The notes below the pieces were generated by a model, which saw only the letters and a program-made list of their open reading frames with translations, was not told the DNA's origin and did no database searches. 64,000 nt of DNA, taken from NCBI RefSeq assembly GCF_029094545.1, contig NZ_CP117835.1, positions 3,390,001 through 3,454,000 of the forward strand. The letters are read 5' to 3'. The position numbers were made by a program, and so were the translations under genes. The DNA is from Alkalihalophilus pseudofirmus. Its GTDB lineage: Bacteria; Bacillota; Bacilli; Bacillales; Bacillaceae_D. Positions 1 to 64,000 of this stretch are shown one piece after another. The first letter of the stretch is position 1. Each line of letters opens with the position of its first letter.

Positions 1-693
1 ACCATTGATCAAGGCTTCAACAGGCTCTCCGCCGCGACCGTTGTCTTGATCAAGATAATGAGCCCCTTGATTCGCTAATAACTGCTCAAAGAACCAGCCA
101 TAAATAAGAATAGCAAAACCGTTAGCATCTGTTTGATCGGTTAATGTTTGCGCTGCTTCCTTGACCTCTTCAAAGGTACGAGGAGGATTTTCTGGGTCAA
201 GCCCAGCTTCTTTAAACATATCCTTGTTGTAGAACATAATGGCATTTGATGTATTAAACGGCATCGAATACAGATCACCATCTAACTCATAATAGCCTAA
301 AATATTTTCTTCAAGCTGGCTGACATCAAAACCTTCTGCATCAACAAATTCTTGCATTGGAGTGATAAAACCGCTGTCACTCATGTATTTAGTTCCCACT
401 TCGTACACTTGCACTAAAGAAGGGGCTTCCGTTGAGCCGCCAACTGCTCGTAGTTGATTTAGGAGCTCCTCATAGCTGCCCTGATAAACGGCTTCTACTT
501 CAACAGTGTCTGATTGAGCATTAAAATCTGCAACCATTTCATCAATCGCCTGCCCAGGGCCTCCCCCCATTGCATGCCAAAACGTAATCTTTTTCTTGCC
601 ATCTTCCGTTGCAGAATCATTTCCGCCGCAAGCCGCCACGACAAACAACATTAAACAGACGACCACACCTAGCCAGACTTTCCGACTCTTCAT
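1..693 (-). CDS. ugpB: Glycerol-3-phosphate-type ABC transporter solute-binding lipoprotein, UgpB-like (3' end outside window)
   Basis: I translated this open frame from the reverse strand; it starts at an ATG at 693 and runs off the left edge after 231 codons. The first 22 residues form a lipoprotein signal ending in a VAAC lipobox, followed by a Gly/Asn/Asp linker. The mature part has the family-1 extracellular solute-binding pattern (ITFWHAMGGGPGQAIDEM, LVQVYEVG, PFNTSNAIMFYNKDMFKEAG), which closely resembles Escherichia coli UgpB from memory. It is the last gene of an operon with two permeases upstream, so the likely ligand is glycerol-3-phosphate or its diesters. Another sugar cannot be excluded, because the C-terminal half is missing. 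Confidence 0.85.
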   Translation of the reverse strand, partial: MKSRKVWLGVVVCLMLFVVAACGGNDSATEDGKKKITFWHAMGGGPGQAIDEMVADFNAQSDTVEVEAVYQGSYEELLNQLRAVGGSTEAPSLVQVYEVGTKYMSDSGFITPMQEFVDAEGFDVSQLEENILGYYELDGDLYSMPFNTSNAIMFYNKDMFKEAGLDPENPPRTFEEVKEAAQTLTDQTDANGFAILIYGWFFEQLLANQGAHYLDQDNGRGGEPVEALING

Positions 694-715
694 TACCTTC
701 TCCCCTTTTTTATAT

Positions 716-1525
716 TTATCCCTTTATAGCTCCAGCCATTAACCCTTTACGAATATGTTTTAGGCCAAAGAATAAAAGCAGCAGAGTCGGCAGCAAAATC
801 ATCACTACTGCTGCCATTACCATATTCCAAGATGTCGATGATTCTTGAGCAATCATCATTTTCAGTCCAATTTGAACCGTTCTGACATCATTATTACTCG
901 TCACTAAAAGCGGCCAGAGATACATATTCCACGTTGTTAAGAAACCATATATCCCAAGCGCACTTAATGTAGATTTAGAAAGAGGCAGAACAAAGTTCCA
1001 ATAGAAACGAAATCTTGAACACCCATCCATTTGAGCGGATTCAAAGATCTCCTTAGGAATCGTTAAGAAATGCTGTCTTAACAAGAAGATTCCAAAAGCT
1101 AGTGCAAAAAATGGCACAGTTAATCCTTGATACGTGTTAACCCACCCTAAATTGAGGATCGTAAAGTAATTAGGGATGACTGTCGCTTCCCAAGGAATAA
1201 GCATCGTTGAAATAAAAAGTGCAAAGATAATTCCTCTTCCCTTAAAAGGAATGAAGACAAACGCATACGCTGCCAGACTACAGACAATTAACTGACCAAT
1301 CATAACAACAAATGAAACAATGAAACTATTAGTAAGGAACTGGAGCAACGGGACTCTATTAAACGCTTGCCCGTAACTTTCTACGCTAGGTGATGCAGGT
1401 ATGAGAGCTCCGCTGAAAATCTCTCGAGTAGACATGAGACTTGCTGAGAATGCATATAGGATGGGAAAGAAAATAGCCAATGCTGAAGCAATTAATAAGA
1501 TGTAGAGAATGATTTTTTTCATCAT
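716..1525 (-). CDS. ugpE: ABC transporter inner-membrane permease, UgpE-like (MalFG family)
   Basis: A 269-residue polytopic membrane protein with about six hydrophobic segments. The permease-ATPase coupling (EAA) loop reads FESAQMDGCSRFRFYWNFVLPLSKS, which marks the MalG/UgpE subfamily of importer permeases. The ATG at 1525 overlaps the upstream permease stop as ATGA, so the two are translationally coupled. The binding-protein gene follows after 22 bp. No ATPase gene is next to it, so a shared MsmX/UgpC-type ATPase encoded elsewhere probably drives transport (inference). Confidence 0.88.
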   Translation of the reverse strand: MMKKIILYILLIASALAIFFPILYAFSASLMSTREIFSGALIPASPSVESYGQAFNRVPLLQFLTNSFIVSFVVMIGQLIVCSLAAYAFVFIPFKGRGIIFALFISTMLIPWEATVIPNYFTILNLGWVNTYQGLTVPFFALAFGIFLLRQHFLTIPKEIFESAQMDGCSRFRFYWNFVLPLSKSTLSALGIYGFLTTWNMYLWPLLVTSNNDVRTVQIGLKMMIAQESSTSWNMVMAAVVMILLPTLLLLFFGLKHIRKGLMAGAIKG

Positions 1526-2436
1526 TGGTAGTGCACCTTCCTCTCTCCCACTTTAAATTGAAGAACAGTAAAGATAAGAATAATAAAGAATAGAACAATC
1601 GCTTGTGCACTAGCATATCCAAACCTTCCGTTATAGAAAGCCTCACGGTAAATCGAATAAACAATGAGATTTGTTGAGTTAGACGGCCCACCTCCGGTCA
1701 AAATATCGATTTGACCGAACGTTTGAAAAGAGTTAATCAACGTAACAACGCTTACAAAGAATAGCGTTGGAGATAACATAGGAAGAGTAATCTTAAATAA
1801 TTGATGCCAGTACCCCGCACCATCAATTCGGCTGCTTTCATAAAGTTCCTCCGGTATATTTTGTAGGCCGCCTAATAAAACAATAAAGTTAAAGCCAATG
1901 TTCATCCAAATGGTTGTTATGGCTACAGAAACTAAAGCCCAATCTGATGAAGTCAGCCAATTGATCCCGTCTATACCGAACACTGCTAAAATATTATTAA
2001 GCACTCCAAGTGTAGGATGAAATAAGAACAACCAAATGGTCGCCCCCGCAGCAACTGAAACTCCTAAAGTCGATGAAAAAATGACACGAAAAAAAGCCAT
2101 TCCTTTAAGTTTCTCATTTGCTATCACTGCTAAAAACAAAGCAAAGACGATGCCTGTAGGAACGGTATAAAGTACAAACTTAAATGTTGCCCACATACTA
2201 GTTTGAAAGGCACCTGACTGCAGAAGCCTAGAGTAATGTCCGGCTCCGACAAAATCTTGTGTGACCCCGCCAGCTGTGGTAACAAAAAAGCTGAAGTAAA
2301 GCGTCTTTAACATGGGATAAAATAAAAAAACACTAATGACAATTAGAGCAGGGAGCAAATACAACACACCGGAAGCGAACAGTTTCCATTGTTTTTTATC
2401 AGATTTATTTTTTGCTTTAACTATGCGTTTTCCCAT
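1522..2436 (-). CDS. ugpA: ABC transporter inner-membrane permease, UgpA-like
   Basis: A membrane permease of about 304 residues with a positively charged N-terminus and six to seven hydrophobic helices. The coupling loop ELYESSRIDGAGYWHQLFKI is typical of MalF/UgpA-type subunits. The frame is open seven codons further upstream, but the ATG at 2436 has an AGGGGG ribosome binding site seven bases before it, so I place the start there. It is first in the ugpA-ugpE-ugpB operon and pairs with UgpE to form the transmembrane channel. Substrate assignment rests on the UgpB-like partner. Confidence 0.87.
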   Translation of the reverse strand: MGKRIVKAKNKSDKKQWKLFASGVLYLLPALIVISVFLFYPMLKTLYFSFFVTTAGGVTQDFVGAGHYSRLLQSGAFQTSMWATFKFVLYTVPTGIVFALFLAVIANEKLKGMAFFRVIFSSTLGVSVAAGATIWLFLFHPTLGVLNNILAVFGIDGINWLTSSDWALVSVAITTIWMNIGFNFIVLLGGLQNIPEELYESSRIDGAGYWHQLFKITLPMLSPTLFFVSVVTLINSFQTFGQIDILTGGGPSNSTNLIVYSIYREAFYNGRFGYASAQAIVLFFIILIFTVLQFKVGERKVHYQ

Positions 2437-2463
2437 TAGAATGCCCCCTATTATCATCGAGAA

Positions 2464-2512
2464 AGAGAACCTGCTTAAAGGACAGCAACAGCTAATATAA
2501 TGGGGGTTCTCT
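2464..2512 (-). other. Inverted repeat in the ugpA leader
   Basis: Eight-base arms at 2464-2471 and 2505-2512 (AGAGAACC/GGTTCTCT) flank a 33-base loop. It ends about 27 bases upstream of the ugpA start, so a transcript entering the operon from upstream would contain it. No T-run follows, so it is not a standard terminator. It might be an operator or a leader structure. No cre or Pho box was recognised in the rest of 2520-2680. Confidence 0.3.
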
Positions 2513-2684
2513 TAATCTAAGTAAAATAAAAAAGACTGAGCGGACAGATACAAGCTAATTCATCCTATGCCTGCTAAAAAAGAATTAGTACAGCATCTGT
2601 TGGGGAATCCTTTATTTACCAAACGCTTATATAATGATCATCAACTCAAGTTTACGAGAGCTTATTGCTATATCAATATAAAAA

Positions 2685-2709
2685 AACCGCATCTATAGTA
2701 GATGCGGTT
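2685..2709 (-). terminator. Rho-independent terminator of the YusW-like lipoprotein gene
   Basis: Perfect 11-bp arms (2685-2695 and 2699-2709) with a 3-base loop, followed on the minus strand by a T6 run. It lies 17 bases past the stop codon at 2726. Confidence 0.9.
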
Positions 2710-2725
2710 TCGTTTTATATGGTTA

Positions 2726-3322
2726 TTACATAGTGTCATCTTCTTGAGAATGTTCAATATCAAGGTCTGTTCCATCATCCCAAGTGATTGTTAACTCAAG
2801 GCTGTCATAGTTCGGATCTAGACCAAAACCTTGTACAACAGCATCAATGATTTCTTCTTCACTCATAGAGCTGTCTAGTTCCATTTCTTCAAATGTAGTT
2901 TCTAGTTCAGTATACGCTTCGTCACCCTCTAATTGAGTGTCATTTACTGAATCATCAATTTCTGCACGTACTTCATCTGGATCATGTTCATACGTTACAT
3001 CATAGTTGTCGCCCATTTCATCATAGTTAACACTTAATTCAAACGTTGAGAAACCAAATGCAGTTGTTGCAGGCTCCTCGTCTTCAGTCATGTCACCCAT
3101 GTCTTCGCCCATATCATTATCTTCATCAGTGTCAGTGTCGTCACCCATTGTTGTATCATCGTCACCCATTGTGTCGTCAGTATCATCACCCATTGTGTTA
3201 TCTTCCTCTTCTACCTGATCCTCTGGTGCTGGGTTGTCCACCTCTTGATCTGTGTTACAAGCTCCTAAAACGATCGTTGATGTAATGAATGCTCCTGCTA
3301 AGATTGTTTTTGCTTTTTTCAT
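2726..3322 (-). CDS. Acidic lipoprotein, YusW-like
   Basis: A 198-residue protein starting at the ATG at 3322, which has an AGGAGG site ten bases upstream; the open frame extends further but without a ribosome site. Residues 1-21 are a lipoprotein signal ending VLGAC. Residues 22-80 are an extremely acidic linker with repeated MGDD/MGED units. The C-terminal ~110 residues (FGFSTFELSVNYDEMGDNYD to LTITWDDGTDLDIE) resemble the YusW-like domain of Bacillus; recognition is from memory. It is predicted to sit on the outer face of the membrane. The near-absence of basic residues outside the signal is typical of secreted proteins in alkaliphiles. Function unknown. Confidence 0.75.
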   Translation of the reverse strand: MKKAKTILAGAFITSTIVLGACNTDQEVDNPAPEDQVEEEDNTMGDDTDDTMGDDDTTMGDDTDTDEDNDMGEDMGDMTEDEEPATTAFGFSTFELSVNYDEMGDNYDVTYEHDPDEVRAEIDDSVNDTQLEGDEAYTELETTFEEMELDSSMSEEEIIDAVVQGFGLDPNYDSLELTITWDDGTDLDIEHSQEDDTM

Positions 3323-3468
3323 AGTAATTGTGCCTCCTAATTTGTTTAGTGTACTTATTGAGTAACCGTTATTTACTCGACTCAAACATTATTTTTAAAA
3401 AATAATTATGTGAGATTGTTAGACATTGTGTGAAAAATACACATTTGGTTAATTTCTTCAAGAACGAT

Positions 3469-3813
3469 CTAAAGAGAACTTTGGCTGCTATCCGTTTTTC
3501 CAACCGGCATAATATCAGCTAATACTTCTTTTGTTTCAGGCGATCCTAACGCATAAAGCTTCTCATATAAAACTCTTATCTCTTTTTGAGTGTGATCTTT
3601 TTCATTATCCGCTTTTCTTTCTTGAAACGGTCTTTCAAAAATCTGCTGCGGTTCAAAATCTTGATTACTGACCGATTCAAGCAAGGCGTGAATCTCATCC
3701 TTTTCATCAGGAGTTGCGTAAATCTCATATTGAATAAGATTATCCGGCGTTTCTGTTTTAGTAATACTTAAAACTGGCATATCCACTGAGACAAAATAAC
3801 GTTCACGTTCCAC
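3469..3813 (-). CDS. Hypothetical protein (114 aa)
   Basis: Starts with GTG at 3813, preceded by an AAGGAGAGG ribosome site. The product is soluble and charged, with no signal peptide or membrane segment. The N-terminal third (YFVSVDMPVLSITKTE, LIQYEIYATPDEKDEI) looks like a small beta-sheet domain, and the rest is helical (YEKLYALGSPETKEVLADI). I do not recognise the family. It is followed by the separate lipoprotein gene 147 bases away and preceded by a terminator, so it is probably monocistronic. Confidence 0.7.
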   Translation of the reverse strand: MERERYFVSVDMPVLSITKTETPDNLIQYEIYATPDEKDEIHALLESVSNQDFEPQQIFERPFQERKADNEKDHTQKEIRVLYEKLYALGSPETKEVLADIMPVGKTDSSQSSL

Positions 3814-3881
3814 TATGATCCTCTCCTTTTAGATAAGTTGTATCTGTTACTTCCTTACCCCATCTGAACGTATTTACACAT

Positions 3882-3911
3882 AAAAAAGACCAAGCACAGC
3901 GGCTCGGCCTT
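3882..3911 (-). terminator. Terminator of the 66-aa charged protein gene
   Basis: On the minus strand GGCCGAGC pairs with GCTTGGTC (two G-U pairs) around a 6-base loop, then a T6 run. It begins at the stop codon of the gene ending at 3910. Confidence 0.75.
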
Positions 3912-4110
3912 ATTCTTCACTCGTTGAACGGTCTTTTGTTTTTTCTTTTTTACGTTCTTCTTCTTCTTCATATTTAATTTCATCTAATGGAAGATCATCT
4001 ACAGGCATCACTGTTTGATCCCGCTCTTTTTGTTTGCTTCTATTTTCTTTAAAGGCTTTTGACTTATCATTTCTTTCTTTAAGAACTTTGTCTTTTTCTT
4101 TGTTATCCAA
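3910..4110 (-). CDS. Small highly charged protein (66 aa), hypothetical
   Basis: Starts with TTG at 4110, set by a GAGGAGGG ribosome site seven bases upstream. More than half the residues are Lys, Arg, Glu or Asp (KEDK, KENRSKQKERD, EEEEERKKEKTKDR), so it is likely disordered or a single helix and cytoplasmic. A middle motif VMPVDDLPLDEIKYEEEE is the least biased part. Similar short charged proteins are common in bacilli, but I cannot name a family. Its own terminator follows directly. Confidence 0.65.
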   Translation of the reverse strand: MDNKEKDKVLKERNDKSKAFKENRSKQKERDQTVMPVDDLPLDEIKYEEEEERKKEKTKDRSTSEE

Positions 4111-4165
4111 GGTAATCCCTCCTCTATATATAGGAGATTCCCTGTCATTCTTATCTTAAACCTTA

Positions 4166-4387
4166 TTAATCTTTAAACAATTTCTTAGTTAAGTCATCAA
4201 TTTTCTTTTTGAGATGTTCTGTTTCACCTTTTTCAATAACAGCTTGAAAGGACACTACATCGCCTTCTTTTACTTCAGCCGGCAGAAGAGCTTTAGGAAA
4301 ATCAAATGTCTGCCGTCCATATTCAATCACTGCAATTTCACCCTCAAACCGGTCAATGATACATTTTTTCTGGGTTGTTTTAGACAT
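4166..4387 (-). CDS. DUF3006 domain protein
   Basis: A 73-residue protein whose pattern (KCIIDRFEGEIAVIEYG, FDFPKALLPAEVKEGDVV) is the small beta-barrel of DUF3006. The C-terminus is a Lys-rich helix. In many Firmicutes this domain is encoded beside, or fused to, ComEC-like metallo-beta-lactamase proteins; here such a gene is divergently transcribed 145 bp away, which supports both calls. The role is unknown; control or binding related to the neighbouring enzyme is a guess. Confidence 0.8.
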   Translation of the reverse strand: MSKTTQKKCIIDRFEGEIAVIEYGRQTFDFPKALLPAEVKEGDVVSFQAVIEKGETEHLKKKIDDLTKKLFKD

Positions 4388-4532
4388 AGTAAGACCACCT
4401 CCACCTCTATCGTATCAGACTATCTTCCTCATTCTTCTCTTTTTTCTATAAACATATTTATAATTAATCGAATATTTACATTCCTGTGCTACATTTTTTG
4501 TGAAGTCAAATTTTTTATAAGAATGGAGTGAT

Positions 4533-5420
4533 ATGATGACGTTTGGCAAAACGACCTGGGTGAAAATAGCTTTAGTATTTACTTTTATCCTCACCCTTAT
4601 TTTATCCACAGGAACATCCATTGCAAGCGCGTCCTCAAACTTACAAGTACATTTTATTGATGTTGGTCAAGGGGATGCGATTTTAGTAAAGCTTCCAAAT
4701 GGTGAACATATGCTGGTTGATGCTGGGGATAACCATTATGGTGCGACAGTCGTCAATTACATTCAAAACCAAAACATCGCCTCACTCGACTACGTTGTAG
4801 GGACTCACCCCCATGCAGACCATATCGGTGGATTAGACGATGTTATCAATCGTTTTCTGATTGGCGAAGTGTATATGCCAAATGCTACTGCTACAACCCA
4901 AACCTACTATGATGTGTTGACAGCGATTGATCAAAAAGGATTATCTATTACACGAGCAAGAGCAGGCTTAACCCTTCTTAACACAACGGTAGATGGGAAG
5001 AACCTTTCTATCTCTATGATTGCTCCAATTAGAGATTCTTATAGTAATATGAATGATTACTCAGCTGTTATCCGTATCGTATATGGATCCACCTCTTTTC
5101 TTTTAACCGGAGATGCGGAACATTTATCTGAAAATGACATGCTTTCCTCCAATGCCCCTTTAGCTTCTACTATATTAAAAATCGGGCATCATGGGAGCAG
5201 CACTTCAACGACGGAATCCTTTTTAGACAGGGTAAATCCTAGTGCTGCAATCATCTCTGTCGGTGCCAACAACAGATACGGGCATCCAAATCAATCAACG
5301 ATTGATCGTTTGCAAGCTCGCGGTATTTCTATTTATCGCACCGATTTAAACGGCTCAATTGTATTTACAACGTCAGGTGCTGGATGGCTCGTCAATAAAC
5401 AAGCCTGGTGGAGACCATAA
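4533..5420 (+). CDS. Secreted ComEC/Rec2-like metallo-beta-lactamase-fold hydrolase
   Basis: A 295-residue protein with an N-terminal signal peptide (hydrophobic core residues 10-30, likely cleavage after IASA). The zinc-binding HxHxDH motif is at residues 92-97 (THPHADHIGG). Downstream ligands are in LLTGDAE and KIGHHGSS. This is the stand-alone extracellular version of the metallo-beta-lactamase domain of the competence protein ComEC, which is thought to hydrolyse DNA; no ComEC membrane channel is present. Two adjacent ATGs (4533, 4536) follow GGAGTG. It is 24 bp upstream of a secreted toxin-like gene, so they are probably one operon. Confidence 0.85.
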   Translation: MMTFGKTTWVKIALVFTFILTLILSTGTSIASASSNLQVHFIDVGQGDAILVKLPNGEHMLVDAGDNHYGATVVNYIQNQNIASLDYVVGTHPHADHIGGLDDVINRFLIGEVYMPNATATTQTYYDVLTAIDQKGLSITRARAGLTLLNTTVDGKNLSISMIAPIRDSYSNMNDYSAVIRIVYGSTSFLLTGDAEHLSENDMLSSNAPLASTILKIGHHGSSTSTTESFLDRVNPSAAIISVGANNRYGHPNQSTIDRLQARGISIYRTDLNGSIVFTTSGAGWLVNKQAWWRP

Positions 5421-5444
5421 CATAACCATTTAAGGAGGATTCTC

Positions 5445-6026
5445 ATGATCAAATTACTAAGAACTAAGTTTCACCTTATCCTTGTACTAGCAGCACTTGC
5501 CGTATTCTCTGCACTTCCTCAAGTGGAGGCATCAACCTACGACTGGAATATCCATCAAAATTATATCGAATATAAACATACCGGACAGACATTTAATCAT
5601 AAATCATGCGGCCAGGTAAACAATGCTTCTCAAGGCCACTTTAGATTGCCTAACACAACTTCTTCTCAGTTAATTGCCTCATACCCTGTCGATCATAGAA
5701 ATGTGCAACTCGACTTCGGCTCATGTTCAACATATGGCATCACTCATATTTTAGCAAGACACGCACCTGAACATTTCATAGGGAACCCTACAACGGTACA
5801 ATCCTTTTTTAACCCTGGACATTCGATTTCATTTTATGAATCTTTAATTTCTCAAATCATAAGTCAAAACCGTACACAAATCGCCAATAATGGCTTCACT
5901 AGCAACGGCACAGTCGTCTACGGTACAATCAATGGAACAAGCCAGCAAGTTCGCCTGGTTATTAAAGGAGGAAAAGTAATTACTATGTATCCAAATGGCT
6001 GGGGGCTCGGAGAAAGAATGTATTAA
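5445..6026 (+). CDS. Secreted BECR/EndoU-like nuclease, toxin candidate
   Basis: A 193-residue protein with a clear signal peptide (cleavage near VEA-S, residue 29). The mature domain has HILARHAPEHF at residues 101-111 and a C-terminal beta hairpin VRLVIKGGKVITMYPNG. In my reading these are the hallmarks of barnase-EndoU-colicin-RelE (BECR) nuclease folds found in polymorphic and phage toxins. Candidate catalytic residues are His101, His106 and Arg105. Cys55 and Cys94 could form a disulfide outside the cell. It has no LXG or delivery domain: it is a stand-alone Sec-exported enzyme. Start set by AAGGAGG. Alternative: a scavenging ribonuclease rather than a toxin. The family call is inference. 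Confidence 0.6.
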   Translation: MIKLLRTKFHLILVLAALAVFSALPQVEASTYDWNIHQNYIEYKHTGQTFNHKSCGQVNNASQGHFRLPNTTSSQLIASYPVDHRNVQLDFGSCSTYGITHILARHAPEHFIGNPTTVQSFFNPGHSISFYESLISQIISQNRTQIANNGFTSNGTVVYGTINGTSQQVRLVIKGGKVITMYPNGWGLGERMY

Positions 6027-6053
6027 ACGGACGTCTAAACTGGGGGTATACGC

Positions 6054-6548
6054 TTGGTTCACATTCACACATATTTTATTTTAGACAAGCCTAAGAAAAC
6101 TGAAACCGTGGAGCTTTCACACCTTACCAAAACTGAGATAGACGTAATAAAACATCAACCAGTGTTTCCGGGTTATATAGAGATAATCCACAATGATCAA
6201 TTAATATTGGGCAAAAGATACCAAGACAGCGTTGACCACTTCTGGCTTAATCTGATTGACGGGTTAGAGAAGCTGAAAAGAACAGGAGCATATTCAATTG
6301 ATTTCCTCTATCAGCCGTTAAGACTTCAGTTACTTATAAATGATACCAGGCTCTCTCTTTCTATTCTTCATGATGAAACATGTATAGAGAGCTGGGATCT
6401 ACCTAAGGAAGAAGCTATTATTTCAATGCTTCATGCTGCTGAAGAATTTATGACATTAGTTAATAAAGAAACGTTCACCTTATTCCAAACGGAAATTAAT
6501 TCTCTCCAACAAAAGCTGGTCAGCTTAAATACGTTCTATAAAATCTAA
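6054..6548 (+). CDS. Cytoplasmic partner of the secreted nuclease, candidate immunity protein
   Basis: A 164-residue soluble protein without signal peptide, starting with TTG at 6054 behind a GGGGGT site and only 28 bp after the nuclease gene. A terminator follows. The sequence (LELIDGLEKL-type helices, LRLQLLINDTRLSLSILHDE sheets, C-terminal helix) matches no family I know. Position, co-transcription and location are those expected of an immunity protein that protects the producer from its own nuclease before export. That role is inference only. Confidence 0.5.
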   Translation: MVHIHTYFILDKPKKTETVELSHLTKTEIDVIKHQPVFPGYIEIIHNDQLILGKRYQDSVDHFWLNLIDGLEKLKRTGAYSIDFLYQPLRLQLLINDTRLSLSILHDETCIESWDLPKEEAIISMLHAAEEFMTLVNKETFTLFQTEINSLQQKLVSLNTFYKI

Positions 6549-6554
6549 ACTTAT

Positions 6555-6595
6555 AAAGGCTTAAGCACTCCCAAAGGGCTGTGATTTAAGCCTTT
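6555..6595 (+). terminator. Terminator of the metallo-hydrolase/nuclease/partner operon
   Basis: Ten-base perfect arms (6555-6564 and 6586-6595, AAAGGCTTAA type) followed by TTATTTCTTTT, seven bases after the partner gene. Confidence 0.85.
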
Positions 6596-6702
6596 TTATT
6601 TCTTTTAAAACAAATTTAAAAAAATAATCTGAAAATACACTTGCATTCCTCTCATCTGTTATAGTACAATGAATTCAACAAAACAAACGGAGGCGATTAA
6701 TA

Positions 6703-6837
6703 ATGACTTACAAAGCGATGATTACAAGAAGAACTGGTATGAAAGAGTGTACGGATTGTGGAAAGGTTATTAATCAAATCCAAGAGGCTTATTTCAATCA
6801 ATGCGAGAAGTGCCTAAGACATGCAAACCACGACTAA
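6703..6837 (+). CDS. Small double-CxxC protein (44 aa), YhfH-like
   Basis: A short reading frame with a GGAGG site and ATG at 6703. The product carries CTDCG at residues 16-20 and CEKCL at 34-38, the spacing of a small zinc ribbon, and ends with His-Asp. It is flanked by a terminator on each side, which marks a real monocistronic gene. The arrangement resembles the YhfH family of Bacillus small proteins, as far as I recall. The function is unknown; a zinc-dependent nucleic-acid or protein contact is likely for this type of fold. Confidence 0.7.
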   Translation: MTYKAMITRRTGMKECTDCGKVINQIQEAYFNQCEKCLRHANHD

Positions 6838-6868
6838 ACAACATACTGTTATATAACATTTAACTATT

Positions 6869-6898
6869 AAGTCTGATTCAATTTATTGAGTCAGACTT
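6869..6898 (+). terminator. Terminator of the 44-aa zinc-ribbon gene
   Basis: Arms 6869-6881 and 6886-6898 pair over 13 positions with one mismatch around a 4-base loop, and end in TTTT. Confidence 0.85.
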
Positions 6899-6929
6899 TT
6901 CACTGAGAATATTCAGCCAGGAGGAAAAC

Positions 6930-7409
6930 ATGGAAATTATTACGGCAGATTTATGTGATGAATTTAGAGAAAAAGTAAAGATAGCAGACCCCATTTTTAA
7001 GATGTTCGGCAAAAGGAAATCTTTTTACGGCCCTATACATACGGTTAAAGTGTATGAAGATAATGTCCTTGTAAAAAAAGCTCTCCAAACCATCCCCGAA
7101 GGCAGTGTTCTTGTCGTTGATGGCGGTGGTTCAACTCGCTGTGCCTTACTCGGAGATCATTTAGCTGATATCGCCGTTACACGGAAGCTCCCTGGAATTA
7201 TCGTTTATGGCTGTATTCGAGACAGCGCGGAAATTAACCAAATGGATATTGGCGTAAGAGCCATTGCCACTCACCCTTTAAAAAGCATTAAGCAAGGCAA
7301 AGGGCTAGAGCAAGTTGCTGTTCAATTTGCAGGGATTAACTTTGAGCCGGGAGCTTATGTGTACGTTGATGAGGATGGGATATTAGTTTCAGAACAACCA
7401 TTAGTATAA
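6930..7409 (+). CDS. RraA-like protein / 4-hydroxy-4-methyl-2-oxoglutarate aldolase family
   Basis: A 159-residue protein matching the full length of RraA. The conserved metal/oxaloacetate site is visible as GGGSTRCALLGDHLADIA (residues 65-82) and YGCIRDS (97-103). In gamma-proteobacteria RraA inhibits RNase E, but many family members are HMG/oxaloacetate aldolases or decarboxylases; bacilli lack classical RNase E, so a retro-aldol or oxaloacetate decarboxylase activity is as likely. The start ATG at 6930 has AGGAGG eight bases upstream. It stands alone between two terminators. Confidence 0.85.
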   Translation: MEIITADLCDEFREKVKIADPIFKMFGKRKSFYGPIHTVKVYEDNVLVKKALQTIPEGSVLVVDGGGSTRCALLGDHLADIAVTRKLPGIIVYGCIRDSAEINQMDIGVRAIATHPLKSIKQGKGLEQVAVQFAGINFEPGAYVYVDEDGILVSEQPLV

Positions 7410-7413
7410 CTAT

Positions 7414-7453
7414 AAAAGAACAGCCCAAGCTTAGGCGCTCGGACTGTTCTTTT
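7414..7453. terminator. Bidirectional terminator between rraA-like and Mn-catalase genes
   Basis: Ten-base arms 7414-7423 and 7444-7453 (AAAAGAACAG/CTGTTCTTTT) serve the convergent genes ending at 7409 and 7453. Confidence 0.85.
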
Positions 7454-8274
7454 TACATCATTGGAGGAGTATCATGAATATACGGAGGAGCTGGATTTAA
7501 ACTAGGCGCATCCGCAAATGGGTATGGTTCAGCAAAATATTGAAATTCACCTTCCCCGTCCATACTCGGACCGCTCGCCCAGCGTCCTTGTGCACTCTCT
7601 TCTCCCCTTGATAAATTGATAAATAAATGAGATACTTCTCGTTTCTCAAGCTCTCTTGGGAAAGTACTTGGAACAATGACACCCTCTTGAGCTTCTAGTT
7701 CACTAATGGCAGCGAGCCATTGATTTTGGTGCATTGTGTCCCTTGCAATTAAAAAGGAGAGCATATCCTTTACACCACGATCGTCTGTCTGTTCATACAA
7801 TCTTACAGCTTGAAGTCTTCCTTGAGACTCAGCATTTAAATTCGCTCTAAAATCAGCTAATAAATTCCCGCTTGCAATAGTATAACCGCCATTCCAAGGA
7901 ACACCTGCACTATTTACCGGCATCGCACCGAGCCCTGAAACAATAGCATGCTGCGGATTCATACCACCTAATATTGCAGCGAGCATTGGATCTTGGGCAG
8001 CTTGTTCCTGCTGATCGACTGGAGCCCCTTCTAGGAGGTGAGCAATCATTGTCGTTAACATTTCAATATGTGCAAGCTCCTCTGTCCCCACATCCATCAG
8101 CATATCCCTGTACTTTTCATTCCCTCTTGTATTCCATCCTTGAAACAAATATTGAATGGCTACTGAAATTTCACCAAATTGTCCACCCAGTATCTCCTGA
8201 AGTTTCTTCGCATAAACTGGATCCGGTCGTTCTGGCTTCGCCCAATATTGCAGTTCCTTCACATGATAGAACAT
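7453..8274 (-). CDS. Manganese catalase
   Basis: A 273-residue non-haem catalase that converts hydrogen peroxide to water and oxygen at a di-manganese site. The ligands align with the family: Glu35, Glu66, His69, Glu149 and His182 (GQFGEISVAIQ, GTEELAHIEM, NLNAESQGR, ARDTMHQ). The C-terminal extension ends in Pro/Met-rich residues, as in the YdbD/CotJC-related enzymes of Bacillus, some of which are spore-associated. It is monocistronic and transcribed convergently with the RraA-like gene. No regulator site was recognised upstream. Confidence 0.93.
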   Translation of the reverse strand: MFYHVKELQYWAKPERPDPVYAKKLQEILGGQFGEISVAIQYLFQGWNTRGNEKYRDMLMDVGTEELAHIEMLTTMIAHLLEGAPVDQQEQAAQDPMLAAILGGMNPQHAIVSGLGAMPVNSAGVPWNGGYTIASGNLLADFRANLNAESQGRLQAVRLYEQTDDRGVKDMLSFLIARDTMHQNQWLAAISELEAQEGVIVPSTFPRELEKREVSHLFINLSRGEESAQGRWASGPSMDGEGEFQYFAEPYPFADAPSLNPAPPYIHDTPPMM

Positions 8275-8347
8275 ATCATTCCCCCCTCATCACACTAGTT
8301 GAATGATATGTGTTTGACCGCTCATACAGAACACAGACAAACTTAGT

Positions 8348-8473
8348 TTATTTTGATTGATCAAAAAAATCATACACACTCATCAGCGACCTTTGTTGGT
8401 CTTTTGTTAGATGACTTGCTATGATTAATTCAATCATACATAAACCAATGATAATGAACACACCTGCTACCAT
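8348..8473 (-). CDS. Putative 41-aa membrane peptide
   Basis: An AGGAGTGG ribosome site precedes an ATG at 8473. The product has one hydrophobic helix (residues 2-20, VAGVFIIIGLCMIELIIAS) and a charged tail (LTKDQQRSLMSVYDFFDQSK). It is divergent from the LacI-family gene and fills an otherwise empty gap. A single short frame with a good ribosome site and a plausible membrane helix supports it, but conservation has not been tested. Confidence 0.45.
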   Translation of the reverse strand: MVAGVFIIIGLCMIELIIASHLTKDQQRSLMSVYDFFDQSK

Positions 8474-8515
8474 GTTCCATCCACTCCTTTTTAAACTGAT
8501 ACTAAAAAGGTAATG

Positions 8516-8533
8516 TATGAAACGCGTTACATA
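8516..8533. promoter_or_regulatory. Palindromic operator candidate for the LacI-family regulator
   Basis: An 18-bp palindrome with one mismatched pair, half-site TGWAACG meeting directly at the centre (TATGAAACG/CGTTACATA). It lies 42 bp before the regulator start and between two divergent genes. LacI-type proteins bind such central-CpG palindromes, so autoregulation is likely. It does not match the CcpA cre consensus. Confidence 0.55.
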
Positions 8534-8574
8534 GCAAGTGCTTTTTCAAAAATTAAATTGAGGGGAGATTGCCC

Positions 8575-9552
8575 ATGGCGACGATTCGAGAAATTGCAAA
8601 GATCGCGCAAGTGTCAGTAGCTACTGTTTCAAGAGTACTAAACGACCACCCTTATGTAAGTAAAGAGAAAAAAAGGGCCGTGCACCAAGCTATAAAAGAA
8701 CTTAATTACTCTAGAAATTTAAAAGCTATCCAATTAGCAAATAAACACTCTAATCTTGTCGGGGTGGTACTCCCCAAAATTGACCTTCCGTATTTCAGTG
8801 AAATTGTAGAAGGTCTTGCTGAGGAAGCTAGAAAACTCCACCTTCAATTAGTGCTTATTCAATCTAATTATGAAACCGAAAAAGAAAGAGAAGCTTTGGA
8901 GCTATTAAGGGGACATCTTATGGACGGAATTATATTTTGTTCACGTGCCATTTCACTTACTGAAGTAAGAACCTATCAAGAATATGGTCCGATCATCCTT
9001 TTAGAAGATACCGATCAAGATGATTTTTATTCAATAAGTATCCCTCATGATCAAGCGTTTAGTTATGGCTTAGAATATCTTCATTCTAAAGGGCATAAAA
9101 AAATGGCCATCGCGTTAAATCGAACGGATGGGATCAACAGCCAAAAAAGAATTCATTCCTATAAGAAAATGATGGAGCAAATAAAAGAACCTATCAGAAA
9201 AAATTGGATATTTGACCACTGCTTATCAATGGAAGATGGTGTTTCTATCGTTCAAAAATACTTGTTGCTAAAAGATAAGCCGACTGCTATTTTAACCACA
9301 AATGATCAGCTTGCAGCGGGAGTCATTTTAGAAGCAGCAAAGCATCAGTTAAACATTCCACAAGACTTGGCTGTGTTAAGTTTTGATAATCAAGACATTT
9401 CAAAAGTAATGGATATCTCTACTATAGATATTCCTATCAAAGAAATGGGCAGTGAAGCATTGAAAGCACTTTATAAGATCAGAGAGGGTCTCCAACCAGT
9501 CAAAAAAAAGCGTGAACTCCCGTTTAAACTTATTGAGCGATTAACTGTTTGA
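8575..9552 (+). CDS. LacI/GalR-family transcriptional regulator
   Basis: About 325 residues. The N-terminal helix-turn-helix is ATIREIAKIAQVSVATVSRV, followed by hinge helix residues LKAIQLANKHSN and a periplasmic-binding-protein-like sensor domain with the usual LSFDNQDISKVMDISTIDIP ending. The ATG at 8575 sits nine bases after GGGGAG; the upstream in-frame TTG is only three bases from it and is rejected. No sugar gene is adjacent, so the effector and targets are unknown. A palindrome just upstream suggests autoregulation. Confidence 0.88.
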   Translation: MATIREIAKIAQVSVATVSRVLNDHPYVSKEKKRAVHQAIKELNYSRNLKAIQLANKHSNLVGVVLPKIDLPYFSEIVEGLAEEARKLHLQLVLIQSNYETEKEREALELLRGHLMDGIIFCSRAISLTEVRTYQEYGPIILLEDTDQDDFYSISIPHDQAFSYGLEYLHSKGHKKMAIALNRTDGINSQKRIHSYKKMMEQIKEPIRKNWIFDHCLSMEDGVSIVQKYLLLKDKPTAILTTNDQLAAGVILEAAKHQLNIPQDLAVLSFDNQDISKVMDISTIDIPIKEMGSEALKALYKIREGLQPVKKKRELPFKLIERLTV

Positions 9553-9591
9553 TGTTATGTAAATTCAACTTCCCGATGCGGCCTATGCATG

Positions 9592-9665
9592 TAGCTCCCG
9601 AAATATACTACGCTTTCCGCGGAAGCTTCCGGACCGCCCGCGGAAAGCGAGTACCTGCAGCAGAG
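9592..9665. repeat. Solo hybrid of dispersed repeat families A and B
   Basis: The left part (CCGAAATATACTACGCTTTC) matches one end of family B; the right part (GCGGAAAGCGAGTACCTGCAGC) is the inverted end of family A. The two meet in a perfect 12-bp inverted repeat (9611-9622 and 9638-9649, CGCTTTCCGCGG). It looks like a deletion product of an A/B pair. Confidence 0.7.
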
Positions 9666-9802
9666 GTTAACACCTACTGTAAGGCGGACTTCTGAGTGAC
9701 ATTCTTTACTTCCAAAGTAGACCTTGCGTGAACATCATCCGCTAGATTAGAGCTGTTCATATCATGAGTCAAACACTGTGGTTATGTCCCAGTCTGTTTC
9801 CT

Positions 9803-10171
9803 TTATTTTTCACTGTATTTCTTGGTCCGCTCGAGTGCACCGTCTTTTTTATAAACTTTTAATTGAATCTGCTTTTTCGCTAACAGCTCATCTCCATATT
9901 TCAGCGCTTCTTCTTTCGTTTCAAATGTCTTACTTGCCCTCTCTGCTCCTTCTTTCTTGATCGCCCATTGATCATTTTGATTTATTAATTGATAAATTTC
10001 ATCGTTCTTTGTGTTCCCGATTTTCTCTGCTTCATCAATTGCAATAGGTATCGCTCTTCCTTCTTCATAACCATCTTCTACTAATGAATTAGCAATTTCA
10101 ATTGCTTTTTCTTTCACTTCTTTGTTTAAATTCTTCATCGCATCTGGATAATCATTTTTGTTCCAAGGCAT
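9803..10171 (-). CDS. ChaB-like N-terminus plus DUF2188 protein
   Basis: A 122-residue protein with two parts. Residues 1-55 (MPWNKNDYPDAMKNL, EKAIEIANSLVEDGYEEGRA) resemble the ChaB/YdaT N-terminal domain; residues 65-105 (QWAIKKEGAERASKTFETKE) are the DUF2188 unit, a short beta-beta-alpha module. Similar two-part proteins in Bacillus are general-stress proteins such as YdaT, as I recall. Start at 10171 is set by GGAGGGG. The DNA- or stress-related role is not established. Confidence 0.75.
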   Translation of the reverse strand: MPWNKNDYPDAMKNLNKEVKEKAIEIANSLVEDGYEEGRAIPIAIDEAEKIGNTKNDEIYQLINQNDQWAIKKEGAERASKTFETKEEALKYGDELLAKKQIQLKVYKKDGALERTKKYSEK

Positions 10172-10292
10172 TGCACAGCCCCTCCATTCTTTTTGTCTTT
10201 TCTTTTTTCTATATGTACCCTAAACATTCTTGAAATAATCAAGTATAAATCACTCTAAACAACAAATAGTAGATACGAAAGGAGTGAGCGTA

Positions 10293-10721
10293 ATGCCACA
10301 AAACCTAAAAAATCTTATGTCCACTCAAGTATTTTCTGTCACACCAGAACAATCGATCCAAGAAGCAGCAGCTCTTATGAAAGAACATAATGTCGGATCC
10401 ATCCCTGTTGTCGAAAATGGTCAAGTAGCAGGTATGATTACCGACCGTGACATCACTCTGCGTTCAACTGCGGAGGGTACTTCAACACATATTCCGGTAC
10501 GCGAATGTATGACAAGCAACCTTACAGTAGGAACATCTACAATGGATGCACATGAAGCAGCTGCCTTAATGGCCCAGCACCAAATCCGCCGCCTGCCAGT
10601 TGTTGATAACGGGCAATTAGTTGGTATGGTTGCTCTTGGCGACTTAGCTGTTGAAAACACGCTTCAAAATGAAGCTGAAGAGGCTTTATCGGATATTTCA
10701 CAGAAAAACGATATCCAATAA
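10293..10721 (+). CDS. yhcV: Twin CBS-domain protein, YhcV-like
   Basis: A 142-residue protein made of two CBS motifs: residues 6-60 (QSIQEAAALMKEHNVGSIPV, GMITDRDITL) and 70-125 (AHEAAALMAQHQIRRLPVVD, GMVALGDLAV). Together they form one Bateman module, which usually binds adenosine nucleotides. The sequence is very close to Bacillus subtilis YhcV from memory. The ATG at 10293 is eight bases from AAGGAG; an in-frame GTG at 10284 overlaps that site and is rejected. No fused enzyme domain is present, so it may act on a partner. Confidence 0.85.
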   Translation: MPQNLKNLMSTQVFSVTPEQSIQEAAALMKEHNVGSIPVVENGQVAGMITDRDITLRSTAEGTSTHIPVRECMTSNLTVGTSTMDAHEAAALMAQHQIRRLPVVDNGQLVGMVALGDLAVENTLQNEAEEALSDISQKNDIQ

Positions 10722-10724
10722 AAT

Positions 10725-10756
10725 AAAAAAAGGAGGAATGATTTCCTCCTTTTTTT
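10725..10756. terminator. Terminator of yhcV
   Basis: Fourteen-base arms (10725-10738 and 10743-10756) rich in A and GGAGG/CCTCC, ending in T7. It starts three bases past the stop codon. Confidence 0.9.
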
Positions 10757-10833
10757 GTTTGAGTAATTTTATATGTAAAAACCTCCCACCGGATGGTAAT
10801 ATAGTCTTAGGTCTAATTAAGAGGAGGTTTTTT

Positions 10834-12114
10834 ATGTTTTGTCCCAAATGTGGAACCGAATTCAAACAGCGTTCCAAGTATTGCGTGAATTGCGGCAACA
10901 AAAAGAAACAATCATTAATATTACTAATTGCCCTCTTTTCCTTTTTAACAGTAAGCGGTCTCGTTTTCCTTCAATTTTCTGATCACTTTTTTAATAAAGA
11001 AGCAACCAACACCATCCAGCCAGTAGCACAGCCTGCTGATATTGCTCTAGAAGAGTCACCTTCTGAGGTACCAAAGCCAGAACCAGCAGTCGTCGTTAAA
11101 GTGGAACAACCTAAAGAAGAAACCATTCGAGAGTTAACAGAGATTATTGCTGATGCCCAGCAAAATGTCTATACAATCTATAATTCTTTTAGCCAAGGAT
11201 CTGGCTTTTTATATAATAAAGACGGTATAGTTGTAACAAATGCACATGTAGTTGAAGGATCTACTGAAGTAACTGTGAAAACAATAAGTGGCACAGAACA
11301 TCACGGTCTAGTCATCGGCTATTCAAATGAAATTGATGTAGCCGTGATAAAAGTTAATGATTTTATCGGCCGAACCCCACCTAAAATTGCTTATGATCAA
11401 CCATCCTTAATTGGAGAGGAAGTTATTGCTCTAGGGAGTCCATTAGGTTTAGAGAACACCGCTTCAATGGGATATGTAACAGGAGTCAACCGTGATTTTG
11501 TAATTGACAACTTCACTTATTCGAACTTATACCAAATTTCAGCACCTATCTCCCCGGGAAGCAGCGGCGGACCTCTGCTTTCACAAAACACCGAAGAAAT
11601 TATTGCTATTAATTCAGCCAAGGATACACGAGATAATTCTATCGGATTTAGCATCCCCATTTATACCGTTCATGACCTTATTGAATCTTGGATTATGAGC
11701 CCTATGAGCGAGGAAGAGATTTACTCCTTATTTTTCTTTAGTGATGGTCTATATTTCTATGATTATTTGTGGGACTTTTATGAGGGTGGCTATTTTGATG
11801 GAGGCGATTACTCCTCGGATTCTTCTTACTTTGAATACTGGGATTACGAGTATGACTGGAGCTACGATTATGAAGAGTATGAGTATGACTACGAGTACGA
11901 TGATGATTATGATTATGATTATGATTACGAAAATGACTATGACTACTATGATTATGATTACGAAGAATATGAGTATGACGAAGTCGATGAGTATGAGTAT
12001 GAGTATGAGTATGAGTATGAGTATGAGTATGAGTATGAAGAAGATTGGGATGTAGAAAGCTATCAGTCAAATGAATGGCTTGAAGAAGAATTACAAGAGG
12101 AGTATGACAACTAA
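10834..12114 (+). CDS. Membrane-anchored HtrA-like serine protease with N-terminal zinc ribbon and Tyr/Asp/Glu repeat tail
   Basis: A 426-residue protein; the ATG at 10834 follows AAGAGGAGG. Residues 3-20 form a zinc ribbon (CPKC ... CVNC), 27-47 a membrane helix, 48-100 a Pro/Glu-rich stalk. Residues 101-290 are a trypsin-like fold with His138 (VTNAHVVEG), Asp168 (EIDVAVIKV) and Ser244 (PGSSGGPL), as in HtrA proteases. No PDZ domain follows. Instead residues ~303-426 are an acidic tyrosine tail with alternating EY, DY and YE, including eight consecutive EY units. The protease and tail should lie outside the cell. The tail is atypical for HtrA; its function is unknown. Confidence 0.85.
   Translation: MFCPKCGTEFKQRSKYCVNCGNKKKQSLILLIALFSFLTVSGLVFLQFSDHFFNKEATNTIQPVAQPADIALEESPSEVPKPEPAVVVKVEQPKEETIRELTEIIADAQQNVYTIYNSFSQGSGFLYNKDGIVVTNAHVVEGSTEVTVKTISGTEHHGLVIGYSNEIDVAVIKVNDFIGRTPPKIAYDQPSLIGEEVIALGSPLGLENTASMGYVTGVNRDFVIDNFTYSNLYQISAPISPGSSGGPLLSQNTEEIIAINSAKDTRDNSIGFSIPIYTVHDLIESWIMSPMSEEEIYSLFFFSDGLYFYDYLWDFYEGGYFDGGDYSSDSSYFEYWDYEYDWSYDYEEYEYDYEYDDDYDYDYDYENDYDYYDYDYEEYEYDEVDEYEYEYEYEYEYEYEYEEDWDVESYQSNEWLEEELQEEYDN
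11989..12036. repeat. Hexanucleotide microsatellite (GAGTAT)8 inside the protease gene
   Basis: Eight perfect in-frame copies of GAGTAT encode (Glu-Tyr)8. It is the core of a longer purine-pyrimidine region, 11870-12040, made of GAY/GAR-TAY codon pairs. Slippage would change tail length without shifting the frame. Confidence 0.9.
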
Positions 12115-12127
12115 ACATTTTAATAGC

Positions 12128-12167
12128 AAAAGCTGCCTCAAAAGGTTTATCCTTTAAGGCAGCTTTT
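12128..12167. terminator. Bidirectional terminator between the two protease genes
   Basis: Eleven-base perfect arms 12128-12138 and 12157-12167 (AAAAGCTGCCT type) between convergent genes ending at 12114 and 12178. Confidence 0.88.
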
Positions 12168-12177
12168 AATGATTACA

Positions 12178-13416
12178 TTAGTTTTTTAAAGCCTCATAAA
12201 CGTTTACAATGCCATGACCAAAATGTTGACGGCTTTTTCCTGTGCCAAAGTCTGCTGTTTGCTGTAATAAAGTACGAATCTGCGCTGGAGTCAATTCCGG
12301 ATTCTCTGCTTTTACTAAAGCAAGTGAAGCAGCAACTTTAGGAGCAGCCATACTCGTACCAATCGCATATCCATATCCCCCAGGTACGGTTGAAAATGCT
12401 CTTGCCTCCGTATCCCCACCAGGTCCTGCAAGATCAACATTTCCATAGTTTGAGTAATAAGCTAATTCATCATGAATCGTAGAAGATGACACGCTAATAA
12501 CCCACGGTATATCAGAGAATGTATCATGCAGAGGCCCTGACCATTGAGCGCCTTCTCCAGGAATCGTATACATTTTCTTTCCTAAATCAATGGCATCATT
12601 GCCATTAGCCCCTACAATCATCATGTCCTTGCTTTGTGCATATCTTACAGCACGTGAAGCTGAAAGGTGAAGAGTTCTTTGCTGCTCGTTATTCATCATG
12701 CTGTAAGTTCCAAGACTCAAGTTCGCAATATCTACGCCATCATCAGCAGCAGTAGTAATTCCTGCTAATATACTCGTCCAATTACTAACTCTATAAGAGG
12801 CCATGGCAAGTTCCGGACCAACTCCCATCACTCGACCATTAGCTGCAATCGTACCAGCCACATGCGTTCCATGCATGCCAGAGTAGGAGTTGTCTGCTGT
12901 TCCTGGAACGAATGATTTTGCAAATAATAGATTTTCCTTAAGGTCAGGGTGAGTCGTATCAACTCCAGAATCAATAACCCCTACTAAGACATCGTGGTTA
13001 CCAGCATTCAATTTCCATGATTCTCCGTTATTAGTTACGCGTTTAATATCCCATTGGTACTCCTCATACAAATCAGCTTCACTCGCATTGACTCTCAATT
13101 GATTTAATTCATACGCTCGCTCTAGTTCAACTTCTGGGGATCGCAGTTCTACATCCTCTGCAACAGCTGCAATTCCACCGTGATGTTGAGCCCATGCTTT
13201 AAATTCAGGATTTGAAGTGCTCACATTGATTACTCCTATTTGCGGGACTTCCTGTAAAATATCTACTCCTAAATCAGCCATCTCTTCCACAATAGCCTTT
13301 GGAATTGTTTGTTGTGAGAATGTAATAATATAGTCTGTTTTTTCCTCAGCCAAGACTCCTGAGCCACCAAAAGCCAATAACCCTGTTAATGTTAATCCTG
13401 CAATCCATTTTTTCAT
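12178..13416 (-). CDS. Secreted subtilisin-family (S8) serine protease
   Basis: A 412-residue preproprotease. Signal peptide residues 1-23 (cleavage after VLA), then a propeptide to about residue 110 that resembles the I9 inhibitor fold. The catalytic triad is Asp149 (VIDSGVD), His182 (MHGTHVAGT) and Ser355 (GTSMAAP), with oxyanion Asn near 273. The mature enzyme is of normal subtilisin length and rather acidic. It would be exported by Sec and self-activated. It faces the membrane-anchored HtrA-like protease gene; the shared terminator shows they are separate units. Confidence 0.93.
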   Translation of the reverse strand: MKKWIAGLTLTGLLAFGGSGVLAEEKTDYIITFSQQTIPKAIVEEMADLGVDILQEVPQIGVINVSTSNPEFKAWAQHHGGIAAVAEDVELRSPEVELERAYELNQLRVNASEADLYEEYQWDIKRVTNNGESWKLNAGNHDVLVGVIDSGVDTTHPDLKENLLFAKSFVPGTADNSYSGMHGTHVAGTIAANGRVMGVGPELAMASYRVSNWTSILAGITTAADDGVDIANLSLGTYSMMNNEQQRTLHLSASRAVRYAQSKDMMIVGANGNDAIDLGKKMYTIPGEGAQWSGPLHDTFSDIPWVISVSSSTIHDELAYYSNYGNVDLAGPGGDTEARAFSTVPGGYGYAIGTSMAAPKVAASLALVKAENPELTPAQIRTLLQQTADFGTGKSRQHFGHGIVNVYEALKN

Positions 13417-13690
13417 CGTATTCCTCCTCGTATGTTTTTACCGCCTTTTAAATGTTCGGTTCTCTAAGTAATTTCCCTTCATCCACTTGTAAGATATTTG
13501 AAAATGAGTAATAAGCCCTTTAAATTTCATTAGTTCTTTATTACTTGAGTCATTTTAGCTAGTGATAGATTTAATATTGCAGTTAAAATATTATCAATAA
13601 AGAGTCCAAGAATGTTAAAGTTATTAGTTCAATGAACAGCATGAAGAGCAATCTAATTACGAAGTAAGAGAATATGAAATACAGTAACAA
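13417..13690. other. Intergenic region upstream of the subtilisin gene
   Basis: An AT-rich 274-base stretch containing the subtilisin ribosome site (GAGGAG) and presumably its promoter. I see no other gene, hairpin or repeat in it. Confidence 0.5.
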
Positions 13691-13694
13691 AAAA

Positions 13695-13716
13695 AGGCGA
13701 CCGCATTTGGTCGCCT
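13695..13716 (-). terminator. Terminator of tRNA-Ala
   Basis: Eight-base GC-rich arms 13695-13702 and 13709-13716 followed on the minus strand by a T-run, 12 bases past the tRNA 3' end. Confidence 0.85.
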
Positions 13717-13727
13717 TTCTTTTTTTA

Positions 13728-13800
13728 TGGAGCATAGCGGGCTCGAACCGCTGACCTCTTCGCTGCCAGCGAAGCGCTCTCCCAGCTGAGCTAATGCCCC
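13728..13800 (-). tRNA. tRNA-Ala, anticodon GGC
   Basis: A 73-base cloverleaf on the minus strand. The acceptor stem pairs GGGGCAT with ATGCTCC (one G-U). The D-arm is AGCTCAGCTGGGAGAGC. The anticodon stem CTTCG/CGAAG encloses loop CTGGCAG, giving anticodon GGC. The T-loop is GGTTCGAGCCC. The 3' CCA is not encoded. It stands alone and has its own terminator. Confidence 0.95.
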
Positions 13801-13937
13801 GTATGTAAGGTACTTGTTTTTATTATAGCAACTTTTTCTTTAATAGCAATCAATAATTTACATAGAAAAAGAGGATTATTTTAGTTAGAAGTTGGCAATG
13901 TGAGTAAGAGCATCATGATTTTGGAGGTGACACTTTC

Positions 13938-14417
13938 ATGTTCACACTATCTGACATCCCAATTTTACTTGTCTCTTTGTTCATTCTCCTCCCGCTGATT
14001 ACTGTCATACACCAAGCCGGTCATGTATTTTTCGTCTGGCTTTTCGGTGGAAAAGTTACATTCGTTATAGGTGCCGGTAAAAAAATATTTTCTTTTGGCT
14101 CCATAGAAATTAGAAGAATTTATTTCTGGCATTCTTTTTTTCAATTCGAAGAACTTAAACATGATACGACATTCAGCCATTTGTTAGTATTTATTGGTGG
14201 CTCTTTGTTTAACTTCATAAGCATTCTCATCGTTAACGGCTTAATTTTAATGGACATTCTTGCACCACATATCTTCTTCTATAATTTTGTTTACTTTTCA
14301 ATATACTATATTTTCTTCGCCTTATTTCCGGCTAGATATTCAGAAGACCACCCTAGTGATATGATGGCGATATACGATTTGTTGAAATATGGTAAAAGAT
14401 GCGATCCTTTAGACTAA
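13938..14417 (+). CDS. Membrane protein resembling a degenerate M50 (site-2 protease-like) protein
   Basis: A 159-residue protein with four hydrophobic segments (about 7-25, 29-45, 79-100, 105-131). The first helix carries HQAGH at residues 25-29, where M50 metalloproteases have HExxH. A later PSDMMAIYDLL resembles the second M50 motif (NPxxD region). The catalytic Glu is replaced by Gln, so peptidase activity is doubtful. It may be a non-catalytic relative that binds a substrate or metal. AGG-type ribosome site GGAGGTG supports the start. The fold assignment is inference. Confidence 0.55.
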   Translation: MFTLSDIPILLVSLFILLPLITVIHQAGHVFFVWLFGGKVTFVIGAGKKIFSFGSIEIRRIYFWHSFFQFEELKHDTTFSHLLVFIGGSLFNFISILIVNGLILMDILAPHIFFYNFVYFSIYYIFFALFPARYSEDHPSDMMAIYDLLKYGKRCDPLD

Positions 14418-14451
14418 AAATGTCAAAATTAGAATTTTATAGAATAAATAT

Positions 14452-14477
14452 GTTTGAAAAATTTCTAACTTTGGTAA
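14452..14477 (+). promoter_or_regulatory. Possible SigB-type promoter before the KGG stress protein
   Basis: GTTTGA and TGGTAA with a 14-base spacer approximate the SigB consensus GTTTAA-N12/15-GGGTAT (5/6 and 4/6 matches). It lies 45 bp before the start of a GsiB-like gene, and GsiB is SigB-controlled in Bacillus subtilis. Confidence 0.35.
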
Positions 14478-14522
14478 ACAGGGAGTGTAACATCACTAAA
14501 ATTTTTTAGGAGGATGATTTAC

Positions 14523-15134
<612 letters not shown>

Positions 15135-15161
15135 GTAATTGGTCAGCTCGCATAGAAGCTA

Positions 15162-15197
15162 AAAAAGGAGTATTTCTAATGAGAAATACTCCTTTTT
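15162..15197. terminator. Bidirectional terminator after the KGG gene
   Basis: Fifteen-base perfect arms 15162-15176 and 15183-15197, A-rich on the left and T-rich on the right. It serves the KGG gene and the convergent small membrane protein gene ending at 15203. Confidence 0.9.
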
Positions 15198-15202
15198 GTA
15201 TG

Positions 15203-15361
15203 TTAAAAGATTAAATCTAACAGCCACCAGCCTAGTGCCCCAACTATGCCAACCACGAGAGAACTTATGACATTTTCTAACGTGAGTTTCTTGTGCTTTG
15301 TGACATCGAAGACAAGCCAGCCACAAAATATAGCAAATCCAAAAATAACAGCAGTTACCAT
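15203..15361 (-). CDS. Small two-helix membrane protein (52 aa)
   Basis: GAGGAGAGGG precedes an ATG at 15361. The 52-residue product has two hydrophobic helices (residues 2-19 and 31-50) joined by a basic loop TKHKKLTLEN. The terminator lies directly after the stop codon. I know no family name, but ribosome site, composition and terminator fit a real gene. It is divergent from the potassium channel gene 117 bp away. Confidence 0.6.
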   Translation of the reverse strand: MVTAVIFGFAIFCGWLVFDVTKHKKLTLENVISSLVVGIVGALGWWLLDLIF

Positions 15362-15477
15362 ATGTCCCTCTCCTCTTCATACATTCCACATTCATCTTAG
15401 CAGAGATACGATTGCTAGGACAAGAGAGTGGTTATACTGGTTACTATTAATTAAAAAGGGATCGGTGGTTGTCGACC

Positions 15478-16497
15478 ATGTTAGAGTTAGTTGTATTACG
15501 TGCTCTTGTAGGACGTATTCCGCTTGTCGCTCGATTAATATCCATCGTTTTCATTTTAGCCACTACGATTGGATTAATTATTCATTTTATCGAACCTGAT
15601 GTGTTCCCTACTTGGTTTGATGCCGTATGGTGGGCGCTAGTCACTGTCTCTACAGTAGGCTACGGGGACTTTGTACCAGTAACAACAATCGGACGTGTTT
15701 TAGGAATTATTTTAATTTTTTCAGGAGTGGGGTTTATGACTCTGTTTGTCACCTCACTTGCCGCTAAAACGATCTCGACTGTAAACGCTTTTCGTGAAGG
15801 GATGTTAACATTTATGGGTGATGGGCACGTTATTATTATCGGATGGAACGAACGGAGCAGGCACGCAATTGAAAATTTGCAAAAAGTAAAACCTAAATCA
15901 TCAATCGTATTAATTGATGATACGTTGCAGGAGCTGCCTCAAGGATTAAGACATATTCATTTTGTCAGAGGAAACAGCAGTGAGGATGCTACATTAAAAC
16001 AGGCAAACATAGGGCTCGCAAGCAGCGTGCTTATTACTGCGCAGCATCAAGGAAGTGAGTTTTCATCGGATGCTCATTCAATTTTATCCACATTGGCTGT
16101 CAAATCTCAGCATCCAGAAGTGTATACGATTGTGGAAGTGTTAACAACTGAACAAATTGCTAACGCTAAAAGGGCTGGCGCGGATGAAATTGTGGAATCT
16201 ACTACGTTGACAGGTTCAGTTCTGATAAACAGTCTGTTATACCATCACATGAGTGACGTACTAGACGACTTATTAACTTTTAATGAAAGAACTCAATTAA
16301 CATTCAGCCCCATCGTGGAAGAACATGTAAAAAAAACGTTTGCTGCTTTGTTAATCGAATTATACAACGGAGGAGATTTATTAATTGGAGTAAAACGTTC
16401 TGAGGAAGTTTTACTCCATCCGCCTCATGACACAGTGATACAGCAAGGTGATTTATTAATATTAATTAACAGGCTCCATGCTAGTACAATAAAGTAA
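15478..16497 (+). CDS. yugO: Potassium channel with RCK domain, YugO-like
   Basis: A 339-residue channel subunit. Residues 15-85 are two membrane helices with the selectivity filter TVGYGD at 59-64. Residues ~105-230 are an RCK/TrkA-N Rossmann domain (GHVIIIGWNERSRHAIENL), and the rest is the RCK C-terminal half. This is the MthK/YugO architecture; in Bacillus subtilis biofilms YugO releases K+ for electrical signalling. It sits in the conserved yug block beside yugN and pgi. ATG 15478 follows GGTGG; an in-frame TTG at 15469 is less likely. Confidence 0.9.
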   Translation: MLELVVLRALVGRIPLVARLISIVFILATTIGLIIHFIEPDVFPTWFDAVWWALVTVSTVGYGDFVPVTTIGRVLGIILIFSGVGFMTLFVTSLAAKTISTVNAFREGMLTFMGDGHVIIIGWNERSRHAIENLQKVKPKSSIVLIDDTLQELPQGLRHIHFVRGNSSEDATLKQANIGLASSVLITAQHQGSEFSSDAHSILSTLAVKSQHPEVYTIVEVLTTEQIANAKRAGADEIVESTTLTGSVLINSLLYHHMSDVLDDLLTFNERTQLTFSPIVEEHVKKTFAALLIELYNGGDLLIGVKRSEEVLLHPPHDTVIQQGDLLILINRLHASTIK

Positions 16498-16903
16498 GTT
16501 CAAGCTCTTGAACTAAGCTCCTTGCAACAGTCATGTATTTATTGTCTACTTTAGCGTCTTTATCTACTGGTTCTTGAAATTGGTTAAAGACGCTGTTGTA
16601 TGTCATCGGAATCAACCCATTTAGAGGATCTGTATTATCATCAAGTCCTTTTTGAAATTTATGACTTAAAAGAAATGGCTGCCCTAATGAAACACTTACC
16701 CCTCTTTCCCCTAGCTCTCCGTCAACCGGCTTAAAAGGCAGCCGCAAAAATGTATACCCTACCTCTTCATCAATTTTATAATCAAAATATCCTTGATCAT
16801 AATCCCAGCCGCCTCCTATAACATAGCCAAGCGGTTTCAGTTTTTCTTCTAATACTTGAAGTTTAAATTCTTTACCTTCTACAGCAGATTGTAAAGCAAT
16901 CAT
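16481..16903 (-). CDS. yugN: YugN-like protein
   Basis: A 140-residue soluble protein with the YugN pattern (GYVIGGGWDYDQGYFDYKID, YTFLRLPFKPVDGE). The last 17 bases overlap the end of the convergent yugO gene. The location between the K+ channel and pgi is the same as in Bacillus subtilis. The function is unknown. Start at 16903 is preceded by GGGTGGGG. Confidence 0.85.
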   Translation of the reverse strand: MIALQSAVEGKEFKLQVLEEKLKPLGYVIGGGWDYDQGYFDYKIDEEVGYTFLRLPFKPVDGELGERGVSVSLGQPFLLSHKFQKGLDDNTDPLNGLIPMTYNSVFNQFQEPVDKDAKVDNKYMTVARSLVQELELTLLY

Positions 16904-16978
16904 TCACCCCACCCTTTCTTATAAATAATGTACACCTAGTATGTGCTTTGACCGAAAGAAAAATGAGCAAACAAAAAA

Positions 16979-16998
16979 GATCACGCAAAAGCGTGATC
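16979..16998 (-). terminator. Terminator of pgi
   Basis: Eight-base arms 16979-16986 and 16991-16998 (GATCACGC/GCGTGATC) with a 4-base loop and a T6 run on the minus strand. Confidence 0.88.
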
Positions 16999-17008
16999 TC
17001 AACTATCT

Positions 17009-18358
17009 TTATTTAAGGCGTTTTTCTAGCTCAGCTTTTTCTTTTTCAAAGCCTGGCTTCCCAAGAAGAGCGAACATGTTCTTCTTATATGCTTCTACTC
17101 CTGGCTGGTCAAACGGGTTGACCCCAAGTAAGTAGCCGCTGATGCCGCATGCTTTTTCAAAGAAATAAATTAAATAACCGAAATGGTATTCGTTTAGTTC
17201 TGGGATATTGATAATTAAGTTTGGCACTCCGCCATCAGTATGAGCAAGCATTGTCCCTTCAAAGGCTTTCTTGTTCACAAAATCCATCGTTTCGCCTGCA
17301 AGGTAGTTCAAGCCATCAAGATCATTATCAGCTTCCTCAATCTTAATCTCTTCCCGTACCTTCCCTACATTCAATACTGTTTCAAATAAGTCACGACGGC
17401 CGTCTTGGACATATTGCCCCATTGAGTGCAGGTCTGTTGAAAAGTCAACAGAAGCAGGGAAAATTCCTTTTCCGTCTTTTCCTTCACTTTCTCCGTAAAG
17501 CTGCTTCCACCATTCTGATACATAGTGAAGAGATGGTTCATAATTCACCATCAGTTCAATCGTTTTTCCTTTGTTGTAAAACGCATTACGTACAGCAGCA
17601 TATTGATATGCTTGATTTTCTTTAAGGTCTGGATTAGAAAGATCAGCACTTGCATCAGCAGCACCTTTCATCAGTGCTTCAATATCAAGACCACTCACAG
17701 CAATTGGCAGAAGTCCTACTGCAGTAAGTACAGAGAAACGCCCCCCAACATCGTCAGGAATGATAAAGGACTCATATCCCTCTTCATTTGCAAGAGTTTT
17801 TAGAGCACCTTTTTCACGGTCAGTTGTTGCATAAATACGACGACGCGCTTCTTCTTGTCCGTATTTCTTTTCTAAAAATTCACGAAAAATACGGAAAGCA
17901 ATAGCTGGCTCTGTCGTTGTCCCTGATTTTGAAATAACATTCACAGACACATCTTTATCTTCAAGCAAAGCAAATAAATCTTTTACATACGTTGAAGAAA
18001 TATTGTTTCCAACAAAGAATACTTGCGGCGCTTTACGTTCTTCTTTTGACAATACATTATAAAAAGAATGATTCAATGCTTCAATCGTTGCACGTGCTCC
18101 TAGGTATGAGCCCCCAATTCCAACGACAAGAAGTACGTCGGAATCATTTTTAATTTTTCCAGCCGCTGCTTGAATGCGTGAAAATTCCTCACGATCGTAC
18201 GCTGTTGGCAGGTCAATCCAACCTAAAAAATCATTTCCTGCACCTGTTCCGTTATGTAGAGCTTCATGTGCTGCAGTTACAGCATCTTGCATGTTATCAA
18301 TTTCATGTTGTCCAAAAAAAGACAGTGCTTTTGAATAATCGAATTGAATTTTTTCCAT
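17009..18358 (-). CDS. pgi: Glucose-6-phosphate isomerase
   Basis: A 449-residue enzyme of normal bacillary length that interconverts glucose-6-phosphate and fructose-6-phosphate in glycolysis. Signature stretches include [13 protein letters not shown] (sugar-phosphate site), [16 protein letters not shown] (SIS motif), [19 protein letters not shown] and [14 protein letters not shown]. The ATG at 18358 has GGAGG upstream. It lies in the yug block as in Bacillus subtilis and has its own terminator, so it is probably constitutive. Confidence 0.97.
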
Positions 18359-18531
18359 GAAGGTGATGCCTCCTTAATCATTTACGTTCATATCACTATT
18401 CACTTTAACCGAATGCCTGTATAAGAATCAAGTTCATCTGACAATGTAAGCGGAACCAGTGGAAAATTAATTAATACTTAAAGAAAAAAGACTTGGAAAG
18501 AAGAATGTTAAAGTGGAATTTAGGAAGCACA

Positions 18532-18649
18532 CCGCTCCAAAAATATACTTCGCTTTCCGTGGGAAGCTGGTGAGCCTCCTCGAGCTTCGCCCTGCGGGGT
18601 CTCACCGTTGCTTTGGATCCCACTGGAGTCTACGTATATTTCTTCCGCT
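18532..18649. repeat. Dispersed repeat, family B
   Basis: A 118-bp intergenic element bounded by CCGCT at both ends. Its blocks CGCTTTCCGTGGGAAGCTG, GAGCCTCCTCG, GGGGTCTCA and GGAGTCTACGTATATTTC recur at 36521-36639 and 48008-48126 in the opposite orientation. The rest of 18359-18711 holds nothing I recognise. Confidence 0.8.
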
Positions 18650-18711
18650 AAGGAATTGCTTCGTTCAAAAAACCCCTTAAATACAATCTTCAGTCCAAGT
18701 CTATCTTCACC

Positions 18712-19875
18712 TTATAGTGCTTCTGTTAAAATCTTTTTCACATCGTCTTTATTTAATTTTCTAAAGTTGCCGAATTCGCCGTTTTCAGCTGCAATTCCAG
18801 CCATGCGTTCAATTTGTGATTCGTCGATATCATAATCAGCTAAGCGGTTTGGTGCACCAAGCTCCGTCCAGAAAGCTGATAATTTATCAATTCCTTCAAG
18901 TGCAATTTCACGATCAGTTTTGCCTTCTGGATCAACTCCGAGTACTCTAGTCGCAAGCTGTACATGCCGCTCGATTCTCTCCTCAAGACTATTGCGCATC
19001 CAGTGAGGGAAAATAATCGCCAATCCTCCTGCATGCGGGATATCATACACTGCCGACACAGCATGTTCAATATTATGTGTCGCCCAGTCTCCTCTTAGCC
19101 CCATTTGAGTAATGCCGTTTAGAGCCATCGTTCCACAGTAAAGAATTGTTTCGCGGTGTTCAATATTATTAAGGTCAGATAGCAGCTTCGGCGCTGTTTC
19201 CATCACTGTTAATAAAATTGACTCCATAATACGATCTTGAAGCTGTGTATTCTCAGCATGATGGAAATACGCTTCAATTACATGACTCATCATATCAACC
19301 ATGCCATAGATCGTTTGGTCTTCTGGGACAGATAATGTATTTTTCGGATCTAAAATAGAGAATGCTGGGAATGAAAACGGACTTCCCCAGCCGACTTTCT
19401 GGCTAGTTTCCCAATTCGTAATAACGGACCCTGCATTCATTTCTGAACCAGTCGCAGCAAGAGTTAAAATGGTTCCAAAAGGAAGTGCTGAACTTGGCGT
19501 ATCTTTTTTCGTGATGACATCCCAGATATCTCCCTCGTACTTTGCACCGACAGCGATCGCCTTTGTTGCATCAATAACACTTCCGCCACCTACAGCTAAA
19601 ATAAACTCGATATCATGTTCACGGCACAGCTCAATTCCTTTTCGAACCGTCGTTAAACGCGGGTTGGGTTCAACACCTGCAAGTTCCGTCACTTCGGCAT
19701 TGATCTCACTTAATTGACTGATGACGTGATCGTACAAACCGTTTCGTTTAATACTGCCTCCGCCATAAACCACTAATACTTTCTTGCCATAACGCTTTAC
19801 TTCATTGGCTAATTCTTCATTCTGGCCTTTACCGAAAACTAATTTAGTTGGATTTTTAAAAACAAATGGATTCAT
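18712..19875 (-). CDS. Iron-containing NAD(P)-dependent alcohol dehydrogenase, YugJ/YugK-like
   Basis: A 387-residue group III (iron-activated) alcohol dehydrogenase, similar to butanol dehydrogenase BdhA. The nucleotide site is [15 protein letters not shown] and [15 protein letters not shown]. Metal ligands are in the region [13 protein letters not shown] and [20 protein letters not shown]. The AGGAGG site sets the ATG at 19875. Bacillus subtilis has yugJ and yugK in tandem next to pgi; only one copy is present here. The physiological substrate is unknown. Confidence 0.9.
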
Positions 19876-20098
19876 ATGTATTCCTCCTTGATAGGGATTT
19901 ACCTATTATTATCAACAAATACCGTGACATATGTAAAGGAAACAGACTTCAAATCCCAGTTCCCATAAATTAACACTGTCTCCTAACAATAGGCAACGGT
20001 ATAAGTGAATAATTGTCCACTGACATCCTCATTCTAAAAGGGAAGCACACCCTCACATCGATGGTTGTGCAAATCCTTAATAGCAGGAGGTGAATGGT

Positions 20099-20326
20099 GT
20101 GAGTGGTATTCAACGTACAGCGCTTGTTTTAGCGATTATCGGCGCAATTAACTGGGGGCTGATCGGATTTTTCCGTTTTGACCTTGTCGCGGCAATCTTT
20201 GGCGGACAAGCTGCAGGCCTATCTCGTTTAATTTACGCGCTTGTTGGTCTAGCTGGTCTTTATTGTATTTCAATTCTGTTCAAGCCTGATGAGGAACTTG
20301 AACGCGTACCAGAAACAGAACGATAA
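20099..20326 (+). CDS. yuzA: DUF378 membrane protein, YuzA-like
   Basis: A 75-residue protein with two membrane helices (ALVLAIIGAINWGLIGFF and LIYALVGLAGLYCISILF). INWGL is typical of DUF378. I choose the GTG at 20099, eight bases after AGGAGG; the upstream in-frame GTG at 20090 overlaps that site. It is monocistronic with a terminator. The function is unknown. Confidence 0.85.
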   Translation: MSGIQRTALVLAIIGAINWGLIGFFRFDLVAAIFGGQAAGLSRLIYALVGLAGLYCISILFKPDEELERVPETER

Positions 20327-20335
20327 AAATGGCTT

Positions 20336-20365
20336 AAGCATCTCAAATCTTGATTTGAGGTGCTT
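20336..20365 (+). terminator. Terminator of yuzA
   Basis: Fourteen-base arms 20336-20349 and 20352-20365 (one G-U pair), followed by CTTTT. Confidence 0.85.
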
Positions 20366-20433
20366 CTTTTAATTCCTACGCCTCACTATATTCTCCAATA
20401 GATGATGCTTTCCTCCCCATATATAAAATAAAA

Positions 20434-20458
20434 AAGCATCCAGTATAACCGGATGCTT
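20434..20458 (-). terminator. Terminator of yugI
   Basis: Arms 20434-20441 and 20451-20458 (AAGCATCC/GGATGCTT) with an A-run upstream on the plus strand, giving T-run on the minus strand. Confidence 0.85.
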
Positions 20459-20470
20459 CGGTGGCAAGAA

Positions 20471-20893
20471 TTACTTCTTAGCGCGCTTGTTAAGATCAGC
20501 TTGAATTTCGTTAGATTGCTTTAACCATTCTTTAAGCTTATCTTCAAGTGTGTTGAAACCTTGTTGAGGTTTGTTTTGTTGTTGAGGCTTACGTCCGCCT
20601 TGACCGCCGCCAGTGTTACGAGGCTTAGCTGGACGAGCTGGGCGCTCAGGAGCTTCTTGTGTAGCACGGATAGAAAGTGAAATCTTACCAGAATTTTCTT
20701 CTACGTTCATGATTTTCACTTTAACTTCATCGCCTACAGAAAGAACATCATTGATATCTTTAACGAAACCGTGAGCTACCTCCGAAATGTGTACTAAGCC
20801 TTGTTTTTGCTCGTCAATTGCTACGAACGCACCAAAAGGCTTGATTCCTGTTACTTTACCTTCTACAATACTGCCTACTTCATAATTTGACAT
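20471..20893 (-). CDS. yugI: S1-domain RNA-binding protein, general stress protein 13 (YugI)
   Basis: A 140-residue protein. Residues 5-75 are an S1 RNA-binding domain (GSIVEGKVTGIKPFGAFVAI, GLVHISEVAHGFV, KVKIMNVEENSGKISLSI). The tail is basic, Gly/Gln-rich (RNTGGGQGGRKPQQQNK) and ends in a charged helix. In Bacillus it is ribosome-associated and stress-induced. It lies in the yug block between alaT and yuzA, but the DEAD helicase and thiM have been inserted or retained nearby. Confidence 0.9.
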   Translation of the reverse strand: MSNYEVGSIVEGKVTGIKPFGAFVAIDEQKQGLVHISEVAHGFVKDINDVLSVGDEVKVKIMNVEENSGKISLSIRATQEAPERPARPAKPRNTGGGQGGRKPQQQNKPQQGFNTLEDKLKEWLKQSNEIQADLNKRAKK

Positions 20894-21047
20894 CTACATA
20901 CATCTCCTAACTATTTATTAACCTTTTAATATTAACATAGGATGCGACTTTACGCAAAACATCGTTTAAAAAGTTTTTATTTTACATCTTTGCTTATCTT
21001 AACAGGTTTATATAGAAACGTAAAACAAGAAATGAGACAACACCTTA

Positions 21048-21078
21048 TAAGCCATCTGACGACATGTCAGATGGCTTA
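21048..21078 (-). terminator. Terminator-like hairpin after the DEAD-box helicase gene
   Basis: Thirteen-base perfect arms 21048-21060 and 21066-21078 directly after the stop at 21087. The T-run on the minus strand is weak (TTATAAGG). Confidence 0.65.
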
Positions 21079-21086
21079 TGGATTAA

Positions 21087-22244
21087 TTAACGTTTACCTG
21101 TTTTGGGCTTTTCCGAAGTTAATACTCCGCCTGCAATAAATCGTTCATCAAGCTCAATTCCAAGCTCTCTTTTGTACTTTTCAACCTTATATTCATCTTT
21201 GCGTTCAATGAAAGTAACGACCTTGCCTTCTTTGCCCATTCTACCTGTACGTCCTGCTCGGTGAAGATAACTATCAGGACTTGCAGGAGGATCTAATTGA
21301 ATGATATGGGTCACATCATCAACATCAAGTCCTCTAGCCGCTATATCTGTAGCTACTAAAATGTGAATGTCACCTTTGCGGAATTGATTTAGAGCCTTCT
21401 CACGTTCTTGCTTCGTACTGTCTGAAGAAAGTGAAGCAGCTTTAATTTTCCGGTATACGAGCTTTTCTGTGGTTTCAGCTAATTTTTCAAGCTGATTAAC
21501 AAATACAATCCCTTTTTCAATTTTTTCAGCATGGATCAGCTTTCTAGCCATATCGACTCGCTCTCTTGCTTCCACGCGAATGAGCAAATGCTCAATATGA
21601 TCGACCAACAGGCCTCCCTCGGCTTCCATCTCGACTGTAAAAGGTGCAAATGAAGCGATCATATCAGCAAAGTCATCGGGTAACGTCGCGGATACGAATA
21701 AGAACTGACGATCACGGCCGGCACGCTTTGCAATTTCCGTAAAAGCATCCCATGAAGATTTCTCTCCTAGCATGCGATCTGCTTCATCAACTGCAACGAC
21801 TTTTAACTCATGCAATTTCAATTTTTTCATGTCTACAAGTTCCAGCACACGGCCTGGTGTCCCAACGGCAAGCTGCGGCTTTTTCTTTTTTAGACGCTCT
21901 AATTGACGTTTAACATTCGCACCACCTATAAATGAACCAATTTCAATCGGTGCCTCTTTCGTTAGTTCACGTGCTACCTCAACAATTTGCATCGCAAGCT
22001 CTTGAGTTGGGGCAAGAATTAATACTTGCAGCCCTTTTTCCTTGCTGTTAATTTTTGCAAGAGCCGGCAGAAGGAAAGCAAGTGTTTTCCCTGTTCCTGT
22101 CTGCGAGCGTGCGATAATGGATTGACCTTGGAGTGCTTCTGGAATCATTTTCGCTTGGATATCAGTTGGTTCGCTTACTCCCATTTTCGATAATGCTTCC
22201 TGATACATTGACGGCAAGCCGTCGATTTCAAACGTACCTCTCAT
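21087..22244 (-). CDS. DEAD-box RNA helicase, YfmL-like
   Basis: A compact 385-residue ATP-dependent RNA helicase. Motifs in order: Q-motif (PTDIQAKMIP), motif I (ARSQTGTGKT), Ia (LAPTQELA), DEAD (VAVDEADRML), SAT (LFVSATLP), and in the second domain VATDIAARGLDV and HRAGRTGRMG. It lacks long C-terminal extensions, which fits YfmL, a Bacillus helicase involved in 70S ribosome maturation and cold growth. Start is set by AGAGG. ThiM lies 22 bp upstream, so the two may be co-transcribed, although they share no pathway. Confidence 0.9.
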   Translation of the reverse strand: MRGTFEIDGLPSMYQEALSKMGVSEPTDIQAKMIPEALQGQSIIARSQTGTGKTLAFLLPALAKINSKEKGLQVLILAPTQELAMQIVEVARELTKEAPIEIGSFIGGANVKRQLERLKKKKPQLAVGTPGRVLELVDMKKLKLHELKVVAVDEADRMLGEKSSWDAFTEIAKRAGRDRQFLFVSATLPDDFADMIASFAPFTVEMEAEGGLLVDHIEHLLIRVEARERVDMARKLIHAEKIEKGIVFVNQLEKLAETTEKLVYRKIKAASLSSDSTKQEREKALNQFRKGDIHILVATDIAARGLDVDDVTHIIQLDPPASPDSYLHRAGRTGRMGKEGKVVTFIERKDEYKVEKYKRELGIELDERFIAGGVLTSEKPKTGKR

Positions 22245-22266
22245 AGTTAAGCCTCTTTCTTTTTGT

Positions 22267-23049
22267 TTATTTTTCTGTGCGCGTTAATTGTTTAACATCC
22301 GCATCAGTCAATTTGTTTAATTGATTTAAAAATGCTTGTTGAAAAGAACCGATACCTTGTTCGTTCGTTTCAGCAAATGCACGTTCACTTGCAATTCCGT
22401 AATAAGCGGCTGCTTCCCTGCAAGCATTCGGAATATCGTCTTTTGATACCGAGATAAACGCAGCTACTACTGCACCAAGTAAACAGCCTGTCCCAACAAC
22501 TTTAGTCAGCCATGGATGACCGTTGTAAACCGTTTGGACATGAACACCGTCACTTATCACATCCACTTCTCCTGTCACAACTGCTACACAAGAAAACTGT
22601 TTTGCTGCAAGCTTAGCAAGTTCTATCGTATCACCTTCCATCGCTCCGTCAACACCTTTTACAGAAGCTTCTACTCCTACAAGAGATGCAACTTCCCCAG
22701 CATTTCCACGAAGAACGGTAATATCTACTTCTTTTAAGATCTTAAGACTCGCTTCTGTTCGAAACGACGTCGCCCCTGCTCCAACCGGATCTAATACGAC
22801 CGGAACTCCAGCTTGATTTGCTGCCTTTCCAGCTATGATCATTGCTTCTACTTCTTCTGTTGATAGTGTTCCTATGTTTAATAATAGGCCGCCTGCCACC
22901 TGGGCTAGGTCGGCTGCTTCTTCTTTCGCATACGCCATAACAGGAGAAGCACCGAGTGCGAGTAATCCGTTAGCAGTAAAGTTTGTAACCACCACATTTG
23001 TCATACAGTGAATAAGCGGGTTTTCTGTTTTAATTCGTTCTAACAGCAT
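22267..23049 (-). CDS. thiM: Hydroxyethylthiazole kinase
   Basis: A 260-residue ribokinase-fold kinase that phosphorylates 4-methyl-5-(2-hydroxyethyl)thiazole for thiamine salvage. Signatures: NPLIHCMTNVVVTNFTANGL at the N-terminus, GASPVMAYAKEEA, VVLDPVGAGATSFR, ILRGNAGEVA-like VLRGNAGEVASLVG and the catalytic VVGTGCLLGAVVAAF. No thiD or thiE is adjacent and no TPP riboswitch was found in the 200 bases upstream. The start ATG at 23049 follows GAAGGGAAG. Confidence 0.93.
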   Translation of the reverse strand: MLLERIKTENPLIHCMTNVVVTNFTANGLLALGASPVMAYAKEEAADLAQVAGGLLLNIGTLSTEEVEAMIIAGKAANQAGVPVVLDPVGAGATSFRTEASLKILKEVDITVLRGNAGEVASLVGVEASVKGVDGAMEGDTIELAKLAAKQFSCVAVVTGEVDVISDGVHVQTVYNGHPWLTKVVGTGCLLGAVVAAFISVSKDDIPNACREAAAYYGIASERAFAETNEQGIGSFQQAFLNQLNKLTDADVKQLTRTEK

Positions 23050-23200
23050 GTCATTACTTCCCTTCGATAAATAGTTGGGTTTGAGAAAATCTTACCTTTT
23101 TTTATTTATGAAAACAAATTTAATATTTTTTTAGTTTGAGACGTTTAAAGTGTGCCCGATTGGTCATACTAGGTATTACAATCGTATTCCCCCATAATTG

Positions 23201-23233
23201 AGGCAAGAGCGCCATGCTCTTGCCTCCTTTTTT
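23201..23233 (+). terminator. Orphan plus-strand terminator
   Basis: Ten-base GC-rich arms 23201-23210 and 23216-23225, then T6 at 23228-23233. No plus-strand gene ends before it: the preceding 150 bases lie upstream of the divergent thiM. It may end a small RNA transcribed from about 23130-23170, or stop antisense transcription. Confidence 0.7.
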
Positions 23234-23239
23234 ATGTTA

Positions 23240-23274
23240 AAGAGCTGCTCCTCTAAAAGTGAGGAGCAGCTCTT
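23240..23274 (-). terminator. Hairpin downstream of the alaT 3' array
   Basis: Fourteen-base perfect arms 23240-23253 and 23261-23274 around a 7-base loop. On the minus strand it is followed by TTTAACATAAAAAA. It is the first strong stem past alaT and its repeat array, so it probably ends that transcript. Confidence 0.65.
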
Positions 23275-23307
23275 CTGATGTAGATACGTTGCTTTGGCTA
23301 GTGAAAC

Positions 23308-23486
23308 GGTGCAATTACTCTCTGAAAAGATACAATTCCGCTGTGCCTTGACGCAATATATGTTTTAACTGACGCAATTAGTGGAGAAAGACGCAAATAA
23401 ACCTTTAACCGACGCAATTGCGCGAGTAAGGAGCGCAATCATCTTAGTAACAGACGCATAAATACCCTGAAAACTTACCATTGTTC
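23308..23486. repeat. 21-bp phased GACGCAAT array, locus 1
   Basis: The conserved C of the motif (consensus GACGCAAT, with variants GGTGCAAT, GATACAAT, AGCGCAAT, GACGCATA) occurs at 23312, 23333, 23354, 23375, 23394, 23415, 23436 and 23457, and weakly at 23478. Spacing is 21 bp throughout except 19 bp after unit 4. Between the motifs the sequence is not conserved. The array starts about 40 bases past the alaT stop codon. It is homologous to the arrays at 41928 and 49099. Confidence 0.9.
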
Positions 23487-23518
23487 AAGACCTCAACTAT
23501 TACACAACTTCTATCAGC

Positions 23519-24691
23519 TTAAAACTGTTTTAAAAACCGGCCGATCCGCTCAACCGACTGTTCGAGATTTTCCATAGACGTTGCATAGGAGCAACGAATA
23601 TGCCCCTCGCCGCCTTCACCGAAAACATGTCCAGGAACAACAGCGACTCGCTCTTCTAGCAAAAGCTTTTCTGCAAACTGTTCAGATGTTAGGCCTGTTT
23701 TTTCAATCGACGGGAAAGCATAGAAGGCACCGCCTGGCGTGTGACATTCCAATCCAATTTCAGAAAAAGATTTAACAAAATAATTACGACGCTGCTTATA
23801 GGACTGCTTCATGCGGTATACATCATCCATACCGGTCTTCAGTGCCTCTAGCGCACCGTACTGTGCCATCGTCGGTGCACACATAAGGCTGTATTGGTGG
23901 ATTTTCAGCATTGCACTAAGCAAGTCTTTTGGGGCACATACAAAGCCAAGACGCCATCCTGTCATGGCAAATGCTTTTGAAAACCCTGAAATGATGACCG
24001 TTCTCTCTTTCATTCCTTCAAGACTCGAAAAGGCTACATGCTCTTCGTCATAGGTCAACTCGGCATAGATCTCATCTGAGAATACTAATAGATCATGGCG
24101 TTCAGCCAGCTCGGCAATCTCTTTTAATTCTTCCTGATTCATTGTAGAGCCAGTTGGGTTATTTGGGAAACAGAGCATCATAGCTTTCGTTCGGTCTGTG
24201 ATGGCAGCTTCAATTTGAGCAGCGGTCACTTTAAAATCAGTATCAATATTCGTCCCTACTGCCACAGGCACCCCGCCTGCCATCGATACTAAAGGCGCAT
24301 ACGATACGAAACTCGGCTCAACGACAATGACTTCATCGCCTTCATCTACTATTGCTCTCATCCCGACATCGATGGCTTCACTTGCCCCTACAGTTACCAA
24401 AATCTCTGATTCAGGATCGTAATCAACAGAGAAGCGAGAAGTCATATAATTAGAGATTGCTTCTCTTAATTCAATGATGCCCGCATTGGCTGAGTAAGCA
24501 GTGAAACCGCGCTCCATCGAAGAAATACTTGCTTCACGTACGTTCCAGGGTGTCACAAAATCAGGCTCCCCAACACCAAGTGAAATGATATTATCCATAC
24601 TTGATGCAAGGTCGAAAAATCGTCTTATGCCTGATGGCTGGATGGATTGCACTTTTTTAGATAAACGTTTGTTTACTTGTTTGGTTGTCAT
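23519..24691 (-). CDS. alaT: PLP-dependent aminotransferase, AlaT/YugH-like
   Basis: A 390-residue class I aminotransferase. Visible signatures: SLGVGEPDFVTPWNVREA, YSANAGIIELREAI, FPNNPTGSTM, the PLP-lysine in SGFSKAFAMTGWRLGF and IRCSYATS near the end. It overlaps the upstream Lrp-type regulator by ATGA. The same pair in Bacillus subtilis (yugH-yugG) is the alanine transaminase AlaT and its activator AlaR, which supports alanine/pyruvate transamination. The 3' region holds the phased array. Confidence 0.88.
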   Translation of the reverse strand: MTTKQVNKRLSKKVQSIQPSGIRRFFDLASSMDNIISLGVGEPDFVTPWNVREASISSMERGFTAYSANAGIIELREAISNYMTSRFSVDYDPESEILVTVGASEAIDVGMRAIVDEGDEVIVVEPSFVSYAPLVSMAGGVPVAVGTNIDTDFKVTAAQIEAAITDRTKAMMLCFPNNPTGSTMNQEELKEIAELAERHDLLVFSDEIYAELTYDEEHVAFSSLEGMKERTVIISGFSKAFAMTGWRLGFVCAPKDLLSAMLKIHQYSLMCAPTMAQYGALEALKTGMDDVYRMKQSYKQRRNYFVKSFSEIGLECHTPGGAFYAFPSIEKTGLTSEQFAEKLLLEERVAVVPGHVFGEGGEGHIRCSYATSMENLEQSVERIGRFLKQF

Positions 24692-25182
24692 GGTGCCACC
24701 ACAATTCGGCGATCTTCTTCTCCTTCTCCAAAGACCACGCCATCATGTTTATATTTCTTCAGCTGAAAATGCGTTGTTGTGGATAAAACAGAATCTACAG
24801 TTGAAAGCTTCTCTGAAACAAAGCGTGCAATCTCAGACATCGTTTTCCCTTCAATAACTACCGATAAATCATACGCACCAGACATTAAGTACAAAGCTTT
24901 CACTTCAGGAAAACGATAAATCCGCTCCGCTACTTGATCAAAACCTACTCCGCGCTGGGGAGTCACCTTAACATCGATCATCGCCGTGACCCCTTCATTT
25001 TGATCCACTTTGCTCCAGTCAATTACCGCAGAGTAGCTTAAAATAATGTGATCATCCTCAAGCTTCTTCAAGAGCCCCTTTACTTCTTCTTCAGAAGCAT
25101 CTACCATTTTAGCTAAGGTCGGTATGGAAACGCGGCCATTTTCTTCTATAATATGCAAAATATCAATTGCTTTACTCTCCAT
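24688..25182 (-). CDS. alaR: Lrp/AsnC-family regulator, AlaR/YugG-like
   Basis: A 164-residue regulator. Residues 1-60 carry the winged helix-turn-helix (IDILHIIEENGRVSIPTLAKMV), and 70-150 the RAM ligand-binding domain (VKALYLMSGAYDLSVVIEGK). It lies directly upstream of alaT with overlapping stop and start codons, so it is co-transcribed. In Bacillus subtilis AlaR responds to alanine and activates alaT. Start at 25182 is set by AAGGAGA. Confidence 0.88.
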   Translation of the reverse strand: MESKAIDILHIIEENGRVSIPTLAKMVDASEEEVKGLLKKLEDDHIILSYSAVIDWSKVDQNEGVTAMIDVKVTPQRGVGFDQVAERIYRFPEVKALYLMSGAYDLSVVIEGKTMSEIARFVSEKLSTVDSVLSTTTHFQLKKYKHDGVVFGEGEEDRRIVVAP

Positions 25183-25313
25183 CTCTCTCTATCTCCTTTC
25201 GCTTATAGCGCATGGATTGGTTCAATTTTGTTTATCATAACATATTAGCTATTTTTCGATACGTTTTTCACATAAAATTCTGAATAAATCTACACAAAGG
25301 AGTGCTTGTATAA

Positions 25314-25889
25314 ATGGAACTATCTAATTCATCAAATAACCGAACAGCTCTTTTAATTATAGATATGATCAGCGACTTTGAATTTGAGGATTCGGAGCTG
25401 TTAATCAAACATGCTATGCCTGTTGCGAAAAATATTGCAGCTCTTAAAAAGAGAGCAAACGAAGCTCATATTCCTGTCATTTACGTCAATGATAATTACG
25501 GAAAATGGCAATCTGATTTCAGACATTTAGTTGCTCACTGCCTTGAACACGATGTAAAGGGCCGTCCTATTGTTGAAATCCTCCATCCTGACGAAGAGAA
25601 GGATTATTTCGTCTTAAAGCCTAAGTTCTCAGGCTTTTTTGCAACACCTCTAAATCTACTATTGGAACATTTAAATGTGGATACCCTTATCCTAACTGGA
25701 GTTGCGGGTAATATGTGTGTACTCTTTACAGCTAATGATGCTTATATGCATGACTACAAAATATATGTACCAAGCGATTGCTCTGGATCTAATACAGCAG
25801 AAGCGAATACGGAAGCCCTTCATCTGATGCAGAATGTGGCGAAAGCAGATATTACACCGTCTGTCGATTTGGTTTTGCCGCTTAAATAG
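25314..25889 (+). CDS. Isochorismatase-like cysteine hydrolase
   Basis: A 191-residue member of the isochorismatase/nicotinamidase fold. The catalytic triad is visible: Asp17 (LLIIDMISDF), Lys102 (LKPKFSGF) and Cys135 (GVAGNMCVLFTANDA), with the cis-peptide GVAGN. It is divergent from alaR. No siderophore or NAD gene is adjacent, so the substrate is not predictable; peroxyureidoacrylate, nicotinamide or similar amides are possible. AAGGAG sets the ATG at 25314. Confidence 0.87.
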   Translation: MELSNSSNNRTALLIIDMISDFEFEDSELLIKHAMPVAKNIAALKKRANEAHIPVIYVNDNYGKWQSDFRHLVAHCLEHDVKGRPIVEILHPDEEKDYFVLKPKFSGFFATPLNLLLEHLNVDTLILTGVAGNMCVLFTANDAYMHDYKIYVPSDCSGSNTAEANTEALHLMQNVAKADITPSVDLVLPLK

Positions 25890-25908
25890 GATTATTTTTA
25901 GATAAAAA

Positions 25909-25942
25909 AGAAAGCCTGCCATTATTTAATGACAGGCTTTCT
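25909..25942. terminator. Bidirectional terminator between hydrolase gene and bluB
   Basis: Fifteen-base arms 25909-25923 and 25928-25942 (one G-U/A-C mismatch position) between convergent genes. Confidence 0.85.
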
Positions 25943-25948
25943 CCATTT

Positions 25949-26635
25949 TTATTTCGACTCCCATTTCTCATTAAAAATAAGACTTTCCAGCTCGCGGCGT
26001 TTCTCCCAGCCGGAGGATTGTAGAATTGGTTTGTCTGGATAGTTGTCGGTATATCCAATGGACAATAGAGCAATTGGCTCAATATGAGGCGGGATGTTAA
26101 GAATATCGCGAATATCATTCTTTTTATAAAAGCTTACCCACCCTAGAGCAAGACCTTCTGCGGTTGCGGCAAGCCACATGTTCTGAATCGCACAAGCAGT
26201 TGAGAGAATATCCGTCTCTGGAATAGAGTTACGGCCAAGTACGTGAGAGCCGCCTCGAGTCGGGTCACATGTCACGCAAATCGTCACAGGCGCTTGCTTT
26301 AATCCCTCAATTTTAAGTGATAAGAATTTTTGATGGCGATCATCTTTATTCTCATAATGAATAGCCAGCGCACGACGCTCTTTATTAGCCGCCCAAGCAA
26401 GCTTTTCTTTCACTTCATCACTTTGTACAACAACAAAATTCCACGGCTGCATAAAGCCAACAGACGGACCTTGGTGTCCAGCCTCAATGATCCGTTGAAT
26501 TTTCTCCTCTTCTACTGGAGCAGACAAGAATGTTCTTACGTCACGGCGAGTTGCTATTACTTTATAAATTGAATCTTTTTCTTCTTGGTTAAACATTTCA
26601 TTTATATCCTTATTAGACTTATCATTATTAGACAC
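25949..26635 (-). CDS. bluB: 5,6-dimethylbenzimidazole synthase
   Basis: A 228-residue flavin-destructase of the nitroreductase fold that cuts FMN to make the lower ligand of vitamin B12. Signatures: IATRRDVRTFLSAPV, GHQGPSVGFMQPWNFVVV, TCDPTRGG and ALGWVSFYKK. The GTG at 26635 follows AGGGGGAG. No other cobalamin synthesis gene is near, although a BtuF-like protein is encoded at 48.2 kb. It may act in salvage of B12 precursors. Confidence 0.9.
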   Translation of the reverse strand: MSNNDKSNKDINEMFNQEEKDSIYKVIATRRDVRTFLSAPVEEEKIQRIIEAGHQGPSVGFMQPWNFVVVQSDEVKEKLAWAANKERRALAIHYENKDDRHQKFLSLKIEGLKQAPVTICVTCDPTRGGSHVLGRNSIPETDILSTACAIQNMWLAATAEGLALGWVSFYKKNDIRDILNIPPHIEPIALLSIGYTDNYPDKPILQSSGWEKRRELESLIFNEKWESK

Positions 26636-26739
26636 GATAAAACTCCCCCTTGCTTTCTATATTTCCACAAATAATCATTACTTCTATTCTATGATCAAAT
26701 GGATCTTTGAGCTAGCTTTTTTTATTCAAAATGAAAACC

Positions 26740-26756
26740 CTCGCATTACATGCGAG
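26740..26756 (-). terminator. Terminator of the alpha-glucosidase gene
   Basis: Arms 26740-26746 and 26750-26756 (CTCGCAT/ATGCGAG, extendable outward to AACCCTCGCAT) overlap the stop codon region and are followed on the minus strand by TTTTCATTTT. Confidence 0.7.
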
Positions 26757-28431
26757 AGTTATTATCTAACCGGTAAACAATGGCTTCATATGGTCTAAGT
26801 TTAATTTCATCACTTGCTGGCAGCTCGTTTACGTAATTACTAATGACCACTTCTGCTGCCTTTCTATTTCCTAAATCAAACGTTGTCTCTTCACCGTAAA
26901 AATTACAGATGACAATAAGTTGGTCGCCGTTTAACTCCCTTTCATAGGCAAATACAGACGGATGATCGGCATCTAGCAGTTGATACTTTCCATAAACAAT
27001 GACTTCATGCTGTCTTCTTAATTGGATCAGCTTCTTGTAATAGTGGAAAATAGAATCCTTGTCTTCTAATGCCTGCTCCACATTTATGTTTTGATAATTT
27101 GGGTTTACGTCGATCCAAGGCGTGCCTGTTGTAAATCCAGCCTTTTCCTCAGCACTCCACTGCATTGGCGTACGTGCATTGTCACGGCTTTTCACATATA
27201 TGGCTGGCATTATATCCACAGGCCTCATCCCTTTTTCTTCAACCATTTCGCGGTAATGATTCAGCGTTTCAATATCACGATAGTCTTCAATCGAATCAAA
27301 ATGGATATTGGTCATGCCAATCTCTTCGCCTTGATAGATGTACGGCGTCCCTTTCATCATATGAAGGAGCGTAGCAAGCATCGTTGCAGACTCTCTGTGA
27401 TAGTGGGTGTCATCCCCAAAACGAGAGACAGTTCGGGGCTGATCATGGTTGCTCCAATATAAGCTGTTCCACCCAGAATTCGCTAACTCCTCTTGCCATT
27501 TGGAAAGATTATTTTTTAAATCACGTAATTCCAGTTCCTTCAATTCCCACTTTGGTCTGCCCTTATGTTTATCAAGGCCCATATGTTCAAACTGAAAGAC
27601 CATATTTAACTCTTGACGCTCGACCGCTGTATATTTAATTGCTTCTTCTGGAGTGACTTTCGGACATTCTCCAACTGTCATAATATCGTACTTAGATAAT
27701 ACTTCCTCATTCATTTCACGTAAGTAATCATGAACCCCTGGCAGATTAAACTGATACGCCTCAGCTTCAGCGTCCTCTTTTTGATACGCATCATAACTTG
27801 GCAGAATTTCTTTTTTGGAGATCATATTTATGACATCCATTCGAAAACCATCCACACCCTTATCAAGCCAAAAACGCATCATCTCATATACATCTTGACG
27901 CACCTGTTCATTTTCCCAATTTAGATCAGGCTGCTTTCTTGAGAACATATGCAGGAAATACTCATCTGTCTCTTTATCATATTCCCACGCTGAGCCGCCG
28001 AAAGAGGCAATCCAATCAGTCGGGGGTTCATCCCCTTTTCCCGGCCGCCAAATATAGTAATCACGGTAAGGGTTGTCTTTAGATGAACGAGATTCTGCAA
28101 ACCAGTGATGCTCATCAGATGTGTGATTTACGACTAAATCCATGACAAGCTTAATACCGCGTTTATGCATTTCATCTAATAATTGATCCCAGTCTTCCAT
28201 TGTCCCGAAGTCATCCATAATTGCTTTGTAGTCACTAATATCATAGCCGTTATCATCATTAGGCGATTCGTACACCGGTGAAAGCCAGACAACATTAATC
28301 CCGAGTTCAGTTAGATAATCAAGCTTCGAAATGATTCCTTTAATATCTCCTATTCCGTCCCCGTTGCTGTCATAAAAGCTGCGCGGATAGATTTGATAAA
28401 CGACACTTTCTTTCCACCATTGTTTGTCCAT
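26746..28431 (-). CDS. GH13 alpha-glucosidase / oligo-1,6-glucosidase
   Basis: A 561-residue cytoplasmic glycoside hydrolase family 13 enzyme. The catalytic residues are Asp199 (DGFRMDVI), Glu255 (TVGECP) and Asp330 (WSNHDQPR), at the same positions as oligo-1,6-glucosidase of bacilli. The N-terminus (WWKESVVYQIYPRSFYDSNG) and domain B are standard. Substrates would be isomaltose, maltose or sucrose; trehalose-6-phosphate hydrolase is a related alternative but no trehalose PTS is adjacent. It stands alone. Confidence 0.9.
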   Translation of the reverse strand: MDKQWWKESVVYQIYPRSFYDSNGDGIGDIKGIISKLDYLTELGINVVWLSPVYESPNDDNGYDISDYKAIMDDFGTMEDWDQLLDEMHKRGIKLVMDLVVNHTSDEHHWFAESRSSKDNPYRDYYIWRPGKGDEPPTDWIASFGGSAWEYDKETDEYFLHMFSRKQPDLNWENEQVRQDVYEMMRFWLDKGVDGFRMDVINMISKKEILPSYDAYQKEDAEAEAYQFNLPGVHDYLREMNEEVLSKYDIMTVGECPKVTPEEAIKYTAVERQELNMVFQFEHMGLDKHKGRPKWELKELELRDLKNNLSKWQEELANSGWNSLYWSNHDQPRTVSRFGDDTHYHRESATMLATLLHMMKGTPYIYQGEEIGMTNIHFDSIEDYRDIETLNHYREMVEEKGMRPVDIMPAIYVKSRDNARTPMQWSAEEKAGFTTGTPWIDVNPNYQNINVEQALEDKDSIFHYYKKLIQLRRQHEVIVYGKYQLLDADHPSVFAYERELNGDQLIVICNFYGEETTFDLGNRKAAEVVISNYVNELPASDEIKLRPYEAIVYRLDNNSRM

Positions 28432-28522
28432 TTCTGCACCTGCTTTTTGTTTATTCTAGATTAGTATGTATTTCATCCTGCCATTTTATCGATTATTGCT
28501 AACAGATTCAACCGGCACGAAA

Positions 28523-28550
28523 AAGAGCATGAGGTTCTCCCCATGCTCTT
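28523..28550 (-). terminator. Terminator of luxS
   Basis: Nine-base arms 28523-28531 and 28542-28550 (AAGAGCATG/CATGCTCTT) with T5 on the minus strand. Confidence 0.85.
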
Positions 28551-28556
28551 CATCAC

Positions 28557-29030
28557 TTAAGCAAATACTTCACGCAAGCTTGCTTTATCCTGTTCTAACC
28601 AGTATTCCATCAGTTTCTTTGCACCTTTTAGATCATGAAGCTTCGCTTGTCCGCACTGCTTCTCAGTCGCAGCCGGGACCTCATCAAGTTCAATAGAATA
28701 CTTCATCGTTTTCTCAAGAACATCAATAATCTCATCAACCGAAGGCGCCCCGCTCATAATTAAGTAGAAACCTGTTTGACAGCCCATTGGTGAGAGGTCA
28801 ATCACATCAAAATGGTCATAGTCTTCGGCAAAGCGGCGAACATTCAGCGCAAGTAAATGCTCCATCGTATGGATGACATTAGGCTTCATCGCTTGCTTAT
28901 TAGGCTGAAAAAAACGGATATCAAATTTATTAATTTCCCCGTCAGTTCCTACATCATGACGCCCGCAATGTCTGACAAAAGGTGCTTTTACAATCGTATG
29001 GTCTAACTCAAAACTCTCTACAGTCGGCAC
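28557..29030 (-). CDS. luxS: S-ribosylhomocysteine lyase
   Basis: A 157-residue enzyme of the activated-methyl cycle; it makes homocysteine and the AI-2 precursor DPD. Metal ligands His54, His58 ([10 protein letters not shown]) and Cys126 (EKQCGQA), and catalytic Cys84 (MGCQTGFY), fall at the Bacillus positions. I choose the GTG at 29030 (product [10 protein letters not shown]), eight bases after AAGGAG; an in-frame GTG three codons upstream overlaps that site. It is monocistronic; no SAM riboswitch was seen upstream. Confidence 0.96.
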
Positions 29031-29133
29031 ACTGATCACTCCTTGTTAATTGCTTTAATCTAGCAGTTGACTACAGTATAACGAATGAAAAGTGAGAAGT
29101 CTAAACATTTACGAGAATTTTCTGATTATATGA

Positions 29134-29553
29134 CTATTGTTTCCGTTCTTTAGTGACTGTTTGTTTCAATGATACCCCATTACGATCAACAAACTCACTA
29201 ACCTCTTGTTCAAATGAATGCGGCTTAAAACGATGAATTTTCATCTGCTGACCTGACTTGCCCGTAACAATGAAAATGACTTTCGATCCTGCAATAATTT
29301 GATGGACATTTGTAATCTCCATTGCTTGCAATTGTTTCGTCCGAACCTTCACACCAGCTACTTTTATTATCATTACAAGTCTATCTTCTTCTACCGTTAG
29401 ATGATAACGAGTGGTTAATGCTAGAAAGCTTACAGCCATCGCTGCATAAGCAAAGTACTGAGTATTACCTTCTAGAGCATACGCATAAGTCATCGCCATA
29501 AAAAATAGAATCGTCCAGAGAATCTTGGGTTCTTCTGCTATAAATGTCTTCAT
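29134..29553 (-). CDS. Membrane protein with PH-like C-terminal domain, hypothetical
   Basis: A 139-residue protein with two N-terminal membrane helices (WTILFFMAMTYAYAL and YFAYAAMAVSFLALT) and a cytoplasmic domain of alternating beta strands (YHLTVEEDRLVMIIKVAGVK, KVIFIVTGKSGQQMKIHRF) ending in a helix. The shape resembles bacterial PH/YdbS-like domains. It overlaps the upstream gene by four bases. The function is unknown; coupling to the haem-copper-oxidase-like protein suggests a membrane role. Confidence 0.65.
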   Translation of the reverse strand: MKTFIAEEPKILWTILFFMAMTYAYALEGNTQYFAYAAMAVSFLALTTRYHLTVEEDRLVMIIKVAGVKVRTKQLQAMEITNVHQIIAGSKVIFIVTGKSGQQMKIHRFKPHSFEQEVSEFVDRNGVSLKQTVTKERKQ

Positions 29554-29951
29554 TCCTTATCCGTCATCCCTTTACTGTGTACAAACGTCATAACAGCAAA
29601 TAAAATAAAGCTTACCACTAGGACTGTTCCGCCGATAATATAGAATAATAACTGCACGATCTCTGGTATAAAGTCTGGCTTCATGTAGTAAATGTACATG
29701 CCTGCTGTCAGTCCAAAAGCACCAATAAATGCAGTCCATACTTGGGCAGCGGCTAATTTAGACTGCTTTGGGATAGGGTATACCCGGTAAAAAATTGCAA
29801 AAGCAAACAGCGAAAGCCAGCCAACTACTAAAATATGAGCATGAATCGCTCTTAACATCATCGACCCTGCTCCAGCCATATGTGAACCCATAAACGTTCC
29901 GATCAACGCATAAATGGCAGATGTTCTTAATAAAAACTTTGTACGGCTCAT
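29550..29951 (-). CDS. Four-helix membrane protein related to haem-copper oxidase subunit I (partial-length)
   Basis: A 133-residue protein with four membrane helices. The first two carry SHMAGAG and RAIHAHILVVGW, which resembles the haem-ligand region of NorB/cbb3-type oxidases. Such short proteins are annotated as cytochrome-c-oxidase-like in Bacillus. It is far too short (133 against about 450 residues) for a full catalytic subunit, so it may be a haem-binding or assembly protein. Operon with the downstream membrane gene. Confidence 0.65.
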   Translation of the reverse strand: MSRTKFLLRTSAIYALIGTFMGSHMAGAGSMMLRAIHAHILVVGWLSLFAFAIFYRVYPIPKQSKLAAAQVWTAFIGAFGLTAGMYIYYMKPDFIPEIVQLLFYIIGGTVLVVSFILFAVMTFVHSKGMTDKE

Positions 29952-30136
29952 TAATCTTCTCCCCTTTTAATTGAATGTCGAGTGAATAAATGATCTGAAG
30001 GTCAATCATCATTACCAACTTCTTATTATACAATAGTTTGAGCGGGTAATAAGCAAGGGAATAATGAATACTAATTGAACGAATAATGTTCACTGTACAA
30101 AAGCTTGTCCTAATCTGTTACAGAGAGGATTAATCA

Positions 30137-30967
30137 ATGAAAAAGAACTCGTTTATGAAGCATTTTATGGAACAATTAAAAACGGATCCCATCCCAGATT
30201 GGTCAGCTACATTTGCCTATTACTTCATGTTATCTATTTTCCCATTGCTGATTTTTATGATCGCCCTTTTGCCATACTTTCAATTAAATATTGATCAAGT
30301 GTATCAAATCTTATATGATTATGTGCCAAGCGATTTAGCCGATTTGTTTGGGAATACGATTCTTGAAGTGATCAGCCACCCTCAAGGCGGTTTAGTCTCA
30401 TTTGGGGTAATCGCAGCCATGTGGTCAGCATCAAATGGAGTAAATGCCCTCATTCGCGCTGTAAACCGCGCCTATGGCATTGAGGAAACAAGGAATTTCC
30501 TGTCACTGCGATTGCTTTCGATCCTGCTTACGTTATGCATGATTTTTGTGGTGGTAACGACCCTCCTTTTGCCGGTGTTTGGTAAATTAATTATTAATGG
30601 AATGGAATACTTGTTTGCCGTACCACCCGAGACCGCTGAATTCTTAAACGTATTAAGGTGGATTATAGGGATCGGGCTTATGACTCTTGTTCTTATGTTT
30701 TTATATTGGGCAGCACCAAATGTAAAATTGAAGTTTAAACAAGTCATAATTGGGGCATTAAGTGCTACTATAGGGTGGCAAATCATCTCTCTGCTTTTTT
30801 CCTATTACGTGACTAACTTTGGTAACTACTCAGCAACCTATGGAAGTTTAGGCGGAGTCATTATCCTAATGCTTTGGTTTTTCTTAACCGGTCTGATTAT
30901 CATCGTCGGCGGAGAGATCAATGCGACAATTTTTCACCAAAAACGGGCGAAAGCAGAGAATTTATAG
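30137..30967 (+). CDS. YihY/BrkB-family membrane protein
   Basis: A 276-residue protein with six membrane helices. The family signatures are [16 protein letters not shown] near the N-terminus, [20 protein letters not shown] in the middle, and [29 protein letters not shown] at the end. Family members have been called RNase BN in older annotation, which is not supported. The function is unknown; an envelope or transport role is likely. GAGAGG precedes the ATG at 30137. Confidence 0.88.
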
Positions 30968-31058
30968 CCATTTCACTAAATTCATGTATAAAAGTCTGAA
31001 AACGGTCAATGCTTGTATCAGATTGGCAGGACGAAGATATTTAAAGGAGTTGGGAATA

Positions 31059-31331
31059 ATGAATAAAACAGAACTTATTAATGAAGTTGCTGAACGTACG
31101 CAATTATCTAAAAAAGATGCAGGGAACGCAGTAAATGAAGTATTTGATGTGATTTCAGAAACAATGTCAAAAGGCGAGACCGTTCAATTGATCGGTTTTG
31201 GAAACTTTGAAGTGCGTGAACGCGCTGCAAGAAAAGGGCGCAATCCGCAAACTGGTGAAGAAATTGATATTCCTGCAACAAAAACACCGGCATTCAAAGC
31301 TGGTAAACAACTGAAAGATGCTGTTAAGTAA
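31059..31331 (+). CDS. hup: HU-family DNA-binding protein
   Basis: A 90-residue histone-like protein; start ATG 31059 with AAAGGAG upstream. Signatures: [51 protein letters not shown] and [16 protein letters not shown]. It acts as a homodimer that bends and compacts DNA. It is closely similar to HBsu, but whether it is the main or a second HU copy of the genome cannot be told here. A terminator follows. Confidence 0.95.
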
Positions 31332-31343
31332 TTAATGTAAATA

Positions 31344-31375
31344 AAAAGCATGAACCCCATTAGGTTCATGCTTTT
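31344..31375. terminator. Bidirectional terminator between hup and the RDD gene
   Basis: Thirteen-base perfect arms 31344-31356 and 31363-31375 (AAAAGCATGAACC type) between convergent genes. Confidence 0.9.
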
Positions 31376-31378
31376 ATT

Positions 31379-31819
31379 TTATGCTTTGGTTTGATATGGA
31401 TTTTCATTTTCTACTGGCTTCTCATACGTTACATACGTATTCGCAATCATATCGTGAATACTACGTTTATCTTTACGTAAGCCGACCATAAATGCCGATA
31501 CAACATAGGCAATCCCTAGTGTAATCACATACACAAAACCTGCTACGAGCACGCGAAGAAGCATCGTACCGAATCCAACGTTGCTGCCGTCCATTCTCAC
31601 AATACGAATTCCGCATACCTTTTTCCCTAACGTATAGCCGTACCATAAGACAGGAAGAATCAGCAGATAGGCTAACTGAACAACCGAATCAAAAATTAAC
31701 TGCCCATCCTCATTAAAATTCAAAGCCATTGAAATGATAAATGTAACAAGTCCTAATAACAATCCATCTAAAATAGAAGCTCCAAAACGGATCCAAAATC
31801 CCGCGGGCTGTTTCACCAT
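31379..31819 (-). CDS. RDD-family membrane protein
   Basis: A 146-residue protein with three to four membrane helices. The RDD signature is at AGFWIRFGASILDGLLLGL, and the second motif is YGYTLGKKVCGIRIVRMDG. RDD proteins are of unknown or Na+/H+-antiport-related function. It is monocistronic, with AAAGGGGA before the ATG at 31819. Confidence 0.87.
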   Translation of the reverse strand: MVKQPAGFWIRFGASILDGLLLGLVTFIISMALNFNEDGQLIFDSVVQLAYLLILPVLWYGYTLGKKVCGIRIVRMDGSNVGFGTMLLRVLVAGFVYVITLGIAYVVSAFMVGLRKDKRSIHDMIANTYVTYEKPVENENPYQTKA

Positions 31820-31940
31820 ATAGACTTCCCCTTTCTTCTCTTACCTCTTTTATTATTCATAAGTACGTTAACCATATGATAAACATTAGTCAAACATTTT
31901 CCATTATATCACTATTCACTCTCCCAAACTATCACAAACA

Positions 31941-31993
31941 TTGTTAACAAGACGTTTAATCTAGTTGACAAAAAACAATGTTCAGATTATTCT
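31941..31993 (+). promoter_or_regulatory. BirA operator overlapping the bioY promoter
   Basis: TTGTTAAC (31941-31948), 15 bases, GTTGACAA (31964-31971): this fits the known BirA biotin-operator consensus TTGTTAAC-N14/16-GTTAACAA with one substitution. The right half contains the -35 box TTGACA (31965-31970), and a -10 box TATTCT follows after 17 bases (31988-31993). Biotin-loaded BirA would therefore block the promoter of bioY, 34 bases downstream. Confidence 0.85.
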
Positions 31994-32026
31994 AATGTTA
32001 ACTAATTACTAACATGAGGTGAACAT

Positions 32027-32626
32027 ATGTCAAGTCGTAAACGCTATTTTTCTACTATTGAACTGGTCCTTATCCCAATGTTTGCAGCCTTAATGGCGAT
32101 CGGTGCAAACGTTACATCCTTCTTAGTGATTGGCGGGGTACCTATCACGCTGCAAACACTGTTTGCGACATTAGCCGGTGCTCTCTTAGGCTCAAGACGC
32201 GGTGCTCTAGCTATGATGATTTATGTCCTGATTGGACTAGCTGGCTTCCCTGTTTTCGCCCAATTTCGCGGAGGCTTAGGTTCTCTTGTCAGCCCTACGT
32301 TTGGATTTTTATTATCTTTTATCATTCTAGCTTTTGTCGTTGGTAAAATCATTGAGAGAAGCAGCAAGAAATCCGTTTCAACATTTATGGTTGCATGCTT
32401 TGTGGGTCTTACGATAAATTATGTTCTCGGAACGAATTATATGTACTTCGCTTATCAATTTATTGCAGACCTAGATGCGATCACTTACGGTATGGCTTGG
32501 TCATGGATGGTTGCACCTCTTGTAAAAGATATCATCTTTACAATTTTCGCAGCTGTTCTTGCTTCTCGTATTTATCACACGGTTAATAAAAACGCGAACC
32601 CCCTTCAACGAAAGCTAGCTTCATAA
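32027..32626 (+). CDS. bioY: Biotin transporter substrate-binding (S) component BioY
   Basis: A 199-residue protein with six membrane helices, length typical for BioY. Signatures: LIPMFAALMAIGANVTSFLV, PITLQTLFATLAGALLGSRRG, YVLIGLAGFPVFAQFRGGLG and PTFGFLLSFI. It is the biotin-binding S component of an ECF transporter, which normally pairs with a shared EcfAA'T module. The BirA operator upstream confirms biotin control. Next to yuiF as in the Bacillus yui block. Confidence 0.93.
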   Translation: MSSRKRYFSTIELVLIPMFAALMAIGANVTSFLVIGGVPITLQTLFATLAGALLGSRRGALAMMIYVLIGLAGFPVFAQFRGGLGSLVSPTFGFLLSFIILAFVVGKIIERSSKKSVSTFMVACFVGLTINYVLGTNYMYFAYQFIADLDAITYGMAWSWMVAPLVKDIIFTIFAAVLASRIYHTVNKNANPLQRKLAS

Positions 32627-32629
32627 AGC

Positions 32630-32664
32630 GAAGACCCCCTCAAGTTCGTTTGAGGGGGTTCTTC
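32630..32664. terminator. Bidirectional terminator between bioY and the antiporter gene
   Basis: About 14-base arms 32630-32643 and 32650-32664 with a CCCCC/GGGGG core, between convergent genes. Confidence 0.85.
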
Positions 32665-32667
32665 TGC

Positions 32668-33987
32668 TTATAAAATCATTGCCGCTGCAAATCCAAAGAT
32701 TAATAGCGGAATATTAAAGTGAAGGAATGTCGGTACGCATGTATCCCAAATGTGGTTATGCTGTCCATCAGCATTTAAACCAGCCGTTGGTCCAAGCGTA
32801 CTATCTGATGCAGGCGCTCCGGCATCACCCAATGCCCCTGCTGTACCAATTAAAGCAATAATCGCCATTGGACTGAAACCTACTGCCATACCAAGCGGTA
32901 CAAACAGAGTTGCAATAATAGGGACCGTTGAGAATGAAGAACCGATTCCCATTGTGATGAATAATCCAACCAACAACATAAGAATGGCAGCAACAGCTTT
33001 ACTATCTCCAAGGATCCCTGAAACTTGATCCACTAATAGCTCAACATGACCGGTTTCACGAATAACCGCTGCAAACCCTGATGCGGCAAGCATGACGAAC
33101 CCAATGAATGCCATCATCTTCATACCATTTGTAACAACATCATCAGCTTCTCTCCATTTCAGAACGCCGCTGACTAATAAAATCACAATACCAGCTAATC
33201 CAGCAATAATCATAGACTCCGTTACTTGCTGAACGACTAAGGTAGCCACAACAGCGATAATAGCTGCTGTGATCGACCATGTAGTATAAGGAGTTTGTTC
33301 TGAAGCCTCCCCAATAATCGGACGATCTTCATACACACGACGTTTACGGTATGTAACAAATACCGCTACAATCAGCCCTAGAACAAGCCCTGCAGTTGGG
33401 ATCGCCATAGCCACCGGAATATCGCCAAGCTCGATCGCTAAACCGCTCTCTGCCATATTATCCGCTACAATTCCGTGAAAGATAGCACCGAAGCCATAAG
33501 GCAGGAATATATAAGGTGCTGTTAAACCAAATGTCATGATTGCAGCAATGGCCCGGCGATCTACTCCTAGACGATTAAGCACTTTTAAGATCGGCGGGAT
33601 TAAAATCGGAATAAACGCAATATGTATTGGAATCACGTTTTGAGAGAAACAAGAAATGACAAGAATAGAAAAGAAAATAAGTGCTTTAGATAATATCTGT
33701 TTCTCTGTATCTCCATTACGTCCCACAAGCTTAATTACTGTGTTGACCATCATATCAGGAAGACCTGTTCTTGCAATAGCGACTGCAAACGCTCCAAGTA
33801 AAGCATAACTTAATGCAACAGTGGCACTTCCTCCTAACCCATCACTAAATACTGCCACCGTCTGCTCAAGTCCAAGTCCGCCTACAAATCCACCTACAAG
33901 TGCTCCAATGATTAAGGCAAGCACCACGTGTACACGTACCAAACTAAGTACAAGCATCACGATGACTGCGAGTAATACAGCATTCAT
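32668..33987 (-). CDS. yuiF: Na+/H+ antiporter-family carrier, YuiF-like
   Basis: About 439 residues with 11-12 membrane helices. The family pattern is symmetric: GLGGSATVALSYALLGAFAVAIA in the first half, and GSSFSTVPIIATLFVPLG and GALGDAGAPASDSTLGPTAG in the second. This belongs to the NhaC/YuiF branch of the ion-transporter superfamily; the transported species may be Na+/H+ or an amino acid. The ATG at 33987 has AGGAG nine bases upstream; an in-frame TTG three codons before is rejected. Confidence 0.85.
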   Translation of the reverse strand: MNAVLLAVIVMLVLSLVRVHVVLALIIGALVGGFVGGLGLEQTVAVFSDGLGGSATVALSYALLGAFAVAIARTGLPDMMVNTVIKLVGRNGDTEKQILSKALIFFSILVISCFSQNVIPIHIAFIPILIPPILKVLNRLGVDRRAIAAIMTFGLTAPYIFLPYGFGAIFHGIVADNMAESGLAIELGDIPVAMAIPTAGLVLGLIVAVFVTYRKRRVYEDRPIIGEASEQTPYTTWSITAAIIAVVATLVVQQVTESMIIAGLAGIVILLVSGVLKWREADDVVTNGMKMMAFIGFVMLAASGFAAVIRETGHVELLVDQVSGILGDSKAVAAILMLLVGLFITMGIGSSFSTVPIIATLFVPLGMAVGFSPMAIIALIGTAGALGDAGAPASDSTLGPTAGLNADGQHNHIWDTCVPTFLHFNIPLLIFGFAAAMIL

Positions 33988-34113
33988 CGAAATCAACTCC
34001 TAATCCTTTATCTTATTAAATCACTAATGAACTAAAACATACATATACACTATCATTCTACGAACCTCATTGTCAATGACTTTCTTTCGTGTGATAAAGG
34101 ACTAAAGAAAAAA

Positions 34114-34139
34114 AACACTTGGCTCTTTATCCAAGTGTT
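34114..34139 (-). terminator. Terminator of the TrmB-family gene
   Basis: Nine-base arms 34114-34122 and 34131-34139 (AACACTTGG/CCAAGTGTT), immediately after the stop codon, with a T-rich run on the minus strand. Confidence 0.85.
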
Positions 34140-34140
34140 G

Positions 34141-34899
34141 TTAGTAACGTAATTTCAGCAATATATCTTTAATTTCCTCGTCTTTCATAATTGTCTCTTT
34201 ATACCGTTTTGTAATTTTCGTCAAAGCCACATCATGATAGAAAAATTCCGTGAAGAATTTTACTAAAGGCGGTGATTGGGTACGGATCGCTTGCCAGCTC
34301 GACTCTTCAATCCCGGCAAAGAGCATTTCTCTTTGATCGACAATTAAAATCCTGCTGCGTTCTAGCGTATTATGATGCTGATCAGGAATAAGAGTGGACA
34401 CGGCTTTAATGCTTGTCTCAATTTCTCCAATCGCATGAATATGAATGTCGAGCCCTTGTCGATCTTTATCTTCTAATATTGGAAGAAATTGATTCAGGTC
34501 ATCGCCCCATGCAGATAGATAAATCGAACGCTCTGCGCCTTCCGTTAGTTCCTTGATTAAGGATTGAATCGATTGGTTTTCCTTCAAGCTCCAAATACGG
34601 TCATCAAGCGGTACATCTTCCACTTCAATCTTTTTAAGTTGTTCAATATTCTCCTCAAAATCTGCTTTTAATTTTTCAATAACTGATTCTAACGGAAGCG
34701 CTGTATATAAGCGTTTCTTCTCAACTGTAGCTTCTAGAATCATTCCTTTATCTGAGAGACGCTGAAGAACTTCATATACTTTTGACCTTGGAACACTTGA
34801 GCGCTTCACGATCGCCGTAGCATCTAACGGCTGGTTCACTGTGATAAGTGACGTATACACTTGGCTTTCATATTGTGTAAATCCAAATTGTTGAAGCAT
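34141..34899 (-). CDS. TrmB-family transcriptional regulator
   Basis: A 252-residue regulator. Residues 1-65 hold the winged helix (LQQFGFTQYESQVYTSLI, ATAIVKRSSVPRSKVYEVLQRL), typical of TrmB; residues 95-250 form the phospholipase-D-like effector domain (ERSIYLSAWGDDLNQFLPIL). AAGGAGA supports the ATG at 34899; the twelve upstream in-frame codons lack a site. It is divergent from an MFS exporter gene 128 bp away, which it probably controls. The effector is unknown. Confidence 0.82.
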   Translation of the reverse strand: MLQQFGFTQYESQVYTSLITVNQPLDATAIVKRSSVPRSKVYEVLQRLSDKGMILEATVEKKRLYTALPLESVIEKLKADFEENIEQLKKIEVEDVPLDDRIWSLKENQSIQSLIKELTEGAERSIYLSAWGDDLNQFLPILEDKDRQGLDIHIHAIGEIETSIKAVSTLIPDQHHNTLERSRILIVDQREMLFAGIEESSWQAIRTQSPPLVKFFTEFFYHDVALTKITKRYKETIMKDEEIKDILLKLRY

Positions 34900-35026
34900 G
34901 CTGCATTCTCCTTTATTTATCCTTGTCTTAATCATAGCACAGGAAACATAATCATAAAATTTCTCCTTGTGCCATCCACCTTTTAATGTTACCCTTCTAG
35001 TGGTAACTAATTAAAGAGGTGTTTTT

Positions 35027-36190
35027 ATGGATAAACGAGTTTATTTATTAACGATTGTTTCTTTTATCGTAGGTTTAGTAGAACTTATATTGGGAGGCAT
35101 CCTAGATCTCGTTGCATTTGATCTTGGAGTAACACTAGGTCAAGTCGGGATGCTCATTTCTATTTTCTCATTAGTCTTTGCTGTCTTTGGACCGATCTTA
35201 TTGACGGCGACAGCTAAAATGGAAAGAAAAAAACTGACGCTAATTGCTTTGGTCGTGTTTTTCTTTGCCAATCTTTTAGCTGTATTAAGTTCTGGGTATG
35301 CGATGCTTTTAGTGGCACGGATCATCTCTGCCATGAGCGGGGCTCTTTTAATTGCTCTATGTGTCACGATCGCCTCAAACATCGTGTCTGAAGAGTTTAG
35401 AGCACGTGCGATTGGGATTGTTTTCATGGGAATTAGTGCATCACTCGTACTCGGAGTACCTGCTGGTCTTATGCTTGGAAATGCATTTGGCTGGAGAGCA
35501 CCATTTATCATGATTACGGCCTTAACTGCTCTCTCGTTTATCGGTGTTTATTTCTTAATGGACAAAATCGAGCCAAAACCAGCGCTATCGATTAAAAAGC
35601 AATTGCAAACATTAAAAAATAGAAAGATTTTACTCATACAGTTAACATCGTTTCTATTCTTAGCTGGTCATTTAACGCTTTATGCGTACCTGACTCCATT
35701 TTTACGTATGACGATGGGAATGGACGGGACTTGGATTAGTATGATGTATTTAATCTTCGGTGTGGCAGCAATCATCGGGGGCGGTGTTGGCGGAATGCTT
35801 GCTGACCGTTTTGGGACAAAGCCTACGATTGTGGGGGTAATCATTGTTTTTGCTGTTTCTATTTTCACAATTCCATACACAACATCAATTCTGCCGCTGT
35901 TCTTAGTTGTGATGGTCGTTTGGAGCATGTTAAGCTGGGCGATTACTCCAGCAATTCAAAGCTACTTAATTGAAACAGCCCCAGAAACATCTGATATTCA
36001 ACAAAGTTTGAACAACTCTGCTCTTCACTTTGGAATTGCTGCAGGTTCAATGATCGGCGGTATTGTGATTGAGCAGTCGACTGTAGAAATGAACGCAACA
36101 GTCGGAGGCGTATTCGTTCTCTTCTCGTTAGGTGTGGTGATCATGTCGATGGTAAAACGAAAAGAAAAAGCAGTGTCGACTGCTGCATAA
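35027..36190 (+). CDS. Major facilitator superfamily transporter (AraJ/efflux type)
   Basis: A 387-residue protein with twelve membrane helices. MFS motifs are visible in GQVGMLISIFSLVFAVFGPIL, LVARIISAMSGALLIALC and GGGVGGMLADRFGTKPTIVG. The pattern fits the sugar-efflux/drug-efflux DHA1 branch. It is divergent from the TrmB-family regulator. The substrate cannot be predicted from sequence. Confidence 0.85.
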   Translation: MDKRVYLLTIVSFIVGLVELILGGILDLVAFDLGVTLGQVGMLISIFSLVFAVFGPILLTATAKMERKKLTLIALVVFFFANLLAVLSSGYAMLLVARIISAMSGALLIALCVTIASNIVSEEFRARAIGIVFMGISASLVLGVPAGLMLGNAFGWRAPFIMITALTALSFIGVYFLMDKIEPKPALSIKKQLQTLKNRKILLIQLTSFLFLAGHLTLYAYLTPFLRMTMGMDGTWISMMYLIFGVAAIIGGGVGGMLADRFGTKPTIVGVIIVFAVSIFTIPYTTSILPLFLVVMVVWSMLSWAITPAIQSYLIETAPETSDIQQSLNNSALHFGIAAGSMIGGIVIEQSTVEMNATVGGVFVLFSLGVVIMSMVKRKEKAVSTAA

Positions 36191-36238
36191 GTATAGGGGG
36201 CTGAAACAGGTCACTGAAAAAGTCCCCCTACAGTAGTT

Positions 36239-36366
36239 GTTGATTTCCGCTGCAGGTACTCGCTTTCCGCGGGCGGTCCGGAAGCCTCCTCGTCACTCCG
36301 CTCCTGTGGGGTCTTCCCTGGCCACGCACTTCCCGCAGGAGTCGAGTACCTTCCGCTACAATCAAC
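36239..36366. repeat. Dispersed repeat, family A (full copy)
   Basis: A 128-bp element with 24-bp imperfect terminal inverted repeats (36239-36262 and 36343-36366; outer GTTGATT, inner GGTACTCG). The interior shares CGCTTTCCGCGGG, GAAGCCTCCTCG, CTGTGGGGTCT and CCCGCAGGAGTC with family B. A shorter copy is at 47835-47936. Confidence 0.85.
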
Positions 36367-36520
36367 GGAGCGCGAATGTTGTTTAGTTGCTCCCTCATTA
36401 CTAGCAGAAAATGCTTCGGAAATTTGATGTGTAACAAGTGGTAGCTCAGTCCAATATTCATTTGAACTGAGCGCGCCATAAACTAAATCCTCCACATAAC
36501 ATCCTCCAAAAATATAACTT

Positions 36521-36639
36521 AGCGGATGAAATATGCGGAGACTCCTATGGGAGCTAAAGCAAAGCTGAGACCCCACAGGGCATAAGCCCGAGGAGGCTCA
36601 GCAGCTTCCCATGGAAAGCGAAGTATAGTTCAGGAGCGG
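36521..36639. repeat. Dispersed repeat, family B (inverted copy)
   Basis: A 119-bp element in the opposite orientation to the 18532-18649 copy, lying 154 bp after a family A element. Together with 36239-36366 it fills the 518-bp gap between the MFS and YbcF-like genes. The rest of the gap holds no gene that I can support. Confidence 0.85.
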
Positions 36640-36708
36640 CACATAGAGCGCACCTGCACTATTCAAATTCCCATAAGTTACTTTACTTTTGTTCCAGCCC
36701 CTTATTCA

Positions 36709-37194
36709 TTAGATTGCTTTTAATGTATTTGCTCCTTTAGCAGTAATAAATCCCTGAACATTGATTGTCTTTGGCATTAAGGGGTGGCGTTCGATAAGGT
36801 CTATATTTTTCTTAATGACCTCTTTCATATCTTCAGGTCCGGTTAACCAAGAGATGATATCCTTTTCCACCACTCTAATGTAATCAAGTGTATGGAGTGT
36901 ATTTCCGGAGACTCCCGCTTCCTCCATTTTCAACAGAAGATCCTCTCTGTGAATCTTACTCTGTTTGTCTCCTTCAACCCCTATGACATATACATCTTCA
37001 ACATTTTCATAATAAGCCGCCATGATAATACTGCGGATAATGCAGCCATACGACTGAGAAATAAAACTGCCATATGAGTGGATAAAGAGCAATTCATCCA
37101 GCGGTTTCTTTAAAACAGAGGAAAGCCACAATGACTGATTTCCTTCTAGACTAGTAATAATTAAGGTCTTTTTACCTGCTGTTTTCTTTTCCAT
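36709..37194 (-). CDS. Beta-carbonic-anhydrase-like protein without zinc ligands, YbcF-like
   Basis: A 161-residue protein whose pattern (LIITSLEGNQSLW, YGSFISQSYGCIIRSIIMAAYYENVEDVYVIGVEGDKQ) follows the beta-carbonic anhydrase core. Where active enzymes have CxDxR and HxxC, it has SLEGN and GVEGD, so the zinc ligands are missing and hydration activity is unlikely. Bacillus subtilis YbcF is comparable and lies with inorganic-carbon genes. Here it follows an SbtA-type bicarbonate permease by 44 bp, so a regulatory or binding role in bicarbonate uptake is inferred. AGGGGGT sets the start. Confidence 0.65.
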   Translation of the reverse strand: MEKKTAGKKTLIITSLEGNQSLWLSSVLKKPLDELLFIHSYGSFISQSYGCIIRSIIMAAYYENVEDVYVIGVEGDKQSKIHREDLLLKMEEAGVSGNTLHTLDYIRVVEKDIISWLTGPEDMKEVIKKNIDLIERHPLMPKTINVQGFITAKGANTLKAI

Positions 37195-37238
37195 TTGTTA
37201 TACCCCCTATATTAGATCGCATGTAGTTCAAATTTTAT

Positions 37239-38243
37239 TTATTGCATCCACTTTGCTATTTCAAAGTAGAGCGGGATGCCAACAATTAAGTTAAAAGGAA
37301 AGGTAATTCCTAATGCCAGCCCTAGATAGATAGATGGGTTTGCTTTTGGAACGGAAGTCTTTAAAGCAGCTGGTGCCGCTATATATGACGCACTTCCAGC
37401 CAATACTCCCATTAACGTGGCTCCTCCAAGTGAAAGGCCTGCAACTGTACCTGCCAAAACTCCTAAAAGTCCAAATAGAACAGGTGAGAAGAGTCCAAAG
37501 ATTAATAGTTTCCATCCAAAATCTCTTACTTCTTTAATTCGTTCACCGGCAACCAAGCCCATATTTAATAAAAATAAGATCAATACACTGCTATATAAAT
37601 CAATAAATAGCGGCTTAATCATCGGAACGGCACGCTCTCCTAAAAACAGACCGATAAGCAGACTGCCTAATAATAGAAGAATACTCTTGCCAAAAATACT
37701 TTCTCTCAGGACTTCTTTATCAAATAAATGAGAAGTGGAGACTATACCTAGACTTCGTTGTGAGACGGGAGCTATTTGTTTATCTTTTTCAATCAGTTTT
37801 AAGAGAACGAGCGAGACTAATATCGCTGGGCTTTCCATTAAAACGACTAAGGCATTCATGAACCCTTCATAAGACGTACCAACCTTATCTAAAAAGGAGA
37901 TGGCCGCCCCGTATGTCACAATGCTTACAGACCCATAAGTCGCTGCTAATCCAATCGAATTATCTAAATCCAACTGAATGAGTCGCAATAAGACTAGGAT
38001 TAAAATAGGGATAATCGTTCCTAAAAATAAAACGGCGGCTATTGGAGCTAGCACATCTTGAATGGAATAACGAGATAGCTCTATTCCTCCTTTTATCCCG
38101 ATTGCTATTAGAAGATAAATACTTAATGCTTCACTTAGAGCAGGCGGGAATTTTAAATCTGATTTACATATGGCTGCAATGATGCCTAATACGAAAAACA
38201 AAACGACAGGCGATAATAAATTTTCCAACATAATTTCTTGCAT
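37239..38243 (-). CDS. sbtA: Sodium-dependent bicarbonate permease, SbtA family
   Basis: About 334 residues with ten membrane helices in two inverted halves. Key stretches are SPVVLFFVLGIIAAICKSDLKFP at the N-terminus, IGIKGGIELSR, AATYGSVSIVTYGAAISFLD and GGATLMGVLAGSASYIAAPAA; these mark the SbtA/DUF897 family, single-subunit Na+/HCO3- symporters known from cyanobacteria. I choose the second of two adjacent ATGs (38243), six bases after AGGAGG. The downstream YbcF-like and upstream YbcI genes support an inorganic-carbon role. It would suit growth at high pH. Confidence 0.8.
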   Translation of the reverse strand: MQEIMLENLLSPVVLFFVLGIIAAICKSDLKFPPALSEALSIYLLIAIGIKGGIELSRYSIQDVLAPIAAVLFLGTIIPILILVLLRLIQLDLDNSIGLAATYGSVSIVTYGAAISFLDKVGTSYEGFMNALVVLMESPAILVSLVLLKLIEKDKQIAPVSQRSLGIVSTSHLFDKEVLRESIFGKSILLLLGSLLIGLFLGERAVPMIKPLFIDLYSSVLILFLLNMGLVAGERIKEVRDFGWKLLIFGLFSPVLFGLLGVLAGTVAGLSLGGATLMGVLAGSASYIAAPAALKTSVPKANPSIYLGLALGITFPFNLIVGIPLYFEIAKWMQ

Positions 38244-38281
38244 CATTTTCCTCCTTCTGACTTTCAAAAACTAAACTAAAA

Positions 38282-38323
38282 AAACCGACAACTTCAGGAT
38301 TCAGTCCTGATCATTGTCGGTTT
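38282..38323 (-). terminator. Terminator between ybcI-like gene and sbtA
   Basis: Outer 10-base arms 38282-38291 and 38314-38323 and inner 5-base arms 38295-38299/38305-38309, then T7 on the minus strand. It lies 44 bases past ybcI and 39 bases before sbtA, so only read-through or a separate promoter feeds sbtA. Confidence 0.85.
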
Positions 38324-38366
38324 ATCTTCAACTACCTTTTCGGTTTTTGAATGATCTCCCACCTAT

Positions 38367-38738
38367 TTACTTTTCCAATTTCTTTTCAAGGTTTGTTGTA
38401 AGCTTAAAAACCATGACTCTCTCACCTGTAGTGGTGCTGACATCGGTGTGAAAACTTTTCACTTCTTCACCAGTAATGGAAGAGATAATGTCAATTAATC
38501 CATCTTTTCCCGACTCAATTAAATCGGCCCTTATTCTCTTAATCGAGAGCATACCCTCTTTTGTTTTGCTTAACGAGTGCTCTGCTGGCGTTAAAACTCC
38601 AAGTAAATTAACGATAATCATATCTCGCAAAATGTCTGTTTTCACAGATACAGACCCTCTCCCAAGATAGTCTTTTTCCCACTGTGTTAACACCTTGCTT
38701 ATTTCAGCTTCCATGCTTCCTTTTGTTTTAGAAATCAT
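38367..38738 (-). CDS. DUF2294 protein, YbcI-like
   Basis: A 123-residue protein. The family pattern is clear: SKTKGSMEAEISKVLTQWEKDYLGRG, VNLLGVLTPAEHSL and VKSFHTDVSTTTGERVMVFKL. DUF2294 genes occur with inorganic-carbon and proton-driven transport genes in bacilli; B. subtilis YbcI shares a locus with DabA-type YbcC and YbcF. The ATG at 38738 follows AGAGGAG; the open frame extends upstream into a leader hairpin and is not used. The biochemical role is unknown. Confidence 0.8.
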   Translation of the reverse strand: MISKTKGSMEAEISKVLTQWEKDYLGRGSVSVKTDILRDMIIVNLLGVLTPAEHSLSKTKEGMLSIKRIRADLIESGKDGLIDIISSITGEEVKSFHTDVSTTTGERVMVFKLTTNLEKKLEK

Positions 38739-38765
38739 TTTTCTCTCTCCTCTGCAAACAAAAAA

Positions 38766-38810
38766 CGGTATATTCCCCAATAGAGTCCCCTCCCATTAAG
38801 AAATATACCG
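38766..38810 (-). promoter_or_regulatory. Terminator-like leader hairpin upstream of the YbcI-like gene
   Basis: Nine-base perfect arms 38766-38774 and 38802-38810 (CGGTATATT/AATATACCG) with a 27-base G-rich loop, followed on the minus strand by T6. It ends 28 bases before the YbcI start and lies within a ~195-base leader. It has the form of a transcription attenuator. No riboswitch class was recognised. Confidence 0.6.
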
Positions 38811-38939
38811 ATTTATACCTATTTTTCCTTCTCTCAAACAAGCTGCTTCTTCATTCAGCCAATGTACATTAACTGCCTGCTAAAGCCTCTCTTCTAATCG
38901 AAGTTAAAACAAAAATCTCTCGGTTATTAAGTTAAATTC

Positions 38940-38968
38940 ATCTTACTTTTTTCATTCTCAAGTGTCAA
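38940..38968 (-). promoter_or_regulatory. SigA promoter of the ybcI-sbtA-ybcF cluster
   Basis: TTGACA (38963-38968), 17-base spacer, TAAGAT (38940-38945) on the minus strand. It implies transcription start near 38933 and a leader of about 195 bases before the YbcI-like gene. Confidence 0.75.
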
Positions 38969-38983
38969 TCATTTTTTTAATAA

Positions 38984-39925
38984 TTAGTTTTTTGTTTTTG
39001 CTTTATTCTTAAGATATTTTGTTACATTATCTAGCGCTTTGTTTAAGAACATTTCAAACGTCGAATCTGTCTTCCAGCCGATATGCGGGGTAAGGATTAC
39101 ATTGTCTAGTAAGGTAAGCGGATGCCCTTCCTTAAGCGGCTCCTCTATAAATACATCAAGGCCCGCTCCGGCGATTTGTTTTGTTTCCAAGGCATGAACG
39201 AGCGCTCCTTCATCCACCACTTCCCCACGAGATGTATTCATAAAAAACGCACTTCTCTTCATCATCTCAAAATGTTCAGCTTTAATGAGATTCTTAGTTT
39301 CTGGCACCAATCTCACATGGACGGAAAGAAAATCTGATTGAGAAAACAAATCCTCTAATTCTACATATTCAACATTATGTGCAAGGGCTCTTTCCTCTGT
39401 TAAACGAGGTCCCCAAGCGATCACTCTCATACCGAATGCTTTTGCAATAACTGCTACTCCAGCACCGATTTTTCCTAAACCGATCACACCTAACGTCTTG
39501 CCTGCTAAGCCCACGCCCACAACATTCGGCCACTTATTTTGTCTTACCTCTTGATCAAGGGGGAGGAATTGTCTGGCATGAGCAATCATCAATCCACATA
39601 CAAGCTCCGTCACAGCTTGGGACCCTCCAGGTGTTGTAAGAATCTTGATTCCTTTTTCCTGTGCTGCCTCTTTATCAATATGAGCAGTCCCAGAGCCAGT
39701 TTGAGCAATCAGCTGAAGATTTGGCAGCTTGATGAGAAGCTCTTGTGTAAAGTGGGTACGCTCTCGAATCGGGACAATGATATCGGCATTTCGAATACGG
39801 TCTACTAATTCATCTCCCTCTGCCTGATCATAAAAAATTTCCATCTCTACATTTGCTAAAGAGGGCTGTTCAAAGGATATTCGATCAGTGGTGCGTTCAT
39901 AATCATCTAAAATAACAAGCTTCAT
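38984..39925 (-). CDS. D-isomer-specific 2-hydroxyacid dehydrogenase
   Basis: A 313-residue NAD-dependent dehydrogenase. Rossmann motif GKTLGVIGLGKIGAGVAVIA; substrate Arg in VHVRLVPETKNL; catalytic Glu region IEEPLKEGHPL and His in LTPHIGWKT. It is similar to phosphoglycerate dehydrogenase-like enzymes without a regulatory ACT domain. I choose the second ATG (39925), five bases after AGGAG. The chrA gene upstream is separated by a terminator. The substrate is not known; glyoxylate/hydroxypyruvate reductase is one option. Confidence 0.85.
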   Translation of the reverse strand: MKLVILDDYERTTDRISFEQPSLANVEMEIFYDQAEGDELVDRIRNADIIVPIRERTHFTQELLIKLPNLQLIAQTGSGTAHIDKEAAQEKGIKILTTPGGSQAVTELVCGLMIAHARQFLPLDQEVRQNKWPNVVGVGLAGKTLGVIGLGKIGAGVAVIAKAFGMRVIAWGPRLTEERALAHNVEYVELEDLFSQSDFLSVHVRLVPETKNLIKAEHFEMMKRSAFFMNTSRGEVVDEGALVHALETKQIAGAGLDVFIEEPLKEGHPLTLLDNVILTPHIGWKTDSTFEMFLNKALDNVTKYLKNKAKTKN

Positions 39926-39998
39926 CATGTCTCCTACTTTCTATTTCTTCATACAATTTATTTCCATAAGAGCCTCTTACATTCCTCCTAAATAAAAA

Positions 39999-40028
39999 AG
40001 AAGCTATCTCCATTATGAGACAGCTTCT
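39999..40028 (-). terminator. Terminator of chrA
   Basis: Twelve-base arms 39999-40010 and 40017-40028 (one mismatch) followed by T6 on the minus strand. Confidence 0.85.
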
Positions 40029-40033
40029 AGTGG

Positions 40034-41227
40034 TTAAAAAATAAAAGATAGGGTCATCCCGCCTACTGCACCCGTTAAAACGATGACCCATGGGGCCCAT
40101 TTGTAATAGACAAGCATCGTAAATAATAATGCAGCGAATGCAAAATCAATAGCTGATAAAATAGAAGTTGTAAAAATCGGGTGATAAAATGCTGAGATCA
40201 AAATCCCAACTACAGCCGCATTCACGCCCATCAATGCTCCTCTTACTTTATCCTGACGACGCAGTGCATCCCAAAAAGGGAGAGCTCCTAATATTAATAG
40301 AAAAGCAGGCAAGAAAATAGCCGCAGTCGCAAGCAGTCCTCCCTGCCAGCCGTTTATCACAGCTCCAAGATAAGCAGCAAACGTGAATAAAGGTCCTGGT
40401 ACAGCTTGTGCTGCCCCGTATCCTGCAAGAAAGGCTTCTTCACTTACCCAGCCAGTTGGAACAAATTCACGCTCTAACAGCGGCAAGACAACATGACCGC
40501 CGCCGAAAACAAGGGAGCCTGCACGATAAAAGCTATCAAACATGGCTACCCAGTTGTATGCTGTCATCTCTCTTACTATAGGAAGAAGAATTAACAGTCC
40601 AAAAAATATTATTAAACAAACCGAGGCAAAACGCTTGCTGATCGGAAAGTTCATTTTCACCTGGTCTACGTTATCATGGTTTTTATACAACATGTACCCG
40701 GCCATAGCTGCTAGCAGGATGACCCCCACTTGTGTAAACGCTGTTTGCCACAAAAGCGTACCCATCAAGGCTGCTAAAGCAATCGTTTTTCGTTTCACAT
40801 CGGGTGTTAAATTTTTAGCCATACCGAGAATTGCGTGGGCAACAACAACGACAGCAACAATTTTCAGCCCGTGAATCCATCCAGCACCCCCGGCATCAAA
40901 CGTCTGAACAAGCAGGGCAAACACGATTAAAGCAATAACAGAAGGCAGCGTAAACCCGATAAATGAAACGATTCCTCCTATCACTCCTGCTCGCATCACA
41001 CCGATCCCTATGCCGACCTGACTGCTGGCGGGGCCCGGTAAAAACTGCGCCAGTGCTACAAGGTCTGCATAGCTTGACTCGTCCATCCACTTACGCTTTC
41101 GCACATATTCTTGATGAAAATATCCTAAGTGCGCAACAGGACCGCCAAATGATGTAAGACCCAGTCTTGTAGAAATAATTAAAAGTTCAATGAGTGTTTT
41201 AAAGCCTATTTCTTTTTTTTGTGCCAT
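40034..41227 (-). CDS. chrA: Chromate transporter, long-chain ChrA type
   Basis: A 397-residue protein made of two homologous halves with about ten to eleven membrane helices. First-half signature: LGLTSFGGPVAHLGYFHQEYVRKRKW, LAQFLPGPASSQVGIGIG; second-half: GSLVFGGGHVVLPLLEREFV, GYGAAQAVPGPLFTFAAYLGA. ChrA proteins export chromate (and may exchange sulfate). It lies in the accessory stretch between the bicarbonate cluster and the TRAP transporter and is monocistronic. Confidence 0.92.
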   Translation of the reverse strand: MAQKKEIGFKTLIELLIISTRLGLTSFGGPVAHLGYFHQEYVRKRKWMDESSYADLVALAQFLPGPASSQVGIGIGVMRAGVIGGIVSFIGFTLPSVIALIVFALLVQTFDAGGAGWIHGLKIVAVVVVAHAILGMAKNLTPDVKRKTIALAALMGTLLWQTAFTQVGVILLAAMAGYMLYKNHDNVDQVKMNFPISKRFASVCLIIFFGLLILLPIVREMTAYNWVAMFDSFYRAGSLVFGGGHVVLPLLEREFVPTGWVSEEAFLAGYGAAQAVPGPLFTFAAYLGAVINGWQGGLLATAAIFLPAFLLILGALPFWDALRRQDKVRGALMGVNAAVVGILISAFYHPIFTTSILSAIDFAFAALLFTMLVYYKWAPWVIVLTGAVGGMTLSFIF

Positions 41228-41379
41228 CTTTGTCTCCTCTAGTTGATTTATCCTTCCTTTAATGTATCATTACACAGGCCAGTTCTCAATTTCACCAAGA
41301 AACCTTTACATAGACTTAACAATGTCGATTTTTTTACTCCTTGCTTCTTTCATTGTCTGTCTATACGGAGGATGGTACG

Positions 41380-41871
41380 ATGAAACTATTATTGTTTCAT
41401 AAAGGAAGGAAAACACTCATGATTCTACGTAAAGTTCTAGTCGCTATTCTTACTAGCTTCTTTGTTATTCTCTTTGGGTCTACCTACATCAGCTCTTGGG
41501 ACATGTTTCAAACGTTTTATGAAGCCTGGTTTTTTGTTTCTTTATTCGCTGTAACGGGAATTCTCTTTTATCTGCTGCCTGTATCCGTGCTTGCCGAGTT
41601 TATTAGCCGTAAATACACGAATTCCATTGTGCGAGGAGGCATTTCCCTTGCTATTCATATCGCGCTCGTTGCTTTATTTGGGTTATGGGATGCAAATTTA
41701 GGTTATATTGCCATCTTCGCAGCGTTTGGCTTTTTTGTGATTGATGAATTGACGAGAAACTTCTATGACATACCTGTGATGAAAAAGCTGATTGTCTTCT
41801 CAACCATCGCAACAGGACTTATTACAGTTTGTTTAATGATTATCGGATTCATGAGCACCCCCACCAGCTAA
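41380..41871 (+). CDS. Four-helix membrane protein, hypothetical
   Basis: A 163-residue protein with a basic N-terminus (MKLLLFHKGRKTL) and four membrane helices (about 18-36, 44-67, 88-118, 134-157). GGAGG eight bases upstream supports the ATG at 41380. No conserved catalytic motif is visible and I do not recognise the family. It is divergent from chrA and followed by a terminator. Confidence 0.7.
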   Translation: MKLLLFHKGRKTLMILRKVLVAILTSFFVILFGSTYISSWDMFQTFYEAWFFVSLFAVTGILFYLLPVSVLAEFISRKYTNSIVRGGISLAIHIALVALFGLWDANLGYIAIFAAFGFFVIDELTRNFYDIPVMKKLIVFSTIATGLITVCLMIIGFMSTPTS

Positions 41872-41881
41872 CAACATTACA

Positions 41882-41912
41882 AAAGCTGTCCCGCGTATTG
41901 CAGGACAGCTTT
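41882..41912. terminator. Bidirectional terminator after the membrane protein gene
   Basis: Ten-base perfect arms 41882-41891 and 41903-41912 (AAAGCTGTCC/GGACAGCTTT). On the minus strand it also ends in TTTTG, so it can stop the dctP transcript coming through the phased array. Confidence 0.85.
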
Positions 41913-41927
41913 GTTCGTATAGGAAAG

Positions 41928-42110
41928 GACGCAATAATGTTATATGTTGAGGTCATACTGGCTTATATTGACGCATATCCCGTCTAAAGCGGCGCAATTA
42001 CTTGTGATTGGCGCAATGGAGGCGGATATGAACGCAATAAGGCGATGATTGCACGCAATTGAATTTGTCTCTGACCCATAAACGGTCGGAAAAGATACAA
42101 TTACTGTTCA
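41928..42110. repeat. 21-bp phased GACGCAAT array, locus 2
   Basis: The motif C occurs at 41932, 41954 (degenerate GGTCATAC), 41974, 41995, 42014, 42035, 42056, 42077 (GACCCATA) and 42098 (GATACAAT). The first two gaps are 22 and 20 bp (together two periods), the gap after unit 4 is 19 bp, and all others are 21 bp. The last units read GACCCATAAACGGTCGGAAA then AGATACAATT. It lies about 70 bases past the dctP stop codon, between convergent genes. The rest of 41872-42175 is the terminator. Confidence 0.9.
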
Positions 42111-42175
42111 ACCAGAGTCGAACCAATCAGAGTCGCATCCTCAGCACATACCAGGCCAATCCTTCCTATTTGTTA

Positions 42176-43249
42176 TTATTCATGCTCAGCAATTTCTTCT
42201 AATAGAAGGTCGAACATTTCGCGGCCTTCATCACCAATGATTTCATCGCGGAAGAAGTCACGAATTGGCAGCTGCAGCTCACGGAACTCTGCACGCTCTT
42301 CTTCAGTCAGCTCAATCACTTCTGTTGGGTTATCCGTATCATTTACAATCGAATCAAGCAGCTCTTCGTTTAACTGGTCTTGAATTTCAAAACCACGGTC
42401 ACGCATTTCTTCTACCGTCTCATCTAATGCTGTGCGGATATCTTCAGGCAGATCATTGTAGATACCAGGGTTAATCGTCACCATTGCTACATACGTGTTA
42501 TGGTTTGAGATTGTCATATGATCTTGAACCTCATGGAAGGATGCATCCTCGATAAAGAAAATTGGATTTTCCTGTCCGTCCACTACTCCGCGATCAAGCG
42601 ACACATAAAGCTCTGACCAGCTAAGCGGAGATGGGTCTGCGCCGTATGCTCCGTATGTTTCAAGCATTAAAGGTGAACTTTGTGTACGCATTTTGAAGCC
42701 GTTAAAGTCTTCTGGTGTACGTAATTCACGGTTCCCTGTCCACTGCATTGCCCCTTCTGACATAAATGCAAGCGGCTTAAGGTTTTGCGCTTCATATAAT
42801 TCGACTAAATGTGTGTTTAACGCTTCACTAGTATTTAAAATTTCTTGTGTAACTTCTTGGTCATCCGGGAATAAGAATTGCAATGAGAAGACCTGTCCTT
42901 CAGCTACTAAGCCGCCAGTAAAACCTGGAGAAATGATTCCCATTTCAAACATTCCTTGCTGGACGCCTTCAACTTGGTCAACTTCACTACCTAATGAACC
43001 GAAGTCATATACATCAATATTTACTTGGCCATCTGTCTTTTCATTTAAACGCTCAGCAAATTCTTGTGCGTACTCATATTGTACCTGTCCTTCTGTTTCC
43101 TCTACGACAAAGCGCCAGTCATACGTTTCACCGCCGCTTGCTCCGTTGTCGCCTTCTGTTGCAGCATCGTCACTTCCACATGCTGCAAGACCTACTGCAA
43201 GTGCTGCTGCCATAGCGCCTGTTAGTACTTTTCTCTTTTTAAAAAACAT
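42176..43249 (-). CDS. dctP: TRAP transporter solute-binding lipoprotein, DctP
   Basis: A 357-residue periplasmic-type binding protein tethered as lipoprotein (signal ends GLAAC, residues 1-23). TRAP signatures: GKMRTQSSP-type FKMRTQSSPLMLETYGAYGADP (substrate carboxylate Arg near 188) and LDRGVVDGQENPIFFI. The protein is strongly acidic, as expected for an alkaliphile surface. It is last of the dctQ-dctM-dctP operon. The likely ligand is a C4-dicarboxylate or other organic acid. The 3' region holds a phased array. Confidence 0.9.
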   Translation of the reverse strand: MFFKKRKVLTGAMAAALAVGLAACGSDDAATEGDNGASGGETYDWRFVVEETEGQVQYEYAQEFAERLNEKTDGQVNIDVYDFGSLGSEVDQVEGVQQGMFEMGIISPGFTGGLVAEGQVFSLQFLFPDDQEVTQEILNTSEALNTHLVELYEAQNLKPLAFMSEGAMQWTGNRELRTPEDFNGFKMRTQSSPLMLETYGAYGADPSPLSWSELYVSLDRGVVDGQENPIFFIEDASFHEVQDHMTISNHNTYVAMVTINPGIYNDLPEDIRTALDETVEEMRDRGFEIQDQLNEELLDSIVNDTDNPTEVIELTEEERAEFRELQLPIRDFFRDEIIGDEGREMFDLLLEEIAEHE

Positions 43250-43311
43250 CGAATACCCCCTGTTTTTAATCTATTAAACCTATTGAAACAAATTCTATTT
43301 TGAAAGGATCA

Positions 43312-44589
43312 TCACATAAACCTAAGAAGGAAGAGTGATATATCCTCAAATAGTATAATCAGCACGGATGCGATCAAAAGCATAATAATATATGGCGGAG
43401 TCCCTCTGATAACATCTAAATACGACTTATTAAAGACGGCACTCGCCGTAAAGATATCCACTCCAAATGGCGGGGTCGCTGAACCTAGCGCCGCTTGGAA
43501 CGTAATCACTACTCCAAGATGAACAGGATCGACACCGGCTTGAACGGCAACCGGATAGAAGATCGGAGTTAAAATTAAAATGACGACGATTGGATCGACA
43601 AACATACAGCCGATAAAGAAGAAGATCGCCACAATTAATAACACTTGAAGTGCAGTAGGGTCAGCTGGAATAACTGTCTCTGTTAATAGTCTTGGAATTC
43701 TCGCGTATGAAATCAACCAAGAAAAAGCCTGACCTGCTGCTACTAAGATAAAGACTGCTGCTGTTACGAGTCCAGTGGATAAAGCAATTTTTGGAATATC
43801 AAACACTTTGATCGAACGGAATATAAGCACTTCTAAAATCAATGCATATAAAACTGAAATCCCTGCTGCCTCCGTTGGACTGAAATAACCGAAATAAATA
43901 CCCCCGACAATGATGACCGGGAACCCGAGCGGAAACAATGCACGCACTGTCGTTTTCCCGCGGTCTCTCCAGCTCATTTTTTCTCCGAGTGGAATATTGA
44001 ATATTTTCGCATGTATGTAGCTGTAAATAGCGAACATTAAGAAGATTAAGACACCCGGACCTATACCTGCGATAAATAAGTCGCCAACAGATACATTCGG
44101 TGCTGCTAGTGCGTATATAATCATCCCAATACTAGGCGGAATCAATAACGCCACATCACTTGCATTAATAATTAAAGCGATGGCACTGGAATCTTTGTAA
44201 CCTACTGATAATAGCCGCTTTCTCATTGGTTTACCGATTGCTACAACTGTTGCTTGAGTAGAACCTGAAATCGATCCAAAAAGTGTACAAGCGGCTGCCG
44301 TTGTTATGGCATACCCTCCTCGAACATGTCCGACAAAGGAACCAACAAAATCTAATAGCCGTTTCGATGTTTTTCCTGTAGACATAATGTCTGCTGCAAA
44401 GATAAACAACGGAACCGCTAATAGCACATAAGAGGAAATACCCTCCATCATTTGTTGTACCAGAAAAATCGGATCAACATTCGGCATGAAAAAGAGGATG
44501 ACAACAACAGAAGCTGCAAGCATTGGGATCATCATCGGAAACCCAAGTGCAAGCAAAACGATCATAACTGTTAACATTGTTGCTACCAT
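43312..44589 (-). CDS. dctM: TRAP transporter large permease, DctM
   Basis: A 425-residue protein with about twelve membrane helices. Signatures: VPLFIFAADIMSTGKTSKRLL, GSISGSTQATVVAIGKPM, LLIPPSIGMIIYALAA and CMFVDPIVVILILTPIFYPV. It is the Na+-coupled transport subunit of a TRAP system. The gene starts 31 bases after dctQ and precedes dctP by 62 bases. AGGAA precedes the ATG at 44589. Confidence 0.93.
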   Translation of the reverse strand: MVATMLTVMIVLLALGFPMMIPMLAASVVVILFFMPNVDPIFLVQQMMEGISSYVLLAVPLFIFAADIMSTGKTSKRLLDFVGSFVGHVRGGYAITTAAACTLFGSISGSTQATVVAIGKPMRKRLLSVGYKDSSAIALIINASDVALLIPPSIGMIIYALAAPNVSVGDLFIAGIGPGVLIFLMFAIYSYIHAKIFNIPLGEKMSWRDRGKTTVRALFPLGFPVIIVGGIYFGYFSPTEAAGISVLYALILEVLIFRSIKVFDIPKIALSTGLVTAAVFILVAAGQAFSWLISYARIPRLLTETVIPADPTALQVLLIVAIFFFIGCMFVDPIVVILILTPIFYPVAVQAGVDPVHLGVVITFQAALGSATPPFGVDIFTASAVFNKSYLDVIRGTPPYIIMLLIASVLIILFEDISLFLLRFM

Positions 44590-44620
44590 GTACGTTCCTC
44601 ACAATCTATTTTGTTTTTGA

Positions 44621-45136
44621 TTACGAGTAATCTTTTTTATCTTGTGCTAAGTACACATCTTTTTCTTTTATATTAATCCACATATTACGTAAAAACTGGA
44701 TGCCTCCTAATGTAAAGCCGATTGGTAAAAAGATTGCCATCATATATACAGGCATTTGCATGGATGTCGTCACACGCCCAGTTCCGTGAACAGATAAGAA
44801 ATACCCGTATGAATAATAGGCTAAGATAAAAAGAATAACTGCTGTAACGGCAGGAATGAAAATCGCGAGTCCTTTTCTAATAGGATACGGAGCTAGATCA
44901 AAAAATGCTGACATGCTGATATGGCGGCCTTTTCTAGCAGCGTAGCTGATGCCGATAAACGTTGCGATAATTACAGCCATTTGACTTACTTCATTGGCAA
45001 AGGACCAGCTGCTCCCGAAGATTGAACGGCTTAAAACATTTCCTACAACCATAACGGCAATAATGATAATGGAATAACTAAGAATATATTCTTCTAGCTT
45101 CATCAACCCGTAATCAAGCTTTCGAATGACGTTCAA
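44621..45136 (-). CDS. dctQ: TRAP transporter small permease, DctQ
   Basis: A 171-residue four-helix protein with the family pattern SWSFANEVSQMAVIIATFIGISYAARKGRHI. The TTG at 45136 is nine bases from GGGGG, so I prefer it to the TTG two codons upstream, which is only three bases away. It is the first gene of the TRAP operon. It stabilises DctM. Confidence 0.85.
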   Translation of the reverse strand: MNVIRKLDYGLMKLEEYILSYSIIIIAVMVVGNVLSRSIFGSSWSFANEVSQMAVIIATFIGISYAARKGRHISMSAFFDLAPYPIRKGLAIFIPAVTAVILFILAYYSYGYFLSVHGTGRVTTSMQMPVYMMAIFLPIGFTLGGIQFLRNMWINIKEKDVYLAQDKKDYS

Positions 45137-45142
45137 GCACAA

Positions 45143-45446
45143 TTTCCCCCTTTCTAAATAAGTATTTAAACAAGTTAAATCAGCGTGTGAAAAAATGAAA
45201 AAGAATAAAAAAGAATCACTTACTAAAAATCATACTGGAAAGAAGTTTCCACCACAAACGTGATATCTACGTATATTTCCGGATGTCATAGGATGAGACA
45301 GTCTCTCGAAAGGTCACCGGTATGATCTGTCTATATACTAGCCACATCGCTCAAATATTCAGAATTTCAGAACTTCACACAGGAATTTAGTCCCATAAAA
45401 ATACATACATCTCATATCTTTTCTTAAAGTTCTTATCCCTGCATAA
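45143..45446. other. Intergenic region upstream of the TRAP operon
   Basis: About 300 AT-rich bases between the pepA terminator and dctQ. It must contain the TRAP promoter, but I see no operator I can name, no regulator gene and no ORF worth calling. Confidence 0.5.
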
Positions 45447-45451
45447 AAAAA

Positions 45452-45474
45452 GAGCACCCATCATGCAGGTGCTC
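45452..45474 (-). terminator. Terminator of pepA
   Basis: Seven-base arms 45452-45458 and 45468-45474 (GAGCACC/GGTGCTC), followed by T7 on the minus strand. Confidence 0.85.
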
Positions 45475-45484
45475 CAAAACGATC

Positions 45485-46984
45485 TTATTCAATTTCTTCA
45501 CGATTCATAGCAAGCTGTGCTAACGTTCTAGCCATCACTCCGGTGCCTCCGAGCGGGCAAAGGTTATTTGGCTTTGAATTCCAAGCAGTACCTGCAATAT
45601 CAAGGTGAACCCAAGGAGTGTCTCCCGCAAATTCACCGATAAACAAACCTGCTGTAATGCTGCCGGCTAAGCGACCCGGTGCGTTATTCAAATCAGCTAC
45701 ATCACTTGTTTTCAGCATATCGCGATACGGCTTGTAGCTTGGCAGACGCCAGATCCACTCACCTGTTTCAACAGATGCTTCTAACACTTCTTCCATAAAG
45801 CTCTCATTATTAGTAACTGCCCCCGTCGTACAATCTCCTAGTGCAATCAATACCGCCCCTGTAAGAGTCGCTACATCTACTAAATTCGTGGCTCCTAATT
45901 GCTTAGCATAAGCTACTCCATCTGCTAGAATTAAGCGTCCTTCTGCATCGGTATTACGAACCTCGATCGTTTTGCCATCCATTGCCCGGATAACATCGCC
46001 TGGCTTCAGTGCAGAACCGTTTAACATATTCTCAGAAGAAGGAATGACAGCTAGCACATTTACATCCGGCTTCATTTCACCGATAATGTCCATCGCGCCT
46101 AAAACAGCTGCAGCTCCTCCCATATCCATTTTCATTTGATGCATATTTTCACGAGGCTTAATTGAAATACCACCTGAATCAAACGTTAAGCCTTTTCCAA
46201 CAAAGCCTAACACATCATCCCATGTATCTTTCGCTTGATATTTTAAGACGATCATTTTAGGCGGTTCATCGCTTCCTTTTGCTACCGCAAGAAGCGCGCC
46301 CATGCCAAGTTTCTCCATGTCTTCTTTCTCAAGCACATCGTACTCAAAACCATGCTGGTCCGCTAACTCCTTTGCTTCCTTAGCAAGTTCAGTTGGGGTA
46401 AGCAGGTTACCTGGAATGTTAATAAGTTTACGCGCACGGTTTGTCCCTTTTCCGTAAGCAAAGCCGCAATCAGCTGCTTCCACTAACCCTTCTGTTCCTG
46501 AAGCCGCATAGAATGTTACTTCTTCAATAGACACATCCACTTCATTTGTTTTTTCTTTATAATCCGCTACTTGGTATGTACTTAATGCTAATGATTCTCC
46601 TGCTAACACTGCCAAATCCTCCAGCTCGGCAGCCTCTGAGCGAAAACTATCAAGATCAATAGCAATGTTCTTTAAGCGGTCACTTCCCGCTTTCTTCCCT
46701 GCAGCAGCAAATACTTCACGCAGACCTTCAGCGTCCAATTCTTCTTCTTTGCCAAGTCCAACGATATAAATAACATCACACTCAAGCTTTTGCAATGTAT
46801 AAAGTGGTGTAACTTTACCTCGCTTTGTTGAGATCTTCTTATTTTTCTTTAATGTTGTTATTTGACCATCTAAAAGTTCGTCCACTTCTTGAGCCGTATT
46901 CGTTGATTGTTTCTTTTCAAATAACCCGATAATAAGGGCATCATGCTTTGCCGCTTGATCGTAAGATTGCTGTATATTAAACAT
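45485..46984 (-). CDS. pepA: Leucyl aminopeptidase (M17), PepA/YuiE
   Basis: A 499-residue cytosolic metallopeptidase that removes N-terminal residues, preferring Leu. The two-metal site is visible in VGKGLTFDSGGISIKP, MKMDMGGAAAVLGAM and the hallmark NTDAEGRLILADGVAYA. The N-terminal domain (1-170) is less conserved, as usual. Its place beside yuiD matches yuiE of Bacillus subtilis. AAAGGGG precedes the ATG at 46984. Confidence 0.95.
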   Translation of the reverse strand: MFNIQQSYDQAAKHDALIIGLFEKKQSTNTAQEVDELLDGQITTLKKNKKISTKRGKVTPLYTLQKLECDVIYIVGLGKEEELDAEGLREVFAAAGKKAGSDRLKNIAIDLDSFRSEAAELEDLAVLAGESLALSTYQVADYKEKTNEVDVSIEEVTFYAASGTEGLVEAADCGFAYGKGTNRARKLINIPGNLLTPTELAKEAKELADQHGFEYDVLEKEDMEKLGMGALLAVAKGSDEPPKMIVLKYQAKDTWDDVLGFVGKGLTFDSGGISIKPRENMHQMKMDMGGAAAVLGAMDIIGEMKPDVNVLAVIPSSENMLNGSALKPGDVIRAMDGKTIEVRNTDAEGRLILADGVAYAKQLGATNLVDVATLTGAVLIALGDCTTGAVTNNESFMEEVLEASVETGEWIWRLPSYKPYRDMLKTSDVADLNNAPGRLAGSITAGLFIGEFAGDTPWVHLDIAGTAWNSKPNNLCPLGGTGVMARTLAQLAMNREEIE

Positions 46985-47265
46985 CTTTAAAACCCCTTTC
47001 AGCTTTTCATTTTGATAATGTCCACCTTAAGTATACACGATCTTCAAAATATTTCGATATTCGAAGCATAACTTTCTATGTTCAGAACAGAACGAAATGG
47101 GTATTGTATGATATAATGGAAATCAATTTGACTAGACAGCTACGTAGATTCTCATGATCAAATAAGCAGCAAATTGCTTATCTTACATGTGAATTCGTAC
47201 TATCATAGATTCTACTTATTCGACTCATTGACTTATTCGACTCAATAGAAAGGAAGAACGTGTAC

Positions 47266-47742
47266 ATGGAGATTTTTCATAATTTTCCGCTTTGGGCAGC
47301 TTTATTTGCCATCTTCTTTGCTCAATTCGTTAAAATCCCTCTTGCTTTCCTCCCTACGAGAAAGCTTGATTGGACATTGTTTACAAGTACAGGGGGTATG
47401 CCAAGTTCTCACTCGGCTGCAGTTACGGCTATTTCTACGGCCGTAGCGATTGAACACGGGATGGACTCAACAATCTTTGCCGTTGCAGCAATCTTTGGGA
47501 TTATTGTTATGTTTGATGCAACAGGGGTGAGAAGACATGCTGGTTATCACGCAACCGTTTTGAACCAGTTGGTAACGGACTTTAATAAATTAGTTTCAGA
47601 AGTGAAGTCTTGGCCTAAAAAAGAAGAAATCGAAAAGCGTAAAGAATTAAAAGAATTATTAGGTCATCAGCCCATTGAAGTATTCTTTGGAGGCCTGCTC
47701 GGGATTATTCTAACGTTAATCCTGCATGCCTTGATCCATTAA
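47266..47742 (+). CDS. yuiD: Divergent PAP2-family membrane protein, YuiD
   Basis: A 158-residue protein with four membrane helices and the pattern GGMPSSHSAAVTAISTAVA and DATGVRRHAGYHATVLNQLV, which marks the divergent PAP2 family (DUF212). The residues resemble the phosphatase motifs SGHS and RxxxxxH. The ATG at 47266 is nine bases from AAAGGAAG; an in-frame GTG two codons before is possible. It is divergent from pepA, as yuiD/yuiE. Lipid-phosphate activity is not proved. Confidence 0.88.
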   Translation: MEIFHNFPLWAALFAIFFAQFVKIPLAFLPTRKLDWTLFTSTGGMPSSHSAAVTAISTAVAIEHGMDSTIFAVAAIFGIIVMFDATGVRRHAGYHATVLNQLVTDFNKLVSEVKSWPKKEEIEKRKELKELLGHQPIEVFFGGLLGIILTLILHALIH

Positions 47743-47834
47743 GTTAGATAAAAATTAAACAGTAAGAGGTTTGGACATATAGTGTTTAGCTGAGAAGCGT
47801 ATAAATGTTGAACTAGTCTCTCCTAACAATGGTT

Positions 47835-47936
47835 GTTAATTTCCGCTGCAGATACTTGCTTTCCGCGGGCGGTCCGGGGGTCTCCCTTGGCCACGCAACA
47901 TCCCGCAGGAGTCAAGTACCTTCCGCTCCAATCAAC
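47835..47936. repeat. Dispersed repeat, family A (26-bp internal deletion)
   Basis: A 102-bp copy of the 36239-36366 element. The ends (GTTAATTTCCGCTGCAGATA and TTCCGCTCCAATCAAC) and the CGCTTTCCGCGGGCGGTCCG block are kept, but about 26 bp between GTCCGG and GGTCT are missing. Confidence 0.85.
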
Positions 47937-48007
47937 AGAGCGAATAGGAAGTTGAGCTGATCCTCAACAAAATCATTCCACGTCATTTATACAAAAAGCA
48001 ATGGCTT

Positions 48008-48126
48008 AGCGGATGAAATATACGTAGACTCCTGTGGGTGCTAGAGCAGGAGTGAGATCCCACAGGGCGAGAGCCCGAGGAAGCTCACTAGCTCCCCACG
48101 GAAAGCGAAGTATATTTCAGAAGCGG
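48008..48126. repeat. Dispersed repeat, family B (inverted copy)
   Basis: A 119-bp copy in the same orientation as 36521-36639, again 71 bp downstream of a family A copy. The two elements fill most of the 500-bp gap between yuiD and the BtuF-like gene. Confidence 0.85.
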
Positions 48127-48244
48127 GGCAGATACACCCTGCACCATTTTGTTAGCATGTGACTTCTCAATCAACACGCTCGATTTGTCCGAGCCTCTTT
48201 TTTATACCTTTAACTATTTTTCTTGTGCAATAGGAGGTTCATTT

Positions 48245-49057
48245 ATGAGAATTGTATCTATTTGTCCTAGTAACACAGAGCTTGCTGCATACTTAGGGTT
48301 AGAAGATCAGTTGGTTGGAGTGGACGATTACTCTGATTGGCCACAGTCCATAACAACTCTCCCTCGCCTTGGCCCTGATTTATCCATCGATATGGATAAG
48401 CTTGAAGCTTTGCAGCCTGACCTTGTCCTCGCTTCCCTTAGTGTTCCGGGAATGGAGAAAAATATTAAAGAGCTTGTGCAACGAGACATTCCGCATGTTG
48501 TCTATAATCCACAGTCTCTTGATGATATCGCTTCCGACCTTATCGACCTTGGCAAACGCACTGGACGTGAAGAACATGCAGACCATGTTGTCTCCCTCTA
48601 TCAATCGATGATTTCCGATTACAAAAGCATTGCATTACAAGTAGAAAAACAAACGCTCTATTGGGAATGGTGGCCAAAACCTGTTTTTACTCCAGGAAGA
48701 ACAAATTGGCTGACTGAGATCAGTTCATTAAGCGGGGGAGAAAATGCATTTATGGATAAAGAGGAAGCAAGCATCCAGACCGATTGGGAAGACGTATACA
48801 ATCGAAATCCAGACCATATCTGTCTTGCATGGGTAGGTGTTCAAACAAACAAGGTGAAGCCGGAACTGCTATTGAAACGACCTGACTGGCCAGAGCTACC
48901 AGCAGTAGCTGAAAATCGGGTCCATGTTCTGCCTGAGCCCCTCTACTGCAGACCCTCTCCAAGGCTTTTACTTGGACTTAAAAAGCTTGCGGCAATCCTT
49001 CACCCCGAACATTTTCCAGCGGATGACGGTGTTGACCCTCTGCTTCAACAAGCATAA
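48245..49057 (+). CDS. BtuF-like cobalamin-binding protein, apparently cytoplasmic
   Basis: A 270-residue periplasmic-binding-protein fold protein (PF01497 type): MRIVSICPSNTELAAYLGLE, LVGVDDYSDWP, GPDLSIDMDKLEALQPDLVLA and NPDHICLAWVG. AGGAGG sets the ATG at 48245. There is no signal peptide or lipobox and no permease or ATPase next to it, unlike transport-linked BtuF. Such soluble forms are annotated as cobalamin-binding proteins in Bacillus. A cytoplasmic corrinoid or haem-type binding role is inferred. Confidence 0.75.
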   Translation: MRIVSICPSNTELAAYLGLEDQLVGVDDYSDWPQSITTLPRLGPDLSIDMDKLEALQPDLVLASLSVPGMEKNIKELVQRDIPHVVYNPQSLDDIASDLIDLGKRTGREEHADHVVSLYQSMISDYKSIALQVEKQTLYWEWWPKPVFTPGRTNWLTEISSLSGGENAFMDKEEASIQTDWEDVYNRNPDHICLAWVGVQTNKVKPELLLKRPDWPELPAVAENRVHVLPEPLYCRPSPRLLLGLKKLAAILHPEHFPADDGVDPLLQQA

Positions 49058-49059
49058 AA

Positions 49060-49090
49060 AACAGGAGCTGACCTCGGGTCAGCTCCTGTT
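49060..49090. terminator. Bidirectional terminator after the BtuF-like gene
   Basis: Fourteen-base perfect arms 49060-49073 and 49077-49090 with a 3-base loop. T-runs follow on both strands (TTTTTT), so it can also end the yuiC transcript after the phased array. Confidence 0.9.
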
Positions 49091-49098
49091 TTTTCATA

Positions 49099-49278
49099 GG
49101 CGCAATATTGTTTTGAATCGACACTATTGTAATTAGCATAGACGCATATAGCGGTTGAAACGACGCAATAACACCAGATAAACGCAATAAAGCTGGCAAA
49201 CGGCACAATATCCGTAAACATCAGCGCAATAAGCTCTTTAACTAACGCCATAACTCTTATGAAAAAATACAATAACCA
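49099..49278. repeat. 21-bp phased GACGCAAT array, locus 3
   Basis: The motif C occurs at 49103, 49124 (GACACTAT), 49145, 49166, 49185, 49206, 49227, 49248 and 49270. Gaps are 21 bp except 19 bp after unit 4 and 22 bp at the end. The last units read AACGCCATAAC, then ATGAAAAAATACAAT, as in locus 2. It lies 25-30 bases past the YuiC-like stop codon. Confidence 0.9.
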
Positions 49279-49301
49279 TTTTAGGCTTCGTCAGTAATTA
49301 C

Positions 49302-50003
49302 TTATTCATAAGACTTTTCATTTCTAAATACTTGTACAGTCTCATCTTCATTTAAAGCCATTAATTCCTCATGAGTTAACTTTCCGTCTCCTCGCTCAAT
49401 TACATACACATCCAATTCGCGCTTGCCCCACTTATTAAATACCTCATCAACGGAGTCATAATATAGATCAATGGTATGCCCCTTGATTGCTGATCCAGTA
49501 TCAGCTACCACACCGTATCCATAACCTGGAATGTAGAGGATTGATCCGATTGGGAAAACGCTTGGATCTGCGGCAATCGTTGAATAGAGGTCCCTATGAA
49601 CCTGCACCCCTGAATATGTAATACCATAACTAGGGTGTCCGGGATTTTTTCCCGTTGATTCATACCCTGCTGTATATCCTGTCGCCACGACTCTTACGCT
49701 AGGATAACGTGTCCAGTCAACAGCCTCTTCAAGTGTCACAGGTGCAGCCTCTAACTCAGTAGACATCGACTTTTCCTCAATCTGCATCGTTGGAATGGCT
49801 CGCTTAAAGAAAGCTGTCGCCTTTTCCATATGCTGAACTGCCGTTCGTTTAAGTTCATCATTTGTATGAGCAGCTTGTTCGCCTACCCACCGGCCAAGCT
49901 CCTGTGCCCCTACTCCTGAAAATGTTTGAAAGGTTGTAAAAAATGCTGCTAAAAATAACGTTGTCATGACCAGCCTGCGGCCAGCTTGTTTCCACGTATT
50001 CAT
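49302..50003 (-). CDS. yuiC: 3D-domain secreted protein, YuiC-like
   Basis: A 233-residue protein. The ATG at 50003 has GAGGAGGAG upstream; the eight in-frame codons before it are unlikely. An N-terminal hydrophobic segment (residues 10-33) acts as signal or anchor. The C-terminal 110 residues form the 3D double-psi barrel: [47 protein letters not shown], with the three conserved Asp. YuiC of Bacillus subtilis is a peptidoglycan lytic (stationary-phase survival-type) enzyme. It lies in the yui block; its 3' region holds a phased array. Confidence 0.88.
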
Positions 50004-50096
50004 AATCTCCTCCTCTCTTTGAGTCATCTTGTCCCAAAGAGAGGCATTCTATTCATCTAGCCGTAAATTGTAAGAGTAGTGTAGTAAATTCCCTGC

Positions 50097-51767
50097 TTAG
50101 TCTTTCGTTTTTAAGTCTTCCATTTTAAAATGCTGAAGCTTAGCGTTAAGCTTCTCACTTACATCTGTAAGGTATTCTGCTGTGTTTGTAATTTCTTCGG
50201 TTGAGCGGAGCTGTTCATTTGTTGAAGCAGAGATTTCCTCGCTTCCTGCAGCGGTCTCCTCGGTAACAGCACTAATCTCTTCTACAATTTCAAGAACCTT
50301 ACTTGCTTTTTGTTTCGTTTCATTGGTTGTGTGAACGAGTGAATGTAATTGGGCTGACATAGCGCTAGCCCCTTTCTCAATATCTTGAAAGACGGCGGTT
50401 GTGGATTGTAAGACACTAGACTGCTCCGCTTGCAGATTTTCACCATTTTTCACTGCTTCATGCGCCGCACTCATCTGCTTGGTTAGGGCATTGGTCATCG
50501 TAAAAATCTTTTTTGTTGCTTCTCTGGACTGTTCTGCTAGCTTTCTAACCTCATCAGCTACTACCGCAAATCCCTTACCTGCTTCACCAGCTCTAGCTGC
50601 TTCAATGGCTGCATTTAAGGCGAGTAAATTTGTTTGATCTGATATGCCTGATACTAGCTCGGCCATTTCTTCAATGGAATGAATATGATCTGTTAACGAA
50701 CCGACTGATGCGACCATCTGATTTGTCGCCTTTTTGTTTTCAGCTGAGATGCTCTCTTGTGCTTGTATCGCTTTTTCTCCATCTAGCACAGCAGCCGCTA
50801 CTTGCTCTCCAAACTCACTAGCTGCTTCAATTGCTTCCACATTTTTATCAAATGCTGCGTCCATTTCCTCAACAAAAACGACCGTGTCTTGAAGGTTCTC
50901 AGATACTTTAGACGCTCCGCTGGCAAGCTCCTCCGTTGAGATCATAACCTGCTGACTCGTTTCTACTAACTGCGTGGTATCTTGATTGACTTTCCCGCTG
51001 TAGGATAATACTTCATTGCTTGTGAGACGTATGGAGTGCAAAAGCTCCTTTAATTGTTCTACCATTTGAGAGAAAGATGTAGTTAAGCGTCCGATCTCAT
51101 CATTGGTTTCTACTCGTTCAGGTTCGACCGTCAAATCACCTGATGCGACTTGTTCAGCTTGAATAGAGATCTTTTGCAGCGGAATCGTAATCGACCTTCT
51201 CGTCCAAAAGCTGATTACAAGAGATAAGGCAAACAATAATACTGCACTGATCATTGTCGTCCAAATTAATCTCTGCATAGCTGCTTCAGAGTCGCCCATC
51301 AGCTGATTATATTGATTAGTCGTTTGCACATTTAATCGATGCAAATCATTCAACACCCCAAGGGTACGAACAGACTGCCTCATCACTTCAGTCGCATTAC
51401 CTGTTTCTAATGCTTCTGCTGCTGCCTGTGATAACTCATCAAACTTTCCTCTAGCCGAGTTAAAGACTTGCTCACTTGGATCTCCTTTTAAAGCTGTCTC
51501 TAATGAGTCAAACCTTTCATTCATTGTCTGTAAATGAAGGACTGCTGCTTGTCTATTTTGCTCTGTTTGGCTGTATGCATAGTAATTTAAACTCTGCTGG
51601 CCTGTCACGACTGATGCATCTAAGCGTTGCACATCAATTAATACATGGGCATAATCACGATTTGTTGATTGAAGATTGATCATGCCGAGAACAATGTAGG
51701 CAATCAACAAAACAGAAAGCCCTAAAATAGAAACGACAGGTACTAGAAGCTTATGTTTTAGTTTCAT
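50097..51767 (-). CDS. Methyl-accepting chemotaxis protein
   Basis: A 556-residue chemoreceptor. TM1 at about 10-32, an extracellular helical sensor (~33-165) of 4HB type, TM2 at ~166-187, HAMP at ~190-242, then a long coiled-coil signalling domain with hairpin tip [20 protein letters not shown] and flanking [13 protein letters not shown]. It overlaps the upstream BMP-family lipoprotein gene by ATGA, so the two are translationally coupled. This suggests that the lipoprotein delivers its ligand to the receptor. Confidence 0.92.
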
Positions 51768-52756
51768 TGTGCTCCCTCCCTCATTTCTGAAATAACTACC
51801 TCACCATTAATGATTGCTTCGTTGATTTCTTCGATTTTACTTATGTAGGCTTCCTCATTTACGATTCTAAACGGGGCTAAGCCAACACCTGCTTCCGCTA
51901 AACCGAAAATAACCTCCTCATCAAGATGTTGATCAGCATAAGCAACAACCGATTGATAGACTGCTTGATCTATGAATTTCATCATCGATGTCATGACTGA
52001 ATCCTCAGCTATCACGTATTGATCACTATCTACTCCGATACTTAATACCCCTCTATCTTGGGCGGTTTGAAGGACACCGACCCCAGTTAAACCTGCAGCA
52101 GCATATAATACATCTGCGTCTTGATCAATCATGCGACTTGCAAGTATGGTTCCAATCTCAGGTGCCCCGAAGTCATTTGCAAACTCAATCAACACCTCAA
52201 TATCTTCTTGCACATAACGTGCACCTTGTTCGTACCCCGCAGCAAATTTATTAATAAGAGGGACATCCGCTCCGCCGACAAAGCCAATCACCCCGCTTTC
52301 AGAAGCCATTGCTGCCGCTGCGCCTGCAAGAAAGCTTCCTTCATGTTCTTTAAAGGAAACGGATGCTATATTTTCTTTGTCTGACATGTCATCAATTAAG
52401 AGAAATTGCTGGTCTGGGTGTTTATCAGCTGTCTCTTCAAGTGCACCCTTCACCATAAAACCAAGGCCAATAATAAGATCAAAGTCCTCATTTACTAATT
52501 CTGTGAGGCCTTGCTCATACGACCCACTAGCCTCTAATTCTCGGTAATCAAACATGATGCCAAGCTCTTCCCGCGCTCTAATCAAACCGTTAAAGGCAGC
52601 ATCACTAAATGACTGATCTCCCAGTCCGACGTCTGACAACATTATTCCAACTCTCATCTCTGTTTCGACCTCTTGTTGCACCGCTTTATTTTGGCAGCCA
52701 ACAAGAAGAAGCCCTGCTATAGCAAAAGCTGTGATTACTATCTTTTTAAAAAACAT
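51764..52756 (-). CDS. BMP/Med-family nucleoside-binding lipoprotein
   Basis: A 330-residue protein with a lipobox LLLVGC (residues 16-21). The BMP/PnrA fold is visible: [61 protein letters not shown] and [16 protein letters not shown]. Family members bind purine nucleosides, some feeding ABC transporters. Here no transporter is present; instead it overlaps an MCP gene. A sensory role in chemotaxis is the best inference. GGGGG precedes the ATG at 52756. Confidence 0.88.
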
Positions 52757-52880
52757 ATAAAGCCCCCACTCTTAAAAAATCTAGGTTAAATGACCTACTC
52801 CTCTTTATATAACGGTTAAAATCCTCTTAAATTGAAGTCATTTAAAATATAGTCAATTTTCAGATATAAATACATTAAAA

Positions 52881-52910
52881 AAAGCCCTCCTTTTTTCAAA
52901 GGAAGACTTT
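52881..52910 (-). terminator. Terminator of yuiB
   Basis: Imperfect stem (52881-52893 with 52898-52910, two mismatches) directly after the stop codon, T7 on the minus strand. Confidence 0.65.
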
Positions 52911-52913
52911 ACT

Positions 52914-53231
52914 TTAGAACATTTGATAGCCACGTACACGAAGCATTTTTATCACAACACCTGCAATAATAGCTCCGGCAAATCCACTCACTAAAATTAA
53001 AATATCTACCAGCTTTAATGCGACAAATGTTTGACCAAGATCGGCAAATGAAGCAGCTGGTGATGTAAAGTAATCAAAGAAACCGACATTATCAATAATT
53101 AAAATAACGATAACCGGATAAGCAACAGCCATAATCCAGGTTGAACGTAAGACCATATTTAACAAGAAGCCGATCCCAAAAAATAAGATGAGGAACAGCA
53201 CCATTGATATTAATAATTGTGGTAAGCTCAC
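52914..53231 (-). CDS. yuiB: YuiB-like membrane protein
   Basis: A 105-residue protein with three membrane helices. The pattern SLPQLLISMVLFLILFFGIGFLLNM closely matches Bacillus YuiB. I choose the GTG at 53231, eight bases after GGGGG; the upstream in-frame GTG at 53240 is adjacent to that site. The function is unknown. It stays in the yui block although an MCP pair separates it from yuiC. Confidence 0.88.
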   Translation of the reverse strand: MSLPQLLISMVLFLILFFGIGFLLNMVLRSTWIMAVAYPVIVILIIDNVGFFDYFTSPAASFADLGQTFVALKLVDILILVSGFAGAIIAGVVIKMLRVRGYQMF

Positions 53232-53392
53232 AACTTGCACCCCCGTATCATAGATAGTTTACTGAATACATGGCAGGTGCGTCAACTATCCATCCCTTAT
53301 CTTTTGTGGCAATATCCGCACAACTATTCAAATAATCCCTTAAAGAAGTACACATACTTTTAAAGAGAGTCAACTACAAAGGATGTGTAAAA

Positions 53393-54124
53393 GTGGAACT
53401 AACCAAAGAACTGTTCATTCTTATCATTCGTATTATCACGATTATTCCGTTGTTATTATTTATCACCTTAAAGATGGGCAGGCGTTCGATTGCAGAGCTG
53501 CCCGTATTTGATTTCCTCATCATTATCACACTTGGTGCTGTAGTTGGTGCAGACCTTGCTGACCCTGATATTGACCATCTGCATACCGCTGCTGCTGTCG
53601 TTTTCATTGGAATTTTTCAAATCATTGTTGCTACTCTTAAAATATCTAATCGAACGTTTGGAAAGATGCTCACCTTTGAGCCAGCGGTAGTCATTTATAA
53701 TGGCATCTTCTTAATCGAAAATCTAAAGCAGATCCGATATTCCATTGATAATGTGCTAATGATGCTGCGGGAAAATGATGTATTTGATGTAAGCGAGGTA
53801 GAGCTTGCAATTATTGAGGCAAACGGTACCTTAACCGTGCATAAAAAAGCCGATAAAAAGCCTTTGACTCGTGCAGATGCTAATGTGGCTGCATCTCACT
53901 CAGAGCTTGCTCTTCCTGTCATTATTGATGGCTATTTGTATAAAGATGTCATTACTCACTTAGAAGTGAGTGAGGAATGGGTGTATCAACAATTAGAAGA
54001 GCTCGGAGTCCCTAGAATAGAGGATGTATTCTTTGCTTCTCTTAATAAAGATCATACATTCCATGTGTCTTTGCGGCAAAATCAGCTATCTCTATTAAAA
54101 GAAGCACCTCCGCTTTATCATTAA
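53393..54124 (+). CDS. DUF421 (YetF-family) membrane protein
   Basis: A 243-residue protein with three N-terminal membrane helices and two cytoplasmic DUF421 repeats. Signatures: RIITIIPLLLFITLKMGRRSIAELPVFDFLIIITLGAVVGADLADPD. YetF/YkjA proteins contribute to spore germination in Bacillus. It starts with GTG at 53393 behind AAGGATG. Monocistronic with terminator. Confidence 0.87.
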   Translation: MELTKELFILIIRIITIIPLLLFITLKMGRRSIAELPVFDFLIIITLGAVVGADLADPDIDHLHTAAAVVFIGIFQIIVATLKISNRTFGKMLTFEPAVVIYNGIFLIENLKQIRYSIDNVLMMLRENDVFDVSEVELAIIEANGTLTVHKKADKKPLTRADANVAASHSELALPVIIDGYLYKDVITHLEVSEEWVYQQLEELGVPRIEDVFFASLNKDHTFHVSLRQNQLSLLKEAPPLYH

Positions 54125-54162
54125 AAAGAAGCAGACTGTTCAAAGGAACAGCCTGCTTCTTT
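54125..54162. terminator. Bidirectional terminator between the DUF421 gene and yuiA
   Basis: Sixteen-base arms 54125-54140 and 54147-54162 with one mismatch (AAAGAAGCAG core) between convergent genes. Confidence 0.88.
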
Positions 54163-54167
54163 ACGTA

Positions 54168-54305
54168 TTATTGCTTTTTATGACTCTTACCATGGCCTCC
54201 GCAATGCTCGCATGTTTCACTGCCGCCTAGTAATAACTGAAAATAACCTACACCGTTGCAATATGGACATGTTCCGTTCTCTGTATACTTTAATGAGCGC
54301 TTCAT
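54168..54305 (-). CDS. yuiA: Small zinc-ribbon protein YuiA (45 aa)
   Basis: A 45-residue frame starting at ATG 54305 behind AAGGGGTG. It contains CPYCNGVGYFQLLLGGSETC and CEHCGGHG, a DnaJ-type double CxxCxGxG zinc ribbon. The same small protein, YuiA, lies beside yuiB and yumB in Bacillus subtilis. A terminator follows directly. The function is unknown. Confidence 0.85.
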   Translation of the reverse strand: MKRSLKYTENGTCPYCNGVGYFQLLLGGSETCEHCGGHGKSHKKQ

Positions 54306-54476
54306 TCTCTACACCCCTTTTATCTTTATAGATTGTTTAATTATATTATCAGAATATTTATATAATTAAAACTTCTATTTAAGAACTTCCACGCTCATGT
54401 AAGTGCAAACAAAAAATATTCTCTCTAGAATGCTTACGCTTAAGTAAAATTACTCTCTTTTTCAAAAATAAAAAAA

Positions 54477-54503
54477 CAAGTGCGCACTTGGAGTGCACAC
54501 TTG
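54477..54503 (-). terminator. Terminator of ndh
   Basis: Twelve-base arms 54477-54488 and 54492-54503 with one mismatch, then TTTTTTATTTTT on the minus strand. Confidence 0.85.
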
Positions 54504-54522
54504 CGTTCAATAAATTTGGTTC

Positions 54523-55725
54523 TTACAATGGGTTTTTCCCTTTTTTCAATACAAGTCCAGGTCCGCCTAATAAGAATAGGTAGCGGTTATCAATCATCTT
54601 TTTCATGAAATTAGCTTGAGCACCAAATAATTTACGAGTACCAACAACTCCGATTGCTTCCTTGCCGCCTAGAGATGCTACTGTACCTTTAATGTCTGGC
54701 TTGAATGTCTTAAGTGAAGATCCGCCTTTCATTAACAGCTTAATGTTCTCTGCACATGTTTCAGCCATTTGCATAGCGATTTGAGCTGTTGGAGGGTAAG
54801 GACGGTTAATCTCTTCGTTAATTAGAAGAGCACAGTCACCAATGATAAATACATCATCATGACCAGGAGCACGAAGATCTGGCTCTACTTTAATACGTCC
54901 GCGCATTGCTTCGAATCCAGACTTCTCGATCACAGAGCTTCCACGTACGCCTGTTGCCCAAACAACGGTCTCAGCTTTGATTTCATCTCCACTAGCAAGC
55001 GTAACGCCAGTCTCTGTTACTTCTTTGATTGGGCAGTTGATTTTGAACTCTACTCCACGAGCTTCAAGAAGGTTCATTGCATACTCAACAAGCTCAGGGT
55101 CGAATCCTGGAAGCGCTGTTGGAGCTGCTTCAATCACGTACATTTTCACTTTTTCACGAGGAATGTCATAATGTTTGCAAAGCTCTGGAACACGCTCTGA
55201 AAGCTCGCCAATGAACTCGATTCCTGTGAATCCAGCACCAGCAACGATGAATGTTAAAAGTTCATCACGCTTCTCTGTCATGTTGTTGTATCTAGCAAAT
55301 TGATATTCAATATGCTCTTTTACTTCACGTGCGCCATTTACAGTCCATTTGCTGAATGCATGCTCGTGTACACCTGGCACGCCGAATGTTTCTGCTTCAG
55401 AACCGAGTCCAACTACAAGATAGTCATAGTCAAGTTCCCCATTTTCAAGGATCACTTTTTTAGCGTCTGTTTTGATTTCAACAACAGAGTCTTTTACAAA
55501 CTTGATCTTGTTAAGATCTAGAACACTTTTGATCTCCATACGAGTACGTTCAGGAGAAAGTGTACCAGCAGCTGGCTCATGCAGCCATGTTGTTTGGTAA
55601 TGATAATCGTGCTTGTTCACCAATGTAATATTGGCTTCGTTGTGTCCTAGCTGCTTTGACAAACGAGTCGCTGTAATCATTCCGCCGTAACCAGCACCCA
55701 AAAGGACGATACTTGGCTTTTTCAA
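54523..55725 (-). CDS. ndh: Type II NADH dehydrogenase, YumB/Ndh-like
   Basis: A 400-residue membrane-associated flavoenzyme that passes electrons from NADH to menaquinone without pumping protons. FAD motif [16 protein letters not shown] at the start, NAD motif [18 protein letters not shown], and the C-terminal FAD site [12 protein letters not shown] prefer the TTG at 55725 (product starts [10 protein letters not shown]), which has GGAAGTGA upstream; an ATG five codons earlier is the alternative. A near-Rex box overlaps its promoter. Neighbouring yumC matches Bacillus subtilis. Confidence 0.92.
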
Positions 55726-55784
55726 ACTAATCACTTCCATTTTCTTATTTTTTACTTGCCTTTATTATACAATAAACGATGACA

Positions 55785-55802
55785 TTGTGATTAATTTCAC
55801 GA
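55785..55802. promoter_or_regulatory. Rex-like operator upstream of ndh
   Basis: TTGTGAT-TAAT-TTCACGA differs from the Rex consensus TTGTGAA-N4-TTCACAA at two positions. A -10 box TATAAT on the minus strand (55764-55769) places this site over the -35 region of ndh. Rex controls ndh in Bacillus subtilis, where low NADH allows binding and repression. Confidence 0.65.
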
Positions 55803-56117
55803 ACTAAATTATAACGAACGAATAATAAGTAAGATGAATGTCGCAAAATATTCACAAATACAATTCCTATCATATTGGTTTTTTCGCTAATTTTCAACTG
55901 CATTTTTACTTTTCTTTGTTTTTCCATATTACGAAGAAAGCGTTTTTACATTTAAACATAAGATGTTCTAATCTAAGCAATTTATTCAAGCGGATTGTGC
56001 GATTGAATAATGTACGATTTAATTAAGAATGATGGGACCCGTCTTCTTTCTTTTTATAAGTGGATATGCATATAATGGGATTGTAGAGACAAACTTTTTC
56101 GGGGGTGGCAAGAAACG
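55803..56117. other. Divergent intergenic region between ndh and yumC
   Basis: About 315 AT-rich bases. It contains the yumC ribosome site (GGGGGTGG). No ORF, hairpin or repeat I can support lies in it. Confidence 0.5.
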
Positions 56118-57110
56118 ATGACAAACGAAGATCAAATGTATGACATTACAATTATTGGTGGTGGACCTACAGGACTGTTTGCTGCTTTTTATGCTGGAAT
56201 GAGACAAGCAAAAGTGAAAATCATTGAAAGCATGCCTCAATTAGGCGGTCAATTATCTGCCTTATATCCGGAAAAGTACATATATGATGTGGCCGGATTT
56301 CCAAAGGTGAAGGCGCAAGATCTTGTTGATGGACTTACAAAGCAGGCTGAGCAATTTAATCCGACTGTTGCACTTGAACAGTCTGTGACCCAGGTCGAGA
56401 AGCAAGAAGATGAGACATTTAAGATCACAACGGATAAAGAAACACATTTTTCAAAAGCCATTATTATTACTGCAGGCGTAGGTGCCTTCCAGCCTCGTCG
56501 CCTTGAAGTGGACGGCGCAAAAGAATACGAAGGAAAGAATCTTCATTATTTCATTAACGATTTATCAAGCTTTACCGGTAAAAAGGTGCTCGTATGCGGC
56601 GGCGGTGATTCAGCTCTTGACTGGTCGCTTATGCTCGAGCCGCTTGCAAAAGAAGTCACACTAATTCACCGCCGAGATAAGTTCCGTGCTCATGAACATA
56701 GTGTCGAGCTTCTGCATCAATCAAACGTAAATGTTATGACACCTTTTGAAATTAAGGAACTCCATGGAGATGGAGAAGCTATTAACCAAGTCACGCTTCA
56801 AGAAATCAAAGGTGACCGCAAAGAAACACTAGATGTAGACGCAGTGATCGTAAACTTTGGGTTTGTTTCTTCTTTAGGTCCAATTAAGCAGTGGGGCCTT
56901 GAGATCGAAAAGAATTCCATCGTCGTAAACTCTAAAATGGAAACGAATATTAAAGGCATTTATTCGGCTGGGGATGTTTGTACGTATGACGGCAAAGTCA
57001 AACTAATTGCCACAGGATTTGGAGAAGCACCGACAGCTGTTAATAATGCCAAAGCCTATATTGACCCTGATGCTAAATTACATCCAGGACATAGCACAAG
57101 CTTATTTTAA
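56118..57110 (+). CDS. yumC: Ferredoxin/flavodoxin-NADP+ reductase, thioredoxin-reductase-like (YumC)
   Basis: A 330-residue flavoenzyme. FAD site [24 protein letters not shown] site [20 protein letters not shown]-terminal FAD site [21 protein letters not shown]. The thioredoxin-reductase CxxC is absent, which marks the FNR branch; YumC is the essential ferredoxin/flavodoxin reductase of Bacillus. It is divergent from ndh as in Bacillus subtilis. Confidence 0.94.
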
Positions 57111-57114
57111 TAAG

Positions 57115-57147
57115 AAAATGCCTTAGCGATATCCGCTAAGGCATTTT
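57115..57147. terminator. Bidirectional terminator between yumC and the HesB gene
   Basis: Fourteen-base perfect arms 57115-57128 and 57134-57147 (AAAATGCCTTAGCG type). Confidence 0.9.
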
Positions 57148-57152
57148 ACATG

Positions 57153-57506
57153 TTAACAATCTTCTGGCGTTCCGGCATTGGCTGCTGTACGGAATGATGA
57201 ACCACACCCGCAGTTTGCGATCGCATTAGGGTTGTCGATGGTAAATCCGCCGCCCATCATATTTTGTTTATAATCAATCACGACACCTTTAATAATTGGT
57301 GCACTTTCATTGTCGATTAATACAGGCAGCCCGCTGATCTCAAGCTTTGTGTCATCTTCAGTTTTTTCTGTATCAAAACCCATTCCATATGACAAGCCGC
57401 TGCAGCCTCCGCCTTTAACACCGACACGAAGCATAAGACCTTCTTGACCTTCTGCTTTCATCATTTCTTTAATCTGGCTTACTGCCGCTTCCGTTAATGT
57501 AATCAT
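57153..57506 (-). CDS. A-type iron-sulfur carrier (HesB/IscA family), YutM-like
   Basis: A 117-residue protein; ATG 57506 with AGGAGTG upstream. The three conserved Cys are in GGGCSGLSYGM and NCGCGSSF near the C-terminus. A-type carriers pass Fe-S clusters to apoproteins. Length and gene position next to yumC match YutM (ErpA-like) of Bacillus. Confidence 0.92.
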   Translation of the reverse strand: MITLTEAAVSQIKEMMKAEGQEGLMLRVGVKGGGCSGLSYGMGFDTEKTEDDTKLEISGLPVLIDNESAPIIKGVVIDYKQNMMGGGFTIDNPNAIANCGCGSSFRTAANAGTPEDC

Positions 57507-57585
57507 TTTATCACTCCTATTAACGATTGCTCTCAGTATACCTTTTGTTCTCTTGAACCTCAAGAGACATGCGCTCATCATCTGC

Positions 57586-57792
57586 TCAAAATTGGAACGC
57601 TTCCTTTAAAGGTTTATTTTTTCCTTGATTATTGTTATGCATCATAGCAAGATTATGGGCACGATCTAATTCCTGGCTATAATCTAGTACGAGTGGGTGA
57701 GACATACCATGTTTAGCTGCTGCATGTATCATTTTTTCACGTAAAGATTCAATTTTTTCAAGACAGGCATCATATGTTAATGCTGTAGTCAT
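57586..57792 (-). CDS. Spo0E-family aspartyl-phosphate phosphatase
   Basis: A 68-residue helical-hairpin protein with the family motif SQELD at residues ~39-43 (VLDYSQELDRAHNLAMM). Spo0E-like proteins dephosphorylate Spo0A~P and delay sporulation, implying that the organism sporulates. I use the second ATG (57792), nine bases from GGGG; the first (57798) is three bases away. Regulation of the gene is not visible. Confidence 0.8.
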   Translation of the reverse strand: MTTALTYDACLEKIESLREKMIHAAAKHGMSHPLVLDYSQELDRAHNLAMMHNNNQGKNKPLKEAFQF

Positions 57793-58169
57793 CGTCATTC
57801 ACCCCTCTAATAGATGTATGTATAAATAAAGAACTTTAGTATAATATAGTAGTAAATCACAGTCGTCCGTACATCTAAATTTGTATATTACTTACATTTT
57901 AATTAATTACCGTAAGTAAATCAACTATGAAACAACTAAATATAGATGATTTTCATTGTTTTTTACAATTTCTACACTAGATATTCAATATCCTTCCTCT
58001 TTTCCAAAAACGTTCACTTTGTTTTCATTATCTTTATCTGATAGTATAATAGTGATTATCGTACAAACATTTTGCCACATACTTTTTATAAGGTTTGCTG
58101 CCTTTTACTTAGAGTTACGAAAAATAATATGTACCGAACGTCTCTTTAGACGGAATGGAGGATAAGGAC
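57793..58169. other. Divergent intergenic region before mqnE, with an inverted repeat
   Basis: About 375 AT-rich bases between the Spo0E-like gene and mqnE. It contains one notable structure, an 8-base perfect inverted repeat TTACTTAC/GTAAGTAA (57888-57895 and 57912-57919) separated by 16 bases, which might be an operator for either gene. No other feature is seen. Confidence 0.4.
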
Positions 58170-59264
58170 ATGACAACAATCCTTACAGATACAAAACTAC
58201 AAGGAATTGCAGAGAAAGTTCAGCACGGCGAGCGATTATCGATTGAAGATGGCCTATATTTATATGATACGCCTGACCTTCTAGGGATCGCACAACTCGC
58301 TAATCAAGTAAACTACAAGAAAAACGGGGACAACGTTTATTTTATTCAGAATATGTACATCAACCCTACAAATGTATGTGAAGCAAATTGCGGGTTCTGT
58401 GGATTTAAGCGTAAGCCTGGTCAAGAGGGAGCCTATACGATGGACAGTGAAGCTCTTCTAAAATACGTAGAAGAGCGCTGGAATGATAACATCCGTGAAT
58501 TCCATATTGTTGGGGGGCACAACCATGAAGTGCCGTTTGATTATTATCTTGATACAATCCGCACCTTAAAAAAACATTATCCTAATGTGACTGTAAAAGC
58601 TTATACAGGTGCTGAAATTGAGTTCTTCTCACGTATTTCAGGATTATCTATGAAAGAAGTGCTTGAAGAATTAATTAAAGCAGGTTTAGATACCCTTCCT
58701 GGCGGCGGAGCGGAGATTTTAACTGAGCGTTACCGCTTAAAAATGAGCCCTGATAAAGCATCGACAGACCAATGGCTCGAAGCTCATGAAACAGCTCACA
58801 ATCTTGGACTTAAAACACATGCTACCATGCTTTATGGTTCGATTGAATCGAAAGAAGAGCGTCTTATCCATATGGATCGTCTACGTCAGCTTCAAGACCG
58901 TACAAATGGATATATGGTATTTATCCCGCTTGCGATGCAGCCTCGCAGCGTAAATGCTGGTCTAAAACGCCGTACTTCTGCTTACGATGATATGAGAACT
59001 CTTGCGATCAGCAGGCTTATGTTAGATAACTTTGATCATATTAAAGCATACTGGATTAACATCGGTGTGCAGCTGACTCAAATGGCACTGACATTCGGCT
59101 CAAGTGATATTCACGGTACACTTATTGAGGAGCGTATCTCTCACTCTGTAGGAGCCCTCACTTCTCAAGGTATTACTCGTGATGAATTAATCCACTTAAT
59201 TAAGAGTGCAAATAAAGTTCCAGTTGAACGTGACACCTTCTATAACGTTATCAAAACTTACTAA
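58170..59264 (+). CDS. mqnE: Aminofutalosine synthase MqnE (radical SAM)
   Basis: A 364-residue radical SAM enzyme. The cluster motif is CEANCGFC (Cys70, 74, 77); other matches are FIQNMYINPTNVC, FHIVGGHNHEVPFDYYLD and PGGGAEILTERYR. MqnE joins SAM with 3-[(1-carboxyvinyl)oxy]benzoate, making aminofutalosine in the alternative menaquinone pathway. I choose the ATG at 58170, eight bases after GGAGG. No other mqn gene is adjacent. Most well-known bacilli use the classical Men pathway, so this gene is informative about the organism. Confidence 0.9.
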   Translation: MTTILTDTKLQGIAEKVQHGERLSIEDGLYLYDTPDLLGIAQLANQVNYKKNGDNVYFIQNMYINPTNVCEANCGFCGFKRKPGQEGAYTMDSEALLKYVEERWNDNIREFHIVGGHNHEVPFDYYLDTIRTLKKHYPNVTVKAYTGAEIEFFSRISGLSMKEVLEELIKAGLDTLPGGGAEILTERYRLKMSPDKASTDQWLEAHETAHNLGLKTHATMLYGSIESKEERLIHMDRLRQLQDRTNGYMVFIPLAMQPRSVNAGLKRRTSAYDDMRTLAISRLMLDNFDHIKAYWINIGVQLTQMALTFGSSDIHGTLIEERISHSVGALTSQGITRDELIHLIKSANKVPVERDTFYNVIKTY

Positions 59265-59272
59265 ACATAAAG

Positions 59273-59300
59273 AAAGCCGTTCCTTTTATGGAACGGCTTT
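59273..59300. terminator. Bidirectional terminator between mqnE and ldh
   Basis: Eleven-base perfect arms 59273-59283 and 59290-59300 (AAAGCCGTTCC/GGAACGGCTTT) between convergent genes. Confidence 0.9.
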
Positions 59301-59303
59301 TTG

Positions 59304-60287
<984 letters not shown>

Positions 60288-60324
60288 TTAGTCTATGTTA
60301 AAAAATGTCTAAAATCTACCACTT

Positions 60325-60364
60325 CTTATAAATAGTTACGTCTAATTTGTGAAATTCTTCACAA
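60325..60364 (-). promoter_or_regulatory. ldh promoter with Rex box
   Basis: A perfect Rex operator TTGTGAA-ATTC-TTCACAA lies at 60347-60364. On the minus strand its inner part supplies the -35 box TTCACA (60348-60353); after 17 bases follows -10 TATAAG (60325-60330). The same sequence also fits an FNR-type TGTGA-N6-TCACA box. Repression by Rex at low NADH/NAD is the expected control. Confidence 0.88.
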
Positions 60365-60379
60365 ATAAAATATAAAATA

Positions 60380-60402
60380 GAAGCTGGCTTTATACCAACT
60401 TC
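60380..60402 (-). terminator. Possible terminator of dapF
   Basis: Eight-base arms 60380-60387 and 60395-60402 with one mismatch, followed by TATTTTATATTTTATTT on the minus strand. Confidence 0.5.
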
Positions 60403-60421
60403 CTCGTACTAATATTTATCT

Positions 60422-61270
60422 TTATTTACGTTCAAATACACCTTCACAAATAATTTCAGCTGCACCGGTCATTAACACATCTCCTGACTCGGTCCATTCA
60501 ATCTCAAGGTCTCCCCCGAGCAGGTGCACCGTTACAGATTCCCCTTTGCTAGAATGTCCATTCAGGATTGATGCAACGACTGCAGCACATGCTCCCGTCC
60601 CGCAAGCCTGCGTAATTCCTGAGCCTCTCTCCCACACCCGGAAATGAAGCTCTGACCCACTGACAACCTCTACAAATTCTACATTGACCCATTCCGGAAA
60701 ACGCTCATCTTTTTCAATAATCGGTCCTAATGTATCTACTGGTGCTTGGTTAATATCTTCTACAAAAAACACTCCATGCGGATTCCCCATTGACACAGCT
60801 GTAAGCTCAAGCTTCGTTTCAGCGACTTCGAATGGCTCTGCTACTATTTTTTCCGTTGATGAACCAAGCATCGGAAGACTCTCTCTAGTTAGACGAGGCT
60901 TGCCCATATTGACCGTCACCGTATGAACGCGCTCTCCTTCTATATGGACTGTTGCCGTAACAAGCCCGCCTAATGTTTCAATTTGGAATGTTTGATCTTT
61001 AACATAACCATGTTCATAAGCAAATTTTGCTACACAGCGAAGGCCGTTACCACAGTTTTTTGCTTCTGACCCGTCATTATTAAATACTCTCATTTTCACA
61101 GGCGCAACGTCTGAAGGGCATACCAGGATCATCCCGTCAGAACCAATTCCTTTATTTTTGTCAGCAACCTCTACAGCTAATGCAGCCAATTGCTCTTCTT
61201 CCAATGTTTCTTTAAATAAATCTACGTAAATATAGCTGTTTCCAAGGCCGTGCATTTTCGTGAATTTCAT
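60422..61270 (-). CDS. dapF: Diaminopimelate epimerase
   Basis: A 282-residue PLP-independent epimerase making meso-diaminopimelate for lysine and cell wall. The two catalytic Cys are in [17 protein letters not shown] and [15 protein letters not shown]-terminus [15 protein letters not shown] is standard. In Bacillus subtilis the same gene (yutL) neighbours yuzB and yutJ, as here. Start at 61270 follows GAGGGA. Confidence 0.95.
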
Positions 61271-61298
61271 CTAGATCCCTCGCTCATTTTTTTACTGG

Positions 61299-61538
61299 TT
61301 ATTTTCTTAATGGCTCATCTGCCCAAAAATAATCGTCGTCTGCTTCTAATATCGTAATTTTACTACGGCAGCACGGCATAATTAAGATCGTTTTGACACC
61401 TTCTTTAGCTTGCTTATAATCACGAGGTTTCATATGGGTCAAGACTTGCTCTTCCTCACAAAACGGACAAGAGCTCACATAAATATCCTCAAATTGCCGC
61501 TCATATGGCAATGTATGTTGAAAAGGTATCACATCCAT
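61299..61538 (-). CDS. Small Cys-containing protein (79 aa), hypothetical
   Basis: A 79-residue soluble protein with CPFC near residue 24 and a CC pair near residue 57, likely a zinc-binding fold. Other features: MDVIPFQHTLPYERQFEDIY and a C-terminal acidic WADEPLRK. It starts with ATG at 61538 after AGTAGGTG and lies 28 bp upstream of dapF, so the two are probably co-transcribed. I do not know the family name. Confidence 0.7.
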   Translation of the reverse strand: MDVIPFQHTLPYERQFEDIYVSSCPFCEEEQVLTHMKPRDYKQAKEGVKTILIMPCCRSKITILEADDDYFWADEPLRK

Positions 61539-61606
61539 ATTCTACACCTACTCTCTTCAGTTAATTGCTGTTCGTTGTATAGATTCAGCTCCAGACGTAC
61601 AAAAGA

Positions 61607-61629
61607 AGCTTCTAGAATGTCTAGAAGCT
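61607..61629 (-). terminator. Terminator of yuzB
   Basis: Ten-base perfect arms 61607-61616 and 61620-61629 (AGCTTCTAGA/TCTAGAAGCT) just past the stop codon, followed by TCTTTTG on the minus strand. Confidence 0.8.
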
Positions 61630-61634
61630 GACTA

Positions 61635-61871
61635 TTAGAACATAGGATTTTCCTCTAAATACGTGTAGATATTTTCTACAAGCTCTTCATTTGTTTCACC
61701 AGAAATATATTCTCCATTTACAAGCGCAAAAGGTGTGACAGCACAACTCCCGCAATTTCCTAGACATCCGTATTCAATAATATCTAGATTAGGGTCACGT
61801 TCTAGCTCTTCCATCGCCTTTTGAGTGCCGCTTGCAAGATTACTTAAACAAAATTCGATAATAGGACGCAT
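61635..61871 (-). CDS. yuzB: YuzB-like protein (DUF1450)
   Basis: A 78-residue protein; ATG 61871 behind GAGGTG. It has the DUF1450 pattern [19 protein letters not shown] and [20 protein letters not shown]. The four Cys suggest a thioredoxin-like 2Fe-2S ferredoxin fold. Length is identical to Bacillus subtilis YuzB. The function is unknown; proximity to yutJ and dapF is conserved. Confidence 0.88.
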
Positions 61872-62019
61872 CACTTTCACCTCAAATTTCTTGTCTATAA
61901 TCCTACTCGGATGCGAACTATAAGTCAATGATATCTGATTATAATCTGTTTATAATATGAAGGAAGATTTTAACGCATCATTTTAATGCTTTCTTTGTCT
62001 AAAAAAATTCACAAATTTG

Positions 62020-62066
62020 TTGTTATTTACTGTATAACTCGTTATAATCAAAACTGACCAGGGTCA
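62020..62066 (+). promoter_or_regulatory. Promoter and palindromic operator of the TetR-YutJ ORF
   Basis: TTGTTA (62020-62025), 17 bases, TATAAT (62043-62048) form a SigA promoter. Just after it, at the expected transcription start, lies a perfect palindrome TGACC-AG-GGTCA (62055-62066), a likely site for the TetR domain encoded 18 bases downstream. Confidence 0.7.
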
Positions 62067-62084
62067 TTTTTAAGGAGCGACGAC

Positions 62085-63728
62085 ATGAGTGAGAGAGCAA
62101 AGAAAACACAAACGAAAAAGAGAATTGAACAAGCAGCCAGAGAACTATTTCTTGAAAAAGGTTTCTCTCATACGACTGTCTTAGAGATCACAAAGGCAGC
62201 TAATGTCGCAAAAGGTACGTTCTTTAATTATTTTCCTACTAAAGAATCCATTATGCAATCGCTTGCAACCGAACGGATACAAGCTGCGCTTCCATACATT
62301 GAACAGCCTAATCTGAGGACTCTTCCTCTCGGGGTACGTATTCGCTCTTATCTTCAATTTATTTTAAGTGATTATGACATTCACCCTGCATTAACCATTC
62401 AAATTTGGAAGCATGTGATCGAGGATGAACAACTGCTTCTCCCACATTGGGAAACCCTGTTATCTCAAGCAGAAGAAACAGGTTATATTCGTTCTTCTAT
62501 TCCTATTAAAACGTGGTCGCACATTATAAACAGTCATGTTTCGTATGGTTTACAAACGTTTGCGAAAGAACCTACAAAAGCTCAGTTACTTTCTAAAATT
62601 ATGGACCTTATCCATGCCAGTTTAGAATCTATTACAGAGCAAAGGAGATACTCACTTATGAAAAAACTTGTTGTTTTAGGTGCAGGATATGGCGGTATGC
62701 GTATTTTACAGCGCCTCTTACCGAATGATCTGCCAAATGACGTTGAGATTACACTGATTGACCGACTGCCTTATCACTGTCTGAAAACGGAATACTATGC
62801 TCTTGCAGCAGGAACAGCAGCAGATCATCATCTGCGCGTTCAATTTCCAGAAGACTCTCGTCTGAACATTAAATACGAAACGATTTCAGAAATCCATTTA
62901 AACGATAAAACCGTTGAATTAAGCAACGGGGAGTTTGTTCCTTATGACCAGTTAATTATCGGTCTTGGCTGTGAAGATAAATACCACGGCGTACCAGGCG
63001 CTAAGGAGCACACATACGGCATTCAAACGATGGAAGCAACAAGACGCACGTATGAAGCCCTCAACAATATCCGCCCGCAAGGTGTCGTATCAATTGTCGG
63101 CGCTGGCTTAAGTGGTGTAGAGCTTGCTAGTGAACTTCGTGAAAGCCGTCCTGATCTAACAATTAAATTATTTGACCGTGGCGAGATCATTCTATCTATG
63201 TTCCCTCGCCGCTTAAGTACGTATGTCCAAAATTGGTTTATTGACCACGGCGTAGAAGTGATTAATAAATCGAATATCACCAAAGTAGAAGAAGGCGCTC
63301 TATACAACCATGATGAGCGTGTTGACACCGATGCTGTCATTTGGACTGCCGGCATTCAGCCAGTAGAAGTTGTTCGCAACCTAGATGTTGAAAAAGATAA
63401 GCAAGGCCGTGTGGTATTAACTCCTCAGCACTTCCTTCCAACAGACGAAAATGTCTTTGTTGTAGGTGACTGTGCGAGCCTTCCGCATGCACCAAGCGCA
63501 CAGCTTGCGGAAGGACAAGCAGAGCAAATTGTAACGATCTTAAAGAAGCAATGGAACAACGAACCGCTTCCTGAGGAACTCCCGCGCATCAAGTTAAAAG
63601 GAGTACTCGGATCACTAGGTAAAAAGCACGGCTTCGGACTAATGGGCGAACGCACCCTGCTAGGCCGAGTGCCACGCGTCCTAAAAAGCGGCGTCCTCTG
63701 GATGTACAAACACCACTCAGGGTCATAA
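62085..63728 (+). CDS. TetR regulator fused in frame to YutJ-type NADH dehydrogenase
   Basis: One 547-codon frame without stop. Residues 1-190 are a TetR-family regulator: helix-turn-helix RIEQAARELFLEKGFSHTTV to VAKGTFFNYF, then an all-helical ligand domain. Residues 192-547 are a complete YutJ-like type II NADH dehydrogenase ([53 protein letters not shown]). The junction keeps a ribosome site AAAGGAGA and an ATG at 62658, so free YutJ (356 aa) can also be made. This looks like two overlapping genes that lost the first stop codon, or a true redox-sensing fusion. Sequencing error is possible but no frame change is needed. Confidence 0.8.
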   Translation: MSERAKKTQTKKRIEQAARELFLEKGFSHTTVLEITKAANVAKGTFFNYFPTKESIMQSLATERIQAALPYIEQPNLRTLPLGVRIRSYLQFILSDYDIHPALTIQIWKHVIEDEQLLLPHWETLLSQAEETGYIRSSIPIKTWSHIINSHVSYGLQTFAKEPTKAQLLSKIMDLIHASLESITEQRRYSLMKKLVVLGAGYGGMRILQRLLPNDLPNDVEITLIDRLPYHCLKTEYYALAAGTAADHHLRVQFPEDSRLNIKYETISEIHLNDKTVELSNGEFVPYDQLIIGLGCEDKYHGVPGAKEHTYGIQTMEATRRTYEALNNIRPQGVVSIVGAGLSGVELASELRESRPDLTIKLFDRGEIILSMFPRRLSTYVQNWFIDHGVEVINKSNITKVEEGALYNHDERVDTDAVIWTAGIQPVEVVRNLDVEKDKQGRVVLTPQHFLPTDENVFVVGDCASLPHAPSAQLAEGQAEQIVTILKKQWNNEPLPEELPRIKLKGVLGSLGKKHGFGLMGERTLLGRVPRVLKSGVLWMYKHHSGS

Positions 63729-64000
63729 GAAAAGTGGAGGCGAGTGGGCTGGCTTGCAGAAATATGAGGGGCAGGGATATGAAGTCGCTCTTTGACTTCA
63801 TTCGATGCACCGTTATTTCCCGCAAGGCAACGAGCCGGAACTAGACATTAAGAAAGGTGGAAGGGTTCGTTTAGGTATGAGGAGGATGGAGCTTTGGCAA
63901 TGAGAAGCGCTTTTTGCTTCGTTTGACAAAGTGAAGCCACCGATTACCTGAACCCTGCAGCTAGACAAGAAAAGCGGAGGCGACTGCTTTGGCATGCGGT
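63729..64000. repeat. Tandem ~120-bp structured repeats at the right edge
   Basis: Three diverged units start at 63729, 63852 and 63969 with GAAAAGYGGAGGCG-like sequence; the first two end in CTAGACA. Each of the two complete units folds into a long stem: a central hairpin (GAAGTC/GACTTC near 63781-63799; GAAGC/GCTTC at 63904-63920) and outer arms such as 63863-63877 with 63945-63956. The third is cut by the window end. I see no gene in this stretch. Similar GC-rich repeats occur in other bacilli, as I recall. Confidence 0.65.

Follow-up and report, generated by a model that had tools for sequence, protein, structure and literature searches.

A 64,000-nucleotide stretch of the Alkalihalophilus pseudofirmus chromosome (hereafter the window) carries, around position 49,099, a short word that recurs at about every second helical turn. 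The locus raises the question of whether this is a loose run of 8-mers or an element with a design of its own, and what such an element would do where it is found. The sequence-only reading of the window had proposed a new family of helically phased arrays, in which one 8-nt motif returns every 21 bp with unconserved sequence in between, and had set it apart from CRISPR and from origin iterons.

Layout and unit grammar

The main finding is a nine-unit array on the plus strand at 49093..49275, recovered by chain scan and alignment and matched with 110.8 bits by R1, a model of the array built from sequence only. Its units start at 49099, 49120, 49141, 49162, 49181, 49202, 49223, 49244 and 49266, and the nine C positions reported before, from 49103 to 49270, are all correct. 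The further arrays announced at 23308-23486 and 41928-42110 are present as well. They are nine-unit arrays of the plus strand at 23302..23484 (121 bits) and 41922..42104 (109.3 bits), with degenerate units 2 and 8 in the latter. When both strands of the window were scanned for motif chains, the three arrays scored 14.5, 11.5 and 8.5 and no further chain reached a score of 7; in 20 first-order Markov random sequences of window length, the top-scoring chain of each stayed at 2-4. Looser chain settings recovered 8-9 units in register in each of the three, which are absent from the output of Tandem Repeats Finder.

The grammar of the nine units is fixed, with steps of 21, 21, 21, 19, 21, 21, 21 and 22 bp, and nine copies from this genome align almost without gaps over 183-184 columns. 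Column frequencies of 56 near-full-length copies of the same genome give the unit consensus RAAnnGRCGCAATWA. In units 2 and 9 the word is mostly ATACAATT and in unit 3 GACGCATA; unit 8 reads GACGCATAAA or GACGCATAAAC, and the remaining units read GRCGCAAT. All units are asymmetric, non-palindromic direct repeats. Among 97 near-full-length copies (56 from this genome and 41 from the congener G001), 80 have exactly the length of the model, 13 deviate by 1 bp and 4 by 19-21 bp. For instance, the G001 copy of the 23302..23484 array lacks exactly one 21-bp unit step.

The proposal of a single 8-nt motif every 21 bp thus holds for the phased array and fails for the equality of the units, which are position-specific variants. 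Similarly, the 19-bp unit exists, and is better described as a fixed design step between units 4 and 5, the last step being 22. The sequence between the motifs is not wholly unconserved, as had been claimed: RAA is conserved 3-5 bp ahead of each motif, and the linkers hold a weak column-specific consensus (32% identity versus 26% when shuffled), a pattern that descent from one dispersed copy accounts for as well. Rather than a loose run of 8-mers, the array is an element of fixed grammar that takes a preferred orientation relative to a terminator. A coding origin, in which 21 bp would represent seven codons, is rejected because the 19-bp step breaks the frame; no gene of annotated size lies over the arrays within the window.

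Repeats of other kinds are also found in the window. A second dispersed repeat of ~125 bp, 84-85% identical, is located at 18532-18661, 36518-36639 and 47996-48126, with many copies also in the genomes G002 and G015, and more repeated pieces are placed at 9618-9700, 36210-36372 and 47809-47942. An ORF at 14514-15134 spans a long AGCAAC-type hexanucleotide tract; with a sub-cut-off LEA_5 match and a short KGG match, it perhaps encodes a stress or spore-coat protein. A degenerate 6-bp tandem repeat (11875-12038) is located at the 3′ end of a trypsin-like peptidase gene.

Chromosomal distribution and gene context

In its own genome, R1 gave 94 matches at E<=10, of which 78 had E<1e-7, and a second search over the fetched stretches of this genome gave 74 places with at least 35 bits. 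The 4.2-Mb genome therefore carries about 75 copies, and a similar number is found in G001 (89 matches at E<=0.001). The excess of 20-22-bp spacing is genome-wide: a pattern of three CGCAWW words at 20-22 bp had 66 matches, and none when reversed as a control. Together with the homologous arrays that the model searches found in related genomes, this excess establishes the proposed family of helically phased arrays as genuine.

The 74 places leave three gaps of 0.96, 0.64 and 0.57 Mb, a pattern that did not arise in any of 20,000 random placements. Strong arrays are missing from contig C1 of this genome (G000) at 2.38-3.33 Mb, at 1.26-1.83 Mb and around the origin, with a few weak R1 matches inside the second and third gaps. 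The dnaA gene is at position 340 of the contig, so that the second gap of 0.64 Mb spans the origin if the contig is circular. The arrays of at least 50 bits nearest to the origin are at 0.446 Mb and 3.888 Mb, the latter at a distance of ~190 kb on the assumption of a circular 4.08-Mb contig; two weak full-length R1 matches at 15962 and 39618 (16 and 40 kb) lie near the origin and outside the 74. In accordance with the earlier exclusion of origin iterons, there is no cluster of arrays at the origin beside the initiator gene, and the strong arrays are far from dnaA. The terminus was not placed, as the B. subtilis dif pattern had no match. The chromosomal clustering of the arrays is left unexplained by a generic role at gene ends.

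In the window, each array has a hairpin on its 5′ side. The gene of a Peripla_BP_2 solute-binding protein (48149..49057, plus strand; Pfam PF01497, E 2e-32) is followed by a terminator-type hairpin with AGCTGACC/GGTCAGCT arms and A/T runs at its sides (49056..49094), directly 5′ of the 49093..49275 array, after which comes the convergent gene of a 3D-domain protein (49302..50027, minus strand; PF06725, E 1.1e-20). In the case of the 41922..42104 array, a 176-aa gene without a Pfam match (41341..41871, plus strand) precedes the hairpin AAAGCTGTCC..GGACAGCTTT (41882..41912), which is directly 5′ of the array, and a convergent DctP solute-binding protein gene (42176..43249, minus strand; PF03480, E 4.6e-84) follows. 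The hairpin AAGAGCTGCTCCTC..GAGGAGCAGCTCTT (23240..23274) is located 5′ of the 23302..23484 array, beside which lies an aminotransferase class I/II gene (23519..24691, minus strand; PF00155, E 1.1e-73).

Genome-wide, a terminator-like hairpin with a T-run is found 5′ of 41 of the 62 arrays; 10 arrays have such a hairpin on their 3′ side when the opposite strand is read, and one shuffle per flank gave none in 62. Many of these hairpins score on both strands. The arm word AGCTGNCC occurs in 31 such hairpins within 485 kb of sequence that, apart from the window, was chosen around arrays; 24 of the 31 precede an array by 11-47 bp, and none follows one. The three hairpins of the window that are of at least 9 bp and have AGCTG/CAGCT arms all precede an array; a looser match at 12131 precedes none.

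The gene contexts of the 74 arrays, which rest on crude gene calls, are convergent in 32 cases, tandem in 31 and divergent in 3, and the remaining 8 overlap short predicted ORFs that are taken as spurious. Thus, 66 arrays are intergenic, 63 of them in convergent or tandem settings. Compared with 65 neighboring gene pairs of the window, convergent settings are more frequent (32/66 versus 13/65, p=0.0008) and divergent ones rarer (3/66 versus 14/65, p=0.004). In tandem settings, the array is oriented like the genes in 23 of 31 cases (p=0.011). The arrays stand mostly behind intrinsic terminators, on a preferred side, with an enrichment between convergent genes in this genome.

The base composition flips over the arrays: the 40 bp before them are G-rich and C-poor, and the 40 bp after them C-rich and G-poor. 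This switch holds for each gene context that is represented by at least two arrays, and the Rossellomorea-type set described below shows it too.

Related arrays and evolutionary rates

The CGCAWW pattern was found in 63 of 199 genomes of the order, this one included, and in 18 of 249 genomes drawn from the phylum. The reversed pattern had at least one match in 22 of the 199 and zero in most, and in G009, G151 and G157 its matches outnumber the true ones. Many of the 63 genomes have 1-3 matches only, possibly by chance, and a single array yields several matches. At least 10 matches, above the controls, are present in 24 genomes, some of which (G065, G092 and G105) owe them to near-perfect tandem repeats. 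Flavors outside the pattern exist, such as GTCACAATAACC in G044, so that zero matches does not mean zero arrays.

The arrays of other genera have their own flavors of the motif. G038 carries GRCGCATAAAC, with 5 to 31 units in the chains of one locus; an apparent second copy on its contig C2 was rejected as an assembly duplicate (11.8 kb at 99.9% identity). Other flavors are CACGCATATCGG in G167, CGCGCATAAA in G103 and AATCGCAAWTAAA, at 20 bp, in G132. With a stricter pattern, which matched at least 120 stretches, strains of Rossellomorea and Bacillus made up 54 of 80 among the matches listed. These 54 stretches, together with 40 further matches taken irrespective of strain, constitute the Rossellomorea-type set. 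Its 94 chains, drawn from the at least 120 stretches matched, include 85 of 4-6 units, with steps of 21 (210 cases) and 20 bp (206 cases). The commonest succession of steps, 21, 20, 20 and 21, is shared by 16 chains, with position-specific linkers. Terminators are found on the 5′ side of 39 and on the 3′ side of 5 out of 89 arrays, and the contexts are tandem (49), convergent (15), divergent (6) or unassigned (22), without convergent enrichment (15/70).

A second model, R2, was made from 16 sequences of this type, 6 of them from these 40 further matches. It matched G187 (28), G162 (21), G134 (13) and G061 (13) and, more weakly, G000 (51) and G001 (43), and gave no match in G103, G212, G002, G038 and G132; R1 matched G187 (25) and G134 (10). 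The congener G002, which is ~75% identical, has 4 CGCAWW-pattern matches and no match to either model, so that this species either can do without the function or performs it by other means. The syntenic gaps of G002 are ~200-240 bp shorter at 49099 and 23308, and its syntenic sites for 41928 and 49099 have another terminator and no array. Related arrays are patchy across the other genera of the order.

Matches of the stricter pattern outside Bacillus and Rossellomorea, inspected by eye among the matches listed, were for the most part coding or perfect tandem repeats, or hairpins formed by inverted GACGCAAT/ATTGCGTC. Family f61, from another class of the phylum, has possibly related three-unit CCGCATTTTAACCC arrays, which stand before another conserved stretch. 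Dispersed CCGCATTTTAACCC arrays occur in genomes of another class (L447-L455), several followed by a GACAGG/GGCAGG..TGTAGAA-like stretch, which we take to resemble Spo0A boxes. Among the matches listed, three Bacteroidales loci (L301, L306 and L311) have four-unit ATTGACGCAATAATT arrays at ~21 bp, intergenic by eye and apparently independent of the Bacillales family. In a loose-pattern scan of viruses, which matched at least 120 stretches, 78 of 80 among the matches listed contained a single match.

The comparison with G001 addresses the evolution of the arrays. A best partner in the own genome was found for 41 of the 44 G001 elements compared, nearly all with matching flanks. Rates were taken from the 25 pairs in register; the other 16 comprise 4 false partners, 7 pairs with more than 6 bp of length difference and 5 with own copies gapped against the model. 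Changes were seen at 125 of 1780 core sites (7.0%), 56 of 646 RAA sites (8.7%), 307 of 2019 linker sites (15.2%) and 340 of 1808 sites of the nearest 38 bp of flank (18.8%), with p=1e-15 for core versus linker and p=0.003 for linker versus flank. Gap columns numbered 3 in the interior, 18 at the two element ends and 184 in the flanks, the flank number being inflated by forced end-to-end alignment and the rarity of indels resulting partly from the exclusion of pairs with larger ones. Three excluded pairs of changed length each show a gap that exactly equals a repeat step (21, 19 and 19 bp), one of them with an extra 1-bp gap elsewhere inside the array. Such one-step gaps are compatible with whole-unit slippage as well as with selection on phase. 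With cores at half the linker rate between the two species, evolution appears to protect both the motif and the spacing.

These rates bear on a rival account of the family, namely a dispersed repeat of hairpin plus array that spread long ago by copying, serves no function of the host and now persists only through element-level selection or conversion. The recurring AGCTGNCC arms (24 of 31 hairpins just 5′ of arrays, in 485 kb that are mostly array-centered), the two G002 syntenic sites with another terminator and no array, and the weak common linker consensus speak for it. Against it, the 47 in-register own copies carry no sign of recent copying (a single local trio has linkers 60-69% identical), 41 of the 44 G001 copies are partnered with flanks nearly all matching, cores change at half the linker rate in these vertically inherited copies, and clear terminal inverted repeats are lacking. 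We consider this account unlikely. A MITE, in particular, is rejected: flank complementarity averages 6.56 versus 6.42 (SD 1.28) for swapped flanks, again without clear terminal inverted repeats. Scores of at least 9 are found in 9.7% versus 5.1% of swapped flanks, a small excess at most.

Candidate function and comparison with known systems

The composition of the arrays is phased more finely than the motif. In 47 copies, the power of A/T dinucleotides at 10.25 bp reaches 3.26, against 0.34 after shuffling, and exceeds the 21-bp signal. A 10.5-bp harmonic is natural to a 21-bp repeat; its rise above the fundamental is due to two A/T patches per unit. The A/T period of the own arrays is 10.25-10.5 bp, and a peak at ~10-10.5 bp is present in all 8 array sets tested, which include the Rossellomorea-type set (92 arrays), G038 (14) and G167, G132, G137, G147 and G111 (1-3 arrays each). 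The ~10.5-bp A/T phasing points to double-stranded DNA. Selection on motif and spacing, together with this phasing, would fit the binding of a protein to the DNA.

We tentatively favor, at a little below an even chance, the reading that each array allows the multivalent docking of a DNA-bending protein, which would form a wrapped complex and probably act as a boundary or a supercoil sink behind genes. Many copies of one sequence-specific protein would dock head to tail on the double-stranded array, making one strong contact per two helical turns, at GRCGCAAT or one of its variants, and contacting an A/T minor groove once per turn. The ~170-180 bp would thereby be bent or wrapped into one defined nucleoprotein particle. 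Placed behind terminators, usually oriented as the ending gene and here often between convergent genes, the particle would most likely act as a boundary, which may block residual read-through, retain the supercoils driven into gene ends by transcription, or both. The family, its grammar, the slower change of cores than of linkers between two species, the phasing, the preferred side and the position behind terminators are observed; the protein, the wrapping and the boundary role are inferred. The link to terminators is incomplete (41 of 62 own arrays), which counts against a boundary.

The main functional rival is that the arrays are strong DNA-gyrase sites, functionally like BIME-2 of E. coli, where phased A/T and G/C would let gyrase wrap DNA at the places where positive supercoils gather behind transcribed genes. 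Their location at gene ends, and between convergent pairs in this genome, is the expected one, and the ~10.5-bp A/T phasing over >100 bp provides the helically phased A/T over ~130 bp of a strong site. Gyrase is, to our knowledge, universal, whereas the arrays are patchy across genomes. In published work, the sites preferred by E. coli gyrase are a 130-bp motif with phased G/C content, BIME-2 elements and regions downstream of transcribed units (PMC6379681, PMC12393610); within the motif, two periodic arms flank a centre of ~36 bp (PMC12393610). The arrays resemble such sites (Mu SGS, the Topo-Seq motif) in phased A/T and G/C over >100 bp and in gene-end preference. They differ in being direct repeats in one orientation, phased throughout without a separate centre, with a sharp, lineage-specific core word. 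Gyrase sites are an improbable explanation.

The position of the arrays, on a preferred side of the terminator, and the C-rich, G-poor sequence on their 3′ side would also be expected if they worked as RNA, as part of a 3′ untranslated region or as Rho-entry or processing signals. The folding of 47 copies, however, is like that of shuffles on both strands (mean fold-energy z -0.05 and -0.24). The consensus fold is empty, a result of low power since ten column-shuffled controls are also empty, and Rfam contains no family matching the arrays. A spacing of 20-21 bp with A/T every ~10.25-10.5 bp is the repeat of B-DNA, and a role as RNA is very unlikely.

Returning to a docked protein, a ring of RemA (DUF370), or a similar ring with LytTR-like units, could wrap the arrays. 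According to PMC8481266, RemA forms 8- and 16-subunit rings, 71 A wide, with a proposed wrapping of DNA, and two RemA subunits match one LytTR domain. By arithmetic, ~84 bp per ring corresponds to four 21-bp units, the size of the groups 1-4 and 5-8. LytTR operators, as described in PMC6193735, are mostly 9-bp direct repeats 12 bp apart and share the 21-bp step with the arrays. On the contrary, RemA-like genes (PF04025) are present in 189 of 199 genomes of the order, with two copies in nearly all, including the model-negative G002; G132, with 73 array-pattern matches, has no PF04025 match; and the sites given in PMC8481266 are AT-rich, of 7 bp, 3 bp apart and at promoters. As the arrays of G132 coexist with the lack of such a match, RemA is rejected as the general binder despite its fitting geometry, and ring wrapping of this kind is highly improbable. 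The likeness is in the 21-bp direct repeats of LytTR operators and the proposed ring wrapping of RemA; the arrays differ in their core word and in their presence in a genome without RemA.

The arrays could possibly, with considerable doubt, represent an undescribed class of boundary elements in the order Bacillales and perhaps the wider phylum: terminator-coupled, oriented arrays that a candidate multivalent protein wraps into a particle of fixed size, in which the core word and steps drift by genus and the layout (CGCA, A/T tract, linker and RAA, every two turns) stays. No published description of such arrays was found in a limited search of open-access literature, mostly of titles and abstract openings. 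If the docking reading holds, many Bacillales chromosomes have tens of evolutionarily maintained nucleoprotein sites near gene ends, giving a sequence-defined handle on the separation of neighboring genes and on supercoil management. The genus-specific grammars would be a natural series for the joint change of array and reader.

Among known systems, CRISPR has near-identical repeats of ~23-50 bp with unique spacers, unlike the arrays, which are ~75 short dispersed ones with a conserved word of 8-15 bp and position-specific variants. Plasmid iterons and centromere repeats are direct repeats of ~20-22 bp read by one protein. The arrays share this repeat length and differ in lying off the origin in ~75 dispersed chromosomal copies. 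With the BIME/REP elements of enterobacteria, for which roles in supercoiling and termination have been proposed, the arrays have in common a large number of intergenic copies at gene ends. REPs are 20-40-bp palindromes, whereas the arrays consist of phased direct repeats that are not palindromic and follow a fixed unit grammar.

The nearest anatomical model for the candidate binder may be a head-to-tail filament on direct repeats such as that of BldC, as a likeness and not a membership. According to PMC5859096, this MerR-like protein polymerizes head to tail on direct repeats and bends DNA, and its repeat AATTXXXX(C) combines an A/T minor-groove contact with a C-G pair that follows at 4 bp. 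When reverse-complemented, the array unit reads TAATTGCGTC and fits that repeat. BldC would resemble the candidate binder in the variable number of direct repeats, the strong bending and the fit of the repeat sequence; its repeats are ~one helical turn apart and in promoters, whereas the word of the arrays returns every two turns and near gene ends.
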